Shown here piece after piece: positions 1 to 57,673 of a stretch of 57,673 nucleotides of DNA. Position numbers and translations under genes: made by a program. This DNA comes from Opitutales bacterium (GTDB lineage: Bacteria; Verrucomicrobiota; Verrucomicrobiia; Opitutales; Oceanipulchritudinaceae). Each line of letters begins with the position of its first letter. The first letter of the stretch is position 1. Where the stretch lies: assembly GCA_020831485.1 (NCBI GenBank), contig JAFIGG010000015.1, positions 1-57,673 on the forward strand, written 5' to 3'. The notes under the pieces were generated by a model, which saw only the letters and a list, made by a program, of their open reading frames with translations, searched no databases and was not told where the DNA came from.

Positions 1-65
1 GGGGCGCCGCCGGCGCCCATGACTGATTGACTTGTCCAAATAATGTGTGGAATCTTGCAATTGCG

Positions 66-701
66 ATGGAATCAAAAATGCCTGGATTTGAGAGAATTGC
101 CGCGGAGATCTGGAAACAGCCGGGGTTTCGACGGAATTGGTTGATTGGGGGGCTGATAGCATCGGTACCCGTATTGAACCTTTTGCTGTTCGGATACCTG
201 TATCAGTATGTGCAGCGGATTGGTGAGGGGAAAGGACCGGCCTTGCAGGCTTGGCGCTTTAACCGGGCCCTGCTGGAAGCGACCCTCACGGGGGTGGCGG
301 CGGCGCTGATCTACCTTTTGCTGCCGGTTTTTGTGGGGCTGTTTCTGAGTTTTATGCTCGGCAGCTTTTTTGTCTGGATCGGCTTGCCGCTGCTCGGTGC
401 CACCGCCGCCTGGTTGCCGGCAACCCTGGCCCTGCTGTTCGCTGTTCCGCTCTTTCTCCTTTCCCTCGTTCACCTGAACGAGCATGAGGACATGAAATCC
501 CTGCTTGACTGGAAGGAAGTCATCGGCGAGCTCCAAAGCCGCGGCCAATCCCTCTGGGCTCCCCTGATGGTCTTTTTCGGCTTCATGGCCATCGGCTGGC
601 CCCTGCTTGGCTTCGTCCTCTACTTTGCCATAACCCCGCTGACTGCGGTGGTTGCGGTAAGGAGCGCTCGCGGAGCGAGTGATTCGGGATTGAGGAGCTG
701 A
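66..701 (+). CDS. Polytopic membrane protein, DUF4013-like
   Basis: About 211 residues with four to five hydrophobic stretches: one near residues 27-50, a long run near 73-140 and another near 170-200. The N-terminal pattern (short amphipathic head, then a helix followed by a tyrosine-rich loop) resembles DUF4013 integral membrane proteins, whose function is unknown. I chose ATG 66; TTG 27 and ATG 78 are alternatives and none has a good ribosome site. The last dozen codons run through the intergenic repeat block (hairpin, ATTCGGGATT, GAGGAGCTGAGG) and the TGA lies inside it, so the C-terminal tail is probably repeat-derived and not conserved. Confidence 0.6.
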   Translation: MESKMPGFERIAAEIWKQPGFRRNWLIGGLIASVPVLNLLLFGYLYQYVQRIGEGKGPALQAWRFNRALLEATLTGVAAALIYLLLPVFVGLFLSFMLGSFFVWIGLPLLGATAAWLPATLALLFAVPLFLLSLVHLNEHEDMKSLLDWKEVIGELQSRGQSLWAPLMVFFGFMAIGWPLLGFVLYFAITPLTAVVAVRSARGASDSGLRS

Positions 702-857
702 GGAACTTTGGTAGGGCGCTTTCGCCGAAAGCGCCGCGATTAGTCAGGGGTTCCCGCCTTCGGCCAGCGGCCGTCTCGGCGAGACGGCCCTACCCAAGTT
801 CCTCAACCCCTTCAGAAACTACGCATTTCATCAGGAATTACGAATTACGAATTAAAA
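661..857. repeat. Composite repeat block 1 with REPIN-like core 711-793
   Basis: The core runs from GTAGGGC at 711 to GCCCTAC at 793 and holds two hairpins (GCTTTCGCCGAAAGC at the left, GTCTCGGCGAGAC at the right) around a spacer reading ATTAGTCAGGGGTTCCCGCC. It is flanked by a CTGAGGAG arm at 691-704, its inverted partner TTCCTCAACCCC at about 800-811, and an AATTACGAATTACG arm at 834-856. A CTCGC/GCGAG hairpin sits at 667-679. The left portion is inside the preceding gene. Confidence 0.8.
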
Positions 858-882
858 ATCGGCGCCCCCAGCGCCGATTTTT
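854..882. terminator. Bidirectional Rho-independent terminator
   Basis: A perfect 12-bp stem (AAAAATCGGCGC at 854-865 with GCGCCGATTTTT at 871-882) encloses a CCCCA loop. It has a T run on the plus strand and a matching T run on the minus strand, so it can stop transcription from either side. It separates the membrane-protein gene and its repeat block from the FmdB gene. Confidence 0.85.
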
Positions 883-944
883 CTCTTGCTGAGCTTTGTT
901 CAAGTTTCTATGCACAAGCGGTTTATTTCATCAGTTGAAAGACA

Positions 945-1259
945 ATGCCAACCTACGAATACATCTGTTCTGCTTGCGAGCATGAGTTTGAAACCTTCCA
1001 TGGAATGTCGGCCGATCCCTTGAAGGATTGTCCGGCTTGTGCGGAGCCGAGTCTGAAACGCAAGATCGGGCTCGGCGGGGGCATCATCTTTAAGGGTGGT
1101 GGCTTTTATGAGACCGACTTTAAGGACCGCAAGGGCAGTAAGTCGGTGGGCGGTGAGTCGGGGGACAGTAAATCGGGAGACGGTAAGTCTGGGAGTAGTG
1201 AGTCGGTGGGCAGTAAGCCGGGTAGTGGTGAGCCGGCCAAGGCGAAAGTGGCTGATTGA
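945..1259 (+). CDS. FmdB-family zinc-ribbon protein
   Basis: 104 residues. The N-terminus MPTYEYICSACEHEFE and a second CPAC pair at about residues 29-32 form the CxxC...CxxC zinc ribbon of the FmdB putative regulatory family. After the ribbon comes a glycine-rich segment (GLGGGIIFKGGGFY) and then a low-complexity tail of Gly/Ser/Lys repeats (GDSKSGDGKSGSSES type) ending in KAKVAD. The tail is encoded by imperfect GGTGAGTCGG/GGCAGTAAGTC repeats. FmdB-like ribbons are common small proteins of uncertain role. Start ATG 945 is clear; the gene follows a terminator and is followed by repeat arms. Confidence 0.85.
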   Translation: MPTYEYICSACEHEFETFHGMSADPLKDCPACAEPSLKRKIGLGGGIIFKGGGFYETDFKDRKGSKSVGGESGDSKSGDGKSGSSESVGSKPGSGEPAKAKVAD

Positions 1260-1261
1260 TA

Positions 1262-1403
1262 CATCAGGAATTACGAATCACAACCGCAGCTCTTCCGATT
1301 ACGCGGCTGACAAGCTAAAGCTTGGGCTCCAACGCACTGCATCACGAATCAGAAATCACGAATTCCTAGCTCCTCATCCCCTCATCCCCCTCAGTCCCTC
1401 TCT
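1262..1403. repeat. Composite repeat arms only (no REPIN core), block 2
   Basis: The gap holds an AATTACGAATCAC arm at 1268-1280, a second GAATCAGAAATCACGAATT arm at about 1345-1363, and a TAGCTCCTCATCCCCTCATC arm (inverted CTGAGG type) at 1367-1400. The last arm runs right up to the ATG of the next gene, leaving no ordinary Shine-Dalgarno site. There is no double-hairpin core here. Confidence 0.65.
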
Positions 1404-1406
1404 AAA

Positions 1407-2657
1407 ATGAAGCTTTCCCTTATCTTCACCACTTTTCCGGTGGCGACGGAGACCTTTCTACAGCGGGAGGTGCGGGGTTTACGGCGGCTGGGGGTGGAGC
1501 TGGAGCTGAATTCGCTGTGGGGTGGGGCGGATGAATGGGAAGGGCTGCCGGTACGGAGGTTTTCGCTCTGGCATTTGGTCGGTCTGTTGTGGTGGATGCC
1601 TTACTGGATGTTGCGGCGGCCTGCGGTGCTTCGGGACACGGCGGAGCGGCTGTTTGGCCAGGGGATTCCCGGGATTTTGAACTTTGGCGAAAACCTGCTC
1701 GGCATGGGCTTCGCGTTGATCCATGCGCGGCGGCTGGAGAAGGCTGCGGACTGGCAGCTACACGCTGGCTGGGCGACCACCCCCGGGGCGGCGGCTTGGC
1801 TGGTGCACCGCCTGAGCGGCAAGCCCTTTTCCCTGGCTGCGCATGCCTATGACCTGTTTGAGCACGGCGGTGACGGCTTGCTGCGGGAGAAGCTGGCGGA
1901 GGCCGACTGGGTGCGCAGCTCGACTGCGGCCGGGGTGGAGCGCCTGCGGGCGCTGGGATGTCCGGCGGAAAAGATCCTGCGCCTCGGCCGTGGACTCGAT
2001 ACTCTGCCGCCCCAGAAAAGCATTCGGCCCCGGCGGGAACCTTTACAAATTCTCAGTGTCGGACGTCTGGTCGAGAAAATGGGATATTCGCAACAATTGG
2101 AGATTTACGCCGCCGCGCAGCGGGCGGGCCTTGAGTTTGAGGTCCGCATCGTCGGCGACGGTGCCCTCGCCGGGCCCCTGCGCCAGCAGGCGCGTCGGCT
2201 TGGAATCGAAGAGCGCGTGCACTTTCTCGGCGCCCAGCCCTATGCGGCTGTGGAAGAGGGCCTCGCCTGGGCTGATGTGTTCGTGTTCAGTGGTTGTGTC
2301 AGCCGCAGCGGCGACCGCGCCGGCTTTCCCAACGCTCTGGCTGAAGCCATGGCCTGGGGCGTGCCGGTGCTCAGCAGCCGTGTCGGCGGCGTGGCAGAGG
2401 TCATCGAGCACGATCATAACGGGCTTTTGCTCGAGTCAGCGGATCCTGTTGCAAGTTTATCCCGTTTGCAGATTGACAAGGATCTATGTCAACGTTTGAC
2501 AAGGCAGGCTCGAAAATGGATCGAAAGCTGCTTCACAATTGACCTGACCATGCAACAATTCATAGAGCAAATGCGAAAAAAAACTGAAAGTCGTAAAAAT
2601 ATTGCGCAACGATTGCCTCTGACTAGGGTTACACTTACATCTGAGGGCCAGTTTTAA
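1407..2657 (+). CDS. Family 4 glycosyltransferase (WcaL/colanic-acid type)
   Basis: 416 residues with the two-lobe GT-B layout. The N-terminal lobe opens with LIFTTFPVATETFLQREV, typical of colanic-acid-type GT4 enzymes; the C-terminal lobe starts near residue 213 (ILSVGRLVEKMGYSQQLEIY) and carries the nucleotide-sugar E-x7-E region near 305-325 (GFPNALAEAMAWGVPVLSS). It would transfer a sugar from an NDP-sugar to a glycan or lipid acceptor at the cytoplasmic face. The last ~75 codons are visibly more AT-rich than the rest. It is followed after 21 bases by the PLP enzyme gene, suggesting one transcript. Donor and acceptor cannot be read from sequence. Confidence 0.85.
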   Translation: MKLSLIFTTFPVATETFLQREVRGLRRLGVELELNSLWGGADEWEGLPVRRFSLWHLVGLLWWMPYWMLRRPAVLRDTAERLFGQGIPGILNFGENLLGMGFALIHARRLEKAADWQLHAGWATTPGAAAWLVHRLSGKPFSLAAHAYDLFEHGGDGLLREKLAEADWVRSSTAAGVERLRALGCPAEKILRLGRGLDTLPPQKSIRPRREPLQILSVGRLVEKMGYSQQLEIYAAAQRAGLEFEVRIVGDGALAGPLRQQARRLGIEERVHFLGAQPYAAVEEGLAWADVFVFSGCVSRSGDRAGFPNALAEAMAWGVPVLSSRVGGVAEVIEHDHNGLLLESADPVASLSRLQIDKDLCQRLTRQARKWIESCFTIDLTMQQFIEQMRKKTESRKNIAQRLPLTRVTLTSEGQF

Positions 2658-2678
2658 AACCAAACTAGATTTATTCCA

Positions 2679-3887
2679 TTGGGCTACGCACTACCATTTC
2701 TAAGCAAACGCCAGGCGAAGCCGACAATCCTCCAACGTTGTCGGAGTGATGAAGCTACGCGGGCACGACTGAAATACAATCCCTGGTACCTTCACATCGA
2801 AAAACAAGAAGGCACCCGAGTATGGGTGGAGGGCCAGGAGATGGTCCTGATGAGCAGCAATGACTATCTGGGATTCAGTCATCACCCGGAAGTGATTGGC
2901 AGCGCTCAGAGCTTTACCGAAAAATGGGGGATCAGCACCACCGGTGCGCGTCTCGCCAACGGTTCCCGAACCTTCCACACGGAGCTGGAGGAGCGCTTGG
3001 CGGCCTGGATGGGCAAGGAAGCCTGTTTTGTCCACAGTGCCGGTTATATTTCCTGCATGAGCGCGGTCAGCGCCTTTGCCACCAAGGGCGACGTTGTTGT
3101 TGTCGACCGCAATGTGCACTCCTCGCTGTGGTCGGGCATTGGCCTGTCCGGCGCGTCCGTTGAGCGCTTTGCCCACAACGATCCCTTTGACCTCCGCAGT
3201 GTCATGTCGACCGAAGACCCGGACGCCCCCAAGATGGTGGTTTTCGAAGGTGTCTATTCGATGGAGGGCCATGTCGCCCGCTTGCCGGAGATCATGGACG
3301 CGGTCGCGGGCCACAATGCCTTCATGGTAATGGACGATGCCCACGGCATGGGTGTCATGGGCCCGCAGGGTCGCGGCACGGCTGCCCACTTTGGCCTGCA
3401 GGACGGTGTCGACGTGATTTGCGGCAGTTTGTCGAAGTCCCTGGGCAGTGTCGGTGGTTTTGTTGCCGGCTCGCGTGAGGTGATGGAATACCTCCGCACG
3501 CATTCCAAGCAGACGATTTTCAGCGCGGCCATCAGCCCGGCAACGGCAGGTGCCGCATTGCGTTCTCTGCAGTTGCTGGAAGAGGAGCCCGAGCACCTCG
3601 AACGGCTGTGGGAGAATACCCGATATTACAAGCAGCTGCTCGCCGAAATCGGCGCGAATATCTGGGAGAGTGAAACGCCGGCAGTTCCGATCCTGCTTGG
3701 CAGCAAGGAGCGGGTCTACAATGTCTGGCGCGGTCTCTTGAAAAAGGGTATTTTCAGCGTGCCGGCGATCAGCCCGGCCGTGCCGCCGCGCAAGGACCTG
3801 ATCCGCACCGCCGTTACCGCCGCCCATACCCGTGAGGACTTGGAGCGTGTGGTGGAGGCTATTGCAGAGCTCTGCCGCAAGTTCTGA
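2679..3887 (+). CDS. Alpha-oxoamine synthase, serine palmitoyltransferase-like
   Basis: 402-residue PLP-dependent enzyme of the family that condenses an amino acid with an acyl-CoA (SPT, KBL, AONS). The PLP lysine is K253 in GSLSKSLGSVGGFVAG, and the cofactor contact is DDAHGMGVMG at 219-228. The SKSxGxxGGF form of the lysine motif and the IFSAAISPA segment match bacterial serine palmitoyltransferases better than KBL (GTLGKALGG) or BioF. If so, it makes 3-ketosphinganine, the first step to sphingolipids. The start is TTG 2679; there is no earlier ATG and the N-terminus fits the family. It sits between glycosyltransferases with a 5-base gap to the next gene, which favours a cell-envelope lipid role over biotin or threonine metabolism. 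Confidence 0.75.
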   Translation: MGYALPFLSKRQAKPTILQRCRSDEATRARLKYNPWYLHIEKQEGTRVWVEGQEMVLMSSNDYLGFSHHPEVIGSAQSFTEKWGISTTGARLANGSRTFHTELEERLAAWMGKEACFVHSAGYISCMSAVSAFATKGDVVVVDRNVHSSLWSGIGLSGASVERFAHNDPFDLRSVMSTEDPDAPKMVVFEGVYSMEGHVARLPEIMDAVAGHNAFMVMDDAHGMGVMGPQGRGTAAHFGLQDGVDVICGSLSKSLGSVGGFVAGSREVMEYLRTHSKQTIFSAAISPATAGAALRSLQLLEEEPEHLERLWENTRYYKQLLAEIGANIWESETPAVPILLGSKERVYNVWRGLLKKGIFSVPAISPAVPPRKDLIRTAVTAAHTREDLERVVEAIAELCRKF

Positions 3888-3892
3888 GGGCG

Positions 3893-4585
3893 ATGTCGTT
3901 TGCTCTGGTAAGCCTGTGTCTCAACGACCACAAGCAGTGGGGTCGATCCCATCCAATTTTTGAGGCATACGCCGAACGCCATGGTATGGTTTTCGTGCCG
4001 ATTACCGAGCGCCGAATCCGTTTCAACCCCCGCCCCCTGCGTCCGCGCCTGGGCCTTTATCTGGAAAAACTTCAGTTGGGCGATCTGCTGCTGGATTACG
4101 ACCGCATTGTCTACGTCGATGCGGATGTATTGATCCACCCCGAAGCGCCGTCCCTGCTGGACATGGTTCCCGAGGAACGTTTCGGCTGCGTGCGCGAGGA
4201 CATCGGTCCACTGGCCTGGAAGCGCCGCGAGGAGATCGAGGCCGTCTGCGGCAAACTGGGTAACATTGAGGAGTGGACCAAGGGCTACTTCAACGCCGGC
4301 GTCATGGTCATGTCCAAAGTCCACCGCGAAGTCTTTGACTGCGAGCGCGACTCCATCCCCCGCTGCCGCTGGCCCGACCAGACCTACTTCAATTACCGCG
4401 TCCGCGAACTGGGTCTGAAAATCAAATGGCTCGGCTCCGAATACAACCTTGTCCCCGAATTCGGCGAAGCCTTCTGGCGCACCTCCATCCGCCGCGCCGC
4501 CCACTTCATCCACTACGCCGGCCGCGAAGGCAAACCATTCTGGGACGAAGACCTCAGCCACTTTCAGAAAGCTTGGGGGCTGTAG
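3893..4585 (+). CDS. GT8-like nucleotide-diphospho-sugar transferase
   Basis: 230 residues of GT-A type. The DxD metal-binding motif is at D76-x-D78 in DRIVYVDADVLIHPEAP, the FNAGVMVMSK segment is typical of GT8/glycogenin-like folds, and PDQTYFNY with SEYNLV follows. The protein is shorter than most GT8 enzymes and lacks a membrane segment. It follows the serine-palmitoyltransferase-like gene by 5 bases and probably shares its transcript. A role in glycosylating an envelope lipid or polysaccharide is inferred from context only. The stop codon is followed 5 bases later by the CCGAGC/GCTCGG hairpin of the composite repeat. Confidence 0.75.
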   Translation: MSFALVSLCLNDHKQWGRSHPIFEAYAERHGMVFVPITERRIRFNPRPLRPRLGLYLEKLQLGDLLLDYDRIVYVDADVLIHPEAPSLLDMVPEERFGCVREDIGPLAWKRREEIEAVCGKLGNIEEWTKGYFNAGVMVMSKVHREVFDCERDSIPRCRWPDQTYFNYRVRELGLKIKWLGSEYNLVPEFGEAFWRTSIRRAAHFIHYAGREGKPFWDEDLSHFQKAWGL

Positions 4586-4945
4586 CAACTCCGAGCGGAG
4601 CTCGGGGTTGCTGATTCGTGATTCGTTATGAGGGACTGAGGAGCTGAGGGGGTGAGGGGTCCGTCTTCGTTCCTCTTCGCCGTGACGAGGTCCGTCTTCG
4701 CTGCGCTACGCCGTGACGTGGTAGGGCGGCCTCGCCGAGACTGCCGCTGGCCGAAGGCGGAGACCCCTGACTAATCGCGGCGGTTTCGGCGAAACCGCCC
4801 TACCATCCTAATCCCTAACAAAGTGCGTTGGTTCTGGATTCCGCGCTCGGGACGATCGCGGCTACCAGAACTGCTTAACCCCCGAACCAAGAACCCCAAA
4901 GGACTATCGTTCCTTCGCTACACCCCCTCAGCTCCTTTCCCTTCA
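4586..4945. repeat. Composite repeat block 3 with REPIN-like core 4721-4803
   Basis: In order: hairpin CCGAGCGGAGCTCGG at 4591-4605; ATTCGTGATTCG arm 4612-4626; GACTGAGGAGCTGAGG arm near 4634-4657; two copies of a GTCCGTCTTCG...CGCCGTGACG motif; the 83-bp core from GTAGGGC 4721 to GCCCTAC 4803; a GTGCGTTGGTTCTGGATTCC segment at about 4822; GGACTATCGTTCCTTCGCTA at about 4901, which recurs inverted at 7319-7340; and a CCCCCTCAGCTCC arm at 4923-4935. The gap to the next gene is 416 bases and I see no gene in it. Confidence 0.75.
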
Positions 4946-5001
4946 ATGGGATTCCCTTTCTTTGTGGTTGAAGATAGGGGCGGTATGGCAATCCTGTTTG
5001 C

Positions 5002-6120
5002 GTGAACGGCGATCATGAGTTTTGGCTGCACTGTTGCCGCTCTTTGAGGAGTGGTGGTGGTATGGGGGCGCATATGGATGCTTTGGCGGAGCGGGGGCAG
5101 GCGGTGCTTGGGCTGCTGGATGGACCGACGGGGCAGGGGATTACTGTGCAGCGGGGAGGCTGGAATTTGCAGCGGCGCTGGGCTGGGCGATTGCCGGAGG
5201 CGACGGTGTCGGTGTATCACAATGGCTGGGGTATGGATCTGATGACGCCCCTGGACAAGGCGCCGGTGCGGGTGTGTTGGCTGCACAGTGATTTTCCCAA
5301 TCTGCCGATTTTGATCCGGCACTTCGCGCCCTACGCGGATGCCTTTGTCTCGGTGCATCCGAAGATGCAGGAACGCATTCGCCGGGAGGTTTCCTGGCTG
5401 CCCGAGAAGCGCAACCTGTTCGGCTCCTGTTTCCTGCCGCTGGATCCGGAGGCGCTGGCCCGGCACGCCGGGCCGCGCAAAGAGTTGGTGGTTGGCTATC
5501 TGGGCCGCCTGGAGAAGACCCAGAAACGCATCGAGCGGCTGCTCACTTTTTGCGAGATCGTTGCCGACCGCGGCATCCCGCTGCGGCTGGAAATCGTCGG
5601 CGGAGGCCGCTCGGCCCGCTGGCTGCAGCGCAAGCTGCGGCCCTTTGACTTTGTTCGCTTTCTCGGCGAGCAGAAGCCCGAAGCCATCCCGAAAATTTTG
5701 TCCGGCTGGAAATACATGCTCTTTCCCAGCAGCTTCGAAGGTCTGCCGCTGGCCCTGCTCGAAGGCCTCGCTGCCGGCGTCATGCCCGTGTATCCGGATT
5801 TTTACGACGGCAGCGATCCGCTCGGCCAGCCCGCCCCTGCCGGTCTCTACGAGCAGGGTGAAATGCTCGAAGCCATACGCGCCATCACCCGGCTTGAGTC
5901 GAGTTACGATCGGCTCTACCCCGACTTCCGCAGTCGCAGCCTCGAGCTGCTCGCCCAGCACACCCCGGCAGTCGTCGAACAGCAGCACCAAAAGCTCTTA
6001 GCCTCCCTCCAATCCCTCCGCCCCCGCAACAAACGCCAACCCTCGCGTCTGCTCAGCTTTCCTCCCATTTGGTACTACAACCGCATCTATCGCTACTTGA
6101 CGGTTGGGATGATATATTGA
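5002..6120 (+). CDS. Family 4 glycosyltransferase
   Basis: 372 residues, GT-B fold. The N-terminus HEFWLHCCRSLRSGGGMG contains the glycine-rich acceptor loop; the second lobe begins near residue 160 (VVGYLGRLEKTQKRIERLL), and the C-terminal donor-binding region SSFEGLPLALLEGLAAG lies near 243-259. GTG 5002 is the only start that keeps the first beta strand; the next ATG would truncate the glycine-rich loop. The gene stands alone between two composite repeats but is near the lipid/glycan genes at 1.4-4.6 kb, so a related envelope-glycan role is plausible. Specificity is unknown. Confidence 0.8.
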   Translation: MNGDHEFWLHCCRSLRSGGGMGAHMDALAERGQAVLGLLDGPTGQGITVQRGGWNLQRRWAGRLPEATVSVYHNGWGMDLMTPLDKAPVRVCWLHSDFPNLPILIRHFAPYADAFVSVHPKMQERIRREVSWLPEKRNLFGSCFLPLDPEALARHAGPRKELVVGYLGRLEKTQKRIERLLTFCEIVADRGIPLRLEIVGGGRSARWLQRKLRPFDFVRFLGEQKPEAIPKILSGWKYMLFPSSFEGLPLALLEGLAAGVMPVYPDFYDGSDPLGQPAPAGLYEQGEMLEAIRAITRLESSYDRLYPDFRSRSLELLAQHTPAVVEQQHQKLLASLQSLRPRNKRQPSRLLSFPPIWYYNRIYRYLTVGMIY

Positions 6121-6356
6121 TCCGAGCGGAGCTCGGAATTCTTGATTCGTAATTCTTAATTCCTAATGAAAAGCGTTGGTTTGTGAGGGGCTGAGGAGCT
6201 GAGGGGTTGAGGGGGTAGGGCGGCTTCGCCGAGGCGGCCGTTTGACGGTTTAGGAAGCTTCTTTATGGTCCGCGGCGCTTTCGGCGAAAGCGCCCTACCC
6301 AAGTTCCTCAGCCCCCTCAGATCCTCAGTAATTACGAATTACGAATCACGAATTGC
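6121..6356. repeat. Composite repeat block 4 with REPIN-like core 6215-6298
   Basis: The most complete example. Hairpin CCGAGCGGAGCTCGG at 6122-6136 starts one base after the stop codon; then ATTCGTAATTCTTAATTC at 6144-6161; CTGAGGAGCTGAGG arm at 6191-6210; core 6215-6298 with spacer GTTTGACGGTTTAGGAAGC; then inverted arms TTCCTCAGCCCCCTCAG at 6304-6320 and AATTACGAATTACG at 6331-6356. Left and right arms are inverted copies, giving a nested symmetric structure about the core. Confidence 0.85.
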
Positions 6357-6387
6357 GATCGTCGCGATCTGTCTCATGTTGGTCGGT

Positions 6388-7230
6388 ATGAGTGATTATC
6401 TGTTTCAGCGGCCGGCGGCATTTATCCGGCTGGAAGGAGAGGATGCGGAGGATTTTCTGCAGTCGCAGTGCAGTGCGGACCTGAGTGGACTGGATGCGCA
6501 GGGGCGGGATACCCTGTGGTTGAACCATAAGGGCAAGTTGGTGGGCGACAGCCGCGTATGGCGGATGGAGGATGAGGTGTTTGGAATCCTCAGCTGGTAC
6601 ACCCCGGCGGCGGAGCTGCTGAAAACCATCGATGCGCACATCATTGCAGATGACGTGGAATTTGAGGACTGCACGGATGCGGTAACAGGGGTGTTGAGCG
6701 ACGTCGACTGGCCGGAGGGCTTGACCGCACTCTGGCAGGGGACGGGCATTGGCCGTTTCGCTCAGGCCGCTTTGCTGGAGCAGAAGGATTCGGAGGCAGC
6801 GCGGGCGACTCTTGAAGCGGCCGGTTTGCAAGCTGTTGAGCCCAATGAACTGGAGCGCGCCCGTATTGCAGCCGGTGTGCTGCGCATCCCCGCCGACGCC
6901 GGAGCCGACTTCACCCCACTGGATGTTGGCCTTGAGGAGCAGGTTTCATTTACCAAAGGCTGCTTCCTCGGCCAGGAAGTCGTCGCCCGCATGCACCGCC
7001 TCGACCGCCACCTCTGGCAGGCACTGCGCCTGCGCTCCAGCAGTCCCGTGGAAGCCACCCCAGCGCTTCCTCTGGCCCTGACCGCCGCCGGCCAGTCGGT
7101 CGGCCAACTCACATCCGCCACCCTCTTTCCCGACGGCCACCTTCAGGGTATTGCCGTCGTGAAGCGGAAGGCCGAAGGACCGTATCTGTCTGAGGATGGG
7201 GTGGAATGGGGTGAGGAGCTGAGGGGGTGA
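6388..7230 (+). CDS. ygfZ: Folate-binding protein YgfZ (GcvT-like)
   Basis: About 280 residues. The signature KGCFLGQEVVARMHR near residues 190-204 is the conserved K-G-C-x-G-Q-E motif of the YgfZ/COG0354 family, which helps assembly or repair of certain Fe-S proteins with tetrahydrofolate (for example MiaB). The N-terminal DYLFQRPAAFIRLEGEDAEDFLQSQCS matches the family start. I chose ATG 6388; ATG 6376 is an alternative, and the longer frame from 6265 runs into the preceding repeat. The final codons (EELRG) are encoded by the first unit of a 16-bp tandem repeat and the TGA spans the unit boundary, so the native C-terminus may have been overwritten. Confidence 0.88.
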   Translation: MSDYLFQRPAAFIRLEGEDAEDFLQSQCSADLSGLDAQGRDTLWLNHKGKLVGDSRVWRMEDEVFGILSWYTPAAELLKTIDAHIIADDVEFEDCTDAVTGVLSDVDWPEGLTALWQGTGIGRFAQAALLEQKDSEAARATLEAAGLQAVEPNELERARIAAGVLRIPADAGADFTPLDVGLEEQVSFTKGCFLGQEVVARMHRLDRHLWQALRLRSSSPVEATPALPLALTAAGQSVGQLTSATLFPDGHLQGIAVVKRKAEGPYLSEDGVEWGEELRG

Positions 7231-7304
7231 GGAGCTGAGGGGGTGAGGATCTGAGGGGGTGAGGAGCTGAGGGGGTGAGGGGCTGAGGGGGTGAGGAGCT
7301 GAGG
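7213..7304. repeat. 16-bp tandem repeat, about 5.75 copies
   Basis: The unit GAGGAGCTGAGGGGGT is repeated head to tail at 7213, 7229, 7245, 7261, 7277 and partly at 7293, with single substitutions (GAGGATCT in the third unit, GAGGGGCT in the fifth). It is an expanded version of the CTGAGG arm of the composite repeats. It contains the stop codon of ygfZ. The copy number is probably variable between strains. Confidence 0.9.
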
Positions 7305-7432
7305 TATGACTTGAGGATGGTGTAGCGAAGGAACGATAGTCCTTCGTTTGGCACAATTGGGCTTGCCGTTAGAATCTCAAATTCGAAATCCTTAGCTCCT
7401 CACCCCCTTAGCTCCTTTCCCCCTCTCAACTC
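7305..7432. repeat. Right half of composite repeat block 5 (no REPIN core)
   Basis: GTAGCGAAGGAACGATAGTC at about 7321-7340 is the inverted copy of the motif at about 4901-4920. A weak AATCTCAAATTCGAAATCC arm (7373-7391) and an inverted CTCCTCACCCCCTTAGCTCC arm (7396-7415) follow, ending just before the next ATG. Confidence 0.6.
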
Positions 7433-7437
7433 TAACC

Positions 7438-7632
7438 ATGTCTCAAACCGAACAACAACAACTTGAAGAACTTTGTCAGCGCCTGGGTGCGGATGCGGGG
7501 CAGGCGCGGCGGATGGCGGCGCAAATGATCAAGCGTTCGCAGCAGATCGCTGTGGAGCGTGGAATTGAGCGGACGGAGGCTATGCGCGAGCTGATTGAGC
7601 TACTGATAAAGGGGAGGAACGGAGAAGTTTAG
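7438..7632 (+). CDS. Small helical hypothetical protein
   Basis: 64 residues, charged and glutamine-rich at the start (MSQTEQQQLEELCQRLG), then two predicted amphipathic helices (AGQARRMAAQMIKRSQQIA and ERTEAMRELIELLIKG). There is no signal peptide or membrane segment and I do not recognise a family. It keeps a clean frame between two repeat-type regions, with ATG 7438 placed directly after a CTCAACTCTAACC leader, and its codon use resembles its neighbours. It may be a small DNA- or protein-binding factor, but nothing seen proves function. Confidence 0.55.
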   Translation: MSQTEQQQLEELCQRLGADAGQARRMAAQMIKRSQQIAVERGIERTEAMRELIELLIKGRNGEV

Positions 7633-7750
7633 CGGAGAATTCACAGTCCTTTCTGAAAAAAGCCGCCGAATGGCCTGAAAACCCGCATATTTACTGAGTT
7701 TATCGTTGACGCAGGGCTGCAATCGCAATTTGTATCGGCATGTTCGTAAA

Positions 7751-7770
7751 AGAGGACGCGTTCGTCCTCT
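7751..7770. promoter_or_regulatory. Palindromic hairpin in the HU leader
   Basis: AGAGGACG at 7751-7758 pairs perfectly with CGTCCTCT at 7763-7770 around a CGTT loop, 36 bases before the HU start codon. There is no T run after it, so it is not an intrinsic terminator. It could be an operator or a 5'-UTR stem. An AAGGA ribosome site follows at about 7795-7799. Confidence 0.45.
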
Positions 7771-7806
7771 AGTTCACTAATCATCATAAATACAAGGAAA
7801 AACTCT

Positions 7807-8079
7807 ATGAACAAAACTGAGTTGGTAGAAGCCGTTCAGAAATCTCTTGGAAGTGAATCGAAAGCTGCCGCCGAGCGCGCGGTTGCTGCAGTGCTGGAAG
7901 GCATCACCAAGGGTCTGAAAAAAGATAAAAGCGTTCAACTGATCGGGTTTGGCACCTTCACCGTTGCCAAGCGTGCTGCCCGTGATGGCATCAACCCACA
8001 GTCTGGCGAGAAGATCCGTATCAAGGCTTCCAAGACCATTAAGTTCAAGGCAGGTGCTGGCCTCAAGGGCGCCATCTGA
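7807..8079 (+). CDS. hup: HU-family DNA-binding protein
   Basis: 90 residues, the usual HU length. MNKTELVEAVQKSLG begins the helical dimerisation body; QLIGFGTFTVAKRAARDGINPQSG and the KIRIKASKTIKFKAGAGLK end form the beta-arm and C-terminal region of the bacterial histone-like family. It binds and bends DNA as a homodimer, acting in nucleoid organisation. AAGGA lies upstream of ATG 7807, one of the better ribosome sites in the window. The gene is monocistronic: a palindromic hairpin precedes it and a strong terminator follows 26 bases after the stop codon. Confidence 0.93.
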   Translation: MNKTELVEAVQKSLGSESKAAAERAVAAVLEGITKGLKKDKSVQLIGFGTFTVAKRAARDGINPQSGEKIRIKASKTIKFKAGAGLKGAI

Positions 8080-8104
8080 TTCGCAACTTCACCCCTAAAA
8101 CTTT

Positions 8105-8137
8105 AAAAAACCCGCACAGCAATGTGCGGGTTTTTTT
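8105..8137 (+). terminator. Rho-independent terminator of hup
   Basis: CCCGCACA at 8111-8118 pairs with TGTGCGGG at 8123-8130 around GCAA, preceded by AAAAAA and followed by seven T residues (8131-8137). It is a textbook intrinsic terminator, and the A tract gives some activity on the other strand as well. Confidence 0.95.
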
Positions 8138-8140
8138 GTG

Positions 8141-8356
8141 CCGGGCGAAGCTCGGGGTTGTTGATTCGTGATTCTTAATTCTTAATTCGTAATTCTTAAT
8201 GAACAGCGTAGGTTTTGGGGGCTGAGGGGGTGGGGCGGTTTCGCCGAAACCGCCGTTTGACGGGGTAGGAAGCTTTTGCATGGTCCGCGGCGCTTTCGGC
8301 GAAAGCGCCCTACCCAAGTTTGCCCTGATAATCACGAATTACGAATCACGAATTAT
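8141..8356. repeat. Composite repeat block 6 with REPIN-like core 8230-8313
   Basis: Hairpin CCGGGCGAAGCTCGG at 8141-8155; ATTCTTAATTCTTAATTCG arm at 8171-8190; a short GGGGGCTGAGGGGG arm at 8217-8230; core GTGGGGC 8230 to GCCCTAC 8313 with spacer GTTTGACGGGGTAGGAAGC; right AATCACGAATTACGAATC arm at 8331-8348. The right CCTCAG arm is missing, replaced by AAGTTTGCCCTG. The whole gap to galK is 336 bases. Confidence 0.8.
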
Positions 8357-8415
8357 GAACTAGTTCACGACTTTTGCCTTTATCCTTTTGAATTTCATCT
8401 TAGCGTTTTGCTTAG

Positions 8416-9567
8416 ATGACAGATCTTAGAGACAGCTTTTTCAGCTCCGCGCCCACGCTGAAGGCGCGGGCGCCGGGGCGGATTGAATTCATTGGAAACC
8501 ATACGGATTACAATGGCGGGGAAGTGCTGGGGGCGGCGATTGACCGCTATGTGACGGCGGAATTGGCACTGCGGGAGGACCAGCGGATTCGGCTGATGTC
8601 GAGTCTGTCGGAGAGGGTGGTGGACTTGTCGATGGATGCGGTGGAACCGCAGTCCGGGGAGGATTCATGGGCGAATTACCCACTCGGAGTGTTCACGGTG
8701 CTGCGGAATTCGGGGATTGAATTCGAGCGTGGCTTTGAAATTTATTTCGACAGCGATCTGCCGCTGGGGGCTGGGCTGAGCAGCAGTGCGGCGATTGAGT
8801 TGGCGACGCTGGAGGCGCTCTGTGCCCAGGCTGGAGTGGAGCTGGAGCGGTCGCAGCGTGTGCTTCTGGCGCAGAAGGCTGAAAACGATTTTGTCGGCGT
8901 GCCCTGTGGCATGCTTGACCAGGCGGTGTCCTGCTTTGGCAACCCCGACCAGCTCGTGCACATCGACTGTGCGCAGGTCCGCTTTGCCAGTGTGCCCATG
9001 CCCAGTGGCTATCACTTCTGGATCTTTAACAGCCAGGAAAAGCACAGCCTGGTCGACTCCCTTTACGCCGAGCGCAACCGCGAGTGCAAGGCCGCTCTGG
9101 CCGCGCTGCAAGGCGAGTATCCGCAGTGGAAACAGCTTGTCGATGCCTCGCCGGAGGTGATTGAAACACTGTTGGCCGATCAGCCCGCTTTGCGCAGGCG
9201 CGCGCAGCACGTCGTCAACGAACACCGCCGCGTCCAGGAATGCCTCAAAGCCCTGGCCGCCGGCGACATGGACCGCGTCGGCGAGCTGTTGTATGCCTCG
9301 CACGACAGCTCACGCGACCTTTTTGAAAACAGCACGCCCGCCCTCGACGGCCTCGTCGACAGCCTCCGCGGCCAACCCGGCGTCTGCGGCGCCCGCCTAA
9401 CCGGCGGCGGCTTCGGCGGCGCCGCCATGGCCCTGACCACCGCCGCGTTCAAAAATGACCACGCCCAGGCAATAGTTGACCAGTACCGCAACAACCGTCC
9501 AGCAGCCCCCGAACCCGCAGTGATTCACGTGCAAACCGGGGAAGGGTCGGGGGTTTTGCTGCGCTAG
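8416..9567 (+). CDS. galK: Galactokinase
   Basis: 383 residues, the normal length. It phosphorylates galactose to galactose-1-phosphate with ATP (Leloir pathway, cytoplasm). The family signature GRIEFIGNHTDYNGGEVLG lies at 20-38, the GHMP kinase ATP loop LPLGAGLSSSAAIE at about 116-129, and the C-terminal GARLTGGGFGGAAMAL near 324-339. ATG 8416 is the only good start. No galE, galT or galactose transporter is adjacent; it is flanked on both sides by composite repeat blocks, so it is probably transcribed alone. Confidence 0.93.
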   Translation: MTDLRDSFFSSAPTLKARAPGRIEFIGNHTDYNGGEVLGAAIDRYVTAELALREDQRIRLMSSLSERVVDLSMDAVEPQSGEDSWANYPLGVFTVLRNSGIEFERGFEIYFDSDLPLGAGLSSSAAIELATLEALCAQAGVELERSQRVLLAQKAENDFVGVPCGMLDQAVSCFGNPDQLVHIDCAQVRFASVPMPSGYHFWIFNSQEKHSLVDSLYAERNRECKAALAALQGEYPQWKQLVDASPEVIETLLADQPALRRRAQHVVNEHRRVQECLKALAAGDMDRVGELLYASHDSSRDLFENSTPALDGLVDSLRGQPGVCGARLTGGGFGGAAMALTTAAFKNDHAQAIVDQYRNNRPAAPEPAVIHVQTGEGSGVLLR

Positions 9568-9807
9568 GGCGCAGCAAGGAGCTGAGGGGCTGAGGGGCTG
9601 AGGAGCTGGGATTTGAGGTAGGGCGGGCCTCGCCGAGGCCGCCGTTTGACGGGGTAGGAAGCTTCTGCATGGTTCGCGGCGCTTTCGGCGAAAGCGCCCT
9701 ACCCAAGTCCCTCAGCCCCTCACCCCCTTAGCTCCCCAGTCCCCAAGCCCCTCAGCCCCTTTCTTCATCACAAATTACGAATTAAGAATTACGAATTACG
9801 AATCAAA
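9568..9807. repeat. Composite repeat block 7 with REPIN-like core 9618-9702
   Basis: A left arm of repeated GAGCTGAGGGGCTGAGG (9580-9608), core GTAGGGC 9618 to GCCCTAC 9702 with spacer GTTTGACGGGGTAGGAAGC, then an extended inverted arm of CCTCAGCCCCTCACC units (9709-9760) and an AATTACGAATTAAGAATTACG arm (9774-9800). Left and right CTGAGG arms can pair around the core. Confidence 0.85.
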
Positions 9808-10113
9808 AACATTGGCACGCCAGTTGCTCAATTTGGAGCTGAACCGCAGCACATAAAAAACACATATAAAATAAAGCTGATTAAACGGTTCGCTACAATT
9901 GGGGTAAAAAGTTGGCGTTCATTCCTTTATTTGTCGGAATGACACCAAATCATAGGGGCCGGACGTTAGGGGTTATCGTCCGGCCCTTGTGCTGTACGCA
10001 GTCTGCGGGCCAGCTAAAACAGCGCTTTTCTTGCTCATCAGGTCTTGCAATACCCACCGATCCGATGCAGTTTGCTTCTTTCTTTACAACCCGAATGGGA
10101 AGACGAAAAAAAC
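9808..10113 (+). promoter_or_regulatory. nuo operon leader region with GC-rich hairpin 9956-9986
   Basis: The 306 bases between the repeat block and nuoB hold no convincing gene. An AT-rich stretch (9853-9912) contains TACAAT, close to a -10 box, without a clear -35. Downstream are two stem-loops: ATTCC/GGAAT near 9920-9940 and a strong 9-bp stem, GGGCCGGAC at 9956-9964 with GTCCGGCCC at 9978-9986. Only two T residues follow the second stem, so termination is not obvious; it may be a leader structure controlling nuo expression. No nuoA frame is present here. Confidence 0.4.
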
Positions 10114-10650
10114 ATGTCGATTTCAAAAGAATACGGTTACAACAGCAAGGTCGAGGGCGAGGTCATTGTTTCACGGGCGGACGCGGTGATCAACTGGGTG
10201 CGGCGGCACTCGGTCTGGCCGATGCCGATGGGCTTGGCCTGCTGCGCGATTGAGCTGATGGGGGTTGGTGGTTCGCGCTTTGACATCTCCCGCTTTGGTA
10301 TGGAGGTGATGCGCTTTTCGCCACGGCAGAGCGACTGCATGATTGTGGCCGGAACGGTGACCTACAAAATGGCGGAAGTGGTGCGGCGTATTTACGACCA
10401 GATGGCGGAGCCGAAGTGGGTCGTGGCTATGGGCGCCTGTGCTTCGACCGGCGGCATGTATCGCTCCTACGCGGTTTTGCAGGGGGTGGACCGGATTGTC
10501 CCGGTGGATGTTTACATCAGCGGTTGCCCACCGCGCCCGGAGGCGCTGCTGGACGGCATGATGAAGCTGCAGGAAAAAATTAAAAACGAGCATTCCACGC
10601 GCAGTCTGATGCGCGGTCGTGAAAGCCGGGAACTGAGCTACAAAGACTGA
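10114..10650 (+). CDS. nuoB: NADH-quinone oxidoreductase subunit B
   Basis: 178 residues. Peripheral-arm subunit of complex I that holds the terminal cluster N2 next to the quinone site. The N2 ligands are visible: tandem C43-C44 in [11 protein letters not shown]109 in MGACASTGG and C138 in [10 protein letters not shown] chose ATG 10114 ([10 protein letters not shown]), which fits the family; the frame is open further upstream but those residues are not NuoB-like. It is the first gene of a 13-gene operon, whereas nuoA normally precedes nuoB; nuoA must be elsewhere. nuoC starts 10 bases downstream. Confidence 0.95.
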
Positions 10651-10660
10651 CGCAGCCGCC

Positions 10661-11323
10661 ATGCAGGAACTCAGCAAGCAATTGACCGAACGATTTCCCT
10701 TCCTCAGCGCGCGCCCTTCGGCGGATCACCCGGCGGTGAACTGTCCGCAGGACAATGTGCTGGAGCTATTGCGCACTTTGCGCGATGAAGATGGCTACCA
10801 GATGCTGATGGATGTGACCGCGATCGACCACTACGAGGCCTCGCCGCGTTTTGAAGTCGTTTACCATCTTTTTCACCTGGAGCGCGGGGGCTACCTGCGC
10901 ATTGCCACGCCCTGTGAGGGCGACAGCAATCCGATCTGCCAGAGCGTGACCGAACTGTGGCCGGCGGCGGACTGGCATGAGCGCGAGACCTACGACATGT
11001 TTGGCATCTCCTTCCGCGGCCATCCGGACCTGCGGCGTATTTTGATGTGGGACGAATACCCGTTCTATCCCCTGCGCAAGGAATTCCCGCTGGCGGGCGA
11101 AGAAGTGGAGTTGCCGGCGCCTGACTTTGTCGAGCAGACAGGTGGGGTGCGGGTCGAGAAAGCACCGATGATGGGCGGACCCTTCCACTCCGGGCAGAAA
11201 GGGCCCATGTCCGCTCGCGAACCGCGGGCCGACGACGAGTCCTGGACCGAAGTCAAGAAGCGTGGCTCCGACCTCGAGGGTGAGGACGACAAACCACGCG
11301 AATTCCGTCCAACCCGAACCTGA
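10661..11323 (+). CDS. nuoC: NADH-quinone oxidoreductase subunit C
   Basis: 220 residues, a separate NuoC and not the NuoCD fusion of enterobacteria. The family signature ERETYDMFGISFRGHPDLRR is centred near residue 113 and is followed by MWDEYPFYPLRKEFPL. The C-terminal ~50 residues are a charged extension. NuoC belongs to the hydrophilic arm of complex I and contacts NuoB and NuoD. ATG 10661 lies 10 bases after nuoB and 27 bases before nuoD. Confidence 0.94.
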   Translation: MQELSKQLTERFPFLSARPSADHPAVNCPQDNVLELLRTLRDEDGYQMLMDVTAIDHYEASPRFEVVYHLFHLERGGYLRIATPCEGDSNPICQSVTELWPAADWHERETYDMFGISFRGHPDLRRILMWDEYPFYPLRKEFPLAGEEVELPAPDFVEQTGGVRVEKAPMMGGPFHSGQKGPMSAREPRADDESWTEVKKRGSDLEGEDDKPREFRPTRT

Positions 11324-11350
11324 GCAAACCTTTAGAGGAAACGAATTTTT

Positions 11351-12586
11351 ATGGCGGTCAAAGAAGTCAGCATAGGCGATATCACAGCCCGCAACAGCGA
11401 GGCTGAAGCCGAGTTTAAAGGCGACCAGATGGTCATCAACATGGGGCCTTCACACCCTGCCACCCACGGGGTGCTGAGGTTGAAGGTGGAACTCAACGGT
11501 GAAACCGTGACCAAGTGCGAGCCGGTAGTGGGGTACCTGCACCGCGGCGATGAGAAGATCGCCGAGAACATGACCTACAATCAGTTCATCCCCTACACCG
11601 ACCGTCTGGACTACCTGGGGCCGATTCACAACAATGTGACCTTTGCCCTCGCGGTGGAAAAGCTGATCGGGATCGAGCTGCCGCCGCGTTGTCAGGCGAT
11701 CCGCCTGATCTGCTGCGAACTCGCGCGCCTGCAGTCGCACCTGCTTGGCTGCGGTGTGTATGGTATGGATACCGGTGCCCTGACCGTGTTCATGTATACC
11801 TTCACCGAGCGGGAAAAGCTGTATACTTTGATGGAGCAACTCACCGGCGCCCGTTTCACCACCAGCTACACCCGCATCGGCGGCCTGGCGCGGGACATCC
11901 CCGAGGGCTGGCTCGGCAACGTGCTCAAGGTCATCAACGAGATGGAACCGGTGGTCGACGAGATCGACAAGCTGCTGAGCCGCAACAAGATTTTCTACGA
12001 CCGCACGGTCGGGGTAGGTGTGCTGTCCAAAGAGGACGCCATTGCCTACGGCCTGACTGGCCCGAACCTGCGTGCCAGTGGCGTGGCCATGGACCTGCGT
12101 AAAGATGAGCCTTACCTCGGCTACGAGCAGTATGACTTCGACGTGCCGATCGGCACCAATGGCGATTGCTATGACCGCTGGCTGGTGCGCCTGGAGGAGA
12201 TCCGCCAGAGCATCCGCATCCTGCGCCAGGCAATCGACAAAATGCCGGACGGACCCTGGTATGCGGAGGACGCGAAGAAGATTTTTGCCCCCCGCAAGGA
12301 TAAGATTATGACCAGCATGGAAGAGCTGATCCAGAATTTCATGCTCGTGACCGAGGGGCCGCAGGTGCCGGCGGGCGAAGTGTATTTTGAGGCCGAGAAC
12401 CCAAAAGGGGCGCTCGGCTTTTATATTGTCTCGAAAGGGGGTGGGGTGCCTTACCGCATGAAGATCCGCTCCCCAAGCTTCTGTAACCTGTCGGCACTGC
12501 CGAAGATGTGTCTCGGACACATGGTCGCCGACCTGCCGGTGATCCTCGGCAGTCTGGACTTCGTGCTGGGAGAGTGCGACCGCTGA
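11351..12586 (+). CDS. nuoD: NADH-quinone oxidoreductase subunit D
   Basis: 411 residues of the 49-kDa subunit, which forms the quinone cavity together with NuoB. The start of the conserved core MGPSHPATHGVLRL (about residues 34-47) carries the quinone-site histidines, and GYLHRGDEKIAE follows. The C-terminus IVSKGGGVPYRMKIRSPSF and LDFVLGECDR ends the protein at the expected point. ATG 11351 has AGAGGAAACG upstream as a ribosome site. It is a separate gene from nuoC. Confidence 0.96.
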   Translation: MAVKEVSIGDITARNSEAEAEFKGDQMVINMGPSHPATHGVLRLKVELNGETVTKCEPVVGYLHRGDEKIAENMTYNQFIPYTDRLDYLGPIHNNVTFALAVEKLIGIELPPRCQAIRLICCELARLQSHLLGCGVYGMDTGALTVFMYTFTEREKLYTLMEQLTGARFTTSYTRIGGLARDIPEGWLGNVLKVINEMEPVVDEIDKLLSRNKIFYDRTVGVGVLSKEDAIAYGLTGPNLRASGVAMDLRKDEPYLGYEQYDFDVPIGTNGDCYDRWLVRLEEIRQSIRILRQAIDKMPDGPWYAEDAKKIFAPRKDKIMTSMEELIQNFMLVTEGPQVPAGEVYFEAENPKGALGFYIVSKGGGVPYRMKIRSPSFCNLSALPKMCLGHMVADLPVILGSLDFVLGECDR

Positions 12587-12620
12587 GCGTAAGGAATGAG
12601 GCAATTAGAAAGCTTTGACT

Positions 12621-13109
12621 ATGGCATTTGAACTTTCACAGGAAACGCTGGACACCATCGACAAGGTGATTCCGCGCTACCCGCAGCGACAGAGTGCGCT
12701 GATGATGATTCTGCACGCGATCCAGAAGGAACAGGGTTACCTCTCGCTGGAAGCCCAGGAGTGGGTGGCGGAGCGGCTTGAGATCGCACCGATCAAGGTG
12801 CGCGAGGTCGTGACCTTCTATCCCTTCTACCGTGAGAAGCCGGTCGGCAAACACTACATCCGTGTTTGCCGCACGCTTTCCTGCGCGCTCAACGGCAGCT
12901 ACAAAATCTGCGATCGCCTCTGCCAGGAGCTGGACACCAAGCCCGGTGAGATTTCTCCCGACGGCAAGGCCACGGTCGAGTTTGCCGAGTGCCTCGCCAG
13001 CTGTGGCACCGCGCCTGTGGTGATGGTCGATGACGATATGTATGAAAACCTGACGGAGGACGACATTGTTGAACTCGCCCGTCGCATCCGCGAGGAGGAA
13101 ATCAAGTGA
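12621..13109 (+). CDS. nuoE: NADH-quinone oxidoreductase subunit E
   Basis: 162 residues of the 24-kDa thioredoxin-like subunit. The 2Fe-2S cluster (N1a) ligands are C83 and C88 (VCRTLSCAL) plus C124 and C128 (AECLASCGTAP). The N-terminal helical part IDKVIPRYPQRQSALMMIL matches the family. I chose ATG 12621; TTG 12615 is in frame. The stop codon overlaps the GTG start of nuoF, indicating translational coupling of the NADH-dehydrogenase module subunits. Confidence 0.95.
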   Translation: MAFELSQETLDTIDKVIPRYPQRQSALMMILHAIQKEQGYLSLEAQEWVAERLEIAPIKVREVVTFYPFYREKPVGKHYIRVCRTLSCALNGSYKICDRLCQELDTKPGEISPDGKATVEFAECLASCGTAPVVMVDDDMYENLTEDDIVELARRIREEEIK

Positions 13110-14494
13110 GCCTCGAAACACACATTGCCCGCAAGAATCTGGCCATCCACCCGAAGGAACGGCGCATCATTCTGAAACACGCCGACCGCCCGGACTACGA
13201 TGCCTCCATCGACTGTTACTTGCGCAACGGTGGCTACGATCAGCAGAAAAAAGCCTTCTCCATGAAGCCGGAGGAAATCTGCCAGGAAGTGCTCGATGCC
13301 GGTGTGCGCGGGCGCGGTGGCGCGGGTTTTCCGGCGGGCATGAAATGGAAGTTTCTCGACCGCAAAAGCGGCAAGCCGATTTACCTGATCTGCAATGCGG
13401 ACGAATCCGAACCAGGCACCTTCAAGGACCGCCAGATCATCCACAAAGATCCACACCAGCTGATCGAGGGCATGATGATTTCCGCCTTTGCGATCCAGGC
13501 GGCCCAGGCTTTCATCTACATCCGCGAGGAAATGCCCTACGGGGCCAAAATCCTCGAAGAAGCGATTGAGGAAGCACGGGCGAAGAACCTGCTCGGCGAC
13601 AACATTCTCGGCTCTGGCTATTCCTGCGACCTGGTGGTGCACCGGGGTGCCGCGGCCTACATCTGCGGGGAGGAAACCGGACTGATCGAGTCGCTCGAAG
13701 GCAAACGCGCCTATCCGCGCATCAAGCCGCCATATTTTCCGGCTGCACTTGGGCTCTACATGTGCCCGACCATTGTCAACAACGTCGAGACCCTGTGCAA
13801 TGTGAAGCACATCATTGAGATGGGTGGCCATGCCTATGCCGAGATCGGCAAACCGGGCAACACCGGCACCCGTATCTGGAGCCTGAGCGGGCACGTTCGC
13901 AAGCCCGGCTACTATGAGCTGGAAAACGGCGTGCATACCTATGGCGACCTGATCAACGAATTTGGCGGCGGTCTGCGCGATGGCCGTCAGCTTCAGGCCG
14001 TGATTCCCGGCGGTTCCTCCGCCAAGGTCTGGCGCGCCGGTGAGCGCTTCAAAGGCAAGCTGCGCAGCGGCGAAGAGTTCGACTGGGCCATCGAGGACGT
14101 GCCGCTCGATTTCGACGGCCCGATGGCCGCCGGTTCGATGTCCGGCTCCGGTGCCGTGGTGGTGATCGACGACAGCGTCGACATCGTCGAAGTACTGGCC
14201 AACATCAATGCCTTTTATGCCCACGAGAGCTGCGGACAGTGCACGCCCTGCCGGGAAGGCTCACTGTGGATGAAAAAGATCACAACGCGCATGGCCAATG
14301 GCGGTGCGCGCGAAGAGGATACGGCCCTGCTGGCATCGATCGGCGACCAGATTGCCGGCCGAACCATCTGTGCCCACGGTGAAGCCTGCGCCTGGCCGAC
14401 CCAGAGTTTTGTGGCCAAGTTTCAGGATAAATTTTTAGATAAAGCCAAACAGGATCCGGAGCAGCTGAGCAAACGGGATTTCCGAATGGTATGA
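13106..14494 (+). CDS. nuoF: NADH-quinone oxidoreductase subunit F
   Basis: 462 residues of the 51-kDa subunit, where NADH and FMN bind and electrons enter. The NADH site RGRGGAGFPAG is at 69-79, the FMN-binding segment NADESEPGTFKDR at 97-109, AYICGEETGLIESLEGKRA follows, and the N3 cluster ligands are in ESCGQCTPCREG near 374-385. GTG 13106 overlaps the nuoE stop (GTGA) and the gene's own stop overlaps the nuoG ATG (ATGA). Confidence 0.96.
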   Translation: MSLETHIARKNLAIHPKERRIILKHADRPDYDASIDCYLRNGGYDQQKKAFSMKPEEICQEVLDAGVRGRGGAGFPAGMKWKFLDRKSGKPIYLICNADESEPGTFKDRQIIHKDPHQLIEGMMISAFAIQAAQAFIYIREEMPYGAKILEEAIEEARAKNLLGDNILGSGYSCDLVVHRGAAAYICGEETGLIESLEGKRAYPRIKPPYFPAALGLYMCPTIVNNVETLCNVKHIIEMGGHAYAEIGKPGNTGTRIWSLSGHVRKPGYYELENGVHTYGDLINEFGGGLRDGRQLQAVIPGGSSAKVWRAGERFKGKLRSGEEFDWAIEDVPLDFDGPMAAGSMSGSGAVVVIDDSVDIVEVLANINAFYAHESCGQCTPCREGSLWMKKITTRMANGGAREEDTALLASIGDQIAGRTICAHGEACAWPTQSFVAKFQDKFLDKAKQDPEQLSKRDFRMV

Positions 14495-16206
14495 GCACCA
14501 TGAGTGACGATAATAAACAGGACACCGTAACGATTTACGTCGACGACCAGCCGGTGGAAGTGCCCGCCGGAATCAACCTGGTCGAAGCCGTCGCCGTTGC
14601 CGGCAAAGAGGTTCCCCATTACTGCTACCACCCGAAATTGAGCGTGGTTGGCAACTGCCGCATGTGCCTGGTTGAAATGGGTACGCCCGGACGCGACCGC
14701 GCCACCGGCGAGCCCATGCTCGACGAGGAGGGCAACCCGAAGATCATGTGGGTGCCAAAGCCAGTCATCGGCTGCGCCACCAACGTAAGCCCGGGCATGC
14801 ACGTGAAGACCGAGTCTTCGCTGGTCAAGGACTGCCGCGAGGGCGTGATGGAATTCCTGTTGGTCAATCACCCGCTCGACTGTCCGATCTGTGACCAGGC
14901 CGGCGAATGCCGCCTGCAGGAGTTTGCCACTGACTACGGCCGCGGCTACAGCCGCTTTGTCGAACAGAAGAACGTGAAGCCGAAGCGCACACGCATCGGC
15001 CCGCGGGTGACCCTCGACGACGAGCGCTGCATCCTCTGTTCGCGCTGTATTCGTTTTTGCGAGGAAGTCGCCGACGATCCGGTGCTCGGTTTCATTGACC
15101 GCGGCAGCTACACGACCCTGACGACCTTCCCCGGCAAGGAGCTGGATAACAATTACTCGCTCAACACCGTCGACATCTGTCCGGTGGGGGCGCTGACCTC
15201 GACCGATTTCCGTTTCAAGATGCGGGTCTGGTTTCTTAAGGAAACGCCCTCGATCGACACCGAGTCCAGCGTTGGCTGCAACACAGTCGTCGGCAGCCGT
15301 GAAGGCACTATTTACCGCATCACTCCGCGCCGCAATGACGCCGTCAACGACACCTGGATGCCGGACAGCGGGCGCACACTCTACCGCCAGGTGGACGCCG
15401 ATGACCGCATGACCCAGTATAGCATCGAAGGCCGTCCCTGCGCGGCTGAAGAGGCCCTGACCCTGGCTTCGACCTACCTGCGCAACGGCCGCAGCGCCAT
15501 TGTCGCCAGTGGTCGACTGAGTGTGGAAGAGCAGTATTTGCTGACCCGTATCGCCAGTCACGCCCCGGGCGAAACGCCTGCCTGGCTGGTCGCACGGCAT
15601 GCTGAAGGCGACGGCAAACTCTTGTCTGCGGACCGCAATCCGAACGTGCGCGGAGCCCTGGTGACCGGTCTGATCGACCGCATCCCCGAAGCCCAGCTGA
15701 GCCAGTTGTCGGCAGCACTTGAGAGTGGCAAGGTTGAGAACCTGATTGTAGTTGGCGAGGACATCACCCAGGCCGGTATTTCAATTGACCAGATCAAGAA
15801 GGCCAATGTCGTCTACATCGGCGCGGTTCACTGTGACACCGCCCAGTATGCCAAGGTGGAAATTCCGCTGCTGACTGTGTTTGAGAAGGCCGGAAGTTTC
15901 ATCAACCAGCAGTTCAGGGTGCAGAAGTTTGCCCAGGCGGTGCCGGGCCCCAAGGGCGTGCTGTTTGGCCTTAGCAACTTTACCCAGCTGCTGGCGGCTG
16001 TTTCCGATGGCAAGGACCGGATAGAGCCTTCGCCGGCGGCGGTCTGGACGGAAATGGCCGCAGCCATCGACGAATTCAAGGAGCTGAGTTTCAGCGCGAT
16101 CCCATCGACCGGTCAATTGATCCCGGCTGATCGTTTTGCCGATCTGCCTTTTGTCGAAGGCAAATCCCTGCATTTTGAACCCCGAACCGCTGTTGCGGAC
16201 GCCTGA
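14491..16206 (+). CDS. nuoG: NADH-quinone oxidoreductase subunit G, short form
   Basis: 571 residues, much shorter than the ~900 of E. coli. Iron-sulphur ligands are complete for three clusters: 2Fe-2S at C45, C56, C59 and C95; the His-ligated 4Fe-4S at H127, C131, C134 and C140; and the 4Fe-4S at C180, C183, C186 and C230. The region after residue 245 corresponds to the molybdopterin-oxidoreductase-like domain but is much reduced and lacks the CxxC...C set for cluster N7. The start overlaps nuoF; ATG 14500 is an alternative three codons later. Short NuoG forms are known in several phyla, so it is probably functional. Confidence 0.92.
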   Translation: MSTMSDDNKQDTVTIYVDDQPVEVPAGINLVEAVAVAGKEVPHYCYHPKLSVVGNCRMCLVEMGTPGRDRATGEPMLDEEGNPKIMWVPKPVIGCATNVSPGMHVKTESSLVKDCREGVMEFLLVNHPLDCPICDQAGECRLQEFATDYGRGYSRFVEQKNVKPKRTRIGPRVTLDDERCILCSRCIRFCEEVADDPVLGFIDRGSYTTLTTFPGKELDNNYSLNTVDICPVGALTSTDFRFKMRVWFLKETPSIDTESSVGCNTVVGSREGTIYRITPRRNDAVNDTWMPDSGRTLYRQVDADDRMTQYSIEGRPCAAEEALTLASTYLRNGRSAIVASGRLSVEEQYLLTRIASHAPGETPAWLVARHAEGDGKLLSADRNPNVRGALVTGLIDRIPEAQLSQLSAALESGKVENLIVVGEDITQAGISIDQIKKANVVYIGAVHCDTAQYAKVEIPLLTVFEKAGSFINQQFRVQKFAQAVPGPKGVLFGLSNFTQLLAAVSDGKDRIEPSPAAVWTEMAAAIDEFKELSFSAIPSTGQLIPADRFADLPFVEGKSLHFEPRTAVADA

Positions 16207-16209
16207 GCC

Positions 16210-17301
16210 ATGGAATGGAACGAACTTTTACTCATCGTATTCAAGGCCCTTCTGGTCCTGTCGGTGGTGATGTCCCTCGCCGCTTATGCAGTGTTGGCCG
16301 AGCGCAAGGTCGCGGCCTGGGTGCAGGGGCGGGTAGGGCCCAACCGGACGCAGATTCCACTGCTGGGCGGCATTCCGATCATCGGCACTTTTCTTACCCG
16401 GCTCGGCGTATTTCAACCGGCCGCAGATGGCCTCAAGTTCCTCTTCAAGGAGGAGCCGACGCCCGGTCACGTAAACAAGTTCTACTACCTGCTGGCACCG
16501 ATGATCGCCTTCATCCCCGCGATGACGACGATGACCGTGCTGCCTTTCGGCCAATACGTAAACGAAGCCGGCGAGGTCCAGCCACTGGTGCTGGCGAACC
16601 TGGACATCGGTATCCTCTTCATCCTCGCGGTTTCGTCGCTCGGTGTCTACGGCATCGTGCTTGGCGGCTGGGCGTCCAATTCCAAGTTTCCCTTCCTCGG
16701 CGGCATCCGCGCATCGGCGCAGATGATCTCCTATGAGCTGTCGCTGGGCTTGTCGCTGCTGCCGGTCTTCCTTTGGTTTGGCGGATCCCTGAACCTGTTC
16801 AACATCGTCCAGGGCCAGACCGATCTCCTGTTCGGTTTTCTGCCGCAGTGGACCATTCTGTTTCAGCCCTTGTCGGCGCTGATTTTCCTCGTCGCCCTGT
16901 TTGCCGAGACCAACCGCCTGCCCTTTGACATGCCGGAGTCGGAGACCGACCTCGTCGCCGGTTACAATACCGAGTATGGGGCCTTTAAATTTGGCCTCTA
17001 CTTCGTCGGTGAATACACCCACATCATCATTGGTTCGGGTGTTTTTGTTGCGCTCTTCCTCGGCGGCTGGAACCTGCCCTGGGTGACGCTGCCGGCCGGC
17101 TTGTTTGGTACGGTGCTTTCTGTGCTTATCTTCGTCATCAAGATGCTGGCACTGGTTTTTGTCTTTATGTGGGTGCGCTGGACGCTGCCCCGTTTCCGCT
17201 ACGATCAGGTAATGACGCTCGGCTGGCGCTGGCTGCTGCCGCTTGCCGTTGCGAACCTGGTCTTCTACGCCATCATCATCGCAGTCATCGAACAATTCTG
17301 A
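16210..17301 (+). CDS. nuoH: NADH-quinone oxidoreductase subunit H
   Basis: 363 residues, about eight membrane helices. NuoH joins the quinone cavity to the proton-pumping membrane arm. Conserved family segments are AERKVAAWVQGRVGPNR at about 30-46, GVFQPAADGLKFLFKEE near 73-89, and the acidic loop ETNRLPFDMPESETDLVAGY at about 235-254. A C-terminal MWVRWTLPRFRYDQVM is also diagnostic. ATG 16210 follows the nuoG stop by 3 bases and nuoI starts 3 bases after the nuoH stop. Confidence 0.96.
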   Translation: MEWNELLLIVFKALLVLSVVMSLAAYAVLAERKVAAWVQGRVGPNRTQIPLLGGIPIIGTFLTRLGVFQPAADGLKFLFKEEPTPGHVNKFYYLLAPMIAFIPAMTTMTVLPFGQYVNEAGEVQPLVLANLDIGILFILAVSSLGVYGIVLGGWASNSKFPFLGGIRASAQMISYELSLGLSLLPVFLWFGGSLNLFNIVQGQTDLLFGFLPQWTILFQPLSALIFLVALFAETNRLPFDMPESETDLVAGYNTEYGAFKFGLYFVGEYTHIIIGSGVFVALFLGGWNLPWVTLPAGLFGTVLSVLIFVIKMLALVFVFMWVRWTLPRFRYDQVMTLGWRWLLPLAVANLVFYAIIIAVIEQF

Positions 17302-17304
17302 GCC

Positions 17305-17847
17305 ATGGCCACTAAAGTTTTAGAACGCAAACCCCTGAGTCTGGCTGAGCAGACCTATCTGCCGCAGATTCTGGGTGGCATGAAGATCACCCTGCGCAAC
17401 ATGTTCAAGCCGCCGGTGACACTCGAATACCCGGACGAACGCCCGGACATTCCCGAGGGCTACCGCGGCGTGCCGACTCTGGTCAAGGACCCGAACGGCC
17501 GCGAAAAGTGTGTGAGCTGTCAGCTCTGTGAGTTCGTCTGCCCGCCCCGGGCCATTCGCATTACGCCCGGCGAGATCGATGCCGAGTCCGACACCGCGCA
17601 CGTTGAAAAGGCTCCCAAGGAGTTTGAAATCAACATGCTGCGCTGCATCTACTGCGGTTTTTGCCAGGAGGTCTGCCCGGAGGAAGCGATTTTTCTGCAG
17701 GATATTTTCTCCCTGAGCGGCTACAGCCGTGAAGAGCTGGTTTACCAAAAGGACAAGTTGTATGAACTCGGAGGCACGCTGCCGGATCAACACTACAAGT
17801 GGGATCGCAAGCGCGAAGCCGAATTGGCTGGAAACCCGCACCACTGA
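17305..17847 (+). CDS. nuoI: NADH-quinone oxidoreductase subunit I
   Basis: 180 residues of the 23-kDa ferredoxin-like subunit. Two complete 4Fe-4S motifs (N6a and N6b) are visible: C69, C72, C75, C79 in CVSCQLCEFVCP, and C114, C117, C120, C124 in CIYCGFCQEVCP. The N-terminal amphipathic segment ILGGMKITLRNMFKP anchors it to the membrane arm. It passes electrons from NuoG to NuoB. There is a spacing of 3 bases from nuoH and 18 bases to nuoJ. Confidence 0.96.
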   Translation: MATKVLERKPLSLAEQTYLPQILGGMKITLRNMFKPPVTLEYPDERPDIPEGYRGVPTLVKDPNGREKCVSCQLCEFVCPPRAIRITPGEIDAESDTAHVEKAPKEFEINMLRCIYCGFCQEVCPEEAIFLQDIFSLSGYSREELVYQKDKLYELGGTLPDQHYKWDRKREAELAGNPHH

Positions 17848-17865
17848 TTCATTGAAGGACCCCGA

Positions 17866-18381
17866 ATGAGAGAGTTTCTATTCTATTTTTTCGCAGCGCT
17901 GACCGTGGTTCCCGGTCTGTTTGTCGCCATCAGCCGCAATCCGGTGAATGCGGCGATGAACATGATCCTGTCTTTTATCGGCCTGGCCGCACTGTTTGTG
18001 ATGCTTGAGAGCTACTTTCTCGCGATCCTGCAGGTGCTGGTCTATGCGGGCGCGATTGTGGTGCTGTTTCTGTTCATCATCATGCTGATCGATGCCGAGC
18101 GGGCGCCGAAAAGTGGCTGGTTGACGAGCCTGGCCGCAGTTGCCGCGCTGGCGCTAATGGTTACCGGCCTGCTGACCCTGCTCTACAGTGGCGAGTCGGG
18201 CACTTTTGCGGTCGCGGGTGAAACCGCACCGGCGGCGTTGTCACAGACTTTTGGGGTGGAACTGTTCACCCGTTACCTGCTGCCTTTTCAGGTGACAGGT
18301 TTCATGCTGTTGATGGCCATGGTCGGAGTCATCGTGATCAGCCGCAAAGACGCTGCCGAGGACAAGGGAGGTGAGGCATGA
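17866..18381 (+). CDS. nuoJ: NADH-quinone oxidoreductase subunit J
   Basis: 171 residues, five predicted membrane helices. The family segment [20 protein letters not shown] (about residues 26-45) and [20 protein letters not shown] (about 55-74), which holds the pi-bulge helix region, identify NuoJ. It is a small antiporter-adjacent subunit of the membrane arm. An AAGGA-type ribosome site precedes ATG 17866, and the 3' end overlaps nuoK by four bases. Confidence 0.94.
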
Positions 18382-18695
18382 TCGCTTTGGAATCCTACAT
18401 TCTCGTGGCTGGCCTGTTGTTTGCCATAGGTGCCTTTGGGGTGCTGCTGCGGCGCAACACGCTGATCCTTTTCATGTGCCTGGAGCTGATGCTGAGTGCC
18501 AGCATTCTCGGCCTGATCGCCTTTTCCCGTTACAACGCAACGGCGGAGGTTGCGATGATGAGCGGCAACCTGCTGGTGCTCTTCATCATTGCCATCGCTG
18601 CCTGTGAGGTGGCCGTCGGGCTGGCGATCATTGTCACCCTGTGGCGTCGTCAGCAGACCGTCGATGTAAGTGAACTTACTGCTTTGAAAAACTGA
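18378..18695 (+). CDS. nuoK: NADH-quinone oxidoreductase subunit K
   Basis: 105 residues with three membrane helices, of the MrpC/NuoK family. The conserved glutamates for proton transfer are in [14 protein letters not shown] (second helix) and in [13 protein letters not shown] (third helix). It overlaps nuoJ by four bases (ATGA) and shares a base with the nuoL start, so J, K and L are probably translated in a coupled way. Confidence 0.95.
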
Positions 18696-20593
18696 TGGAT
18701 ACCGTAACCAACGTCCTGCTTTTTGTGCTCCTGACGCCGCTGGTCGCCGCCACGGTGATACTGCTTTGCGGTCGGCAGCGCGGCAACCTTGCCGCCACGG
18801 TGTCTGTCCTCGCCGCCGCACTGGTTGCTCTTGCCAGTTTGCACCTGTTCTTCCGCACCTGGAGTGGAGAGGCCGAGTCCGTCAGCCTGCAATGGCTGTC
18901 CCTCGGCGAACTCGAGATCCGCCTTGGCTTTTACCTCAACGGTGTCTCGGCCCTGATGCTGTTTGTGGTCAGCTTTGTCGGCTTTTGGATCCATGTTTTC
19001 AGTCTGGGCTACATGAAGGACGACGCTGCCAAGGCGCGTTTCTTCGGTGGTCTGTCGATTTTTATGTTCTCGATGCTGGGCATCGTGGTGGCTGAAAACC
19101 TGTTCATGATCTTTGTTTTCTGGGAACTGGTGGGCTTCAGCTCCTACATGCTGATTGGGCATTACTTTCAGCAGGAAGACGCCCGCGGCGCGGCGAAGAA
19201 GGCTTTTATTGTCAATCGGGTGGGGGACTTCGGTTTCCTTATCGGCATTATTCTGGTGTTCTGGACCTTTGGCACCACCTCCCTGCCGCAGCTGGCAGAG
19301 GCGGTCGCCGGCAATCCCTCGGCGGTGACAACCCTGATGGGTCTGCTGCTGTTTTGCGGGGTGCTGGGCAAGTCGGCGCAGATGCCGCTGCACGTGTGGT
19401 TGCCGGATGCGATGGCGGGCCCGACTCCGGTCTCGGCCCTGATCCACGCCGCGACAATGGTCGCGGCAGGTGTGTTTTTCCTCGGCCGCACGGTTTTTCT
19501 CTACACCCCGGAGGCTTTGGAAGTCATTGCCTGGGTTGGAGTGGTGACTGCGGTTTCGGCGGCGATCTGGGCATTTGCTCAGACTGACATCAAAAAGATT
19601 CTCGCCTATTCAACTCTTTCCCAGCTCGGCTTCATGGTCGCGGCCTTTGGCCTTGGCACTCTGTTCGGGCTCAGCCAGGACGGTGAGCATGCGCTCTACT
19701 ACGGGGTCGGGGCGGCGATGTTCCACCTGACCACACACGCCTTTTTCAAGGCCCTGCTCTTCCTCGGTTCGGGCTCGGTGATTCACGCCTGCCATCACGA
19801 ACAGGACATTTTTAAAATGGGCGGTCTGCTGCGCAAGATGCCGATCACCGGCATCACCTTTGCGATCGGCGTGATTGCCATCGCGGGTATTCCTTTTGTC
19901 GCCGCCGGCTTTTTCAGTAAGGACGCGATTCTCTATGTCGCCTACGAGCAGGCACAGATTCCTTTTGTGCTGTTGGCCGCAACCGCGGTTTTGACTGCTG
20001 CCTATATGGGACGCCTGTTTTTCATCGCCTTCCTCGGCCAGCCCCGCAGTGAAAACGCGGAGCATGCCCACGAAACCCCCTGGGTGATGTGGTTGCCGCT
20101 GGTGGTATTGGCGGTGTTCAGCATCGGTGGCGGACACCTGTTCTTCTATCCGCCAACCCTGCAGCCAACCCTGGCGCAGATCGTCCCGCACCCGGAAGGC
20201 AGCCTGCACAACATGCTGATCATCTTCTCGTTGATCGCTTCGCTGGGAGGTCTGCTGTTTGCCCTGCTGTTTTATGGCACCGGGGCTAAAGGCGATCGCC
20301 TGGAGCGCAGTCTGCGCCCTGTCTGGTTGCTCAGCCGTTCGCTGTTTGGCTTCGACGCCCTCTACAGCTTTTACGTGAAGCGCATCCAGCAGCGCCTGGC
20401 GGATATCGTTGCCTTCGTCGACACACTCTTCATCAACGGCCTGGCCGTTCGCGGAACCGCCGGTATGGCGGGGCTTGGCGGGATCGTTGCCCGCAGCCTG
20501 CAGACCGGTAGCCTGCATGGCTACGTCTGGTGGTTCTTTGCCGGCCTCATCCTGTTCTGGCTTTATGCTGTGGGCGCATTCCTGACCTTTTGA
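18695..20593 (+). CDS. nuoL: NADH-quinone oxidoreductase subunit L
   Basis: 632 residues, the largest antiporter-like subunit, with a long C-terminal lateral helix region. Family segments include FWELVGFSSYMLIG with its conserved glutamate near residue 144, AFIVNRVGDFGFLIG, MPLHVWLPDAMAGPTPVSALIHAATMV (broken lysine/histidine helix, about 230-256) and the distal KALLFLGSGSVIHACHHEQD. It pumps protons. The C-terminus has several additional hydrophobic segments. The start overlaps the end of nuoK. Confidence 0.96.
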   Translation: MDTVTNVLLFVLLTPLVAATVILLCGRQRGNLAATVSVLAAALVALASLHLFFRTWSGEAESVSLQWLSLGELEIRLGFYLNGVSALMLFVVSFVGFWIHVFSLGYMKDDAAKARFFGGLSIFMFSMLGIVVAENLFMIFVFWELVGFSSYMLIGHYFQQEDARGAAKKAFIVNRVGDFGFLIGIILVFWTFGTTSLPQLAEAVAGNPSAVTTLMGLLLFCGVLGKSAQMPLHVWLPDAMAGPTPVSALIHAATMVAAGVFFLGRTVFLYTPEALEVIAWVGVVTAVSAAIWAFAQTDIKKILAYSTLSQLGFMVAAFGLGTLFGLSQDGEHALYYGVGAAMFHLTTHAFFKALLFLGSGSVIHACHHEQDIFKMGGLLRKMPITGITFAIGVIAIAGIPFVAAGFFSKDAILYVAYEQAQIPFVLLAATAVLTAAYMGRLFFIAFLGQPRSENAEHAHETPWVMWLPLVVLAVFSIGGGHLFFYPPTLQPTLAQIVPHPEGSLHNMLIIFSLIASLGGLLFALLFYGTGAKGDRLERSLRPVWLLSRSLFGFDALYSFYVKRIQQRLADIVAFVDTLFINGLAVRGTAGMAGLGGIVARSLQTGSLHGYVWWFFAGLILFWLYAVGAFLTF

Positions 20594-20604
20594 CCGATAG
20601 CCTC

Positions 20605-22242
20605 ATGAATCCATCTTTCCAATTGGCATTTCTCGATCCGCTCAGTTCGACTCTGCGGAACATTCACGAAGGCGCTCCGAGTCTGAACGCAGGGCTGCTG
20701 CTGGCGTCCATCCTGGTGCCCCTGCTGGCGGCCCTGGTGCTGATGGCGCTGTCCGGCCGTTCGCCGGTCCTTGTGCGCGCCGTGGCCCGTATCGGCTTTG
20801 CAATTCCGGCGCTGATCGCGTTGTGGTTGACCGCAAGTTACCTGTCCCTCGGCCTCGACGGCCGCTACGCCTTCATGCTGCGCCAACCGCTCGGTCTTGA
20901 GTTTCTTGGCATCGAATTTTTCATCGGCCTCAATGGCATTTCCCTGCCGCTCTTCCTGATGGCCGGCATCGTCGGTCTGGCAGCTGGCATCTATGCGATT
21001 CAGTCCGGAGTGGAAAAGCTGCGCTTTTATTTGGTGCTGTTGTTGATCATGCACGGTGGCCTGATGGGGGTCTTCAGCTCGATCGATATCTTTTTCTTCT
21101 ATTTCTTCCACGAGTTCGCACTGATCCCGACCTTTATTCTGATCGCCTTCTGGGGCCGGGCCGGGCGCAAGACGGTGGCCATCGAGCTGACCGTCTACCT
21201 TACCCTGGGTGCCATGATCACCCTTGCCGGCCTGCTCTCCCTGTATTTCCTCAGCGGCGCCGAAGCCTTCAACATGATTGCCCTGCGCAATGCCATTATG
21301 GACAGCGCCTGGCAGGGCACGGTTTTTGGCCTCCTGCTGGTGGGCTTCGGGATTCTGGTTTCGCTCTTTCCTTTCCACTCCTGGGCCCCGCGTGGCTACG
21401 CCACCGCGCCGGCACCGGCAGCCATGCTGCACGCCGGGGTATTGAAGAAGTTCGGGCTCTACGGACTGATTCAGCTGGCCTGGCCGCTGCTGCCGACCGG
21501 TGCCGAACTCTGGAGTCCCTTGCTGCTGTGGCTCGCATTCGGTAACATTGTCTTGATCGGGCTTGTGACCATGGCCCAGCGTGATCTTAAGCTCATGCTC
21601 GGCAACGCCTCGGTGATGCACATGGGTTACGCCTTTCTCGGCCTCTACGCCTACTCGGTGATCGGTGTCGGCGGAGCGGTCTTGATGCTGTTTGCGCACG
21701 GTTTGTCGGTTGCCCTGTTGTTCCTGCTGGCAGACAGCATTGAAAAGCGCACCGGCACTGCGGACATGGATGAGCTCGGTGGCCTTGGCAAACAGGCTCC
21801 GGTGCTGATGGGCTTTTTTGTTGCCGCGATCATGGCCAGTATTGGCCTGCCCGGTTTTGCCAATTTCTGGGGCGAACTGAGTATCTTTGTCGCCCTGTTC
21901 CAATCCGCCACCCCATGGGCCATCGCCCCTGCGGTGCTCGGCATTGTGATCTCTGCGATTTACGGTCTGCGCGCGGTGGCATCAATTTTCTTCGGCGATT
22001 CCGGCGAAGCCATTGAAGGCGGCGATCTGACCCGCTGCGAGAAGGTGCCGGCGATTTTGTTGCTGGCCTCTTTGCTGATTGTCGGCTTTTGGCCAAAAAC
22101 CTTGTCGGATTCCCTCGACGCTGCGGTGCAGGAGTCTTTTGCGGTTCAGGCGGCGCACGCGGAGCGGAGTGAGGTGAGGGCGGTCGAAGCGCTATCGCAG
22201 CTTCGCTACGACGAGGAATCCATTGTTAAAACGAATTTTTAA
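20605..22242 (+). CDS. nuoM: NADH-quinone oxidoreductase subunit M
   Basis: 545 residues, antiporter-like proton-pumping subunit with about 14 helices. Visible motifs: FFYFFHEFALIPTFILIAFW with the key glutamate, LFPFHSWAPRGYATAPAPAAMLHAGVLKKFGLYG, and HMGYAFLGLYAYS. I chose ATG 20605, 12 bases after nuoL; the frame is open upstream, but those codons overlap the nuoL end and are not NuoM-like. The C-terminal ~25 residues are charged (AERSEVRAVEALSQLRYDEES), unusual for the subunit. nuoN follows after 5 bases. Confidence 0.95.
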   Translation: MNPSFQLAFLDPLSSTLRNIHEGAPSLNAGLLLASILVPLLAALVLMALSGRSPVLVRAVARIGFAIPALIALWLTASYLSLGLDGRYAFMLRQPLGLEFLGIEFFIGLNGISLPLFLMAGIVGLAAGIYAIQSGVEKLRFYLVLLLIMHGGLMGVFSSIDIFFFYFFHEFALIPTFILIAFWGRAGRKTVAIELTVYLTLGAMITLAGLLSLYFLSGAEAFNMIALRNAIMDSAWQGTVFGLLLVGFGILVSLFPFHSWAPRGYATAPAPAAMLHAGVLKKFGLYGLIQLAWPLLPTGAELWSPLLLWLAFGNIVLIGLVTMAQRDLKLMLGNASVMHMGYAFLGLYAYSVIGVGGAVLMLFAHGLSVALLFLLADSIEKRTGTADMDELGGLGKQAPVLMGFFVAAIMASIGLPGFANFWGELSIFVALFQSATPWAIAPAVLGIVISAIYGLRAVASIFFGDSGEAIEGGDLTRCEKVPAILLLASLLIVGFWPKTLSDSLDAAVQESFAVQAAHAERSEVRAVEALSQLRYDEESIVKTNF

Positions 22243-22247
22243 AGATC

Positions 22248-23771
22248 ATGGACGCTGAAGCTTTGCAGAGTATTGTTGCGACCAATCAATGGGGTGCCAT
22301 TTGGCCGGAGATCCTTCTCGGCTGCCTGGCGGTGGTGCTGTTGTTTGTCGATTTGTTCACGAAGAGCCGGGGAGTGATTACGGTTCGCATAGCGATCTGG
22401 TCGCAAGTGCTGTTGCTGGTGTTCCTGCTGGGGCGCTTTGTTTTTGGCTCGGCATCGGGGGAGTTGGGCTCGCACTATTTCTCGGGCATGATCCTGCAGA
22501 CCGCCTCGACCGAATGGGCGCGGCTGTTTTTCCTCTTTGCCTCGATCTGCGTCTGCCACATCGGTGGTGTTTACCTCGCCTCGCGCAAACTCGCCAAGGT
22601 GGAGTTTTATCACATTGTGATGATTATCACCGCCGGCCTGATGCTGCTGGCCCAGGCGAACGATTTTCTGCTGTTTTTTGTCGTGCTCGAGACCGTAACC
22701 ATCGGTTTCTACATCCTCGTAGCCTATGCCCGCCACAGCCGCTTTTCGCTGGAGGCTGGCCTCAAGTATCTGGTCATGGCCGCCTTCAGTTCGGCCATCA
22801 TGCTGTTTGGCATTGTCCTGCTCTACGGCGTGGCCGGGAATCCGAACCTGCCGATGACGGCTTCAATGCCGCTCAACTTTGATCAGCTGGCCGCCTTTAT
22901 CGCTGCCGACGATGGCAGCATTGCCAACCGCGGCAACCTGATGGTGACCGTGGGCGCTGCCCTGGTGCTGATCGGCATCGCCTTTAAAATCGGTGCCGTG
23001 CCCTTCCAGATATGGGTGCCGGACGTTTATCAGGGTGCCCCGACCCCAGTGACCGCCTTTCTCGCCGTGGCCTCGAAGGCTGCCGGTTTCATTGTCCTCT
23101 TCCTGCTTTTGCGCGGGCCCTTTGCTGACCTGGATTTCCTCTGGGTGCCATTGTTGACGGTTATTGCTGTCCTAACCCTGCTGTTTGGCAACATCGCCGC
23201 CCTCGGCCAGCGCAACGTCAAGCGCATCATGGGCATGTCTGGCGTTGCCCATGCCGGTGTGCTCCTGCTCGGTGTGCTCGCCGCCCAGCAAGTGGACTGG
23301 GCCTACAAGGCCGTTTGGTTTTACCTCTTTGTCTACGCCTTGGCATCTTTCGCCGTCTTCACTGTAATGGCCCACGTGGCCCCGCAGGAGGACAGCGACC
23401 AGAGCCTCGAGCGCTACGACAACCTGATCCGGCGTCAGCCCCTGCTCGGCACGATCCTGATCATCGGCCTCGGCTCCCTCGCCGGCATTCCACCCCTGGC
23501 AGGCTTTGTTGCCAAGCTCCTGATCTTCGTCGCCGCCTTTCAAGCCGAACTCTACACCCTGCTCGGCGTCGCCCTGCTCGGCGTGGTTCTGTCCATCTAC
23601 TACTACTTTGCCTGGATCCGCGCCGCCGTGATGAAACATCCCTTCGTCGAAGACTCCGAAACCGCAGAGATCCCAAGTCCCACCTTCGGCTCCAAAGTCT
23701 TCATGATCACCCTCGCCGCCGCCACCATCGTGCTCGGCGTTTATCAAGGCATGTTTGCGATTGGCGGGTGA
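22248..23771 (+). CDS. nuoN: NADH-quinone oxidoreductase subunit N
   Basis: 507 residues, third antiporter-like subunit. Conserved parts: FFVVLETVTIGFYILVAYAR with the glutamate for proton transfer, FKIGAVPFQIWVPDVYQGAPTPVTAFLAVASKAAG (loop lysine region), and MGMSGVAHAGVLLLG. It is the last gene of the operon; six bases after its stop begins a long hairpin and then a composite repeat block, which probably marks the transcript end. Confidence 0.96.
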   Translation: MDAEALQSIVATNQWGAIWPEILLGCLAVVLLFVDLFTKSRGVITVRIAIWSQVLLLVFLLGRFVFGSASGELGSHYFSGMILQTASTEWARLFFLFASICVCHIGGVYLASRKLAKVEFYHIVMIITAGLMLLAQANDFLLFFVVLETVTIGFYILVAYARHSRFSLEAGLKYLVMAAFSSAIMLFGIVLLYGVAGNPNLPMTASMPLNFDQLAAFIAADDGSIANRGNLMVTVGAALVLIGIAFKIGAVPFQIWVPDVYQGAPTPVTAFLAVASKAAGFIVLFLLLRGPFADLDFLWVPLLTVIAVLTLLFGNIAALGQRNVKRIMGMSGVAHAGVLLLGVLAAQQVDWAYKAVWFYLFVYALASFAVFTVMAHVAPQEDSDQSLERYDNLIRRQPLLGTILIIGLGSLAGIPPLAGFVAKLLIFVAAFQAELYTLLGVALLGVVLSIYYYFAWIRAAVMKHPFVEDSETAEIPSPTFGSKVFMITLAAATIVLGVYQGMFAIGG

Positions 23772-23772
23772 G

Positions 23773-23799
23773 CAATCCCGAGCCTTGCTCGGGATTGCT
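23773..23799. terminator. Strong stem-loop directly after nuoN, possible terminator
   Basis: GCAATCCCGAGC at 23773-23784 pairs over 12 bp with GCTCGGGATTGC at 23788-23799 around a CTT loop, right after the nuoN stop codon. There is no long T run (CTCACCAATTCTTAATTC follows), so it is either a weak terminator or an mRNA 3'-end protecting stem. It is the longest version of the CCGAGC/GCTCGG hairpin that follows several stop codons in this window. Confidence 0.55.
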
Positions 23800-24030
23800 C
23801 ACCAATTCTTAATTCGTGATTCGTAATTCTTAATTAAGTGCGTTGGTTTTGGATTCCGGCCTTGGGACGAGAGCGGCTACGTTGCACTGCGCCGTGATAA
23901 GGTAGGGCAGTCTCGCCGAGACGGCCGCTGGCCGAAGGCGGGAACCACTGAATAACACGCGGCGGCTTCGGCGAAACCGCCCCACCATCCTCGCTTCGCT
24001 CGGGATTGCTCACCAATTAAGAATCAGCGC
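23800..24030. repeat. Composite repeat block 8 with REPIN-like core 23902-23985
   Basis: ATTCTTAATTCGTGATTCG arm at 23806-23835, GTGCGTTGGTTTTGGATTCC segment at about 23838-23858 (also near 4822), core GTAGGGC 23902 to GCCCCAC 23985 with the GCTGGCCGAAGGCGGGAACC type spacer, then a second copy of GCTCGGGATTGCTCACCAATT (23998-24018), identical to the start of the gap at 23788-23808. The gap to the next start is 313 bases and holds no gene. Confidence 0.75.
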
Positions 24031-24084
24031 CTCCGGCGCTTTTAGAGATTGAGATCCAAGTTTGAAGTCGGATGCTGTGGATTC

Positions 24085-25215
24085 ATGGCGAATGGAATAC
24101 AATCGGGGCTGGTGACTTGTCGGGCTGGGCTGGAAAAGGTCGTGACGGCGGAACTCAAGGGGCTGGGAATTCAGGTGACTGGAACCGGCACGCGGGCTGT
24201 TCATTTTGAGACGGATCTGGCGGGGATTTACCGGGCCAACATGGGGCTGCGCAGTGGGCTGAATGTGGTGGTGCCAATTCGGACCTTCAAGGCGCGCAAT
24301 TATGAGCTGCTGTATTTCCAGTCGCGCAAGACCAACTGGCACAAACTCTTTGATGTGAACTGCAACCTGCGGATCGACGTCAATGGCGGTTCCAGCACCC
24401 TGCGGAACACGGAGTATGTGGTGCACCGGGTGAAGGACGGCATCGTCGATACTTTTCGCAAACTGGCCGGCGGAAGGCGTCCGTCGATCAGTAAGGAAGA
24501 TCCGGATATCCATATCCTCGTGCACCTCAACGGCGACGAGGTTACGCTCTCGCTGGACACCTCCGGCACGCCCTTGTTCAAGCGTGGATACCGGGTGGAG
24601 CACGGCATAGCCCCGCTGAAGGAAGACCTTGCCGCCGGGATGCTGCAGATGTCGGGTTGGGATCAGAAATCACCGCTGCTGGATCCCATGTGTGGCTCTG
24701 GCACCTTCCTTTTTGAGGCCTGGATGTTGGCCGCCGGTATCCCGCCGAATGCGCACCGCCGTTTTGGCTTTGAATCGCAATTCGATTACGACTCGGAACT
24801 CCATGCCGCTGAACGCGAAGCCCTGTTGAAAGGCCGCCGGGAGCTGCCTTCGGACTTTGTTATCACCGGTTGGGAGAGCGACGTCGAGACCGCTAAAATC
24901 TGCCAGCGCATCCTCGAAGGCGATTTCGACGGCGCCCCCATCGAGCTCCAGCAGAAGGATTTTCGCGCCACCGCGCAAGTGGTGCCAGGCACCTTCCTAA
25001 TGACCAATCCACCCTATGGAAAGCGCATCGGTAACGAGGAGGAGGCCCGCCAGCTGCACCTTGACCTGCGCCAGCTCATTGAGTCCCATGATCCGCCCAT
25101 GCGCTTTGCTTTCTTCTCCGCTCTTCCCAAAGTCCTCAGCCTCTTCAGCAAAGTCCGCACAGCCGAATACACCTTATTCAACGGCAAACTCGAAGGCCGC
25201 CTGATCGTCGGCTGA
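24085..25215 (+). CDS. THUMP-domain rRNA guanine-N2 methyltransferase (RlmL/YpsC type)
   Basis: About 376 residues. The N-terminal THUMP RNA-binding part (residues ~50-160) is followed by a Rossmann methyltransferase: motif I in LLDPMCGSGTFLFEAWML near 190-207 and the catalytic TNPPYGKRIG near 307-316. This matches COG0116 enzymes that make m2G2445 in 23S rRNA, equivalent to the N-terminal half of E. coli RlmL or to B. subtilis YpsC. The RlmK half is absent. I chose ATG 24085 (MANGIQSGLV); TTG 24049 in frame would add residues from the repeat-derived leader. Target base is assumed from the family. Confidence 0.85.
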   Translation: MANGIQSGLVTCRAGLEKVVTAELKGLGIQVTGTGTRAVHFETDLAGIYRANMGLRSGLNVVVPIRTFKARNYELLYFQSRKTNWHKLFDVNCNLRIDVNGGSSTLRNTEYVVHRVKDGIVDTFRKLAGGRRPSISKEDPDIHILVHLNGDEVTLSLDTSGTPLFKRGYRVEHGIAPLKEDLAAGMLQMSGWDQKSPLLDPMCGSGTFLFEAWMLAAGIPPNAHRRFGFESQFDYDSELHAAEREALLKGRRELPSDFVITGWESDVETAKICQRILEGDFDGAPIELQQKDFRATAQVVPGTFLMTNPPYGKRIGNEEEARQLHLDLRQLIESHDPPMRFAFFSALPKVLSLFSKVRTAEYTLFNGKLEGRLIVG

Positions 25216-25219
25216 AACC

Positions 25220-26167
25220 TCAGCCCCCAATTTCCCTCAACTTCGCTGCGATGGCATTGCGTTCTTCGAGCAGATCGCTGCCGGGGTGGCGAAGGTTGAG
25301 GCGGTGGGTGCAGACGGGCAGGAAGACGGCTTGGATGTCGTCCGGAATGACAAAGTCGCGGCCGCGGAGCAGGGCGTGGGCCTGGGCTGCGGTTTTCAGG
25401 GCGAGTGAGCCGCGGGTGCTGATGCCGGCGCGGAATTCGCTTTCGTGGCGAGTGGCGGTAACGAGGTCGAGCAGGTGCTTTAGCACGGATTCCTCGATGA
25501 ATACCTGTGGCACCCAGGATTGCCATTCCAGCACTTCGCTGGCGCTGAAAAGGGGTTGGGCTTCGATCGCGTCGTAGGCGGTGCGGCCGTCGCGGAGGAT
25601 CTGCAACTCGTCGGCGTAGTCCGCATAACCGATCTGCAGCCGCATGAGAAATCGGTCCATCTGGCTGTCCGGTAGCGGGAAGGTGCCTTCGAAGTCGACT
25701 GGATTCTGGGTCGCGAAGACCATGAAAGGTTGGCCCAGTGGGCGCGTTTCGCCGTCGATCGAGACCTTGCCACGGTCCATGGCTTCGAGCAGGGCGCTCT
25801 GGGTTTTGGGGGTGGAGCGGTTGATCTCGTCGGCGAGCAGAATATGACTGAAGACTGGGCCTGGTCGGAAAACAAACTGCTTCTGGGACTCGTCATAAAT
25901 CGAGACCCCAAGGATATCGGCCGGCAGCAGATCACTGGTGAACTGAATGCGCTGAAATGGGCAGTCCAGTGCACGCGCGAGGCTGTAGGCAAGGGTTGTT
26001 TTTCCGAGCCCCGGCAGGTCTTCGATCAGCACGTGGCCACCGGCCAGCAAGGCCGTCAGTACCTGGTCGATCACGGCGTCCTTGCCGCGGATTGTTTCAC
26101 CCATGCGCGTCTTCAGGCGCTTCATCGCCTGAGAGATGGTTTGAACCTGCTGTTCGGAAAGACTCAC
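25220..26167 (-). CDS. MoxR-family AAA+ ATPase
   Basis: 315 residues. Walker A is PGLGKTT at 52-58, Walker B is ILLADEINR, followed by RSTPKTQSALLEAM and sensor-1 FATQNPVDFEGTFPLPDSQ, all typical of MoxR. The C-terminal lid carries AGISTRGSLALKTAAQAHAL. MoxR ATPases act as chaperones for metal-cofactor insertion or envelope-stress assemblies, usually with DUF58 and VWA partners; none is here, only a membrane protein upstream whose stop overlaps the moxR start (ATGA). It converges with the methyltransferase gene with a 4-base gap. Confidence 0.9.
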   Translation of the reverse strand: MSLSEQQVQTISQAMKRLKTRMGETIRGKDAVIDQVLTALLAGGHVLIEDLPGLGKTTLAYSLARALDCPFQRIQFTSDLLPADILGVSIYDESQKQFVFRPGPVFSHILLADEINRSTPKTQSALLEAMDRGKVSIDGETRPLGQPFMVFATQNPVDFEGTFPLPDSQMDRFLMRLQIGYADYADELQILRDGRTAYDAIEAQPLFSASEVLEWQSWVPQVFIEESVLKHLLDLVTATRHESEFRAGISTRGSLALKTAAQAHALLRGRDFVIPDDIQAVFLPVCTHRLNLRHPGSDLLEERNAIAAKLREIGG

Positions 26168-26592
26168 CGTTTGGATTTGATAATCTCCTCCATTTCAGCA
26201 CGGGTGCGCAGCCAGCGGATATCCATGCAGCGGACGGTCAGGAAGACAGCCACACCAATGCCCGCAAAAACCACGACAAGGTGCCGAAGTTCCGGTTCTT
26301 CCAGAGTGGAAGCCAGTTCCATGGCCATCCAAACAGACAAGGCGATGCTGAGAATTGCTCCGGTAGGGTAAAGCCATTTGGCCACTTCGGCAATCAGCTC
26401 CGGATCCTTGCTGCGGATCAATAACTGGGAGCCGATGACCCAGAACCACAGCGGTAATGCGTAAATCAAATATCGGTGCCCAGCCTCGGGTAGATACTGT
26501 AGATAGCAGGTCACAGCCATCAGTACATAGCCGACGGCAGCCGTGAGGGCGAGAATCTGAGAGAGTCGAAGCAAGTAAGATTTTAGCAGCAT
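26164..26592 (-). CDS. Small integral membrane protein, function unknown
   Basis: 142 residues with four predicted membrane helices (about 10-30, 41-58, 72-92 and 104-120) and a basic C-terminus ending EIIKSKR. I do not recognise the family. It is translationally coupled to the MoxR ATPase (four-base ATGA overlap), so it may anchor or supply a substrate for it; this is inference from position. ATG 26592 (MLLKSYLLRL) gives a positive-inside N-terminus. Confidence 0.65.
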   Translation of the reverse strand: MLLKSYLLRLSQILALTAAVGYVLMAVTCYLQYLPEAGHRYLIYALPLWFWVIGSQLLIRSKDPELIAEVAKWLYPTGAILSIALSVWMAMELASTLEEPELRHLVVVFAGIGVAVFLTVRCMDIRWLRTRAEMEEIIKSKR

Positions 26593-26639
26593 AAATGTGG
26601 CCGATTGAGATTCCCTTAAGGATTAACGCCCGCAAACGG

Positions 26640-26800
26640 AACGCAAGAGGAATTGCTGATTTAGTCCGTTGGTTCTGGGGTCCGGCTTCGCTACTCTACG
26701 CCGAGACAAGGGTGGGGCGGTCTCGCCGAGACCGCCGGTGACTGGGTAGAAAGTTTATGATCGATCGCGGCGCTTTCGGCGAAAGCGCCCCACCTTGTTG
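26640..26800. repeat. Composite repeat block 9 with REPIN-like core 26712-26793
   Basis: A TCCGTTGGTTCTGGGGTCCG segment at 26664-26683 leads to an 82-bp core from GTGGGGC 26712 to GCCCCAC 26793. Left hairpin GGTCTCGCCGAGACC, right hairpin GCTTTCGGCGAAAGC, with a diverged spacer (GGTGACTGGGTAGAAAGTTT). The AATTACG and CTGAGG arms are missing here. Confidence 0.8.
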
Positions 26801-26859
26801 GACTCCGCACTTCATTCTTTCCAATTGTGTTTTTTGGCAGAAGCTTCAGCTTGGGGGGC

Positions 26860-27630
26860 ATGAGCGATTACAGGGCATTGTTGTCGGTGGCCGAAGGGGC
26901 AGCGCGGGAAGCGGGGCGTATTTTGTCGAGCGCCGGCAGTGAGTTAAAGGCGGTGCATTTTCAGGATGCCAGTGATGTCAAATTGGCGGCGGATCTGGAG
27001 TCGGAAAAGCGCATTCGTGAACGGCTTCGGCGGGAGTCGCCGTATCCGGTGGTCGGTGAAGAGGAGGGCGGTGATGCCAGTCTGACCGGGCGTTACGAGC
27101 CTTACTGGGTCGTCGATCCGCTCGACGGCACTCACAATTACCTGCGCGGGGTGCCGAGCTGCTGTGTCAGCATTGGGCTGATGCGTGGTGAGACCCCGAT
27201 TCTTGGAGTGGTTCATGATTTTAACCGCGATGAATGTTTCAGCGGAATTGTGGCCGAGGGGTTCTGGCTGAACGGGGAAGCGCTTCGTCCGCACTGGGCC
27301 AAATCGCGCGAACAGGCTTCGCTGCAGACCGGTTTCCCTGCTGGCATGGAGAAGTCCGCTGTAAGCCTGAATCAGTTCATCGGTCAGGTTCAACAGTACA
27401 AGAAGGTCCGGATGATCGGCTCGGCGGCCCTGGCCCTGGCCTACGTCGCCTGTGGTCGTTTCGATGTGTATTACGAGTCCGCCATTCGTCTCTGGGACGT
27501 CGCCGGCGGACTGGCCCTCATCCAGGCGGCCGGAGGTGTGGTGCGGATGTCCAAACACCCTTCGGACAAAACTCTCGCCTACGACGTCTGGGCTGCTGGC
27601 AAATCCGCGCTGCTGCCGGATTCAGAGTAG
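26860..27630 (+). CDS. Inositol monophosphatase-family phosphatase
   Basis: 256 residues. The lithium-sensitive phosphatase metal site is complete: E67/E68 in VVGEEEGG, then D86, D89, G90, T91 in WVVDPLDGTHNYLRG, and the C-terminal LWDVAGGLALIQAAGGVV. Substrates in this family include inositol-1-phosphate, PAP (CysQ) and histidinol phosphate (HisN); sequence alone does not separate them. ATG 26860 is preceded by GGGGGG close to a ribosome-site position; the longer frame from 26827 starts in non-family sequence. It is single, between repeat block 9 and the DUF3127 gene. Confidence 0.85.
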   Translation: MSDYRALLSVAEGAAREAGRILSSAGSELKAVHFQDASDVKLAADLESEKRIRERLRRESPYPVVGEEEGGDASLTGRYEPYWVVDPLDGTHNYLRGVPSCCVSIGLMRGETPILGVVHDFNRDECFSGIVAEGFWLNGEALRPHWAKSREQASLQTGFPAGMEKSAVSLNQFIGQVQQYKKVRMIGSAALALAYVACGRFDVYYESAIRLWDVAGGLALIQAAGGVVRMSKHPSDKTLAYDVWAAGKSALLPDSE

Positions 27631-27704
27631 AGCTAAGGGGGATCACTGAATTTTTCTATTTTTTCAACTAGCAATTCGGAAGCAAGTCGCGCTAGCTTGA
27701 GTGC

Positions 27705-28055
27705 ATGTCTTATGAATTGAGTGGCTCTGTTAAAAAGGTTTTTGAACTGCAAACCTTCCCGAGTGGTTTCAGCAAGCGCGAGTTGGTGGTGACGACCGAC
27801 GAACGCTATCCACAGGATATCAAAATCGATTTCCTGAAAGAAAAAGCCGAGATGCTCGACGACCTGTCCGAGGGCGAGGCCGTAACCGTGCACTTTGACA
27901 TTCGTGGACGCGAATACAACGGCCGCTTTTTCACCGACCTCAGCGGCTGGCGCATCGACAAAGGCGGCAAGGCCCCTGCGGCCGACAGCAGCAATCCCGA
28001 CCCGGAAGATCCCACCGATTATTCCGAAGATCCGGGCGATAATATTCCGTTCTGA
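27705..28055 (+). CDS. DUF3127 domain protein
   Basis: 116 residues. The core YELSGSVKKVFELQTFPSGF, KRELVVTTDERYPQDIKIDF and EAVTVHFDIRGREYNGRFFT matches DUF3127, a small single-strand-binding-like (OB-fold) family of unknown role found mostly in Bacteroidota and Verrucomicrobiota. The last ~30 residues form an acidic tail (PDPEDPTDYSEDPGDNIPF), resembling the acidic C-terminal tip of SSB proteins, which recruits partners. A nucleic-acid-binding role is therefore plausible but not shown. ATG 27705 lies 74 bases after the phosphatase gene. Confidence 0.75.
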   Translation: MSYELSGSVKKVFELQTFPSGFSKRELVVTTDERYPQDIKIDFLKEKAEMLDDLSEGEAVTVHFDIRGREYNGRFFTDLSGWRIDKGGKAPAADSSNPDPEDPTDYSEDPGDNIPF

Positions 28056-28236
28056 TTTCCGAGCGGCGCTCGGAAGTCAGAGGTAGGCCCGGCTACGTTG
28101 TGGCCATGCCGTGGCGAGGCCCGTCTCCGTTACTCTTCGCCGTGGCGAGGTAGGGCAGTCTCGCCGAGACTGCCGCTGGCCGAAGGCGGTAACCCCTGAC
28201 TAATCGCGGCGGTTTCGGCGAAACCGCCCTACCTTG
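28056..28236. repeat. Composite repeat block 10 with REPIN-like core 28150-28232
   Basis: Hairpin CCGAGCGGCGCTCGG at 28059-28073 begins four bases after the stop codon. A GTCTCCGTTACTCTTCGCCG segment precedes the 83-bp core, GTAGGGC 28150 to GCCCTAC 28232, with the GCTGGCCGAAGGCGGTAACC type spacer. The terminal CTA of the core supplies the TAG stop codon (28229-28231) of the minus-strand peptidase gene. Confidence 0.85.
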
Positions 28237-29599
28237 CTGTTATCAGTTCCCTCAGCATCTGTTCACTGGCGGCGATACCGCGTTCGAACATTTTGAGGTC
28301 GAAGCTTTCGTCGGGGGCGTGGAGGTTGTCTGCGGGGGTGAACATGCCGATCATCAGGGAATCCATTTCGAGGATGTTATTTATCTGGCCGATGATCGGG
28401 ATGCTGCCGCCTTCGCGGAGATAGAGTGGGGCGTTGGGGAAATGTGTGGCTATGGCCTTGTCGGCCGCGCGGAAGGCGCGGGCGAGGTGTGGGTTTTGCT
28501 CGGCTGGAGTGTTTTCGCGGTCCGGCGGTACGACCTGGTAGGGAGGCCCTCCCTTGCCGCGGTGGATGCGCATGCGGATGCCTTTGGGGCAACGTTCTTC
28601 AAGCGTGCGCACAACCTTATTGAGAATATCTTCTTCCTGCTGGTTGGCGACCAGGCGGCAGGTGATCTTGGCTGAGGCGCGGCTGGGGACGATGGTTTTA
28701 TCGCCCTTGCCCTGATAGCCGCCGGTGATGCCGTTAAACTCCAGGGTGGGCATCAGGCGGGTGGCTTCGAAGGGACTGATTCCGTCGATGGTGTGAAAGG
28801 CTTCGATGTCGAGCTGCTTCGCGTAGTCCTCCGCCGAGCCAATGCGTGCGATCTCCGAGCGTTCCCAGTCGCCGGCGGGGATAACGTCGTCGTAAAAACC
28901 GGGTACCGTGACCCGGTTGTTGGCATCGTGCATGCTGGCGAGGATTTCGCTGAGAGCCTGAATAGGATTGTAGACTGCGCCCCCGTTGATGCCGGAGTGC
29001 AGGTCGCTGCGCGGGCCGGTGACTTCGACTTCAAGGGCTGTCAGTCCGCGGAGGCCGGTTGTAATGGCAATCTGTTCGGTGGAGGGGCTGAGTGTATCCG
29101 AAAGCAGAACGAAATCAGCCTTCAGCTCGTCCTTGTAACGCTCGAGGATGCCGGGGAAACTCGGGCTGCCAATTTCCTCTTCACCTTCGATCAGGAAGGT
29201 GAAGCGTATCGGCGCGTTGGGATCGGATTCGAGCAAGCGGGCTGCGGCGGCGATGTGCACCATCATGGGGCCCTTGTTGTCGGCGGAACCGCGGCCATAG
29301 AGACGGCCATTGCGGATCTCCGGTTCGAAGGCCGGAGAACTCCAGAGTTCAAGCGGGTCCGCGGGCTGGACATCGTAGTGACCATAAATCAGCACGTGCG
29401 GCCAGTCCTCGGGGCCGGTGCGGCGGGCTCGCACGAGGGGATGCAGGGGCGTGTCCAGGATGTCGACCTCCAGCCCCATGGATTTCAGTAGATTGGCGAT
29501 GTAATCGCGGGCGCCCAGCATGCCCTCGGCAAAAGCCGGGTCGGTGGAAACGCTGGGGAAGCGGATGAAATCGGAAACAACCTTGACGGGATCAAACAT
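28229..29599 (-). CDS. M20-family dipeptidase
   Basis: About 456 residues. A cytoplasmic di-zinc metallopeptidase: H74 and D76 in YGHYDVQPADP, bridging D107 in GRGSADNKGPMM, catalytic/metal glutamates at 140-142 in LIEGEEEIGSPSF, and a C-terminal metal histidine expected in the final region. A lid domain with GINGGAVYNPIQALSEI sits between. It hydrolyses short peptides; exact specificity is unknown. I chose ATG 29599 (MFDPVKVVSDF); the frame extends 23 codons upstream without family similarity. Its stop codon is inside the REPIN-like core of block 10. Confidence 0.88.
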   Translation of the reverse strand: MFDPVKVVSDFIRFPSVSTDPAFAEGMLGARDYIANLLKSMGLEVDILDTPLHPLVRARRTGPEDWPHVLIYGHYDVQPADPLELWSSPAFEPEIRNGRLYGRGSADNKGPMMVHIAAAARLLESDPNAPIRFTFLIEGEEEIGSPSFPGILERYKDELKADFVLLSDTLSPSTEQIAITTGLRGLTALEVEVTGPRSDLHSGINGGAVYNPIQALSEILASMHDANNRVTVPGFYDDVIPAGDWERSEIARIGSAEDYAKQLDIEAFHTIDGISPFEATRLMPTLEFNGITGGYQGKGDKTIVPSRASAKITCRLVANQQEEDILNKVVRTLEERCPKGIRMRIHRGKGGPPYQVVPPDRENTPAEQNPHLARAFRAADKAIATHFPNAPLYLREGGSIPIIGQINNILEMDSLMIGMFTPADNLHAPDESFDLKMFERGIAASEQMLRELITAR

Positions 29600-29746
29600 G
29601 GAATAAGAGCATGCACGGAATTTGTCGAAGTGCAATAATTTGAAAAGACCACCTATTGATCGCACCACTGGCCTTGATGAATTGGATAAAATCCTCTATA
29701 TTCCAAACTCGTCTCATTTTTCGTAAACACCCAAAACACTTGTTCT

Positions 29747-30490
29747 ATGATCCAAGCCAATCGCCGTAATTTCCTTTTTTCTGTCGCTGCCCTGCTGGGC
29801 ACAACGCTCGCGGGCACCAAGCTCGCCGCCAACCACCATCGCTCAGTGGGCGATGCCCCGGCAAGCAACGGTCCGTTCAAACTGACCAAGATGCCTTATG
29901 ACTATGCTGCACTGGAGCCTTATGTGGACCAGTTAACCATGGAGATCCACCACAAGCGCCACCATGGTGGCCAGACGGCTGGATTGAACAATGCCATCGA
30001 GGACTTCCCCGAACTCGCCGGCATGAGCATCGAAGAGGTGATGAAGAACGTCTCCAAGTTCAACACCTCCGTGCGCAACAACGGCGGTGGCCACTTTAAT
30101 CACGACCTGTTCTGGAAGGTAATGGCTCCGGCAGGCAAGCGGGGCGAAGCTTCTTCGGCTCTGGCGAGTGCCATCGACGAGGCCTTTGGCTCCATGGATG
30201 CGATGCAGGAAGCCTTTTCCAGCGCCGCATCCGGTCGTTTCGGTTCCGGCTGGGCCTGGCTCATTATCGACAAAGACGGCAAACTCGCTGTCACAAGCAC
30301 CCCCGGTCAGGACAACCCATTGATGGACGTCGTCGAAAAGCGCGGCACGCCCATCCTTGGCATCGACGTCTGGGAACACGCCTATTACCTCGCCTATCAA
30401 AACCGCCGCGGCGCCTACATTTCCCAATGGTGGAACACCGTAAACTGGAACGAAGTCAGCCGTTTGTTTGAGCGCGGATCGATTTTGTGA
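29747..30490 (+). CDS. Exported Fe/Mn superoxide dismutase
   Basis: 247 residues. The first ~28 residues form a Tat-type signal (NRRNFLFSVAALLGTTLAG, twin arginine at 6-7) and the mature part is a full Fe/Mn SOD: metal ligands H68 (MEIHHKRHH), H119 (GGGHFNHDLFW), D207 and H211 (DVWEHAYY). GGG before H116 and Q188 in TPGQDNPL are features of manganese or cambialistic enzymes. It dismutates superoxide, here apparently in the periplasm after folding and metal loading in the cytoplasm. ATG 29747 is unambiguous. No thioredoxin or metal transporter gene is adjacent. Confidence 0.9.
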   Translation: MIQANRRNFLFSVAALLGTTLAGTKLAANHHRSVGDAPASNGPFKLTKMPYDYAALEPYVDQLTMEIHHKRHHGGQTAGLNNAIEDFPELAGMSIEEVMKNVSKFNTSVRNNGGGHFNHDLFWKVMAPAGKRGEASSALASAIDEAFGSMDAMQEAFSSAASGRFGSGWAWLIIDKDGKLAVTSTPGQDNPLMDVVEKRGTPILGIDVWEHAYYLAYQNRRGAYISQWWNTVNWNEVSRLFERGSIL

Positions 30491-30748
30491 GTCGCCGAGC
30501 GAAGCTCGGAATTTCTGATTCGTAATTCTCAACTCCTATTTGAGTGTGTTGTGGCTGACGCGCGACAGCGCTTCGCTGGTTAGGAGTTGAGGGGTTGAAT
30601 GAGCTAAGGTGGATCGGATTTGGTAGGGCACGGTTCGACGAACCGGCCGTACATCGTAAGTCACAAACCCGAACGCATCCTGTCGGAGAGATTCGAATGG
30701 CCTTGAATGTTCCGATGGGGCGGGCTCTTTCGTCGAAAAAGCCCCTAC
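30491..30748. repeat. Composite repeat block 11 with degenerate core 30623-30748
   Basis: Hairpin CCGAGCGAAGCTCGG at 30495-30509 right after the stop codon, ATTCGTAATTCTC arm at 30518-30530, a TTAGGAGTTGAGGGGTTG arm near 30580, then an enlarged and diverged core: GTAGGGC at 30623 with hairpin CGGTTCGACGAACCG, about 60 unrelated bases, and hairpin GGCTCTTTCGTCGAAAAAGCC ending CCCCTAC at 30748. It is probably a decayed or differently assembled element. Confidence 0.6.
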
Positions 30749-30755
30749 CTCTTGT

Positions 30756-31054
30756 GCGCGATCTTCGCGGGTTCTCATCCCGCTTGTGAGAGGTATCGGT
30801 GGGTAGGGCGGCCTCGCCGAGGGCGCCGTTGGAGGGTTTAGTTAAGTGGCGGAGAGAGCGGGATTGGCTTCGCTGCGCTCGGTCCTTCGGACTCATCCTC
30901 CGGATGCCCCATCTCCGGTCGCCTGCGGCTCCCTCCGTCGAACCGCGCGATCTTCGCGGGTTCTCATCCCGCTTTGGAAAGGTATCGGTTGGTAGGGCGG
31001 CCTCGCCGAGGGCGCCGTTGGAGGGTTTAGTTAAGTGGCGGAGAGAGCGGGATT
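30756..31054. repeat. 110-bp direct repeat carrying the tRNA-Ser 3' end
   Basis: Copy 1 (30756-30865) and copy 2 (30945-31054) are nearly identical and offset by 189 bases. Each contains CGCGATCTTCGCGGGTTCTC, a half REPIN hairpin starting GTAGGGC (30803 and 30992), and ends with TGGCGGAGAGAGCGGGATT. In copy 2 that end is the last 19 bases of the tRNA-Ser gene (31036-31054); in copy 1 it is an isolated tRNA fragment at 30847-30865. The 79 bases between hold only low-complexity hairpin sequence. Confidence 0.9.
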
Positions 31055-31128
31055 CGAACCCGCGATACGGCTTATAACCGTATACCCACTTAGCAGGCGG
31101 GCGCTTTCGGCCACTCAGCCATCTCTCC
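31036..31128 (-). tRNA. tRNA-Ser (anticodon GCU)
   Basis: On the minus strand the gene reads GGAGAGATGGCTGAGTGGCC at its 5' end, a long variable arm as in serine tRNAs, the anticodon loop CTGCTAA (GCU, reading AGC/AGU), the T arm GGGTTCGAATCCC and the 3' acceptor strand TCTCTCC followed by G and an encoded CCA (31036-31038). The 7-bp acceptor stem is perfect. Length is 93 bases. Confidence 0.97.
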
Positions 31129-31271
31129 GTGGTTAAAGGGGATGAATCTTTGCGGAATTGGGGTGAAGGCAATCATTTTTTTGGAAAAGAGAAGACTTTT
31201 CCTGAACATTCGCTGACTTTAAGGGGTCGCAATTGACAAGTTCTCCCAATTTGAAAAATTAGACCTTAGTT

Positions 31272-31655
31272 ATGTGGAATAAAATCAAGGCGGATCCTTT
31301 CCGGACCTCGTGGAAGGATGTGCGCATCGCCCAGTTGAAGAAAAACGCTCCTACACTTGCCCGGACGCGTTCGACTTCGTACTACGCTGTTTTTGGCTCC
31401 TTTCTGGCACTGCTGACGGTGATGGGCTTTTATTACACGGTGAATATTTATCAGCAGGCCCTCGGCCGTCAGGATTCCCAGTATGATTTCATCATGGAGG
31501 TGGAGCAAGCGCCTGAAATAAAGGCTCGCGAGGTCGATCAGGCGATCGAACGCATCGAAGCCGAGATCACGGCCGAAGAAGAAGCATACAGCACGATTCT
31601 GGAAGACCTGCGCAACCGCGACTTGCTGGGTGAAGAGGTGCCGAGGATTCGGTGA
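31272..31655 (+). CDS. Single-pass membrane protein with coiled coil, unknown
   Basis: 127 residues. A basic N-terminal third (WNKIKADPFRTSWKDVRIA) precedes one membrane helix at about 40-60 (AVFGSFLALLTVMGFYYTVN) and then an acidic, helical, coiled-coil-like tail (QAIERIEAEITAEEEAYSTI). The topology resembles small divisome-type or envelope-spanning scaffolds, but there is no family I can name. It lies next to tRNA-Ser and converges on the cca gene with a 10-base gap. ATG 31272 is 11 bases after an AT-rich leader. Confidence 0.65.
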   Translation: MWNKIKADPFRTSWKDVRIAQLKKNAPTLARTRSTSYYAVFGSFLALLTVMGFYYTVNIYQQALGRQDSQYDFIMEVEQAPEIKAREVDQAIERIEAEITAEEEAYSTILEDLRNRDLLGEEVPRIR

Positions 31656-31665
31656 TGTAGCTGGC

Positions 31666-35467
<3,802 letters not shown>

Positions 35468-35544
35468 AGGCGTATCTAATTTAAGTGTTTACTTGGTTAA
35501 TTTGTAAGCGTAAGGATCTTTTCCATTATCAATGGATCTAAGGG

Positions 35545-35570
35545 TTCTTATACATGAACCTTTCAAACCT
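35545..35570. promoter_or_regulatory. Stem-loop in the vanZ / ACP divergent region
   Basis: AAGGGTTC pairs with GAACCTTT (one G-T pair) around TTATACAT, just upstream of the plus-strand lipid cluster in a 115-base AT-rich divergent intergenic region. There is no T run. It may be an operator or leader stem; evidence is the symmetry only. Confidence 0.3.
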
Positions 35571-35582
35571 TTCTCAAGTTAA

Positions 35583-36440
35583 ATGCCAGAACCAAGTGTG
35601 AACGAATCTGAACTGAGGGAATCCCTTAAGCGTTGTCCCGAAGCTGCCGTGCAGGCTGCCATCGCTTTCCAGAAAACGAGGGATCCTTCTCTTGTGCCCA
35701 CGATTGTTTTCGGGATTGTTGAGCGTTTTGTGGAGCCCGAAGTGCGCTCCATCGTGCGCGAAGGGGACGAGCAGGTGCGTCTGGTCGAGGACCTTGCCAT
35801 TGATTCGCTGCTGATGGTTGAGATCGTGATCCTGGTCGAGGAGACCCTGCAGATCAAAATTGAGAACGAGGAGTTGCGCAGCCTGCGCACTCTGGGCGAC
35901 TTGAAAACCTATCTGAATGCGAAGGTGCAGGGACTGCCGGTGCCCTCGCAGGGGCAGAGCCTGAATTTCGCTGAAATCGCGGCGATGATGCCGCACCAGC
36001 CTCCTTTTCTGTTTTTGCAGGAGGCGCGGATTCAGGGCGCGGTTGCCGAAGGCATTTACCGGATTTCCGGCGAGGAAGCCTTTCTTGAGGGGCACTTCAA
36101 GGGCAACCCGGTGTTTCCGGCATCGCTGATGCTGGAGGCTTTGGGGCAGCTGGCTGTTTTGCAGTTGCTGAAGAGCGAGGTCGACGGCCTGAAGGCCGGA
36201 GAGGTGGACCCGAATACGGTATATTTTGTTTCCTGCGACGGTGTTCGCTGTCACAAGGTGTGCCGCCCCGGCGACATCCTGGAAATGCGGGTTGAATTGA
36301 AGAAAGTGCATTCTCCTCTGGCGCAGTTTGAAGGATTTATCAGCAGCGGCGGCCAGCGGGTTGCCAAGGCCGAGGAAATTTCCCTGACCTTCAATCCGAA
36401 AGCGGAGCCTAAGGAGGCGGAAGCTGCGGAGCCGTCCTGA
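35583..36440 (+). CDS. Acyl carrier protein fused to FabZ-type dehydratase
   Basis: 285 residues in two domains. Residues ~10-115 form an ACP: the 4'-phosphopantetheine serine is S75 in LAIDSLLMVEIV, followed by LRTLGDLKTYLN. Residues ~128-275 form a FabZ/hotdog 3-hydroxyacyl-ACP dehydratase with the catalytic H138 in MMPHQPPFLFLQEA and E185 in FPASLMLEALGQLA. Housekeeping ACP and FabZ are separate proteins, so this fusion suggests a dedicated acyl-chain pathway. A ketoacyl synthase gene follows 41 bases later. The C-terminal tail is acidic and probably disordered. The first ~35 residues before the ACP have no known counterpart. Confidence 0.85.
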   Translation: MPEPSVNESELRESLKRCPEAAVQAAIAFQKTRDPSLVPTIVFGIVERFVEPEVRSIVREGDEQVRLVEDLAIDSLLMVEIVILVEETLQIKIENEELRSLRTLGDLKTYLNAKVQGLPVPSQGQSLNFAEIAAMMPHQPPFLFLQEARIQGAVAEGIYRISGEEAFLEGHFKGNPVFPASLMLEALGQLAVLQLLKSEVDGLKAGEVDPNTVYFVSCDGVRCHKVCRPGDILEMRVELKKVHSPLAQFEGFISSGGQRVAKAEEISLTFNPKAEPKEAEAAEPS

Positions 36441-36481
36441 GGAAAAAAGGTGGCCTTGAAGGGCTGCCAAGCGGGCCAATT

Positions 36482-37750
36482 ATGAGAAACGTAGTAGTCA
36501 CCGGCATGGGCTTGGTTACCTGCCTCGGACTGGACCGACCATCGGTCAGCGGGAGGCTGCGCAGGCTGGAGCATGGAATCCAGCGTTTTCAGCCCTTTAT
36601 CGACGATCCCAAGGTGCCTATTTCCCTGGCAGCCCCGATTCCGGGTTTTCAGACCGAAGGCGGCGATCCCGAGGACTGGACCTTTCCCTCAAGCCTGAAG
36701 CTGCGCATGGAGCAGATCCGCTCCCTGTCGCCCAATGCCCTTTACGCTCACTACGCCCTGCAACAAGCGGTCGCGGATGCTGGTTTGGAGCTGGAAGATA
36801 TAGGTAATGAGCGCACCGGTCTGTTCACGGCCTCGTCGGGTTCGGCGGGCATGACTTATTTTCATATGGAGCGCCTCAAGAGGGTTGGGCCGATGCGCTG
36901 TTCGCCACTGGGGATAGTGGCTTCGATTGCCGGGACTTTGAATTTTAATCTGTCGGCCATGTATAAGTTTCAGGGGGCTTCGACTGGTTTTGTCTCCGCC
37001 TGTGCCTCGAGCGGCCATGCCATGGGCTATGCCTGGGATTCGATCGCCCTGGGCCGCCAGGATCGGGCAGTGGTGGTGGGTGCCGAAGACTTCACCTACG
37101 AGACCATCGTGCCTTTTGCCGGGATGCGGGTGCTGAGCCCGAGTGAGGATCCGGACACCGCTTCGCGACCCTTTGACGCCCGCCGGGATGGTTTTGTCGG
37201 GACCGGAGGGTCGGTGGTATTGGTGCTTGAGGATGAGGAAACAGCGCTGGCGCGCAAGGCGCCGATCTATGCCCGCATGCGTGGCTGGAGCCAGACGACG
37301 GACGGCTACCACATCGCGGCTTCGCATCCCGATGGTGATGGCTTGCGGCGTGCGATTGAGGATGTGCTACGCACATCGGGGACAGAGCGGGAGGCCATTG
37401 ACTACATCAATGCCCACGCGACCTCGACGCAGGCGGGCGATGTTTCGGAATGCCGCGCTTTGAAGTCTGTTTTTGGCGTCGGCAAAGGTCCGCGGATCAG
37501 CAGCACGAAAGCCCTGACCGGGCATGCCTTGTCGCTGTCGAGCATTATGGAAGCCGCTTTTGTGCTGATCGGCATACGCGATGGTTTCACGCCGGGTTCG
37601 GCGCATATTTCGCAGTTGGACGCGGAAGCGGAAGGTTTGAACATTATCCGCGAGTCTGTGGAGGAAGCGCCGCAGCTGGCTTTGTCCAACAGCAGTGGGT
37701 TCGGCGGTGCCAATGTGTGCCTGCTGTTTGAAAAGCCGGAGTGCGGATGA
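36482..37750 (+). CDS. Beta-ketoacyl-ACP synthase, FabF-like
   Basis: 422 residues. The condensing-enzyme triad is present: C174 in TGFVSACASSGHAMG, H312 in DYINAHATSTQAGD and H348 (with K343) in STKALTGHALSLSS. The N-terminus RNVVVTGMGLVTCLG is typical of KAS I/II. It would extend acyl chains carried on the ACP domain encoded just upstream. It differs from housekeeping FabF in the segment around 60-80 (PEDWTFPSSLKLRMEQ). The end overlaps the next gene by 10 bases. It is not OleA, which is a KAS III/thiolase-like protein with different motifs. Confidence 0.88.
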   Translation: MRNVVVTGMGLVTCLGLDRPSVSGRLRRLEHGIQRFQPFIDDPKVPISLAAPIPGFQTEGGDPEDWTFPSSLKLRMEQIRSLSPNALYAHYALQQAVADAGLELEDIGNERTGLFTASSGSAGMTYFHMERLKRVGPMRCSPLGIVASIAGTLNFNLSAMYKFQGASTGFVSACASSGHAMGYAWDSIALGRQDRAVVVGAEDFTYETIVPFAGMRVLSPSEDPDTASRPFDARRDGFVGTGGSVVLVLEDEETALARKAPIYARMRGWSQTTDGYHIAASHPDGDGLRRAIEDVLRTSGTEREAIDYINAHATSTQAGDVSECRALKSVFGVGKGPRISSTKALTGHALSLSSIMEAAFVLIGIRDGFTPGSAHISQLDAEAEGLNIIRESVEEAPQLALSNSSGFGGANVCLLFEKPECG

Positions 37751-38910
37751 GCGCATCCAAACCCGCGCGCAAGCGTATTCTGGTTCTCAGTTCGAGCACG
37801 GGCAGCGGGCACGACATGCGCGCGCGGGCCTTTGCCTCCTGGGTGCGGCGGATGGGACGCAAGGACATTGATATCCGCATTGAGCAAGTCATCGAAAATG
37901 GCTCTCACATCGGCGCTTTCGGGGTTTGGCTCTACAACACCATTCAGCGTTATTACCCGCGTGTTCACAATCTCTACTGGTTCATTGTTGAAGCTCTGAT
38001 CTCCAGCCATGGCGGCGGCGTAAGTTTCGGCGGACGCTATTACCGGAAGCTGCTTGAGAAATTCCGTCCGGACATGGTGCTGAGTATGCATGACAGCACC
38101 AACCGGGGCTATTTTGAGGATGCGAAAAAAGTTCTCGGGGACTCTGTGGTGACGGTTACTTACTGCGGCGAGTGGAGCGGGGGATACGGCTACAGTAAAA
38201 ACTGGGTTTCGGCAGCGGTGGATCACTTTTATGCGCGCACGGAAGAGAGTCTCGACTATGCGGTGCAACTCGGTTTGCCGGCAGACAAGGGCAAGGTCTT
38301 TCACAAGCTGCTGCCGCCTTCGGTTTTCCAGCTCGGAATGAAGGCTGACGAAGCTTTGGCCTACAGGGAAAGCGAGTTGGGGCTCGACCGCGATCGCTTC
38401 ACCGTTTTTCTGGCAACCGGTGCCTTTGGTGCCAACCACCACCTGCCTTTCCTGCGTGCCTTGCTGCGCCTGCGTCGATCCATTCAGATCATTGTGGTCT
38501 GCGGCCGCAATCAGCGGGTCCACCAACAGCTGGTCAGCTGGCAACGCCGACACCCGGATGTGCGCCTGTTTCTGGAGGGTTACAGCGACCGCATGACGGG
38601 CCTGATGCAGGTCTCCGATGCGGTGGTTACCCGGGGCGGAGCCAACACTACCATGGAAGCCCTGCACATCGGTTGCCCGATCATCTACAATGGTATGGGC
38701 GGTCTGATGCCCCAGGAAACCTGCACAGTGCGCTATTTTCAAAAACACGGCGCAGCGGTTTTCATCCGCACACCCGATCAATTGGCACGTGCCGTTGAGC
38801 ACTGGATGGGAAAGGGTGCCGCCTGGAAACGAGCCAAAGAGGCGCTTGAGGCCCTGCACTGGGATGAGAATCCAGAGGACTTTATCGAAGACGTGCTGGG
38901 AAAACTGTAG
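37741..38910 (+). CDS. MGDG synthase-like glycosyltransferase (GT28)
   Basis: 389 residues. The N-terminal MGDG-synthase domain (ILVLSSSTGSGHDMRARAF at 14-32, then IGAFGVWLYNTIQRYYPRVH near 59-78) and the C-terminal GT28 part with GGANTTMEALHIGCPIIY near 300-317 match diacylglycerol glucosyl/galactosyltransferases of plants and bacteria. It probably puts a sugar on a lipid at the inner membrane. The 10-base overlap with the ketoacyl synthase suggests that the same pathway makes the acyl part and glycosylates it. The exact lipid and sugar are unknown. Confidence 0.85.
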   Translation: MRMSASKPARKRILVLSSSTGSGHDMRARAFASWVRRMGRKDIDIRIEQVIENGSHIGAFGVWLYNTIQRYYPRVHNLYWFIVEALISSHGGGVSFGGRYYRKLLEKFRPDMVLSMHDSTNRGYFEDAKKVLGDSVVTVTYCGEWSGGYGYSKNWVSAAVDHFYARTEESLDYAVQLGLPADKGKVFHKLLPPSVFQLGMKADEALAYRESELGLDRDRFTVFLATGAFGANHHLPFLRALLRLRRSIQIIVVCGRNQRVHQQLVSWQRRHPDVRLFLEGYSDRMTGLMQVSDAVVTRGGANTTMEALHIGCPIIYNGMGGLMPQETCTVRYFQKHGAAVFIRTPDQLARAVEHWMGKGAAWKRAKEALEALHWDENPEDFIEDVLGKL

Positions 38911-38922
38911 AAGGGCTGCCCC

Positions 38923-39192
38923 TTAGCTCTCGTCGAACTGGCGCTCGAAAAGGCTCTTCATTTCCTCAAGCATCTTTTCCGCTGAGTCTCCGTTGGCCGT
39001 GAAGCGCAGCTTGGAACCGCTGCCTGCGGCGAGCATCATCAAACCCATGATGCTTTTGCCATTCACCTGCTCATCGTCTTTTTCAACCACCACATCCGCT
39101 GGATACTTGTTGGCTATCCGCACGATCATGGCGGCGGGACGGGCATGAATGCCCATTTTGTTCTTTACCGTTAACTCGACTGAATGCTCCAT
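38923..39192 (-). CDS. ptsH: HPr-type phosphocarrier protein
   Basis: 89 residues. The phosphorylated histidine is H16 in KNKMGIHARPAAMIVRIAN, and the regulatory serine S47 is in VNGKSIMGLMMLAAG, the form that HPr kinase can modify. It starts at ATG 39192; the open frame continues upstream without HPr similarity. No enzyme I, HPr kinase or sugar permease is nearby. In Verrucomicrobiota such solitary HPr usually pairs with HprK or PtsI elsewhere, so it may act in regulation and not in sugar uptake. It converges with the glycosyltransferase gene (12-base gap). Confidence 0.93.
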   Translation of the reverse strand: MEHSVELTVKNKMGIHARPAAMIVRIANKYPADVVVEKDDEQVNGKSIMGLMMLAAGSGSKLRFTANGDSAEKMLEEMKSLFERQFDES

Positions 39193-39319
39193 GGTTACAA
39201 GGTGGGGTTGCCGGGATGCCGACTCGCCTTCGAAAGAGCAAAGATTTGCGGCCATGAGAGCGCTTGGCAAGGATGAAAAATCAGTTGGGCCGTTGACTCC
39301 TGTCGAAGCGAACAATAAA

Positions 39320-39832
39320 ATGTTTCGCAGTTTGAAAAACCTACAGATCGATCCACACGCACCCCCTCCGGGGGTCTTTGTTTACTCAACCGAGACCTAC
39401 TATGACCAGTTGGATGGACAGATGCTGCTGCATCATCCCCGCTACCTGATCCTTGTCGAGCGAGCCCAGCAGTTGTGGTTCGAGCAATTGCTCGGAGCTC
39501 CCCGTTTCGATTGGCAGAATTTTCCGGACTTGTATCTGGTAGTGCGGCGTTTGGAAATCGACTACCTGGAATCCATCGCCGGGGTAATGCCCGTGCACGT
39601 CGTCCTGTGGCCGGGTCAACTTCGGGCGGCCAAGCAGGAAACGCATTTTGCCTTTTTCAGCGAGGACGGCAAACGCCTCTTTTGCCGCGGTCGACGTGTG
39701 AATTGCAAAGTCGATCCGAAATCCCACCAGCCACAGATCTGGACCGATACTTTCATGCAGCGAATGCATGCAGAGCTGGATAAACTGCAAGCCCCGTGGC
39801 GGACGCGCGACAGCGCCTCGCCGAGGAAGTAA
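39320..39832 (+). CDS. Hotdog-fold thioesterase-like protein
   Basis: About 170 residues from ATG 39320. The segment ETYYDQLDGQMLLHHPRYLILVERAQQLWFEQLLG resembles the D-x-G...H/Y-x-x-Y-L...ER-x-x hotdog core of 4HBT/YbgC acyl-CoA thioesterases, with RRLEIDYLESI as the second strand. The match is by pattern and the catalytic residues are not certain. The open frame extends upstream to 39149 (ATG 39254 is an intermediate choice) but that part overlaps the divergent ptsH start. Position next to ACP-dehydratase, KAS and lipid glycosyltransferase genes suits an acyl-thioester role. Confidence 0.65.
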   Translation: MFRSLKNLQIDPHAPPPGVFVYSTETYYDQLDGQMLLHHPRYLILVERAQQLWFEQLLGAPRFDWQNFPDLYLVVRRLEIDYLESIAGVMPVHVVLWPGQLRAAKQETHFAFFSEDGKRLFCRGRRVNCKVDPKSHQPQIWTDTFMQRMHAELDKLQAPWRTRDSASPRK

Positions 39833-39913
39833 AACCCGGTTCCAAAGGGACGCGGTTTGATTCAAGAATTCCAACCGGTTAAATTTGGATTTGGACATTG
39901 CGATTTATGAAGC

Positions 39914-40492
39914 ATGCCGTCTAATTTTGACGGGAATATGCCTGATCTCTCAAATGCGGACGAAGCTTGGTATTGTTTCCAGGCGTTGACCAAGCGGGAA
40001 CACATCGCGGCAGAGTTGATTCGTGCCGAATTGAAGTTGCCTGTCTTTTGCCCGCGGATCACCTATGACAAGGCGACCAAGCGGGGTAAGGTGCGCTTTG
40101 TGGAAGCCCTGTTTCCGGGCTACCTGTTTCTGCGCGGCGACCTGCGTGAGCATTTTCGGAGGGTTTCTTCGATCCAGGGCATTCGCAGACTGGTGAGTTA
40201 CGGTGAGCGGGTTCCGAAAGTGCCGGATAGCTTTATCGATGAACTGAAGACGCGGATTGGGGATTCGGAGATCCGCGAGGTGGAGACGCCGGTTGTCCAG
40301 AAAGGCACCGCAGTGAAGATCACTTCCGGTCCATTTATGAACTGGGATGCGGTGGTGGACGGTGTAATCCCGGCGCGGGACCGTGTGAGACTGTTGCTCG
40401 ATTTTCTTGGGCGTCAACTGAAGGTCGAAGTGTCGGCATTCGATATTTATGCCGAATCGGATGAGCCGGTGACGCGGAAGGTTTGGCAGTAG
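39914..40492 (+). CDS. NusG-like antitermination factor (RfaH/LoaP type)
   Basis: 192 residues. The NGN domain begins at AWYCFQALTKREHIAAELIR, continues through FVEALFPGYLFLRGDL and GIRRLVSYGERVPKVPDSFI, and a C-terminal KOW domain covers GTAVKITSGPFMNWDAVVDG to LKVEVSAF. It is a specialised paralogue, since it lacks the secE-rplK context of true nusG. Such paralogues (RfaH, UpxY, LoaP, TaA) usually promote read-through of long polysaccharide or secondary-metabolite operons placed right after them, and two glycosyltransferases follow 16 bases later. ATG 39938 is a second possible start. Confidence 0.85.
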   Translation: MPSNFDGNMPDLSNADEAWYCFQALTKREHIAAELIRAELKLPVFCPRITYDKATKRGKVRFVEALFPGYLFLRGDLREHFRRVSSIQGIRRLVSYGERVPKVPDSFIDELKTRIGDSEIREVETPVVQKGTAVKITSGPFMNWDAVVDGVIPARDRVRLLLDFLGRQLKVEVSAFDIYAESDEPVTRKVWQ

Positions 40493-40508
40493 ACTTGGGA
40501 GGCTGGCT

Positions 40509-41564
40509 ATGCGTATTTGCTTTGTTCAGCCTTCTCTTGAAACGGGTCGTGACGGGCTCGCGGACTATGTCGATCGCTTGAGCCGGGAGTTGCGCGCTTC
40601 CGGCCATGACTGTCTTTCCTTTGTGCCGCGGCCGGACAATGTGGCCGAATTCAAGGCCTTGCTGAAGGAGGCTCCGGTGGACTGGTTGAGCCTGCAATGG
40701 GTGCCTTTTGGTTTTCATCCGAAGGGCCTTCCCCAATGGCTTCCAGGCTGGATTGAGGAGGTCGGGGAGTTCCCTCCGCGCCGGCATTGGATGTTTCATG
40801 AACTGTGGCTGGGCTTGTCTGAGGAGGACCGGTTTCGCTACCGGTGGTGGGGCTTCAAGCAACGCCGCCTGACCCAGCGCTTGCTGCGCAGCTGGCAGCC
40901 ACGCTGTGTGCACACCCAGGCCGGTTTCTACCAGAAGGTGTTGAATTTTTATGACATCGAGGCCCGGCGTCTGGCCCTGTTTGGCAACGTCCCGATTATT
41001 GCTGGGGCGGTGTCGCCAGTGGATGCATACCGGCCCTACCCGGAGGACGAATGGGTACGCATCGTGCATTTTGGCCGGGTGCATCCCGAGTTGGATCTGG
41101 AAGCTTTGGCTGAAGACCTCCGCGCTCGCTTGCAGCTTCTGGATAAAAAGGGAATTGTGTTTTTTAGTGGACGGACGCTACGCAAATCGGGTTGGCTGGA
41201 TGCCTGCAACGAGCGCTTCGGTCCGGAACTGATTTTCCGCGAGACCGGCGCCATGGAGCGCGATGAGCTGTCGCGCCTGTTCCGTCAGGCGCACTGGGGC
41301 CTGTCATCCACGCCTTGGCAGTTGACCGATAAAAGTGGCAGTGTCGCGGCCTTGGTCGAGCATGGGTTGCCGGTGCTTGTCTGGCGCAATGATTTTGTCG
41401 GCCGCAAACGCTACGGCGCTGCCGAGGACGAATTTCCTCATTGTTTTCTGGCCGAACAACTGGCCGTCGCCGATTCGGCTCAGCTGCGTCGGCATCCGCC
41501 TCAATCCCGTCTGGCTGCAGTGGCGCGCCAGTTTATTGAAGACCTCAAAGCATGCGCATCCTGA
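40509..41564 (+). CDS. Glycosyltransferase-like protein
   Basis: 351 residues. The N-terminus MRICFVQPSLETGRDGLADY has the GT-B start with a glycine-containing loop; RIVHFGRVHPELDLEALAE near 180 resembles the start of the donor-binding lobe, and DKSGSVAALVEHGLPVLVW near 279-297 replaces the usual E-x7-E region. It is diverged from standard GT4, so donor binding is uncertain. It overlaps the next glycosyltransferase by 13 bases and follows the NusG-like gene by 16, forming a three-gene transcript. Confidence 0.7.
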   Translation: MRICFVQPSLETGRDGLADYVDRLSRELRASGHDCLSFVPRPDNVAEFKALLKEAPVDWLSLQWVPFGFHPKGLPQWLPGWIEEVGEFPPRRHWMFHELWLGLSEEDRFRYRWWGFKQRRLTQRLLRSWQPRCVHTQAGFYQKVLNFYDIEARRLALFGNVPIIAGAVSPVDAYRPYPEDEWVRIVHFGRVHPELDLEALAEDLRARLQLLDKKGIVFFSGRTLRKSGWLDACNERFGPELIFRETGAMERDELSRLFRQAHWGLSSTPWQLTDKSGSVAALVEHGLPVLVWRNDFVGRKRYGAAEDEFPHCFLAEQLAVADSAQLRRHPPQSRLAAVARQFIEDLKACAS

Positions 41565-42553
41565 TCCACTCCTATGCCTATTTGCCCTCCATTGGCGGTA
41601 TCGAGCGCAGCACGGATCTGCTCGCCCGGGAGTGGCTCCGGCGTGGACACGAGGTGCGTATTCTGACCCAGACCCCTGCCAAGGCATCAATGCCGGACCC
41701 GGAGGGTATTGCCGTGGCCCGCCAGCCCGGATTTCGTCAGCAGCTGGAATGGGCCCGCTGGGCCGATGTGGTTTGGCAGAATCATTTGAGTCTGAGAACC
41801 CTGATCGCCCCCTGGCTCGTCGGTAAACCGATCTGTGTAACCGTTCAGACCTGGCTCGGCGGGCAGATCGACCGCGGGGGCCTGAGGGTCAGTTTCAAAC
41901 GCTTGCTCTTGCGGAGGCTGCGCACGGTCGCGATCAGCGAGGCCATTCGTTCCCATTTGCATGCGAAGGTTCCAGTGATTAGCAATCCCGTTGATCCAGT
42001 GTTTTTTGAGCTACAGCGTGCTCAAGTAGATACAACAGAACTGCTGTTTATCGGCCGCCTGGTTTCAGACAAGGGCCTGAATCTGTTGCTCGATGCCCTG
42101 ACCCGCCTGAACGAAGACGGGGCAAACTTCCGGCTGACCATCGCCGGTGACGGACCCGAAGCCGCCGCCATCGACGCCCGTATCGCCGCCGAAACCCTAC
42201 CCGCTGAGCGCATAGGCCCCATCCAGCCCGCAGAAGCCGCCTCACGCATGGCCCGCTGTGCCTGTCTGGTCGTGCCATCCGTCTGGGCCGAGCCCCTCGG
42301 CATCGTGGCCCTTGAAGGTCTGGCAGTCGGCTGTCCGGTCGTTGTCAGCAACACTGGCGGCCTCGCTGAACTGAGCCACTTCGGCGCCCGCTGCTTTACC
42401 GCCGGTGACGCCGATTCCCTCGCCGATGCCATCCGCTCCGCTACCGTTGTTCAGTTCTCTCGCAGCGGAGAGGAGCCACCCTTCGCCCTGCACCGCGTCG
42501 CCGACGCCTACCAGCCCTTCATCGAACCTCGCCCGAGCAGCCCGACTAAATAA
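41552..42553 (+). CDS. Family 4 glycosyltransferase
   Basis: 333 residues. The N-terminus MRILIHSYAYLPSIGGIERS has the GGIE/GGxE acceptor loop of GT4; the second lobe starts at LLFIGRLVSDKGLNLLLDAL near 164 and the donor E-x7-E region is VPSVWAEPLGIVALEGLAVG near 244-263. It overlaps the previous gene by 13 bases. It is a typical capsule/O-antigen-type transferase whose substrate cannot be inferred. The C-terminal ~20 residues are proline/serine rich. Confidence 0.87.
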   Translation: MRILIHSYAYLPSIGGIERSTDLLAREWLRRGHEVRILTQTPAKASMPDPEGIAVARQPGFRQQLEWARWADVVWQNHLSLRTLIAPWLVGKPICVTVQTWLGGQIDRGGLRVSFKRLLLRRLRTVAISEAIRSHLHAKVPVISNPVDPVFFELQRAQVDTTELLFIGRLVSDKGLNLLLDALTRLNEDGANFRLTIAGDGPEAAAIDARIAAETLPAERIGPIQPAEAASRMARCACLVVPSVWAEPLGIVALEGLAVGCPVVVSNTGGLAELSHFGARCFTAGDADSLADAIRSATVVQFSRSGEEPPFALHRVADAYQPFIEPRPSSPTK

Positions 42554-42559
42554 CCCCGC

Positions 42560-42600
42560 GGGCAGCCGCAAGTAGCCCGACGGCTTCAGCCTCGGGACCC
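42560..42600. repeat. Hairpin CCCGA...TCGGG of possible REP type
   Basis: GTAGCCCGACGGCTTCAGCC followed by TCGGGAC folds as CCCGA/TCGGG plus GGC/GCC with one bulged C and a TTCA loop. It occurs once in this window. Similar GTAGCCCGACGGCTTCAG-type hairpins are frequent intergenic repeats in some genomes, but copy number cannot be judged here. Confidence 0.4.
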
Positions 42601-42678
42601 GGACCCCAGCCCGAACGTCCACCGCCCCCTATTACAAGGTTGCATTTATGAAGCGCTTTTGAATGGTTGGAAGCACGT

Positions 42679-43179
42679 ATGAAGGCTGAAAACAAGGCGC
42701 CCGTTGTGGGCTTGATCATGGGCAGTGTCTCGGATTGGGAAACGATGCGTCACGCGGCGGAAGTGCTGCAGGACCTCGCAGTTCCTTACGAGAAGCAGAT
42801 TGTCAGTGCGCACCGGACTCCAGATCGTTTATACCGCTATGCGGAAACTGCAGAGGAGCGGGGCATCCGGGTGATCATCGCAGGAGCGGGTGGGGCGGCT
42901 CACCTGCCCGGAATGACCGCAGCCAAAACGCACCTGCCGGTATTTGGCGTACCGGTGAAGTCGCGCACTTTGAACGGGATTGATTCCTTGTTGTCGATCG
43001 TGCAGATGCCCGCGGGCATTCCGGTCCCGACCCTGGCGATAGGCGAGGCGGGAGCGAAAAATGCCGCGCTGTCGGCAGCCAGTGTTTTATCCCTGCAGGA
43101 TCCCGAACTGCGTGAACGCCTGATCTCCTGGCGGGCGGCGCAGACGGATAAAGTCGAGCAAATGGAGTTGCCGGAATGA
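42679..43179 (+). CDS. purE: N5-carboxyaminoimidazole ribonucleotide mutase
   Basis: About 166 residues. Class I PurE that converts N5-CAIR to CAIR in purine synthesis, working with PurK. The conserved [19 protein letters not shown] and [16 protein letters not shown], with the catalytic histidine in AHRTP, and [11 protein letters not shown] are intact. ATG 42679 has GGAAG upstream; TTG 42667 is an alternative. The stop overlaps the purK start by four bases (ATGA). Confidence 0.95.
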
Positions 43180-44315
43180 GCACCTACGGCCCCGGTTCCA
43201 CCATTGGTATTTTGGGCGGTGGCCAGTTGGGCCGCATGTCGATTCTGGCAGGCCGCCGGCTTGGCTATCGGTTTGTGGTCATGGACCCCGTGCCGGGCGG
43301 TCCGGCGTCCATGGTGGCGGACGAAGAGATCAACGCTTCATATAAGGATCTGGAAGCCGTGCGGCGTTTCGCCGAAAGGGTCGATGTGGTGACTCTGGAG
43401 TTTGAGAATATTCCTGCGGACACGGTTTCTGAAATTGAAACGGTTTGCCCGGTGCGTCCTGGCTGGGAAGTGCTGCACACCTGTCAGAACCGTTTGCGCG
43501 AAAAAACCTTTCTGCGCGACAACGACTTTCCCTGTGTGCCCTTTGCGGTCATTCGCTCGCTTGAAGATCTGCGCGATGCCGTTGAAGAAATCGGTTTGCC
43601 TGCGGTTCTTAAAACAGCGGATTTCGGTTACGACGGCAAGGGCCAGGTGAAGATCAATGAGGGCGACGATCTGGAAATGATTTGGAACGGCTTCTCCGGA
43701 TCGACAGCTATACTTGAAAAGTGGATACAGTTTATTGGCGAGTATTCCGTGATCTGTGCGCGGCGGCCGGATGGAGAAACCGCTGTGTTTCCGCCGTCCT
43801 TCAATGTTCACCGCAACCACATCCTGCACAGTTCGCAGGTGCCCTCCGGGCTCAGCCCGGAGCTGGAAAACGCTGCCCGCTCGCTGGCGCTGGACATTGC
43901 TGCGGAACTCGAAGTGATCGGCTTGATTGCGGTCGAGTTGTTTTTGACGGCCTCCGGATGGATGGTGAATGAAATGGCCCCCCGGCCACACAATTCGGGC
44001 CATTATAGCTTTGATGCCTGCCTGACCAGTCAGTTTGAACAACATATTCGGGCTGTCTGTGGTCTTCCGCTGGGAGATCCGAAATTGCTTTCTCCGGTGG
44101 TAATGGTGAACCTGCTCGGCGATCTCTGGCATGAAGATGGCAAACGCTTGAACTGGTCGGCTGTATTGAAAAACCCTAACGCCAAGCTGCACCTTTACGG
44201 CAAACAGAACGCCCGCCCGGGTCGCAAGATGGGTCACTACTGTGTGTTGGCCGACAGCGAAGAGGCGGCTGAGTCCGAGGCGGAAGCGATTTTCGCCAAG
44301 TTAAAGCAGGGATGA
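43176..44315 (+). CDS. purK: N5-carboxyaminoimidazole ribonucleotide synthase
   Basis: 379 residues, ATP-grasp fold. It makes N5-CAIR from AIR, bicarbonate and [23 protein letters not shown] is the PurK N-terminus, TLEFENIP follows, then [15 protein letters not shown] (ATP-grasp lid) and [19 protein letters not shown], with the metal and substrate residues, near 265-283. It is translationally coupled to purE upstream and, unusually, to oleC downstream (four-base ATGA overlap at 44312). Confidence 0.95.
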
Positions 44316-45928
44316 CCGGCGCTTCGAGCAACGTTGCCCGCTTCCTTTCTATCAGCGCGCGGGAGAATCCGACTTTCACGGCGATCAAGGCGCCTGTTGG
44401 GCGCGATGCGCAGGGCGCCATCCGCTACGCGGAACGGTGTTTCGGCGAATTGGAGGTCGAGGCTTCGGCAACCGCACGCTTATTGATGGAATTGGGCATT
44501 CACCGTGGCACCCGCGTATTGCTGATGGTGCGGCCCGGCCTGGACCTGATCCGTATCACTTTTGCCTTGTTCAAGATTGGGGCAGTTCCCGTGGTGATCG
44601 ATCCGGGCATGGGTATTCGGTCCTTTCTGGCCTGTGTGCGGCGCACACAGCCGGAAGCATTGGTAGGGATTCCGCTCGCGCACATTCTGGGGCGCCTGTT
44701 CTGGGGTTCGATGCGCAGCATCCGCATTTGGGTGCGGGTAACCGCGAAGTTTGAACGGCGCATTGCCGAACCGGTTTGGCAGGCTCCTCTGGACGCAGCC
44801 GAAGCAGCTGCTGATGAGACGGCCGCTATCCTCTTTACTTCCGGCTCAACTGGCGCCCCAAAGGGTGTTTGCTACGCCCACGGGCAATTCGATGCGCAGG
44901 TGCGCATGATTCGTGAGCACTATGGGATTGAAGCCGGTGAGGTTGACCTGCCGATGCTGCCGATCTTTGCCCTGTTCAATCCTGCCCTGGGAATGACCAC
45001 GGTGGTGCCGGAGATCAACCCGAGTCGCCCGGCGAGCGTGGATCCGGCCAAGATTGTTCAGGCAATCCAACAGAATTCGGTAACCAACAGTTTTGGATCG
45101 CCGGTGCTCTGGACAAAGATCCTCCGCTATTGTCAAAAAAGCGGCGTGCGCCTGCCGGGCATGCGCCGCATCCTGATGGCGGGAGCACCGGTTCCACCGC
45201 AGTTGATGCGTGACCTGCAGCCATTTGTCCCGAACGCGACCATCCACACTCCCTACGGAGCGACCGAAGCGCTTCCGGTGGCTTCGAATGACAGCAAAAC
45301 AATTCTCGAGGAAACCTGGGAACAAACCCGGGCCGGAGCAGGCACCTGTGTCGGCCATGCCTTGCCGGAGGTTCAGATTGCGATCATTCCGGTGGTGGAG
45401 GGGGCTCTAGGTAACGGCGTGGAGCTGGAGTTGCTGCCTGAGGGTGAAATCGGTGAGATCATTGTCAGTGGGCCCGTCGTGACACGTGAATACGATGCTC
45501 TCCCAGAGGCCACCGCGGCCGCCAAGATCCTCGATGCGGACGGCCGTTTCTGGCATCGTATGGGTGATCTCGGATATCTGGACAAGTCCGGTCGTCTGTG
45601 GTTTTGCGGCCGCAAGGTTGAGCGGGTGCAGACGGTGGACGGAGTTCTCTACACGGATTGCTGCGAAGCCATTTTCAATGAGCACTCAGAGGTCTACCGA
45701 AGTGCCTTGATTGGTCTGGGAACAGCCCCGGAGCAGCGTCCAGCGATCGTTATCGAGCCGGAACCTGGCAAGCAGCCGGGTCTGGAGTCGCTGCGCGCGC
45801 TGGCTGCCAAGCACCCGCACACCGCAGGTATTGAAACCTTCTTTTTCAAAAAGGTTTTTCCGGTGGATGTGCGTCACAATGCCAAGATCCATCGTTTGAG
45901 TTTGCGCAAGGAGTTCAATAAGGGATGA
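44312..45928 (+). CDS. oleC: OleC-type beta-lactone synthetase (AMP-ligase superfamily)
   Basis: 538 residues. The adenylation core is complete: P-loop ILFTSGSTGAPKGVCYAHG near 172-190, PYGATEALPVASN near 314-326, HRMGDLGYLDKSGRLWFCGRK near 413-433 and the final VRHNAKIHRLSLRKE with the catalytic lysine. N-terminal PVVIDPGMGIRSFL and EALVGIPLAHILGRLFW are characteristic of the OleC group. OleC turns the beta-hydroxy acid from OleD into a beta-lactone with ATP in long-chain olefin synthesis. It overlaps purK (upstream) and oleD (downstream). OleA and OleB are not in the window. Confidence 0.85.
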   Translation: MTGASSNVARFLSISARENPTFTAIKAPVGRDAQGAIRYAERCFGELEVEASATARLLMELGIHRGTRVLLMVRPGLDLIRITFALFKIGAVPVVIDPGMGIRSFLACVRRTQPEALVGIPLAHILGRLFWGSMRSIRIWVRVTAKFERRIAEPVWQAPLDAAEAAADETAAILFTSGSTGAPKGVCYAHGQFDAQVRMIREHYGIEAGEVDLPMLPIFALFNPALGMTTVVPEINPSRPASVDPAKIVQAIQQNSVTNSFGSPVLWTKILRYCQKSGVRLPGMRRILMAGAPVPPQLMRDLQPFVPNATIHTPYGATEALPVASNDSKTILEETWEQTRAGAGTCVGHALPEVQIAIIPVVEGALGNGVELELLPEGEIGEIIVSGPVVTREYDALPEATAAAKILDADGRFWHRMGDLGYLDKSGRLWFCGRKVERVQTVDGVLYTDCCEAIFNEHSEVYRSALIGLGTAPEQRPAIVIEPEPGKQPGLESLRALAAKHPHTAGIETFFFKKVFPVDVRHNAKIHRLSLRKEFNKG

Positions 45929-46923
45929 AAGCTTTAGTGACTGGAGGAGGCGGCTTTCTGGGCCGTCGTATCGTTGAACGACTGCTGGCGCGGGGCTGTG
46001 AGGTTCGCAGCTATCAGCGCAGCGGTCACCCGGACCTGGCGGCGAAGGGCGTCGAGGTTGTGCAGGGCAGTCTGGTCGATCGGAGTGCTTTGCAGGCGGC
46101 GATGTTTGGTGTGGATGTCGTTTTTCATGTCGCGGCCAAGGCGGGCGTATGGGGTCGGCGACAGGATTTCGAGTCCGCCAATGTGCTGGGTACGCGGAAT
46201 GTGCTGAAGTGCATGGATGCTCTCGGCATTCGCGACCTTGTTTACACCAGTACGCCGAGTGTGGTTTTTTCCGGGGAGGCTTTTGAGGGAGCAGATGAGT
46301 CGTTACCCTATGGACGCAATTGGCTGTGCGATTACGCTCGGACCAAGGCGGAGGCGGAGGCATTGGTGTTGGCTCGTCACGACGGCGATGCGCGTCGTTG
46401 CGTTGCCCTGCGGCCACACCTGATTTGGGGTCCGGAGGATCCGCACCTCTTGCCTCGGGTGATAGAAGCCGCCTGCAGCGGCCGTCTCAAGCAGGTTGGC
46501 GATGGCCGCAATTGGGTCGACATCACTTATGTGGAGAACGCCGCCGATGCGCACCTGCAGGCTTGGGATGCACTGCGCTCGGGCAGATGCGGCGGTCAGG
46601 CCTATTTCTTGTCACAGGGCGAACCGGTTGAGTTGTGGCCATGGATTAATCAGCTATTGGAACGCATCGGCGAGAAACCTTTGGCGAAATCCATATCGGC
46701 GCGTGCGGCCTATGTCGCCGGGGTGGTCGCAGAGGCGTTGTGGACGGTTTTGCCGTTGAAGGGCGAACCGCCGATGACCCGTTTTGTTTCGGTGGAATTG
46801 TCGAAGAGCCATTGGTTTTCGATCGAGGCGGCCCGCAGGGATTTTGCATACCGGCCGGAAAATCATCCCACCGAAGCGGGGCTGGATGCCTTTGTCGAGT
46901 GGTGGCAAAAAGTTAGAAAGTAG
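45925..46923 (+). CDS. oleD: OleD-type 2-alkyl-3-oxoalkanoate reductase
   Basis: 332 residues of the extended short-chain dehydrogenase/3-beta-HSD family. The NADPH-binding GGGGFLGRRIVERL begins at residue 7, and the catalytic YxxxK is Y137-x3-K141 in CDYARTKAEAEAL. Segments FHVAAKAGVWGRRQDFESAN and LVYTSTPSVVFSG are typical of OleD. It reduces the beta-keto acid formed by OleA. It is fused by translation coupling to oleC (ATGA) and is followed after 12 bases by tgt. Since oleA and oleB are elsewhere, the pair could also act on another beta-keto acid. Confidence 0.85.
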   Translation: MKALVTGGGGFLGRRIVERLLARGCEVRSYQRSGHPDLAAKGVEVVQGSLVDRSALQAAMFGVDVVFHVAAKAGVWGRRQDFESANVLGTRNVLKCMDALGIRDLVYTSTPSVVFSGEAFEGADESLPYGRNWLCDYARTKAEAEALVLARHDGDARRCVALRPHLIWGPEDPHLLPRVIEAACSGRLKQVGDGRNWVDITYVENAADAHLQAWDALRSGRCGGQAYFLSQGEPVELWPWINQLLERIGEKPLAKSISARAAYVAGVVAEALWTVLPLKGEPPMTRFVSVELSKSHWFSIEAARRDFAYRPENHPTEAGLDAFVEWWQKVRK

Positions 46924-46935
46924 ATACGAATTTAG

Positions 46936-48072
46936 ATGACACCTTTTACACTGCTGAAAACGGGTACCGATACGGCGGCGCGCCGTGGCACCGTGAGAAC
47001 ACGCCACGGAGATATATCGACGCCGATCTTTATGCCTGTGGGGACACAGGCTACGGTCAAGGGTCTGACTCCAGCACAGATCGACGAAACTGGTGCGCAG
47101 ATAATTCTCAGCAATACCTATCACTTGAACTTGCGTCCGACTTCTGAGCGGATCCGATCCCTGGGCGGCTTGCATCGCTTCATGGCCTGGGATAAACCGA
47201 TTCTGACGGACAGTGGAGGCTTTCAGGTCTTCAGTTTGTCTGGGCTACGAAAAGTGAAGGATCACGGCATTACTTTCCAGTCACATCTGGATGGGCAGCG
47301 CATTGAGTTGACGCCTGAGCGAGTGATGGAGATTCAGCAGAATCTGGGTTCGGACATTGCGATGGTTTTGGATATCTGCCCACCTGCGGATGCGACCGAA
47401 AAGGAATGCATCGAAGGCAATCGCCTTACTCTGAAGTGGGCGCGGCAGAGCCGTGACTGGGCCAGCAGCAGTGGTTTTCTGGATGCTGGCCATCAGGTTT
47501 TTGGCATTGTTCAGGGAGGCCGTTTCGAATCCTTGCGGACCGCTTGTGCCGAGGCCCTGGTTGCAATGGATTTCCCCGGCTATGCCGTCGGCGGCGTCAG
47601 CGTTGGCGAGCCCGAACCGCTTATGCTGGAGCAAGTGAGCTGGTGTATGCCCTTGCTGCCTGCGGACAAGCCCCGCTATGTCATGGGCGTGGGCACGCCG
47701 CCCCAGTTGTTGAAGATGATCGCCCAGGGGGCGGACATGTTTGACTGCGTGATGCCCAGTCGTGAGGCACGGCATGGCATCGCCTTTACGCCGGACGGTA
47801 AGATCAACCTCAAGAATCAACGCTTTCGCGACGACGACCGTCCTTTGGTCGAAGGCTTGGACAATTACACCTGCCGTCACTTCAGCCGTGCTTACATCCG
47901 CCACCTTATTGCTTCAGGGGAAATGCTTGGCGGCACTCTTTTGACTCAGCACAACCTGTATTTCTTTCTCGATCTGATGCGCCAGGCCCGCGAGCACATC
48001 GAGGCTGGCGACTTCGGTCCCTGGCATCGGGATTGGATTGCGCGTTATGAAGCCGGTGCGGCCAAAGATTAG
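46936..48072 (+). CDS. tgt: Queuine tRNA-ribosyltransferase with altered zinc site
   Basis: 378 residues, full TIM-barrel Tgt that exchanges guanine-34 for preQ1 in tRNAs with GUN anticodons. D92 in TDSGGFQVFS, the IVQGGRFESLR loop, and the nucleophile D270 in MFDCVMPSREARHG are present. The zinc-site segment reads PLVEGLDNYTCRHFSRAY where E. coli has PLDPECDCYTCKNYSRAY, so two of three cysteines are replaced (by L308 and N310); C313 and H339 remain. The enzyme core otherwise looks intact. It shares the purE-oleD transcript direction, 12 bases after oleD. Confidence 0.92.
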   Translation: MTPFTLLKTGTDTAARRGTVRTRHGDISTPIFMPVGTQATVKGLTPAQIDETGAQIILSNTYHLNLRPTSERIRSLGGLHRFMAWDKPILTDSGGFQVFSLSGLRKVKDHGITFQSHLDGQRIELTPERVMEIQQNLGSDIAMVLDICPPADATEKECIEGNRLTLKWARQSRDWASSSGFLDAGHQVFGIVQGGRFESLRTACAEALVAMDFPGYAVGGVSVGEPEPLMLEQVSWCMPLLPADKPRYVMGVGTPPQLLKMIAQGADMFDCVMPSREARHGIAFTPDGKINLKNQRFRDDDRPLVEGLDNYTCRHFSRAYIRHLIASGEMLGGTLLTQHNLYFFLDLMRQAREHIEAGDFGPWHRDWIARYEAGAAKD

Positions 48073-48075
48073 AGT

Positions 48076-49065
48076 CTATTCCAGGTTGCCGCTGCCGATA
48101 GATACTTCACCCGCATTGAGCGCGTGAATTTTGCCAGAGGCTTCGCGGATGAGCAGGCAGCCTTGGGTGTCGATGCCTTCGCCGACTCCGGTGATGGTTT
48201 TCTGATTACGCTCAAAATTGAGGGTGCGGCCGTGAAGGCAGTCGTAATCCGGCCATTCTTTGAGCAGCTGGCGTGTATCGCTGCGCAGAAAGTGTTGATA
48301 GCTTTCTTCAATTAAACCCGTCAGCTCCGCTGTAAGGCGGTGGAAGGGGAGGCGTTCGCCCCGAACGCTGCGCAGGCTGGTTGCCATCCGCCGCACCTCT
48401 TCCGGCCATTGGCTGGTTTCGCAGTTGATGTTCAGCCCCATGCCAAAGATCAGATCGCGGATAGCGTCGGCATCGACGCGGGCCTCGGTAAGCATGCCGC
48501 AGACCTTTTTGCCGTTCAGGAGCAAGTCGTTCGGCCATTTGATCTGAACCGGCAGGCCGTAGCGTTGATTCATGAAGATGCACAGGCGCAGACCAAAAAA
48601 CAGCGTGATCGTCTGCATACGCTTTGGCGGCAAGGACGGCTGGAAGGCGAAGCTAATGTATAGGTTGCCATCCGAGGGGCTGTGCCAGCGCCGTCCCATG
48701 CGGCCGCGCCCTTGGGTTTGCTCCGCACTGGCGACTGCAAACGGCGTTTCGCTGCCTTCGGCCAGAAGGCGCTGAGCTTCGGTGTTGGTGCTGCCAATGG
48801 AAGCGTGCCAATGGACCGGCATGCTTACGTTCTCACGGTAGAGCCATGCGTTCATGAGCGATTGCAGAGGCTGTTCAGGCTCTCGCGTGATGCGGTAGCC
48901 GCGGTTGCGGACCGCCGTTAGCTGTAGTCCAGATTCACTCAGCTTTTGTAGCCGTTTCCAGATGCCCACGCGACTCATGCCCAGTTGCTCGGCCAGATCC
49001 TGGCCATTGACATAGCCCTCGGGTTGCGCTATCAGGGCGTGCAGGATACGGGTGTCTGAGTCCAT
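48076..49065 (-). CDS. birA: Bifunctional biotin ligase/repressor BirA
   Basis: 329 residues. Residues 1-60 form an HTH_11 DNA-binding domain (RILHALIAQPEGYVNGQDLA, then MSRVGIWKRLQKL), followed by the catalytic domain with GRGRMGRRW at 119-127, KWPNDLLLNGKKVCGML at 176-192 with K187, and a small C-terminal SH3-like part. This is the group II type, which both biotinylates carboxylases and can repress biotin genes. ATG 49065 is one base after the nadC stop; the frame extends upstream without similarity. It is last in the ilvB-proA-nadC-birA string. Confidence 0.93.
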   Translation of the reverse strand: MDSDTRILHALIAQPEGYVNGQDLAEQLGMSRVGIWKRLQKLSESGLQLTAVRNRGYRITREPEQPLQSLMNAWLYRENVSMPVHWHASIGSTNTEAQRLLAEGSETPFAVASAEQTQGRGRMGRRWHSPSDGNLYISFAFQPSLPPKRMQTITLFFGLRLCIFMNQRYGLPVQIKWPNDLLLNGKKVCGMLTEARVDADAIRDLIFGMGLNINCETSQWPEEVRRMATSLRSVRGERLPFHRLTAELTGLIEESYQHFLRSDTRQLLKEWPDYDCLHGRTLNFERNQKTITGVGEGIDTQGCLLIREASGKIHALNAGEVSIGSGNLE

Positions 49066-49066
49066 A

Positions 49067-49990
49067 TCAATCCCAGTCAAGACCGATGTCTTGCCAGCGG
49101 CTTTGGTGAACCGTAGCGCCTGTGGAAATATAGTCGAGGCCGAGCGCAGCCATCGAAGGCAGGCGCTCAATAGTGATGCCGCCGCTGGCTTCGGTGCGGG
49201 CGCGGCCATTGATGAGTGTGACTGCTTCGCTCAGCGCCGCATTGTCAAAATTGTCGAGCATGATGATGTGGGCACCGGCCTCGACGACCGGTTCGATTTG
49301 CTCAATATGGTCGACTTCGACCTCGACCAGCAACTTCGGTTGCGCTTCACGAGCGCGCAGGACTGCTTCGCGGAGTCGATCGCCGCCTGCGGATCCAGTT
49401 GCGGCGAGGTGATTGTCCTTCAGCATAACCCGGTCGAATAGGCCAAGCCGGTGATTCCATCCACCTCCGCAAGCCACTGCGTATTTTTGCAGCATGCGGT
49501 AGCCCGGCAGCGTTTTGCGGGTGTCGAGCAGTCGGGTCGGGCTGTCTCCCAGCGCGTCGACGTAGCGACGGGTTTCCGTGGCGACACCGGAAAGCATTTG
49601 CGCGAAATTGAGGGCAACCCGCTCCATCTGCAGGATCTGCTGGGCTGGACCGTGTAGCCGACCGAGGATGTCGCCTTTTGCGGCGGTCTGGCCGTCGGAC
49701 TTGCGACTGTTGTATTCCACCCCGAAGCGGTAGACTTCCGCGATCAGGGGCAGCAACTGAAGGCCGCAGACGACCATATCACTGCGTGCAACCAAGCTGG
49801 CCGATCCCGGATGGGCGGCAGGCAGGAGTGCGGCGCTGACATCGGTTGCTTTGTCCGGAGGGCGACTCAAGCCCCAGCCGGCGAGGTCTTCGTCGCGGGC
49901 CAAGGCTATCAATTGTTTCAACGCAGCCAAATCCAGTTCCTGCCAGGTAAGGCGTCGGCAACAGGGATCAACTGTGGCAGGATTGGACAT
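49067..49990 (-). CDS. nadC: Nicotinate-nucleotide pyrophosphorylase (carboxylating)
   Basis: 307 residues, slightly longer than average. NadC makes nicotinate mononucleotide from quinolinate and PRPP in NAD synthesis. RVALNFAQMLSGVATETRRYV and RLLDTRKTLPGYRMLQKYAV bear the substrate arginines; VMLKDNHLAATG, LLVEVEVDHIEQI and IIMLDNFDNAAL form the barrel active site, and ASGGITIERLPSMAALGLDYIS ends it. The start ATG 49990 is four bases after the proA stop. It is embedded in an operon headed by ilvB. Confidence 0.95.
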   Translation of the reverse strand: MSNPATVDPCCRRLTWQELDLAALKQLIALARDEDLAGWGLSRPPDKATDVSAALLPAAHPGSASLVARSDMVVCGLQLLPLIAEVYRFGVEYNSRKSDGQTAAKGDILGRLHGPAQQILQMERVALNFAQMLSGVATETRRYVDALGDSPTRLLDTRKTLPGYRMLQKYAVACGGGWNHRLGLFDRVMLKDNHLAATGSAGGDRLREAVLRAREAQPKLLVEVEVDHIEQIEPVVEAGAHIIMLDNFDNAALSEAVTLINGRARTEASGGITIERLPSMAALGLDYISTGATVHQSRWQDIGLDWD

Positions 49991-49994
49991 GTCT

Positions 49995-51281
49995 TCAGCT
50001 GCGGGTTTCCCCGTGTCCGTCGATCAGAAATTTATAGCTTGTTAGCTCCGTAAGTCCCATGGGCCCGCGGGCGTGCAGTTTGTCGGTGGAAATGCCGATT
50101 TCAGCGCCCAGGCCAAATTCGAATCCATCGGTGAAGCGCGTGGAAGCATTCCAGTAGACTGAGGACGCATCCACACCCTGCTGAAAAGCCGCTGCCGCCT
50201 GGGGATCGGCTGTGACGATTGCATCGCTGTGGCCGGAACCGTAGGCGTTGATGAAATCGATTGCTGCCTGAAGGGAATCGACTGTGCGTACTGCTATGAC
50301 CTTATCGAGGTATTCTTCGTGGTAGTCTTCCTCGCTGGCCGTTTTGAACGGAATTCCTCCGACCTGATGCAGGCAGTCAGCCGCCAGGCGGTCGACTCGC
50401 AGCTCAACGCCTTCGGCGTGCAAAGCTTTGGCTATCGGGATGAAGTGGGAGGCCAATACATCCTGGTGAACCACCAGGTTTTCCGCTGCGTTGCAGACGC
50501 TTGGACGCTGACACTTGGCGTTGACGCTGATGGAAACCGCCATGTCGATATCGGCCGCCGGATCAATATAGACATTGCAGACACCTTTGTAGTGCTTGAT
50601 CACCGGCATGCGCGCATTTTCTGCGACAAAACGGATCAGGCCTTCGCCTCCACGGGGGATGAGGCAATGCACATAGGCGTCCAGCTTCATCAGGACAGAC
50701 AGCGCGTAGCGGTCGGTTGTGGGAATCAATTGTACCGCGTCCGGATTGATACCTTCGGCGATTAGAACGCGGGTGATGATTGCAGCCAGCGCCTGATTGC
50801 TGTGGAAAGCCTCGCGGCCCCCGCGCAGAATCGTCGCGTTGCCGCTCTTGAGACAGAGCACCGCGCAGTCAATGGTCACATTGGGACGGGATTCGTAGAC
50901 AATCCCGATCACGCCAATCGGAACCCGTACCTTGCGCAGGGTGAATCCGGTTGCATGTTGACGGCGCTCCAGTTCCTGGCCCACCGGGTCCGGCAGGGCA
51001 GCCACTTGGCGAATTCCCTCGACCATGCTGTCCATGCGGGCAGGAGTCAGTTTCAGCCGGTCCAGCAGGGCTGCGGACAGACCGGCGGTTTCGCCAGCGG
51101 TCAAGTCGCGTTCGTTTTCGACCCTGAGCTGCTCGCGAATTTTCGGATCCTCCAGTTCAGCTGCCAAACGCTCGAGGACCGCGTTCTTTTTTGCAGTCGA
51201 CAAGGTCGCCAGACTGTAGGAGGCGTTCAGCGCGCGCTGGGCGATCTCCTCAACCAGTTTTTCCAGTTTCGACTCAACCAT
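49995..51281 (-). CDS. proA: Gamma-glutamyl phosphate reductase
   Basis: 428 residues. NADPH-dependent reduction of gamma-glutamyl phosphate in proline synthesis. The cofactor region [18 protein letters not shown], the loop [16 protein letters not shown], and the catalytic cysteine segment [16 protein letters not shown] are intact, and [14 protein letters not shown] and [15 protein letters not shown] are the C-terminal family motifs. proB is not present here. It lies 11 bases after ilvB and 4 bases before nadC, consistent with a single transcript. Confidence 0.96.
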
Positions 51282-51292
51282 GAGGCTAGCCC

Positions 51293-53104
<1,812 letters not shown>

Positions 53105-53170
53105 CTGACGTTTAGTTAATTGAAATCAATATTTGAAAAGGGATAAGCATACGGTGCGCATCTGCAAGAC

Positions 53171-53220
53171 CGGGCATAAGGGGATTTCCAATTGGTGGAA
53201 CAACAAAAATCCATCGCCCG
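53171..53220 (-). promoter_or_regulatory. Leader stem-loop between valine leader and ilvB
   Basis: On the minus strand CGGGC (53220-53216) pairs with GCCCG (53175-53171); inside, GGAT (53212-53209) pairs with ATCC (53185-53182) and TTCCA (53200-53196) with TGGAA (53190-53186). Its first two bases (53220-53219) are shared with the hairpin in the leader ORF, so both cannot form fully together. This is the arrangement expected of an antiterminator or 2:3 stem. A downstream stem ending in a T run is not obvious; CCCTTTT occurs near 53139-53145. Confidence 0.55.
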
Positions 53221-53242
53221 TCAGCAGGATACTACGCTGACG
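53219..53242 (-). promoter_or_regulatory. Leader hairpin overlapping valine codons and stop codon
   Basis: CGTCAGC (53242-53236) pairs perfectly with GCTGACG (53225-53219) around a 10-base loop. The left arm is made of valine/serine codons and the right arm covers the leader stop codon TGA. A ribosome stalled at the valine run would prevent it forming and free the GACGGGC segment for the downstream stem. This matches the 1:2 pause hairpin of classical attenuators. Confidence 0.65.
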
Positions 53243-53292
53243 ACGACTACCGGTACTACTACGACCGTTGCGATGGAATGCACCAAGTTCAT
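53221..53292 (-). CDS. Valine-rich leader peptide of ilvB (attenuator ORF)
   Basis: A 23-codon ORF, too short for usual gene calling, on the same strand as ilvB and ending 117 bases upstream of it. It encodes MNLVHSIATVVVV then PVVVVSVVSC: 11 valines in 23 residues, read by GTA, GTC and GTG, in runs of four, four and two. The pattern is close to the E. coli ilvB leader (VVVVRVVVVV). Translation would stall when Val-tRNA is short and switch the hairpins downstream. ATG 53292 is preceded by an AT-rich stretch (TAATATAGC) without a clear ribosome site. It is not a known database entry to me; the identification rests on codon content, position and hairpins. Confidence 0.85.
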   Translation of the reverse strand: MNLVHSIATVVVVPVVVVSVVSC

Positions 53293-53575
53293 TAAGCTAT
53301 ATTAGAGTGGCTTCGTTTGAAATCCATCGTCGAGCAAAGATAACCCTTGCTGGAAGGCAAGCTGAAAATCGTCTGAGAATCCGAGTTCCTGTTTTGGGGT
53401 CTTGGTGAACCTGATAGAATCGAAGCTGGATGATCGATTTGGAAGCGTTTGAAGCGGTTGAAGTTGGTGGATTGGGCCAAAAATACTGGGAAATCGGGCT
53501 TTTGATATCATTTAATCCGGATATATTGATATTTAACTTGAAGAAGCTCTGGCGGCAGGCAATCTTTCAGTGCTT
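53293..53575 (+). other. metK leader region, no gene seen
   Basis: 283 bases between the start of the ilvB leader and metK. It is AT-richer near metK (ATATCATTTAATCC, ATATATTGATATTTAA), where a promoter is likely. I looked for SAM-I, SAM-II, SAM/SAH and SAH aptamer cores and recognise none. Short frames on either strand here lack any family or codon signature. Confidence 0.4.
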
Positions 53576-54748
53576 ATGGCAAACTCATTCAAATTCTCTT
53601 CTGAATCGGTCGGAGAAGGTCATCCGGACAAGGTTGCGGATTACATCTCTGACAGTATCCTCGACGCTTGTCTCGCTCAGGACCCGAAAAGCAGGGTCGC
53701 ATGCGAGACTCTGGTTAAGAATAATATTGTTACTTTGGCTGGAGAGATCACCACCAGCGCCAAGTTTGATTACAACGAGGTGGTTCGTCAGGCGATCCGT
53801 GACATCGGTTACATTGATCATCGGGACGACCCTGTTTTTTGCGCGGATGAAGTCTTTATCAACAATTACCTGACCCGCCAGTCGCCGGACATCGCTCAAG
53901 GTGTGGACGCGCGCGCTGCCGAGGGGAAGGACACGGAGGAACAGGGTGCCGGTGACCAAGGCATTATGTTCGGATATGCCTGCACCGAAACCGAAGAAAT
54001 GATGCCCAGTGCAATCATCTTCTCGCACCGTATTCTGCGTCGCCTCGCAGAACTGCGCAAGGCCAAGGACGTAAACTGGCTGCGCCCGGACGTGAAGAGT
54101 CAGGTCGCCGTCAATTATGAAAACGGAAAGATCACGCACATCGATAATGTCGTGGTTTCGACTCAGCACACCGAAGATGTAAAACACTCGGAAATTCGCG
54201 AGTACATCATTGAGAAAGTGATTAAGCAGGTTCTTCCGGCTGAATTGATGTCGGACAAGACTCAGTTCCTGATCAACCCAACGGGTAAGTTCGTGATTGG
54301 TGGTCCTCAGGGCGACGCCGGTTTGACCGGACGTAAAATCATTGTCGACACTTACGGCGGCTGGGGCCGTCACGGAGGCGGTGCTTTCTCCGGCAAGGAC
54401 CCTTCAAAGGTGGACCGCTCGGCAGCATACATGTGCCGCTGGGTTGCCAAAAATGTGGTGGCCGCCGGATTTGCTGACAGCTGCGAGCTGCAGGTCGCGT
54501 ATGCAATCGGTTATCCGTATCCAACCTCCATTCGCGTTGAAACCTTCGGCACGGGCAAGTATTCCGACGAACAAATCGTTGAGGCCGTCAAAAAGGCCTT
54601 CGATTTCCGGCCAGCCCAGCTCGTCAAGGAGATGGATCTCCTGCGTCCGATCTACCGTGAAAGCACGAACTACGGACACTTTGGCAAGGCAAGTCTGCCT
54701 TGGGAGCAGACCAATCGGGTCGACGCTCTGAAAAAAGCAATCAGCTGA
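53576..54748 (+). CDS. metK: S-adenosylmethionine synthetase
   Basis: About 390 residues. [26 protein letters not shown] is the expected start, and the signature loop [22 protein letters not shown] (phosphate-binding) lies near 263-284; [18 protein letters not shown] is also intact. It makes SAM from methionine and ATP. ATG 53576 is preferred to GTG 53570, two codons upstream. ahcY follows 24 bases later, so SAM synthesis and SAH removal are probably co-transcribed. Confidence 0.97.
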
Positions 54749-54772
54749 GACTGAAAAGATAAATTATTGTAT

Positions 54773-56197
<1,425 letters not shown>

Positions 56198-56236
56198 GCC
56201 GAAGCGCTTAGCGGAATTTAAGTTTTAGATACAACG

Positions 56237-56267
56237 AGGGCGCCTCTCAAGGGGCGCCCTTTTTTTT
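56237..56267 (+). terminator. Rho-independent terminator after ahcY
   Basis: AGGGCGCC at 56237-56244 pairs with GGCGCCCT at 56253-56260 around TCTCAAGG, followed by a T run to 56267. It is 40 bases after the ahcY stop and before the convergent helicase gene. Confidence 0.95.
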
Positions 56268-56289
56268 GTTTTGAACTGACCGAATTTTT

Positions 56290-57561
56290 TTAGCGGCGTG
56301 GCATATTGGTGCCTGAATTGAAGCCGCGGTTGCGCTTCTTTTTCTTTTTTGGCTGGGATTGCTCGAAAATGGGGGACCAATTGTATTCGAAGTCCGGCAT
56401 TTGTTTGCGGTCGATGGCTTTGCCAATGAAGCGTTCAATGCTCTGCAGGAATTCTATTTCTCCCGCAGTAAAGAGCGTAATAGCATCGCCGGAGCGTGAG
56501 GCACGGCCTGTTCGACCAATCCGGTGCACATAGTCCTCCGGGTTTTCAGGAATGTCGTAATTGACCACGTGGCTCACGTCGCTGATGTCGATGCCGCGGG
56601 CAACGATATCGGTGGCGACCAAGATCTCGCATTGGCCGTCTTTAAAGGATTTCAATGCCGCATCGCGCTCACGCTGGGTGCGGTTGGAGTGGAGAACAGC
56701 AACTGGGCCGTGCTCAGTGCTCTCAAGCCAGCGCGCGATGGTATCGGCACCGACCTTTGTCCGAGTGAAAATAAGGACGCTGTGGTAATCGAGCTTCTCC
56801 AGTAGGTGCACCAGCAGGTCAAACTTCTGCCGGTCGTCAACCGGATATATTGCGTGCTGGATCGTTTCTGCTGGCTGCCGTCCCCTCCCGATACTGATGG
56901 CGATGGGATCCTTCAACATGGTTTCCGCCAGACGTTCAATAGCCGGAGGAATAGTTGCGGAGAACAGGAGGCTCTGACGTTGATCCGGGCAGAGGCGTAG
57001 AATCTTGCGAACATCGGGCATAAAGCCCATATCAAGCATGCGATCGGCCTCATCGAGCACCAGCACCTCGAGTTTCTTTAAATTGAAATTCTTTTGCTGA
57101 AGGTGATCGAGCAGTCGTCCGGGAGTCGCGACCACAATGTCGACACCGCCCTTAATCGCATCCAACTGACGCCCATAGCCCACGCCACCATGCAGCAACA
57201 TGAATTTGAGGGGAAGATACTTTCCGTATGCTTCGAGTTGGGCAATCACCTGCTGCGCCAGTTCACGTGTTGGCTCGAGGATGAGTACCCTCGGCGACTT
57301 CTGGGCATCTCGAAGGTTGCTTAGAAGTGGCAGCGCGAATGCAGCCGTTTTGCCGGTGCCCGTCTGCGAGCCCCCAATGAGGTCCCGACCTTCCAGCAAT
57401 GCCGGGATCGCCTGAGCCTGAATCGGAGTGGGGTTGTTATAGCCTTTTTCTTCGACCGCCCTGAGAACCTCCGGATTGAGTCCCAGATCTTTGAATTCAG
57501 GTAATTGAGTAGCGGGATCCTCGGTTGGATCTTTTTCAGTTTCAATCGTTTCAGATGACAT
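56290..57561 (-). CDS. DEAD-box RNA helicase, RhlE-like
   Basis: 423 residues. All core motifs are present: Q motif NPTPIQAQAIPALLEG, motif I SQTGTGKTAAFALP, PTRELAQQ, TPGRLLDHL, DEADRMLDMGF, SATIP, and the C-lobe ARGIDISDVSHVVNYDIP with YVHRIGRTGRA. The C-terminus ends in a short lysine/arginine tail (KKKKKRNRGFNSG), as in RhlE-type helicases. It probably acts in ribosome assembly or RNA decay. ATG 57561 is the first in-frame start after an acidic N-terminal stretch (ETIETEKDPTEDPATQL). Confidence 0.92.
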   Translation of the reverse strand: MSSETIETEKDPTEDPATQLPEFKDLGLNPEVLRAVEEKGYNNPTPIQAQAIPALLEGRDLIGGSQTGTGKTAAFALPLLSNLRDAQKSPRVLILEPTRELAQQVIAQLEAYGKYLPLKFMLLHGGVGYGRQLDAIKGGVDIVVATPGRLLDHLQQKNFNLKKLEVLVLDEADRMLDMGFMPDVRKILRLCPDQRQSLLFSATIPPAIERLAETMLKDPIAISIGRGRQPAETIQHAIYPVDDRQKFDLLVHLLEKLDYHSVLIFTRTKVGADTIARWLESTEHGPVAVLHSNRTQRERDAALKSFKDGQCEILVATDIVARGIDISDVSHVVNYDIPENPEDYVHRIGRTGRASRSGDAITLFTAGEIEFLQSIERFIGKAIDRKQMPDFEYNWSPIFEQSQPKKKKKRNRGFNSGTNMPRR

Positions 57562-57624
57562 ATGCGATCCCTATCGGATAGTATTCTACCTCCATCGTCC
57601 AATCTAAAATACGCCAGCCCCATA

Positions 57625-57673
57625 TTGGTGCCAGGCACCCCTTTTTCGCATCCAATCCTTGGTGCCAGGCACC
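57625..57673. repeat. Two copies of palindrome GGTGCCAGGCACC
   Basis: Identical 13-base palindromes (GGTGCC/GGCACC around A) at 57627-57639 and 57661-57673, each preceded by TT. The first is followed by CCTTTTT and could terminate transcription. The second is cut by the window end. TTGGTGCCTGGCACC-type palindromes are common intergenic repeats in many bacteria. Confidence 0.75.

Follow-up and report, generated by a model that had tools for sequence, protein, structure and literature searches.

The valine-rich leader ORF upstream of ilvB in the genome of the uncultured Opitutales bacterium examined here very likely senses valine, and the leader as a whole is probably a valine-responsive, ribosome-mediated attenuator of ilvB. 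The window, by which we mean the whole stretch of DNA analyzed, is 57,673 nucleotides long; all positions refer to it, and the leader, its RNA segments, and ilvB lie on the minus strand. In the proposed mechanism, the leader ORF would be translated during transcription of the leader. When Val-tRNA is short, the ribosome would stall in the Val clusters and cover segment 1, whereupon segment 2 would pair with segment 3 and ilvB would be read. When Val-tRNA is plentiful, a ribosome at the stop codon would cover both segment 1 and segment 2; segment 3 could then form the weak 3:4 hairpin, and ilvB expression would be cut. We infer translation of the ORF, valine as the in vivo signal, and premature termination as the output, either intrinsic-like at 3:4 or Rho-assisted. 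The leader seems to be a known kind of attenuator that is apparently undescribed in Verrucomicrobiota. An earlier reading made from the sequence alone (the sequence-only reading) had considered this phylum as a possible host, in agreement with the nearest named IlvB relatives, which are Opitutae MAGs.

The leader ORF, MNLVHSIATVVVVPVVVVSVVSC, runs from an ATG to a TGA (53292–53221) and specifies 23 amino acids, with Val at 11 of the 23 codons, as the sequence-only reading had described. Between the ORF and the ilvB ATG (53104) lie 116 bases. The valines are concentrated in a first cluster at codons 10 to 13 (GTC GTA GTA GTA; 53254–53265) and a second at codons 15 to 18 and 20 to 21 (GTA GTC GTC GTC AGC GTA GTA; 53230–53250). 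Val density in the ORF reaches 10 per 12 residues. The next-best real short ORF of the window reaches 6, and 6 was also the maximum among approximately 44,000 short ORFs from 50 dinucleotide shuffles of the window, which never attained the density of the leader. The VVVVxVVV pattern (GTN x4-NNN-GTN x3) matches once in the 3.86-Mb genome, and the match is the leader itself, in frame and before ilvB; the same pattern read backwards as a control gives three matches in this genome, so that the pattern is not rare by composition alone. No Shine–Dalgarno-like stretch precedes the leader ATG, and no consensus sigma-70 promoter was found. A possible −10 element recognized by sequence only, TAATAT (53299–53304), ends 6 nt 5′ of the ATG, and its position would make the ORF leaderless or nearly so.

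Folding of the leader RNA yielded a chain of mutually exclusive pairings, 1:2, 2:3, and 3:4, whose segments overlap as an attenuator requires. Segment 1 (53235–53247), the 5′ arm of the 1:2 hairpin, lies within the second Val cluster and contains control codons, and segment 2 (53213–53226), the 3′ arm, contains the stop codon of the leader together with the CGGGCGAT that follows it. The 1:2 hairpin is a 13-bp stem with one bulge (53247–53235 with 53226–53213; −16.7 kcal/mol, z = −3.3), the stability of which is equaled by 0.6% of shuffles. A perfect 7-bp hairpin reported earlier at 53219–53242 (CGTCAGC/GCTGACG) is real but is only the core of this longer stem; for this reason, the overlap with the downstream stem, correctly noticed at the time, amounts to at least 8 bases and not 2. 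The downstream composite stem, previously drawn at 53171–53220, was recovered as the 2:3 antiterminator-like stem-loop (53168–53222), in which 53222–53215 pair with 53176–53168 and enclose the inner hairpin GGATTTT..GGAAATCC (53212–53182). The composite stem has a z of −1.8, with 4% of shuffles as stable, and GC-rich hairpins at or just after the leader stop are found in most other leader loci. The 3:4 hairpin (53147–53175), a candidate terminator or pause hairpin, is weak (−7.2 kcal/mol, z = −0.5, i.e., no more stable than shuffles), and is followed by an imperfect U-rich tail, TTATCCCTTTTC (53135–53146).

Ribosome position was modeled by masking the RNA as far as 14 nt beyond the first A-site base and then computing pair probabilities, which amounts to equilibrium folding of one sequence. 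Without a ribosome, 1:2 dominated and P(2:3) was 0. With the A-site at codons 10 to 11, the outcome was mixed and 2:3 was not clearly favored. P(2:3) was 0.99 to 1.0 with the A-site at codons 12 to 20, which include seven Val codons (12, 13, 15–18, and 20), and 2:3 was largely lost at codon 21. Placing the ribosome at the leader stop codon gave a P(2:3) of 0 and a P(3:4) of 0.86. In this folding model, the window leader follows ordinary ribosome-mediated attenuation logic, and the attenuation layout proposed in the sequence-only reading, a Val-rich leader with alternative hairpins and ribosome-dependent pairing, is supported.

We gathered ilvB upstream regions from the family, order, and phylum (first set, n = 129). 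Of these 129 ilvB genes, 9 are preceded by an ORF with at least 6 Val per 12 residues; the reverse complements contain none, and shuffles predict 0.0. No other single residue tested gives such a coding-strand excess upstream of ilvB. In genus g7, a sister genus in the window's family, all four genomes carry homologous leaders (VKYRTPIAQLLVVVELVVPVVA, VKTRIPYALNLVLVELVVLVVA, VKTWTPYALPQLVVELVVLVVVA, and VNGPTHNALLSLVVEHVVVVLVVVS), each starting with GTG and followed by the same two hairpins. Another genus of the family, g8, has a leader with AAVLLGVLVVVSVVRH. Two genomes of genus g9 have tandem ilvB genes with a leader ahead of the first copy, the leader of one genome being weaker. At the g9 loci L015, L025, L197, and L198, ilvB is present in two tandem copies, with a Val-containing leader before the first copy only. 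Elsewhere in the order, leaders occur in families f3 (two genera) and f5 (two genera, three genomes), and beyond it in a subdivision-3 MAG, L040, and scattered families of the phylum (L219, L261, L222, and L235). The leaders of relatives differ in sequence and use mixed GTC, GTG, GTT, and GTA codons together with mixed Leu and Ile; across genera, the common elements are Val codons and a hairpin after the stop rather than a core of conserved sequence. Val/Leu/Ile-rich leaders before ilvB were also observed in L222, L235, and L258, from other families of the phylum, with clear intrinsic terminators in L222 and L235.

Orthologues had been named in advance as the place where the leader and its covariation could fail. 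The outcome there was mixed: the leader recurs far beyond chance, but no such leader was found in sister genera g3, g4, and g6 or in most sampled ilvB genes of the order; the distribution among relatives, as judged from these upstream regions, is patchy. Within g7, the two hairpins are kept in four of four genomes, with 98% of cells paired and one compensatory pair, but this covariation is weak, as 249 of 500 shuffles equal it in these four genomes of one genus.

The output step is where the loci diverge. In the window, no proper U run follows 3:4, and a terminator scan found no terminator there, in line with the earlier remark that a canonical stem with a T run was not obvious. U runs are likewise lacking in the g7, f3, and f5 loci, and L014, L016, L018, L024, and L123 have no U-run terminator. 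U-run terminators lie 3′ of the leader in the relatives L012, L038, L040, L222, L235, and L261. Because these six leader-bearing relatives have terminators and the window does not, our claim for the window is that its leader works like an attenuator. In the same folding model, the L040 terminator is off (P ≤0.04) with the ribosome on V16 to L23 and on (0.99) at the stop, the equilibrium switch is absent in L012, L038, L222, and L261, and it is only partial in L235. L040 is a MAG labelled Gemmatimonadota whose ilvB is 54% identical to that of the window, and the locus is a textbook attenuator with a Val-rich leader, a post-stop antiterminator, and a terminator with nine T. Counted at −12 kcal/mol, U-run terminators are present at 6 of 18 leader loci versus 22 of 175 controls (p = 0.03), a marginal difference to which we gave no weight as support; it loses significance when the cut-off is relaxed, probably as a result of the many terminators in the control set that belong to upstream genes.

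We regard premature transcription termination at 3:4 as an evenly balanced proposition for the output of the window leader. A distinctly possible, if not the favored, reading keeps the translated, valine-sensing leader and lets Rho-dependent termination or coupling to ilvB translation take the place of the intrinsic 3:4 terminator. Once a ribosome has completed the leader, Rho would have approximately 116 nt of untranslated RNA to act on, or access to the ilvB start would change. The absence of U-run terminators from the window, g7, and the five loci L014 to L123 listed above argues for it, as does the window genome, which has rho and in which canonical terminators are present at other sites, such as behind ilvC; Rho has been put forward as the means by which leader peptides lacking a terminator act (PMC1262725). 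Against it, a 3:4 hairpin is present in the window, followed by a U-rich, if imperfect, tail, and g7 leaves an untranslated stretch of no more than about 60 to 80 nt, which is short for Rho. In addition, the window hairpins end about 40 to 65 nt before the ilvB ATG and therefore do not cover the ribosome-binding site. More broadly, ilvB leader peptides in part of Verrucomicrobiota might act without an intrinsic terminator, a ribosome-gated post-stop hairpin working via Rho or coupling to ilvB translation, with other members keeping the U-run terminator; this we hold to be rather doubtful. The window genome contains two Rho-like genes, G000:C24:10901-12313 and G000:C60:134360-135463 (L266 and L267), one of which has a 777-aa open frame.

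Two further readings deny the ORF a role altogether. It could be a Val-rich frame that arose by chance, or a GTA/GTC trinucleotide repeat, in either case without regulatory function, as the short triplet runs GTAGTAGTA and GTCGTCGTC and the many relatives without the ORF would allow; the shuffle tests, the location of the only genome-wide match in front of ilvB, and recurrence among relatives whose leaders mix different Val codons with Leu and Ile make this highly improbable. Alternatively, the leader RNA might bind a ligand, as a riboswitch or T-box, with the ORF incidental to it. T-boxes control ilv genes in other bacteria, which lends this idea some plausibility. So do ppGpp riboswitches (PMC10272879). 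We nevertheless consider a ligand-binding RNA very unlikely: none of 4227 Rfam families reached its gathering score, the window and 13 related loci gave no leader or riboswitch match, a permissive Rfam scan of the leader region gave nothing better than chance matches (E-values of 6 or more), and the genera share no conserved sequence core.

The likely target of the attenuator is ilvB itself (51293–53104), which encodes the 603-aa acetohydroxyacid synthase (AHAS) large subunit. Close behind it on the same strand (48076–51281) are proA (49995–51281), nadC (49067–49990), and birA (48076 to about 49059). The sequence-only reading had supposed that this operon links branched-chain amino acid supply to proline, NAD, and biotin genes. 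This did not hold up: the order ilvB-proA-nadC-birA occurs in none of the 38 relatives checked, where proA, nadC, and metK are never beside ilvB, so the link is not conserved. In the window genome, ilvN-ilvC is on another contig and no leader of this type was seen before it, before two LeuA-like genes, or before trpE. Since the gene order is unshared and these other genes have no such leader, the leader goes with ilvB, and an influence on the proline, NAD, or biotin genes would seem to be a by-product of how genes happen to be arranged at this one locus. Plasmids yielded no DNA-level homologues. In the window, metK (SAM synthetase) is divergent from ilvB, the two sharing a 465-base intergenic region (53105–53569). 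Just before the ilvB ATG, CGTCAG (53105–53110) complements CTGACG at the leader stop (53219–53224) over 6 nt, which could be chance; translational control through this pairing was considered, but visual inspection of the g7 loci revealed no counterpart.

Val codon choice in the leaders is unusual. GTA is the rarest Val codon in 32 long ORFs of the window, at 7.5% (73 of 968). In the window leader, 6 of the 11 Val codons are GTA (binomial p = 6e-5). When 16 leaders are pooled, its share is 27 of 114 Val codons versus 40 of 442 in ilvB genes (Fisher p = 7e-5), and the pooled enrichment persists without the window leader (Fisher p = 0.003). This enrichment fits a starvation sensor, and RNA structural constraints could contribute to it.

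The E. coli ivbL (ilvB) and ilvL (ilvG) attenuators consist of a Val-rich leader with Val runs, with the stop codon near the antiterminator arm, located directly upstream of an AHAS gene. The window leader resembles them in each of these features, but is without a canonical U-run terminator, and Val predominates in it, accompanied by one Ile and one Leu. For the Mycobacterium tuberculosis ilvB1 attenuator, end mapping, ribosome footprints, and reporters support the same logic (PMC13236596). As proposed for the window, it has a uORF rich in branched-chain amino acid (BCAA) codons, a ribosome that has reached the stop codon hides the antiterminator, and stalling at regulatory codons, including GUA, exposes it; unlike the window, it belongs to a different phylum and has a Rho-independent terminator with a U tract (PMC13236596). 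ilvB uORF motifs are known from Corynebacterium (ilvB-II), Leptospira, and further phyla, among them ilvB-OMG, with 41 representatives from "various bacterial phyla" (PMC10272879). These are likewise ilvB leader RNAs with BCAA-rich uORFs and proposed attenuators, but no Rfam model matches the window or the 13 related loci, and ilvB-II is described as having a strong terminator stem (PMC10272879), in which the window differs. Actinobacterial cys leader peptides (PMC1262725) share with the window an amino-acid-rich leader without an obvious terminator, for which Rho was suggested; they differ in having Cys codons and preceding cys operons, and the window has an explicit 1:2/2:3/3:4 chain.

Our literature search found no paper joining ilvB leader-peptide attenuation with Verrucomicrobiota, consistent with the earlier impression that such leaders are little described there, although coverage was incomplete. 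With the window leader, control of branched-chain amino acid synthesis by a leader peptide would reach a phylum for which the literature searched gives no example. The approximately 15 loci, with and without classic terminators, allow loss or replacement of the output step to be compared; the adjacent proA, nadC, and birA should not be taken for a conserved component of what the leader regulates. As a check on the method, the scan also picked up BCAA-rich ORFs upstream at actinobacterial loci, in agreement with the prediction published for that phylum (PMC1262725).
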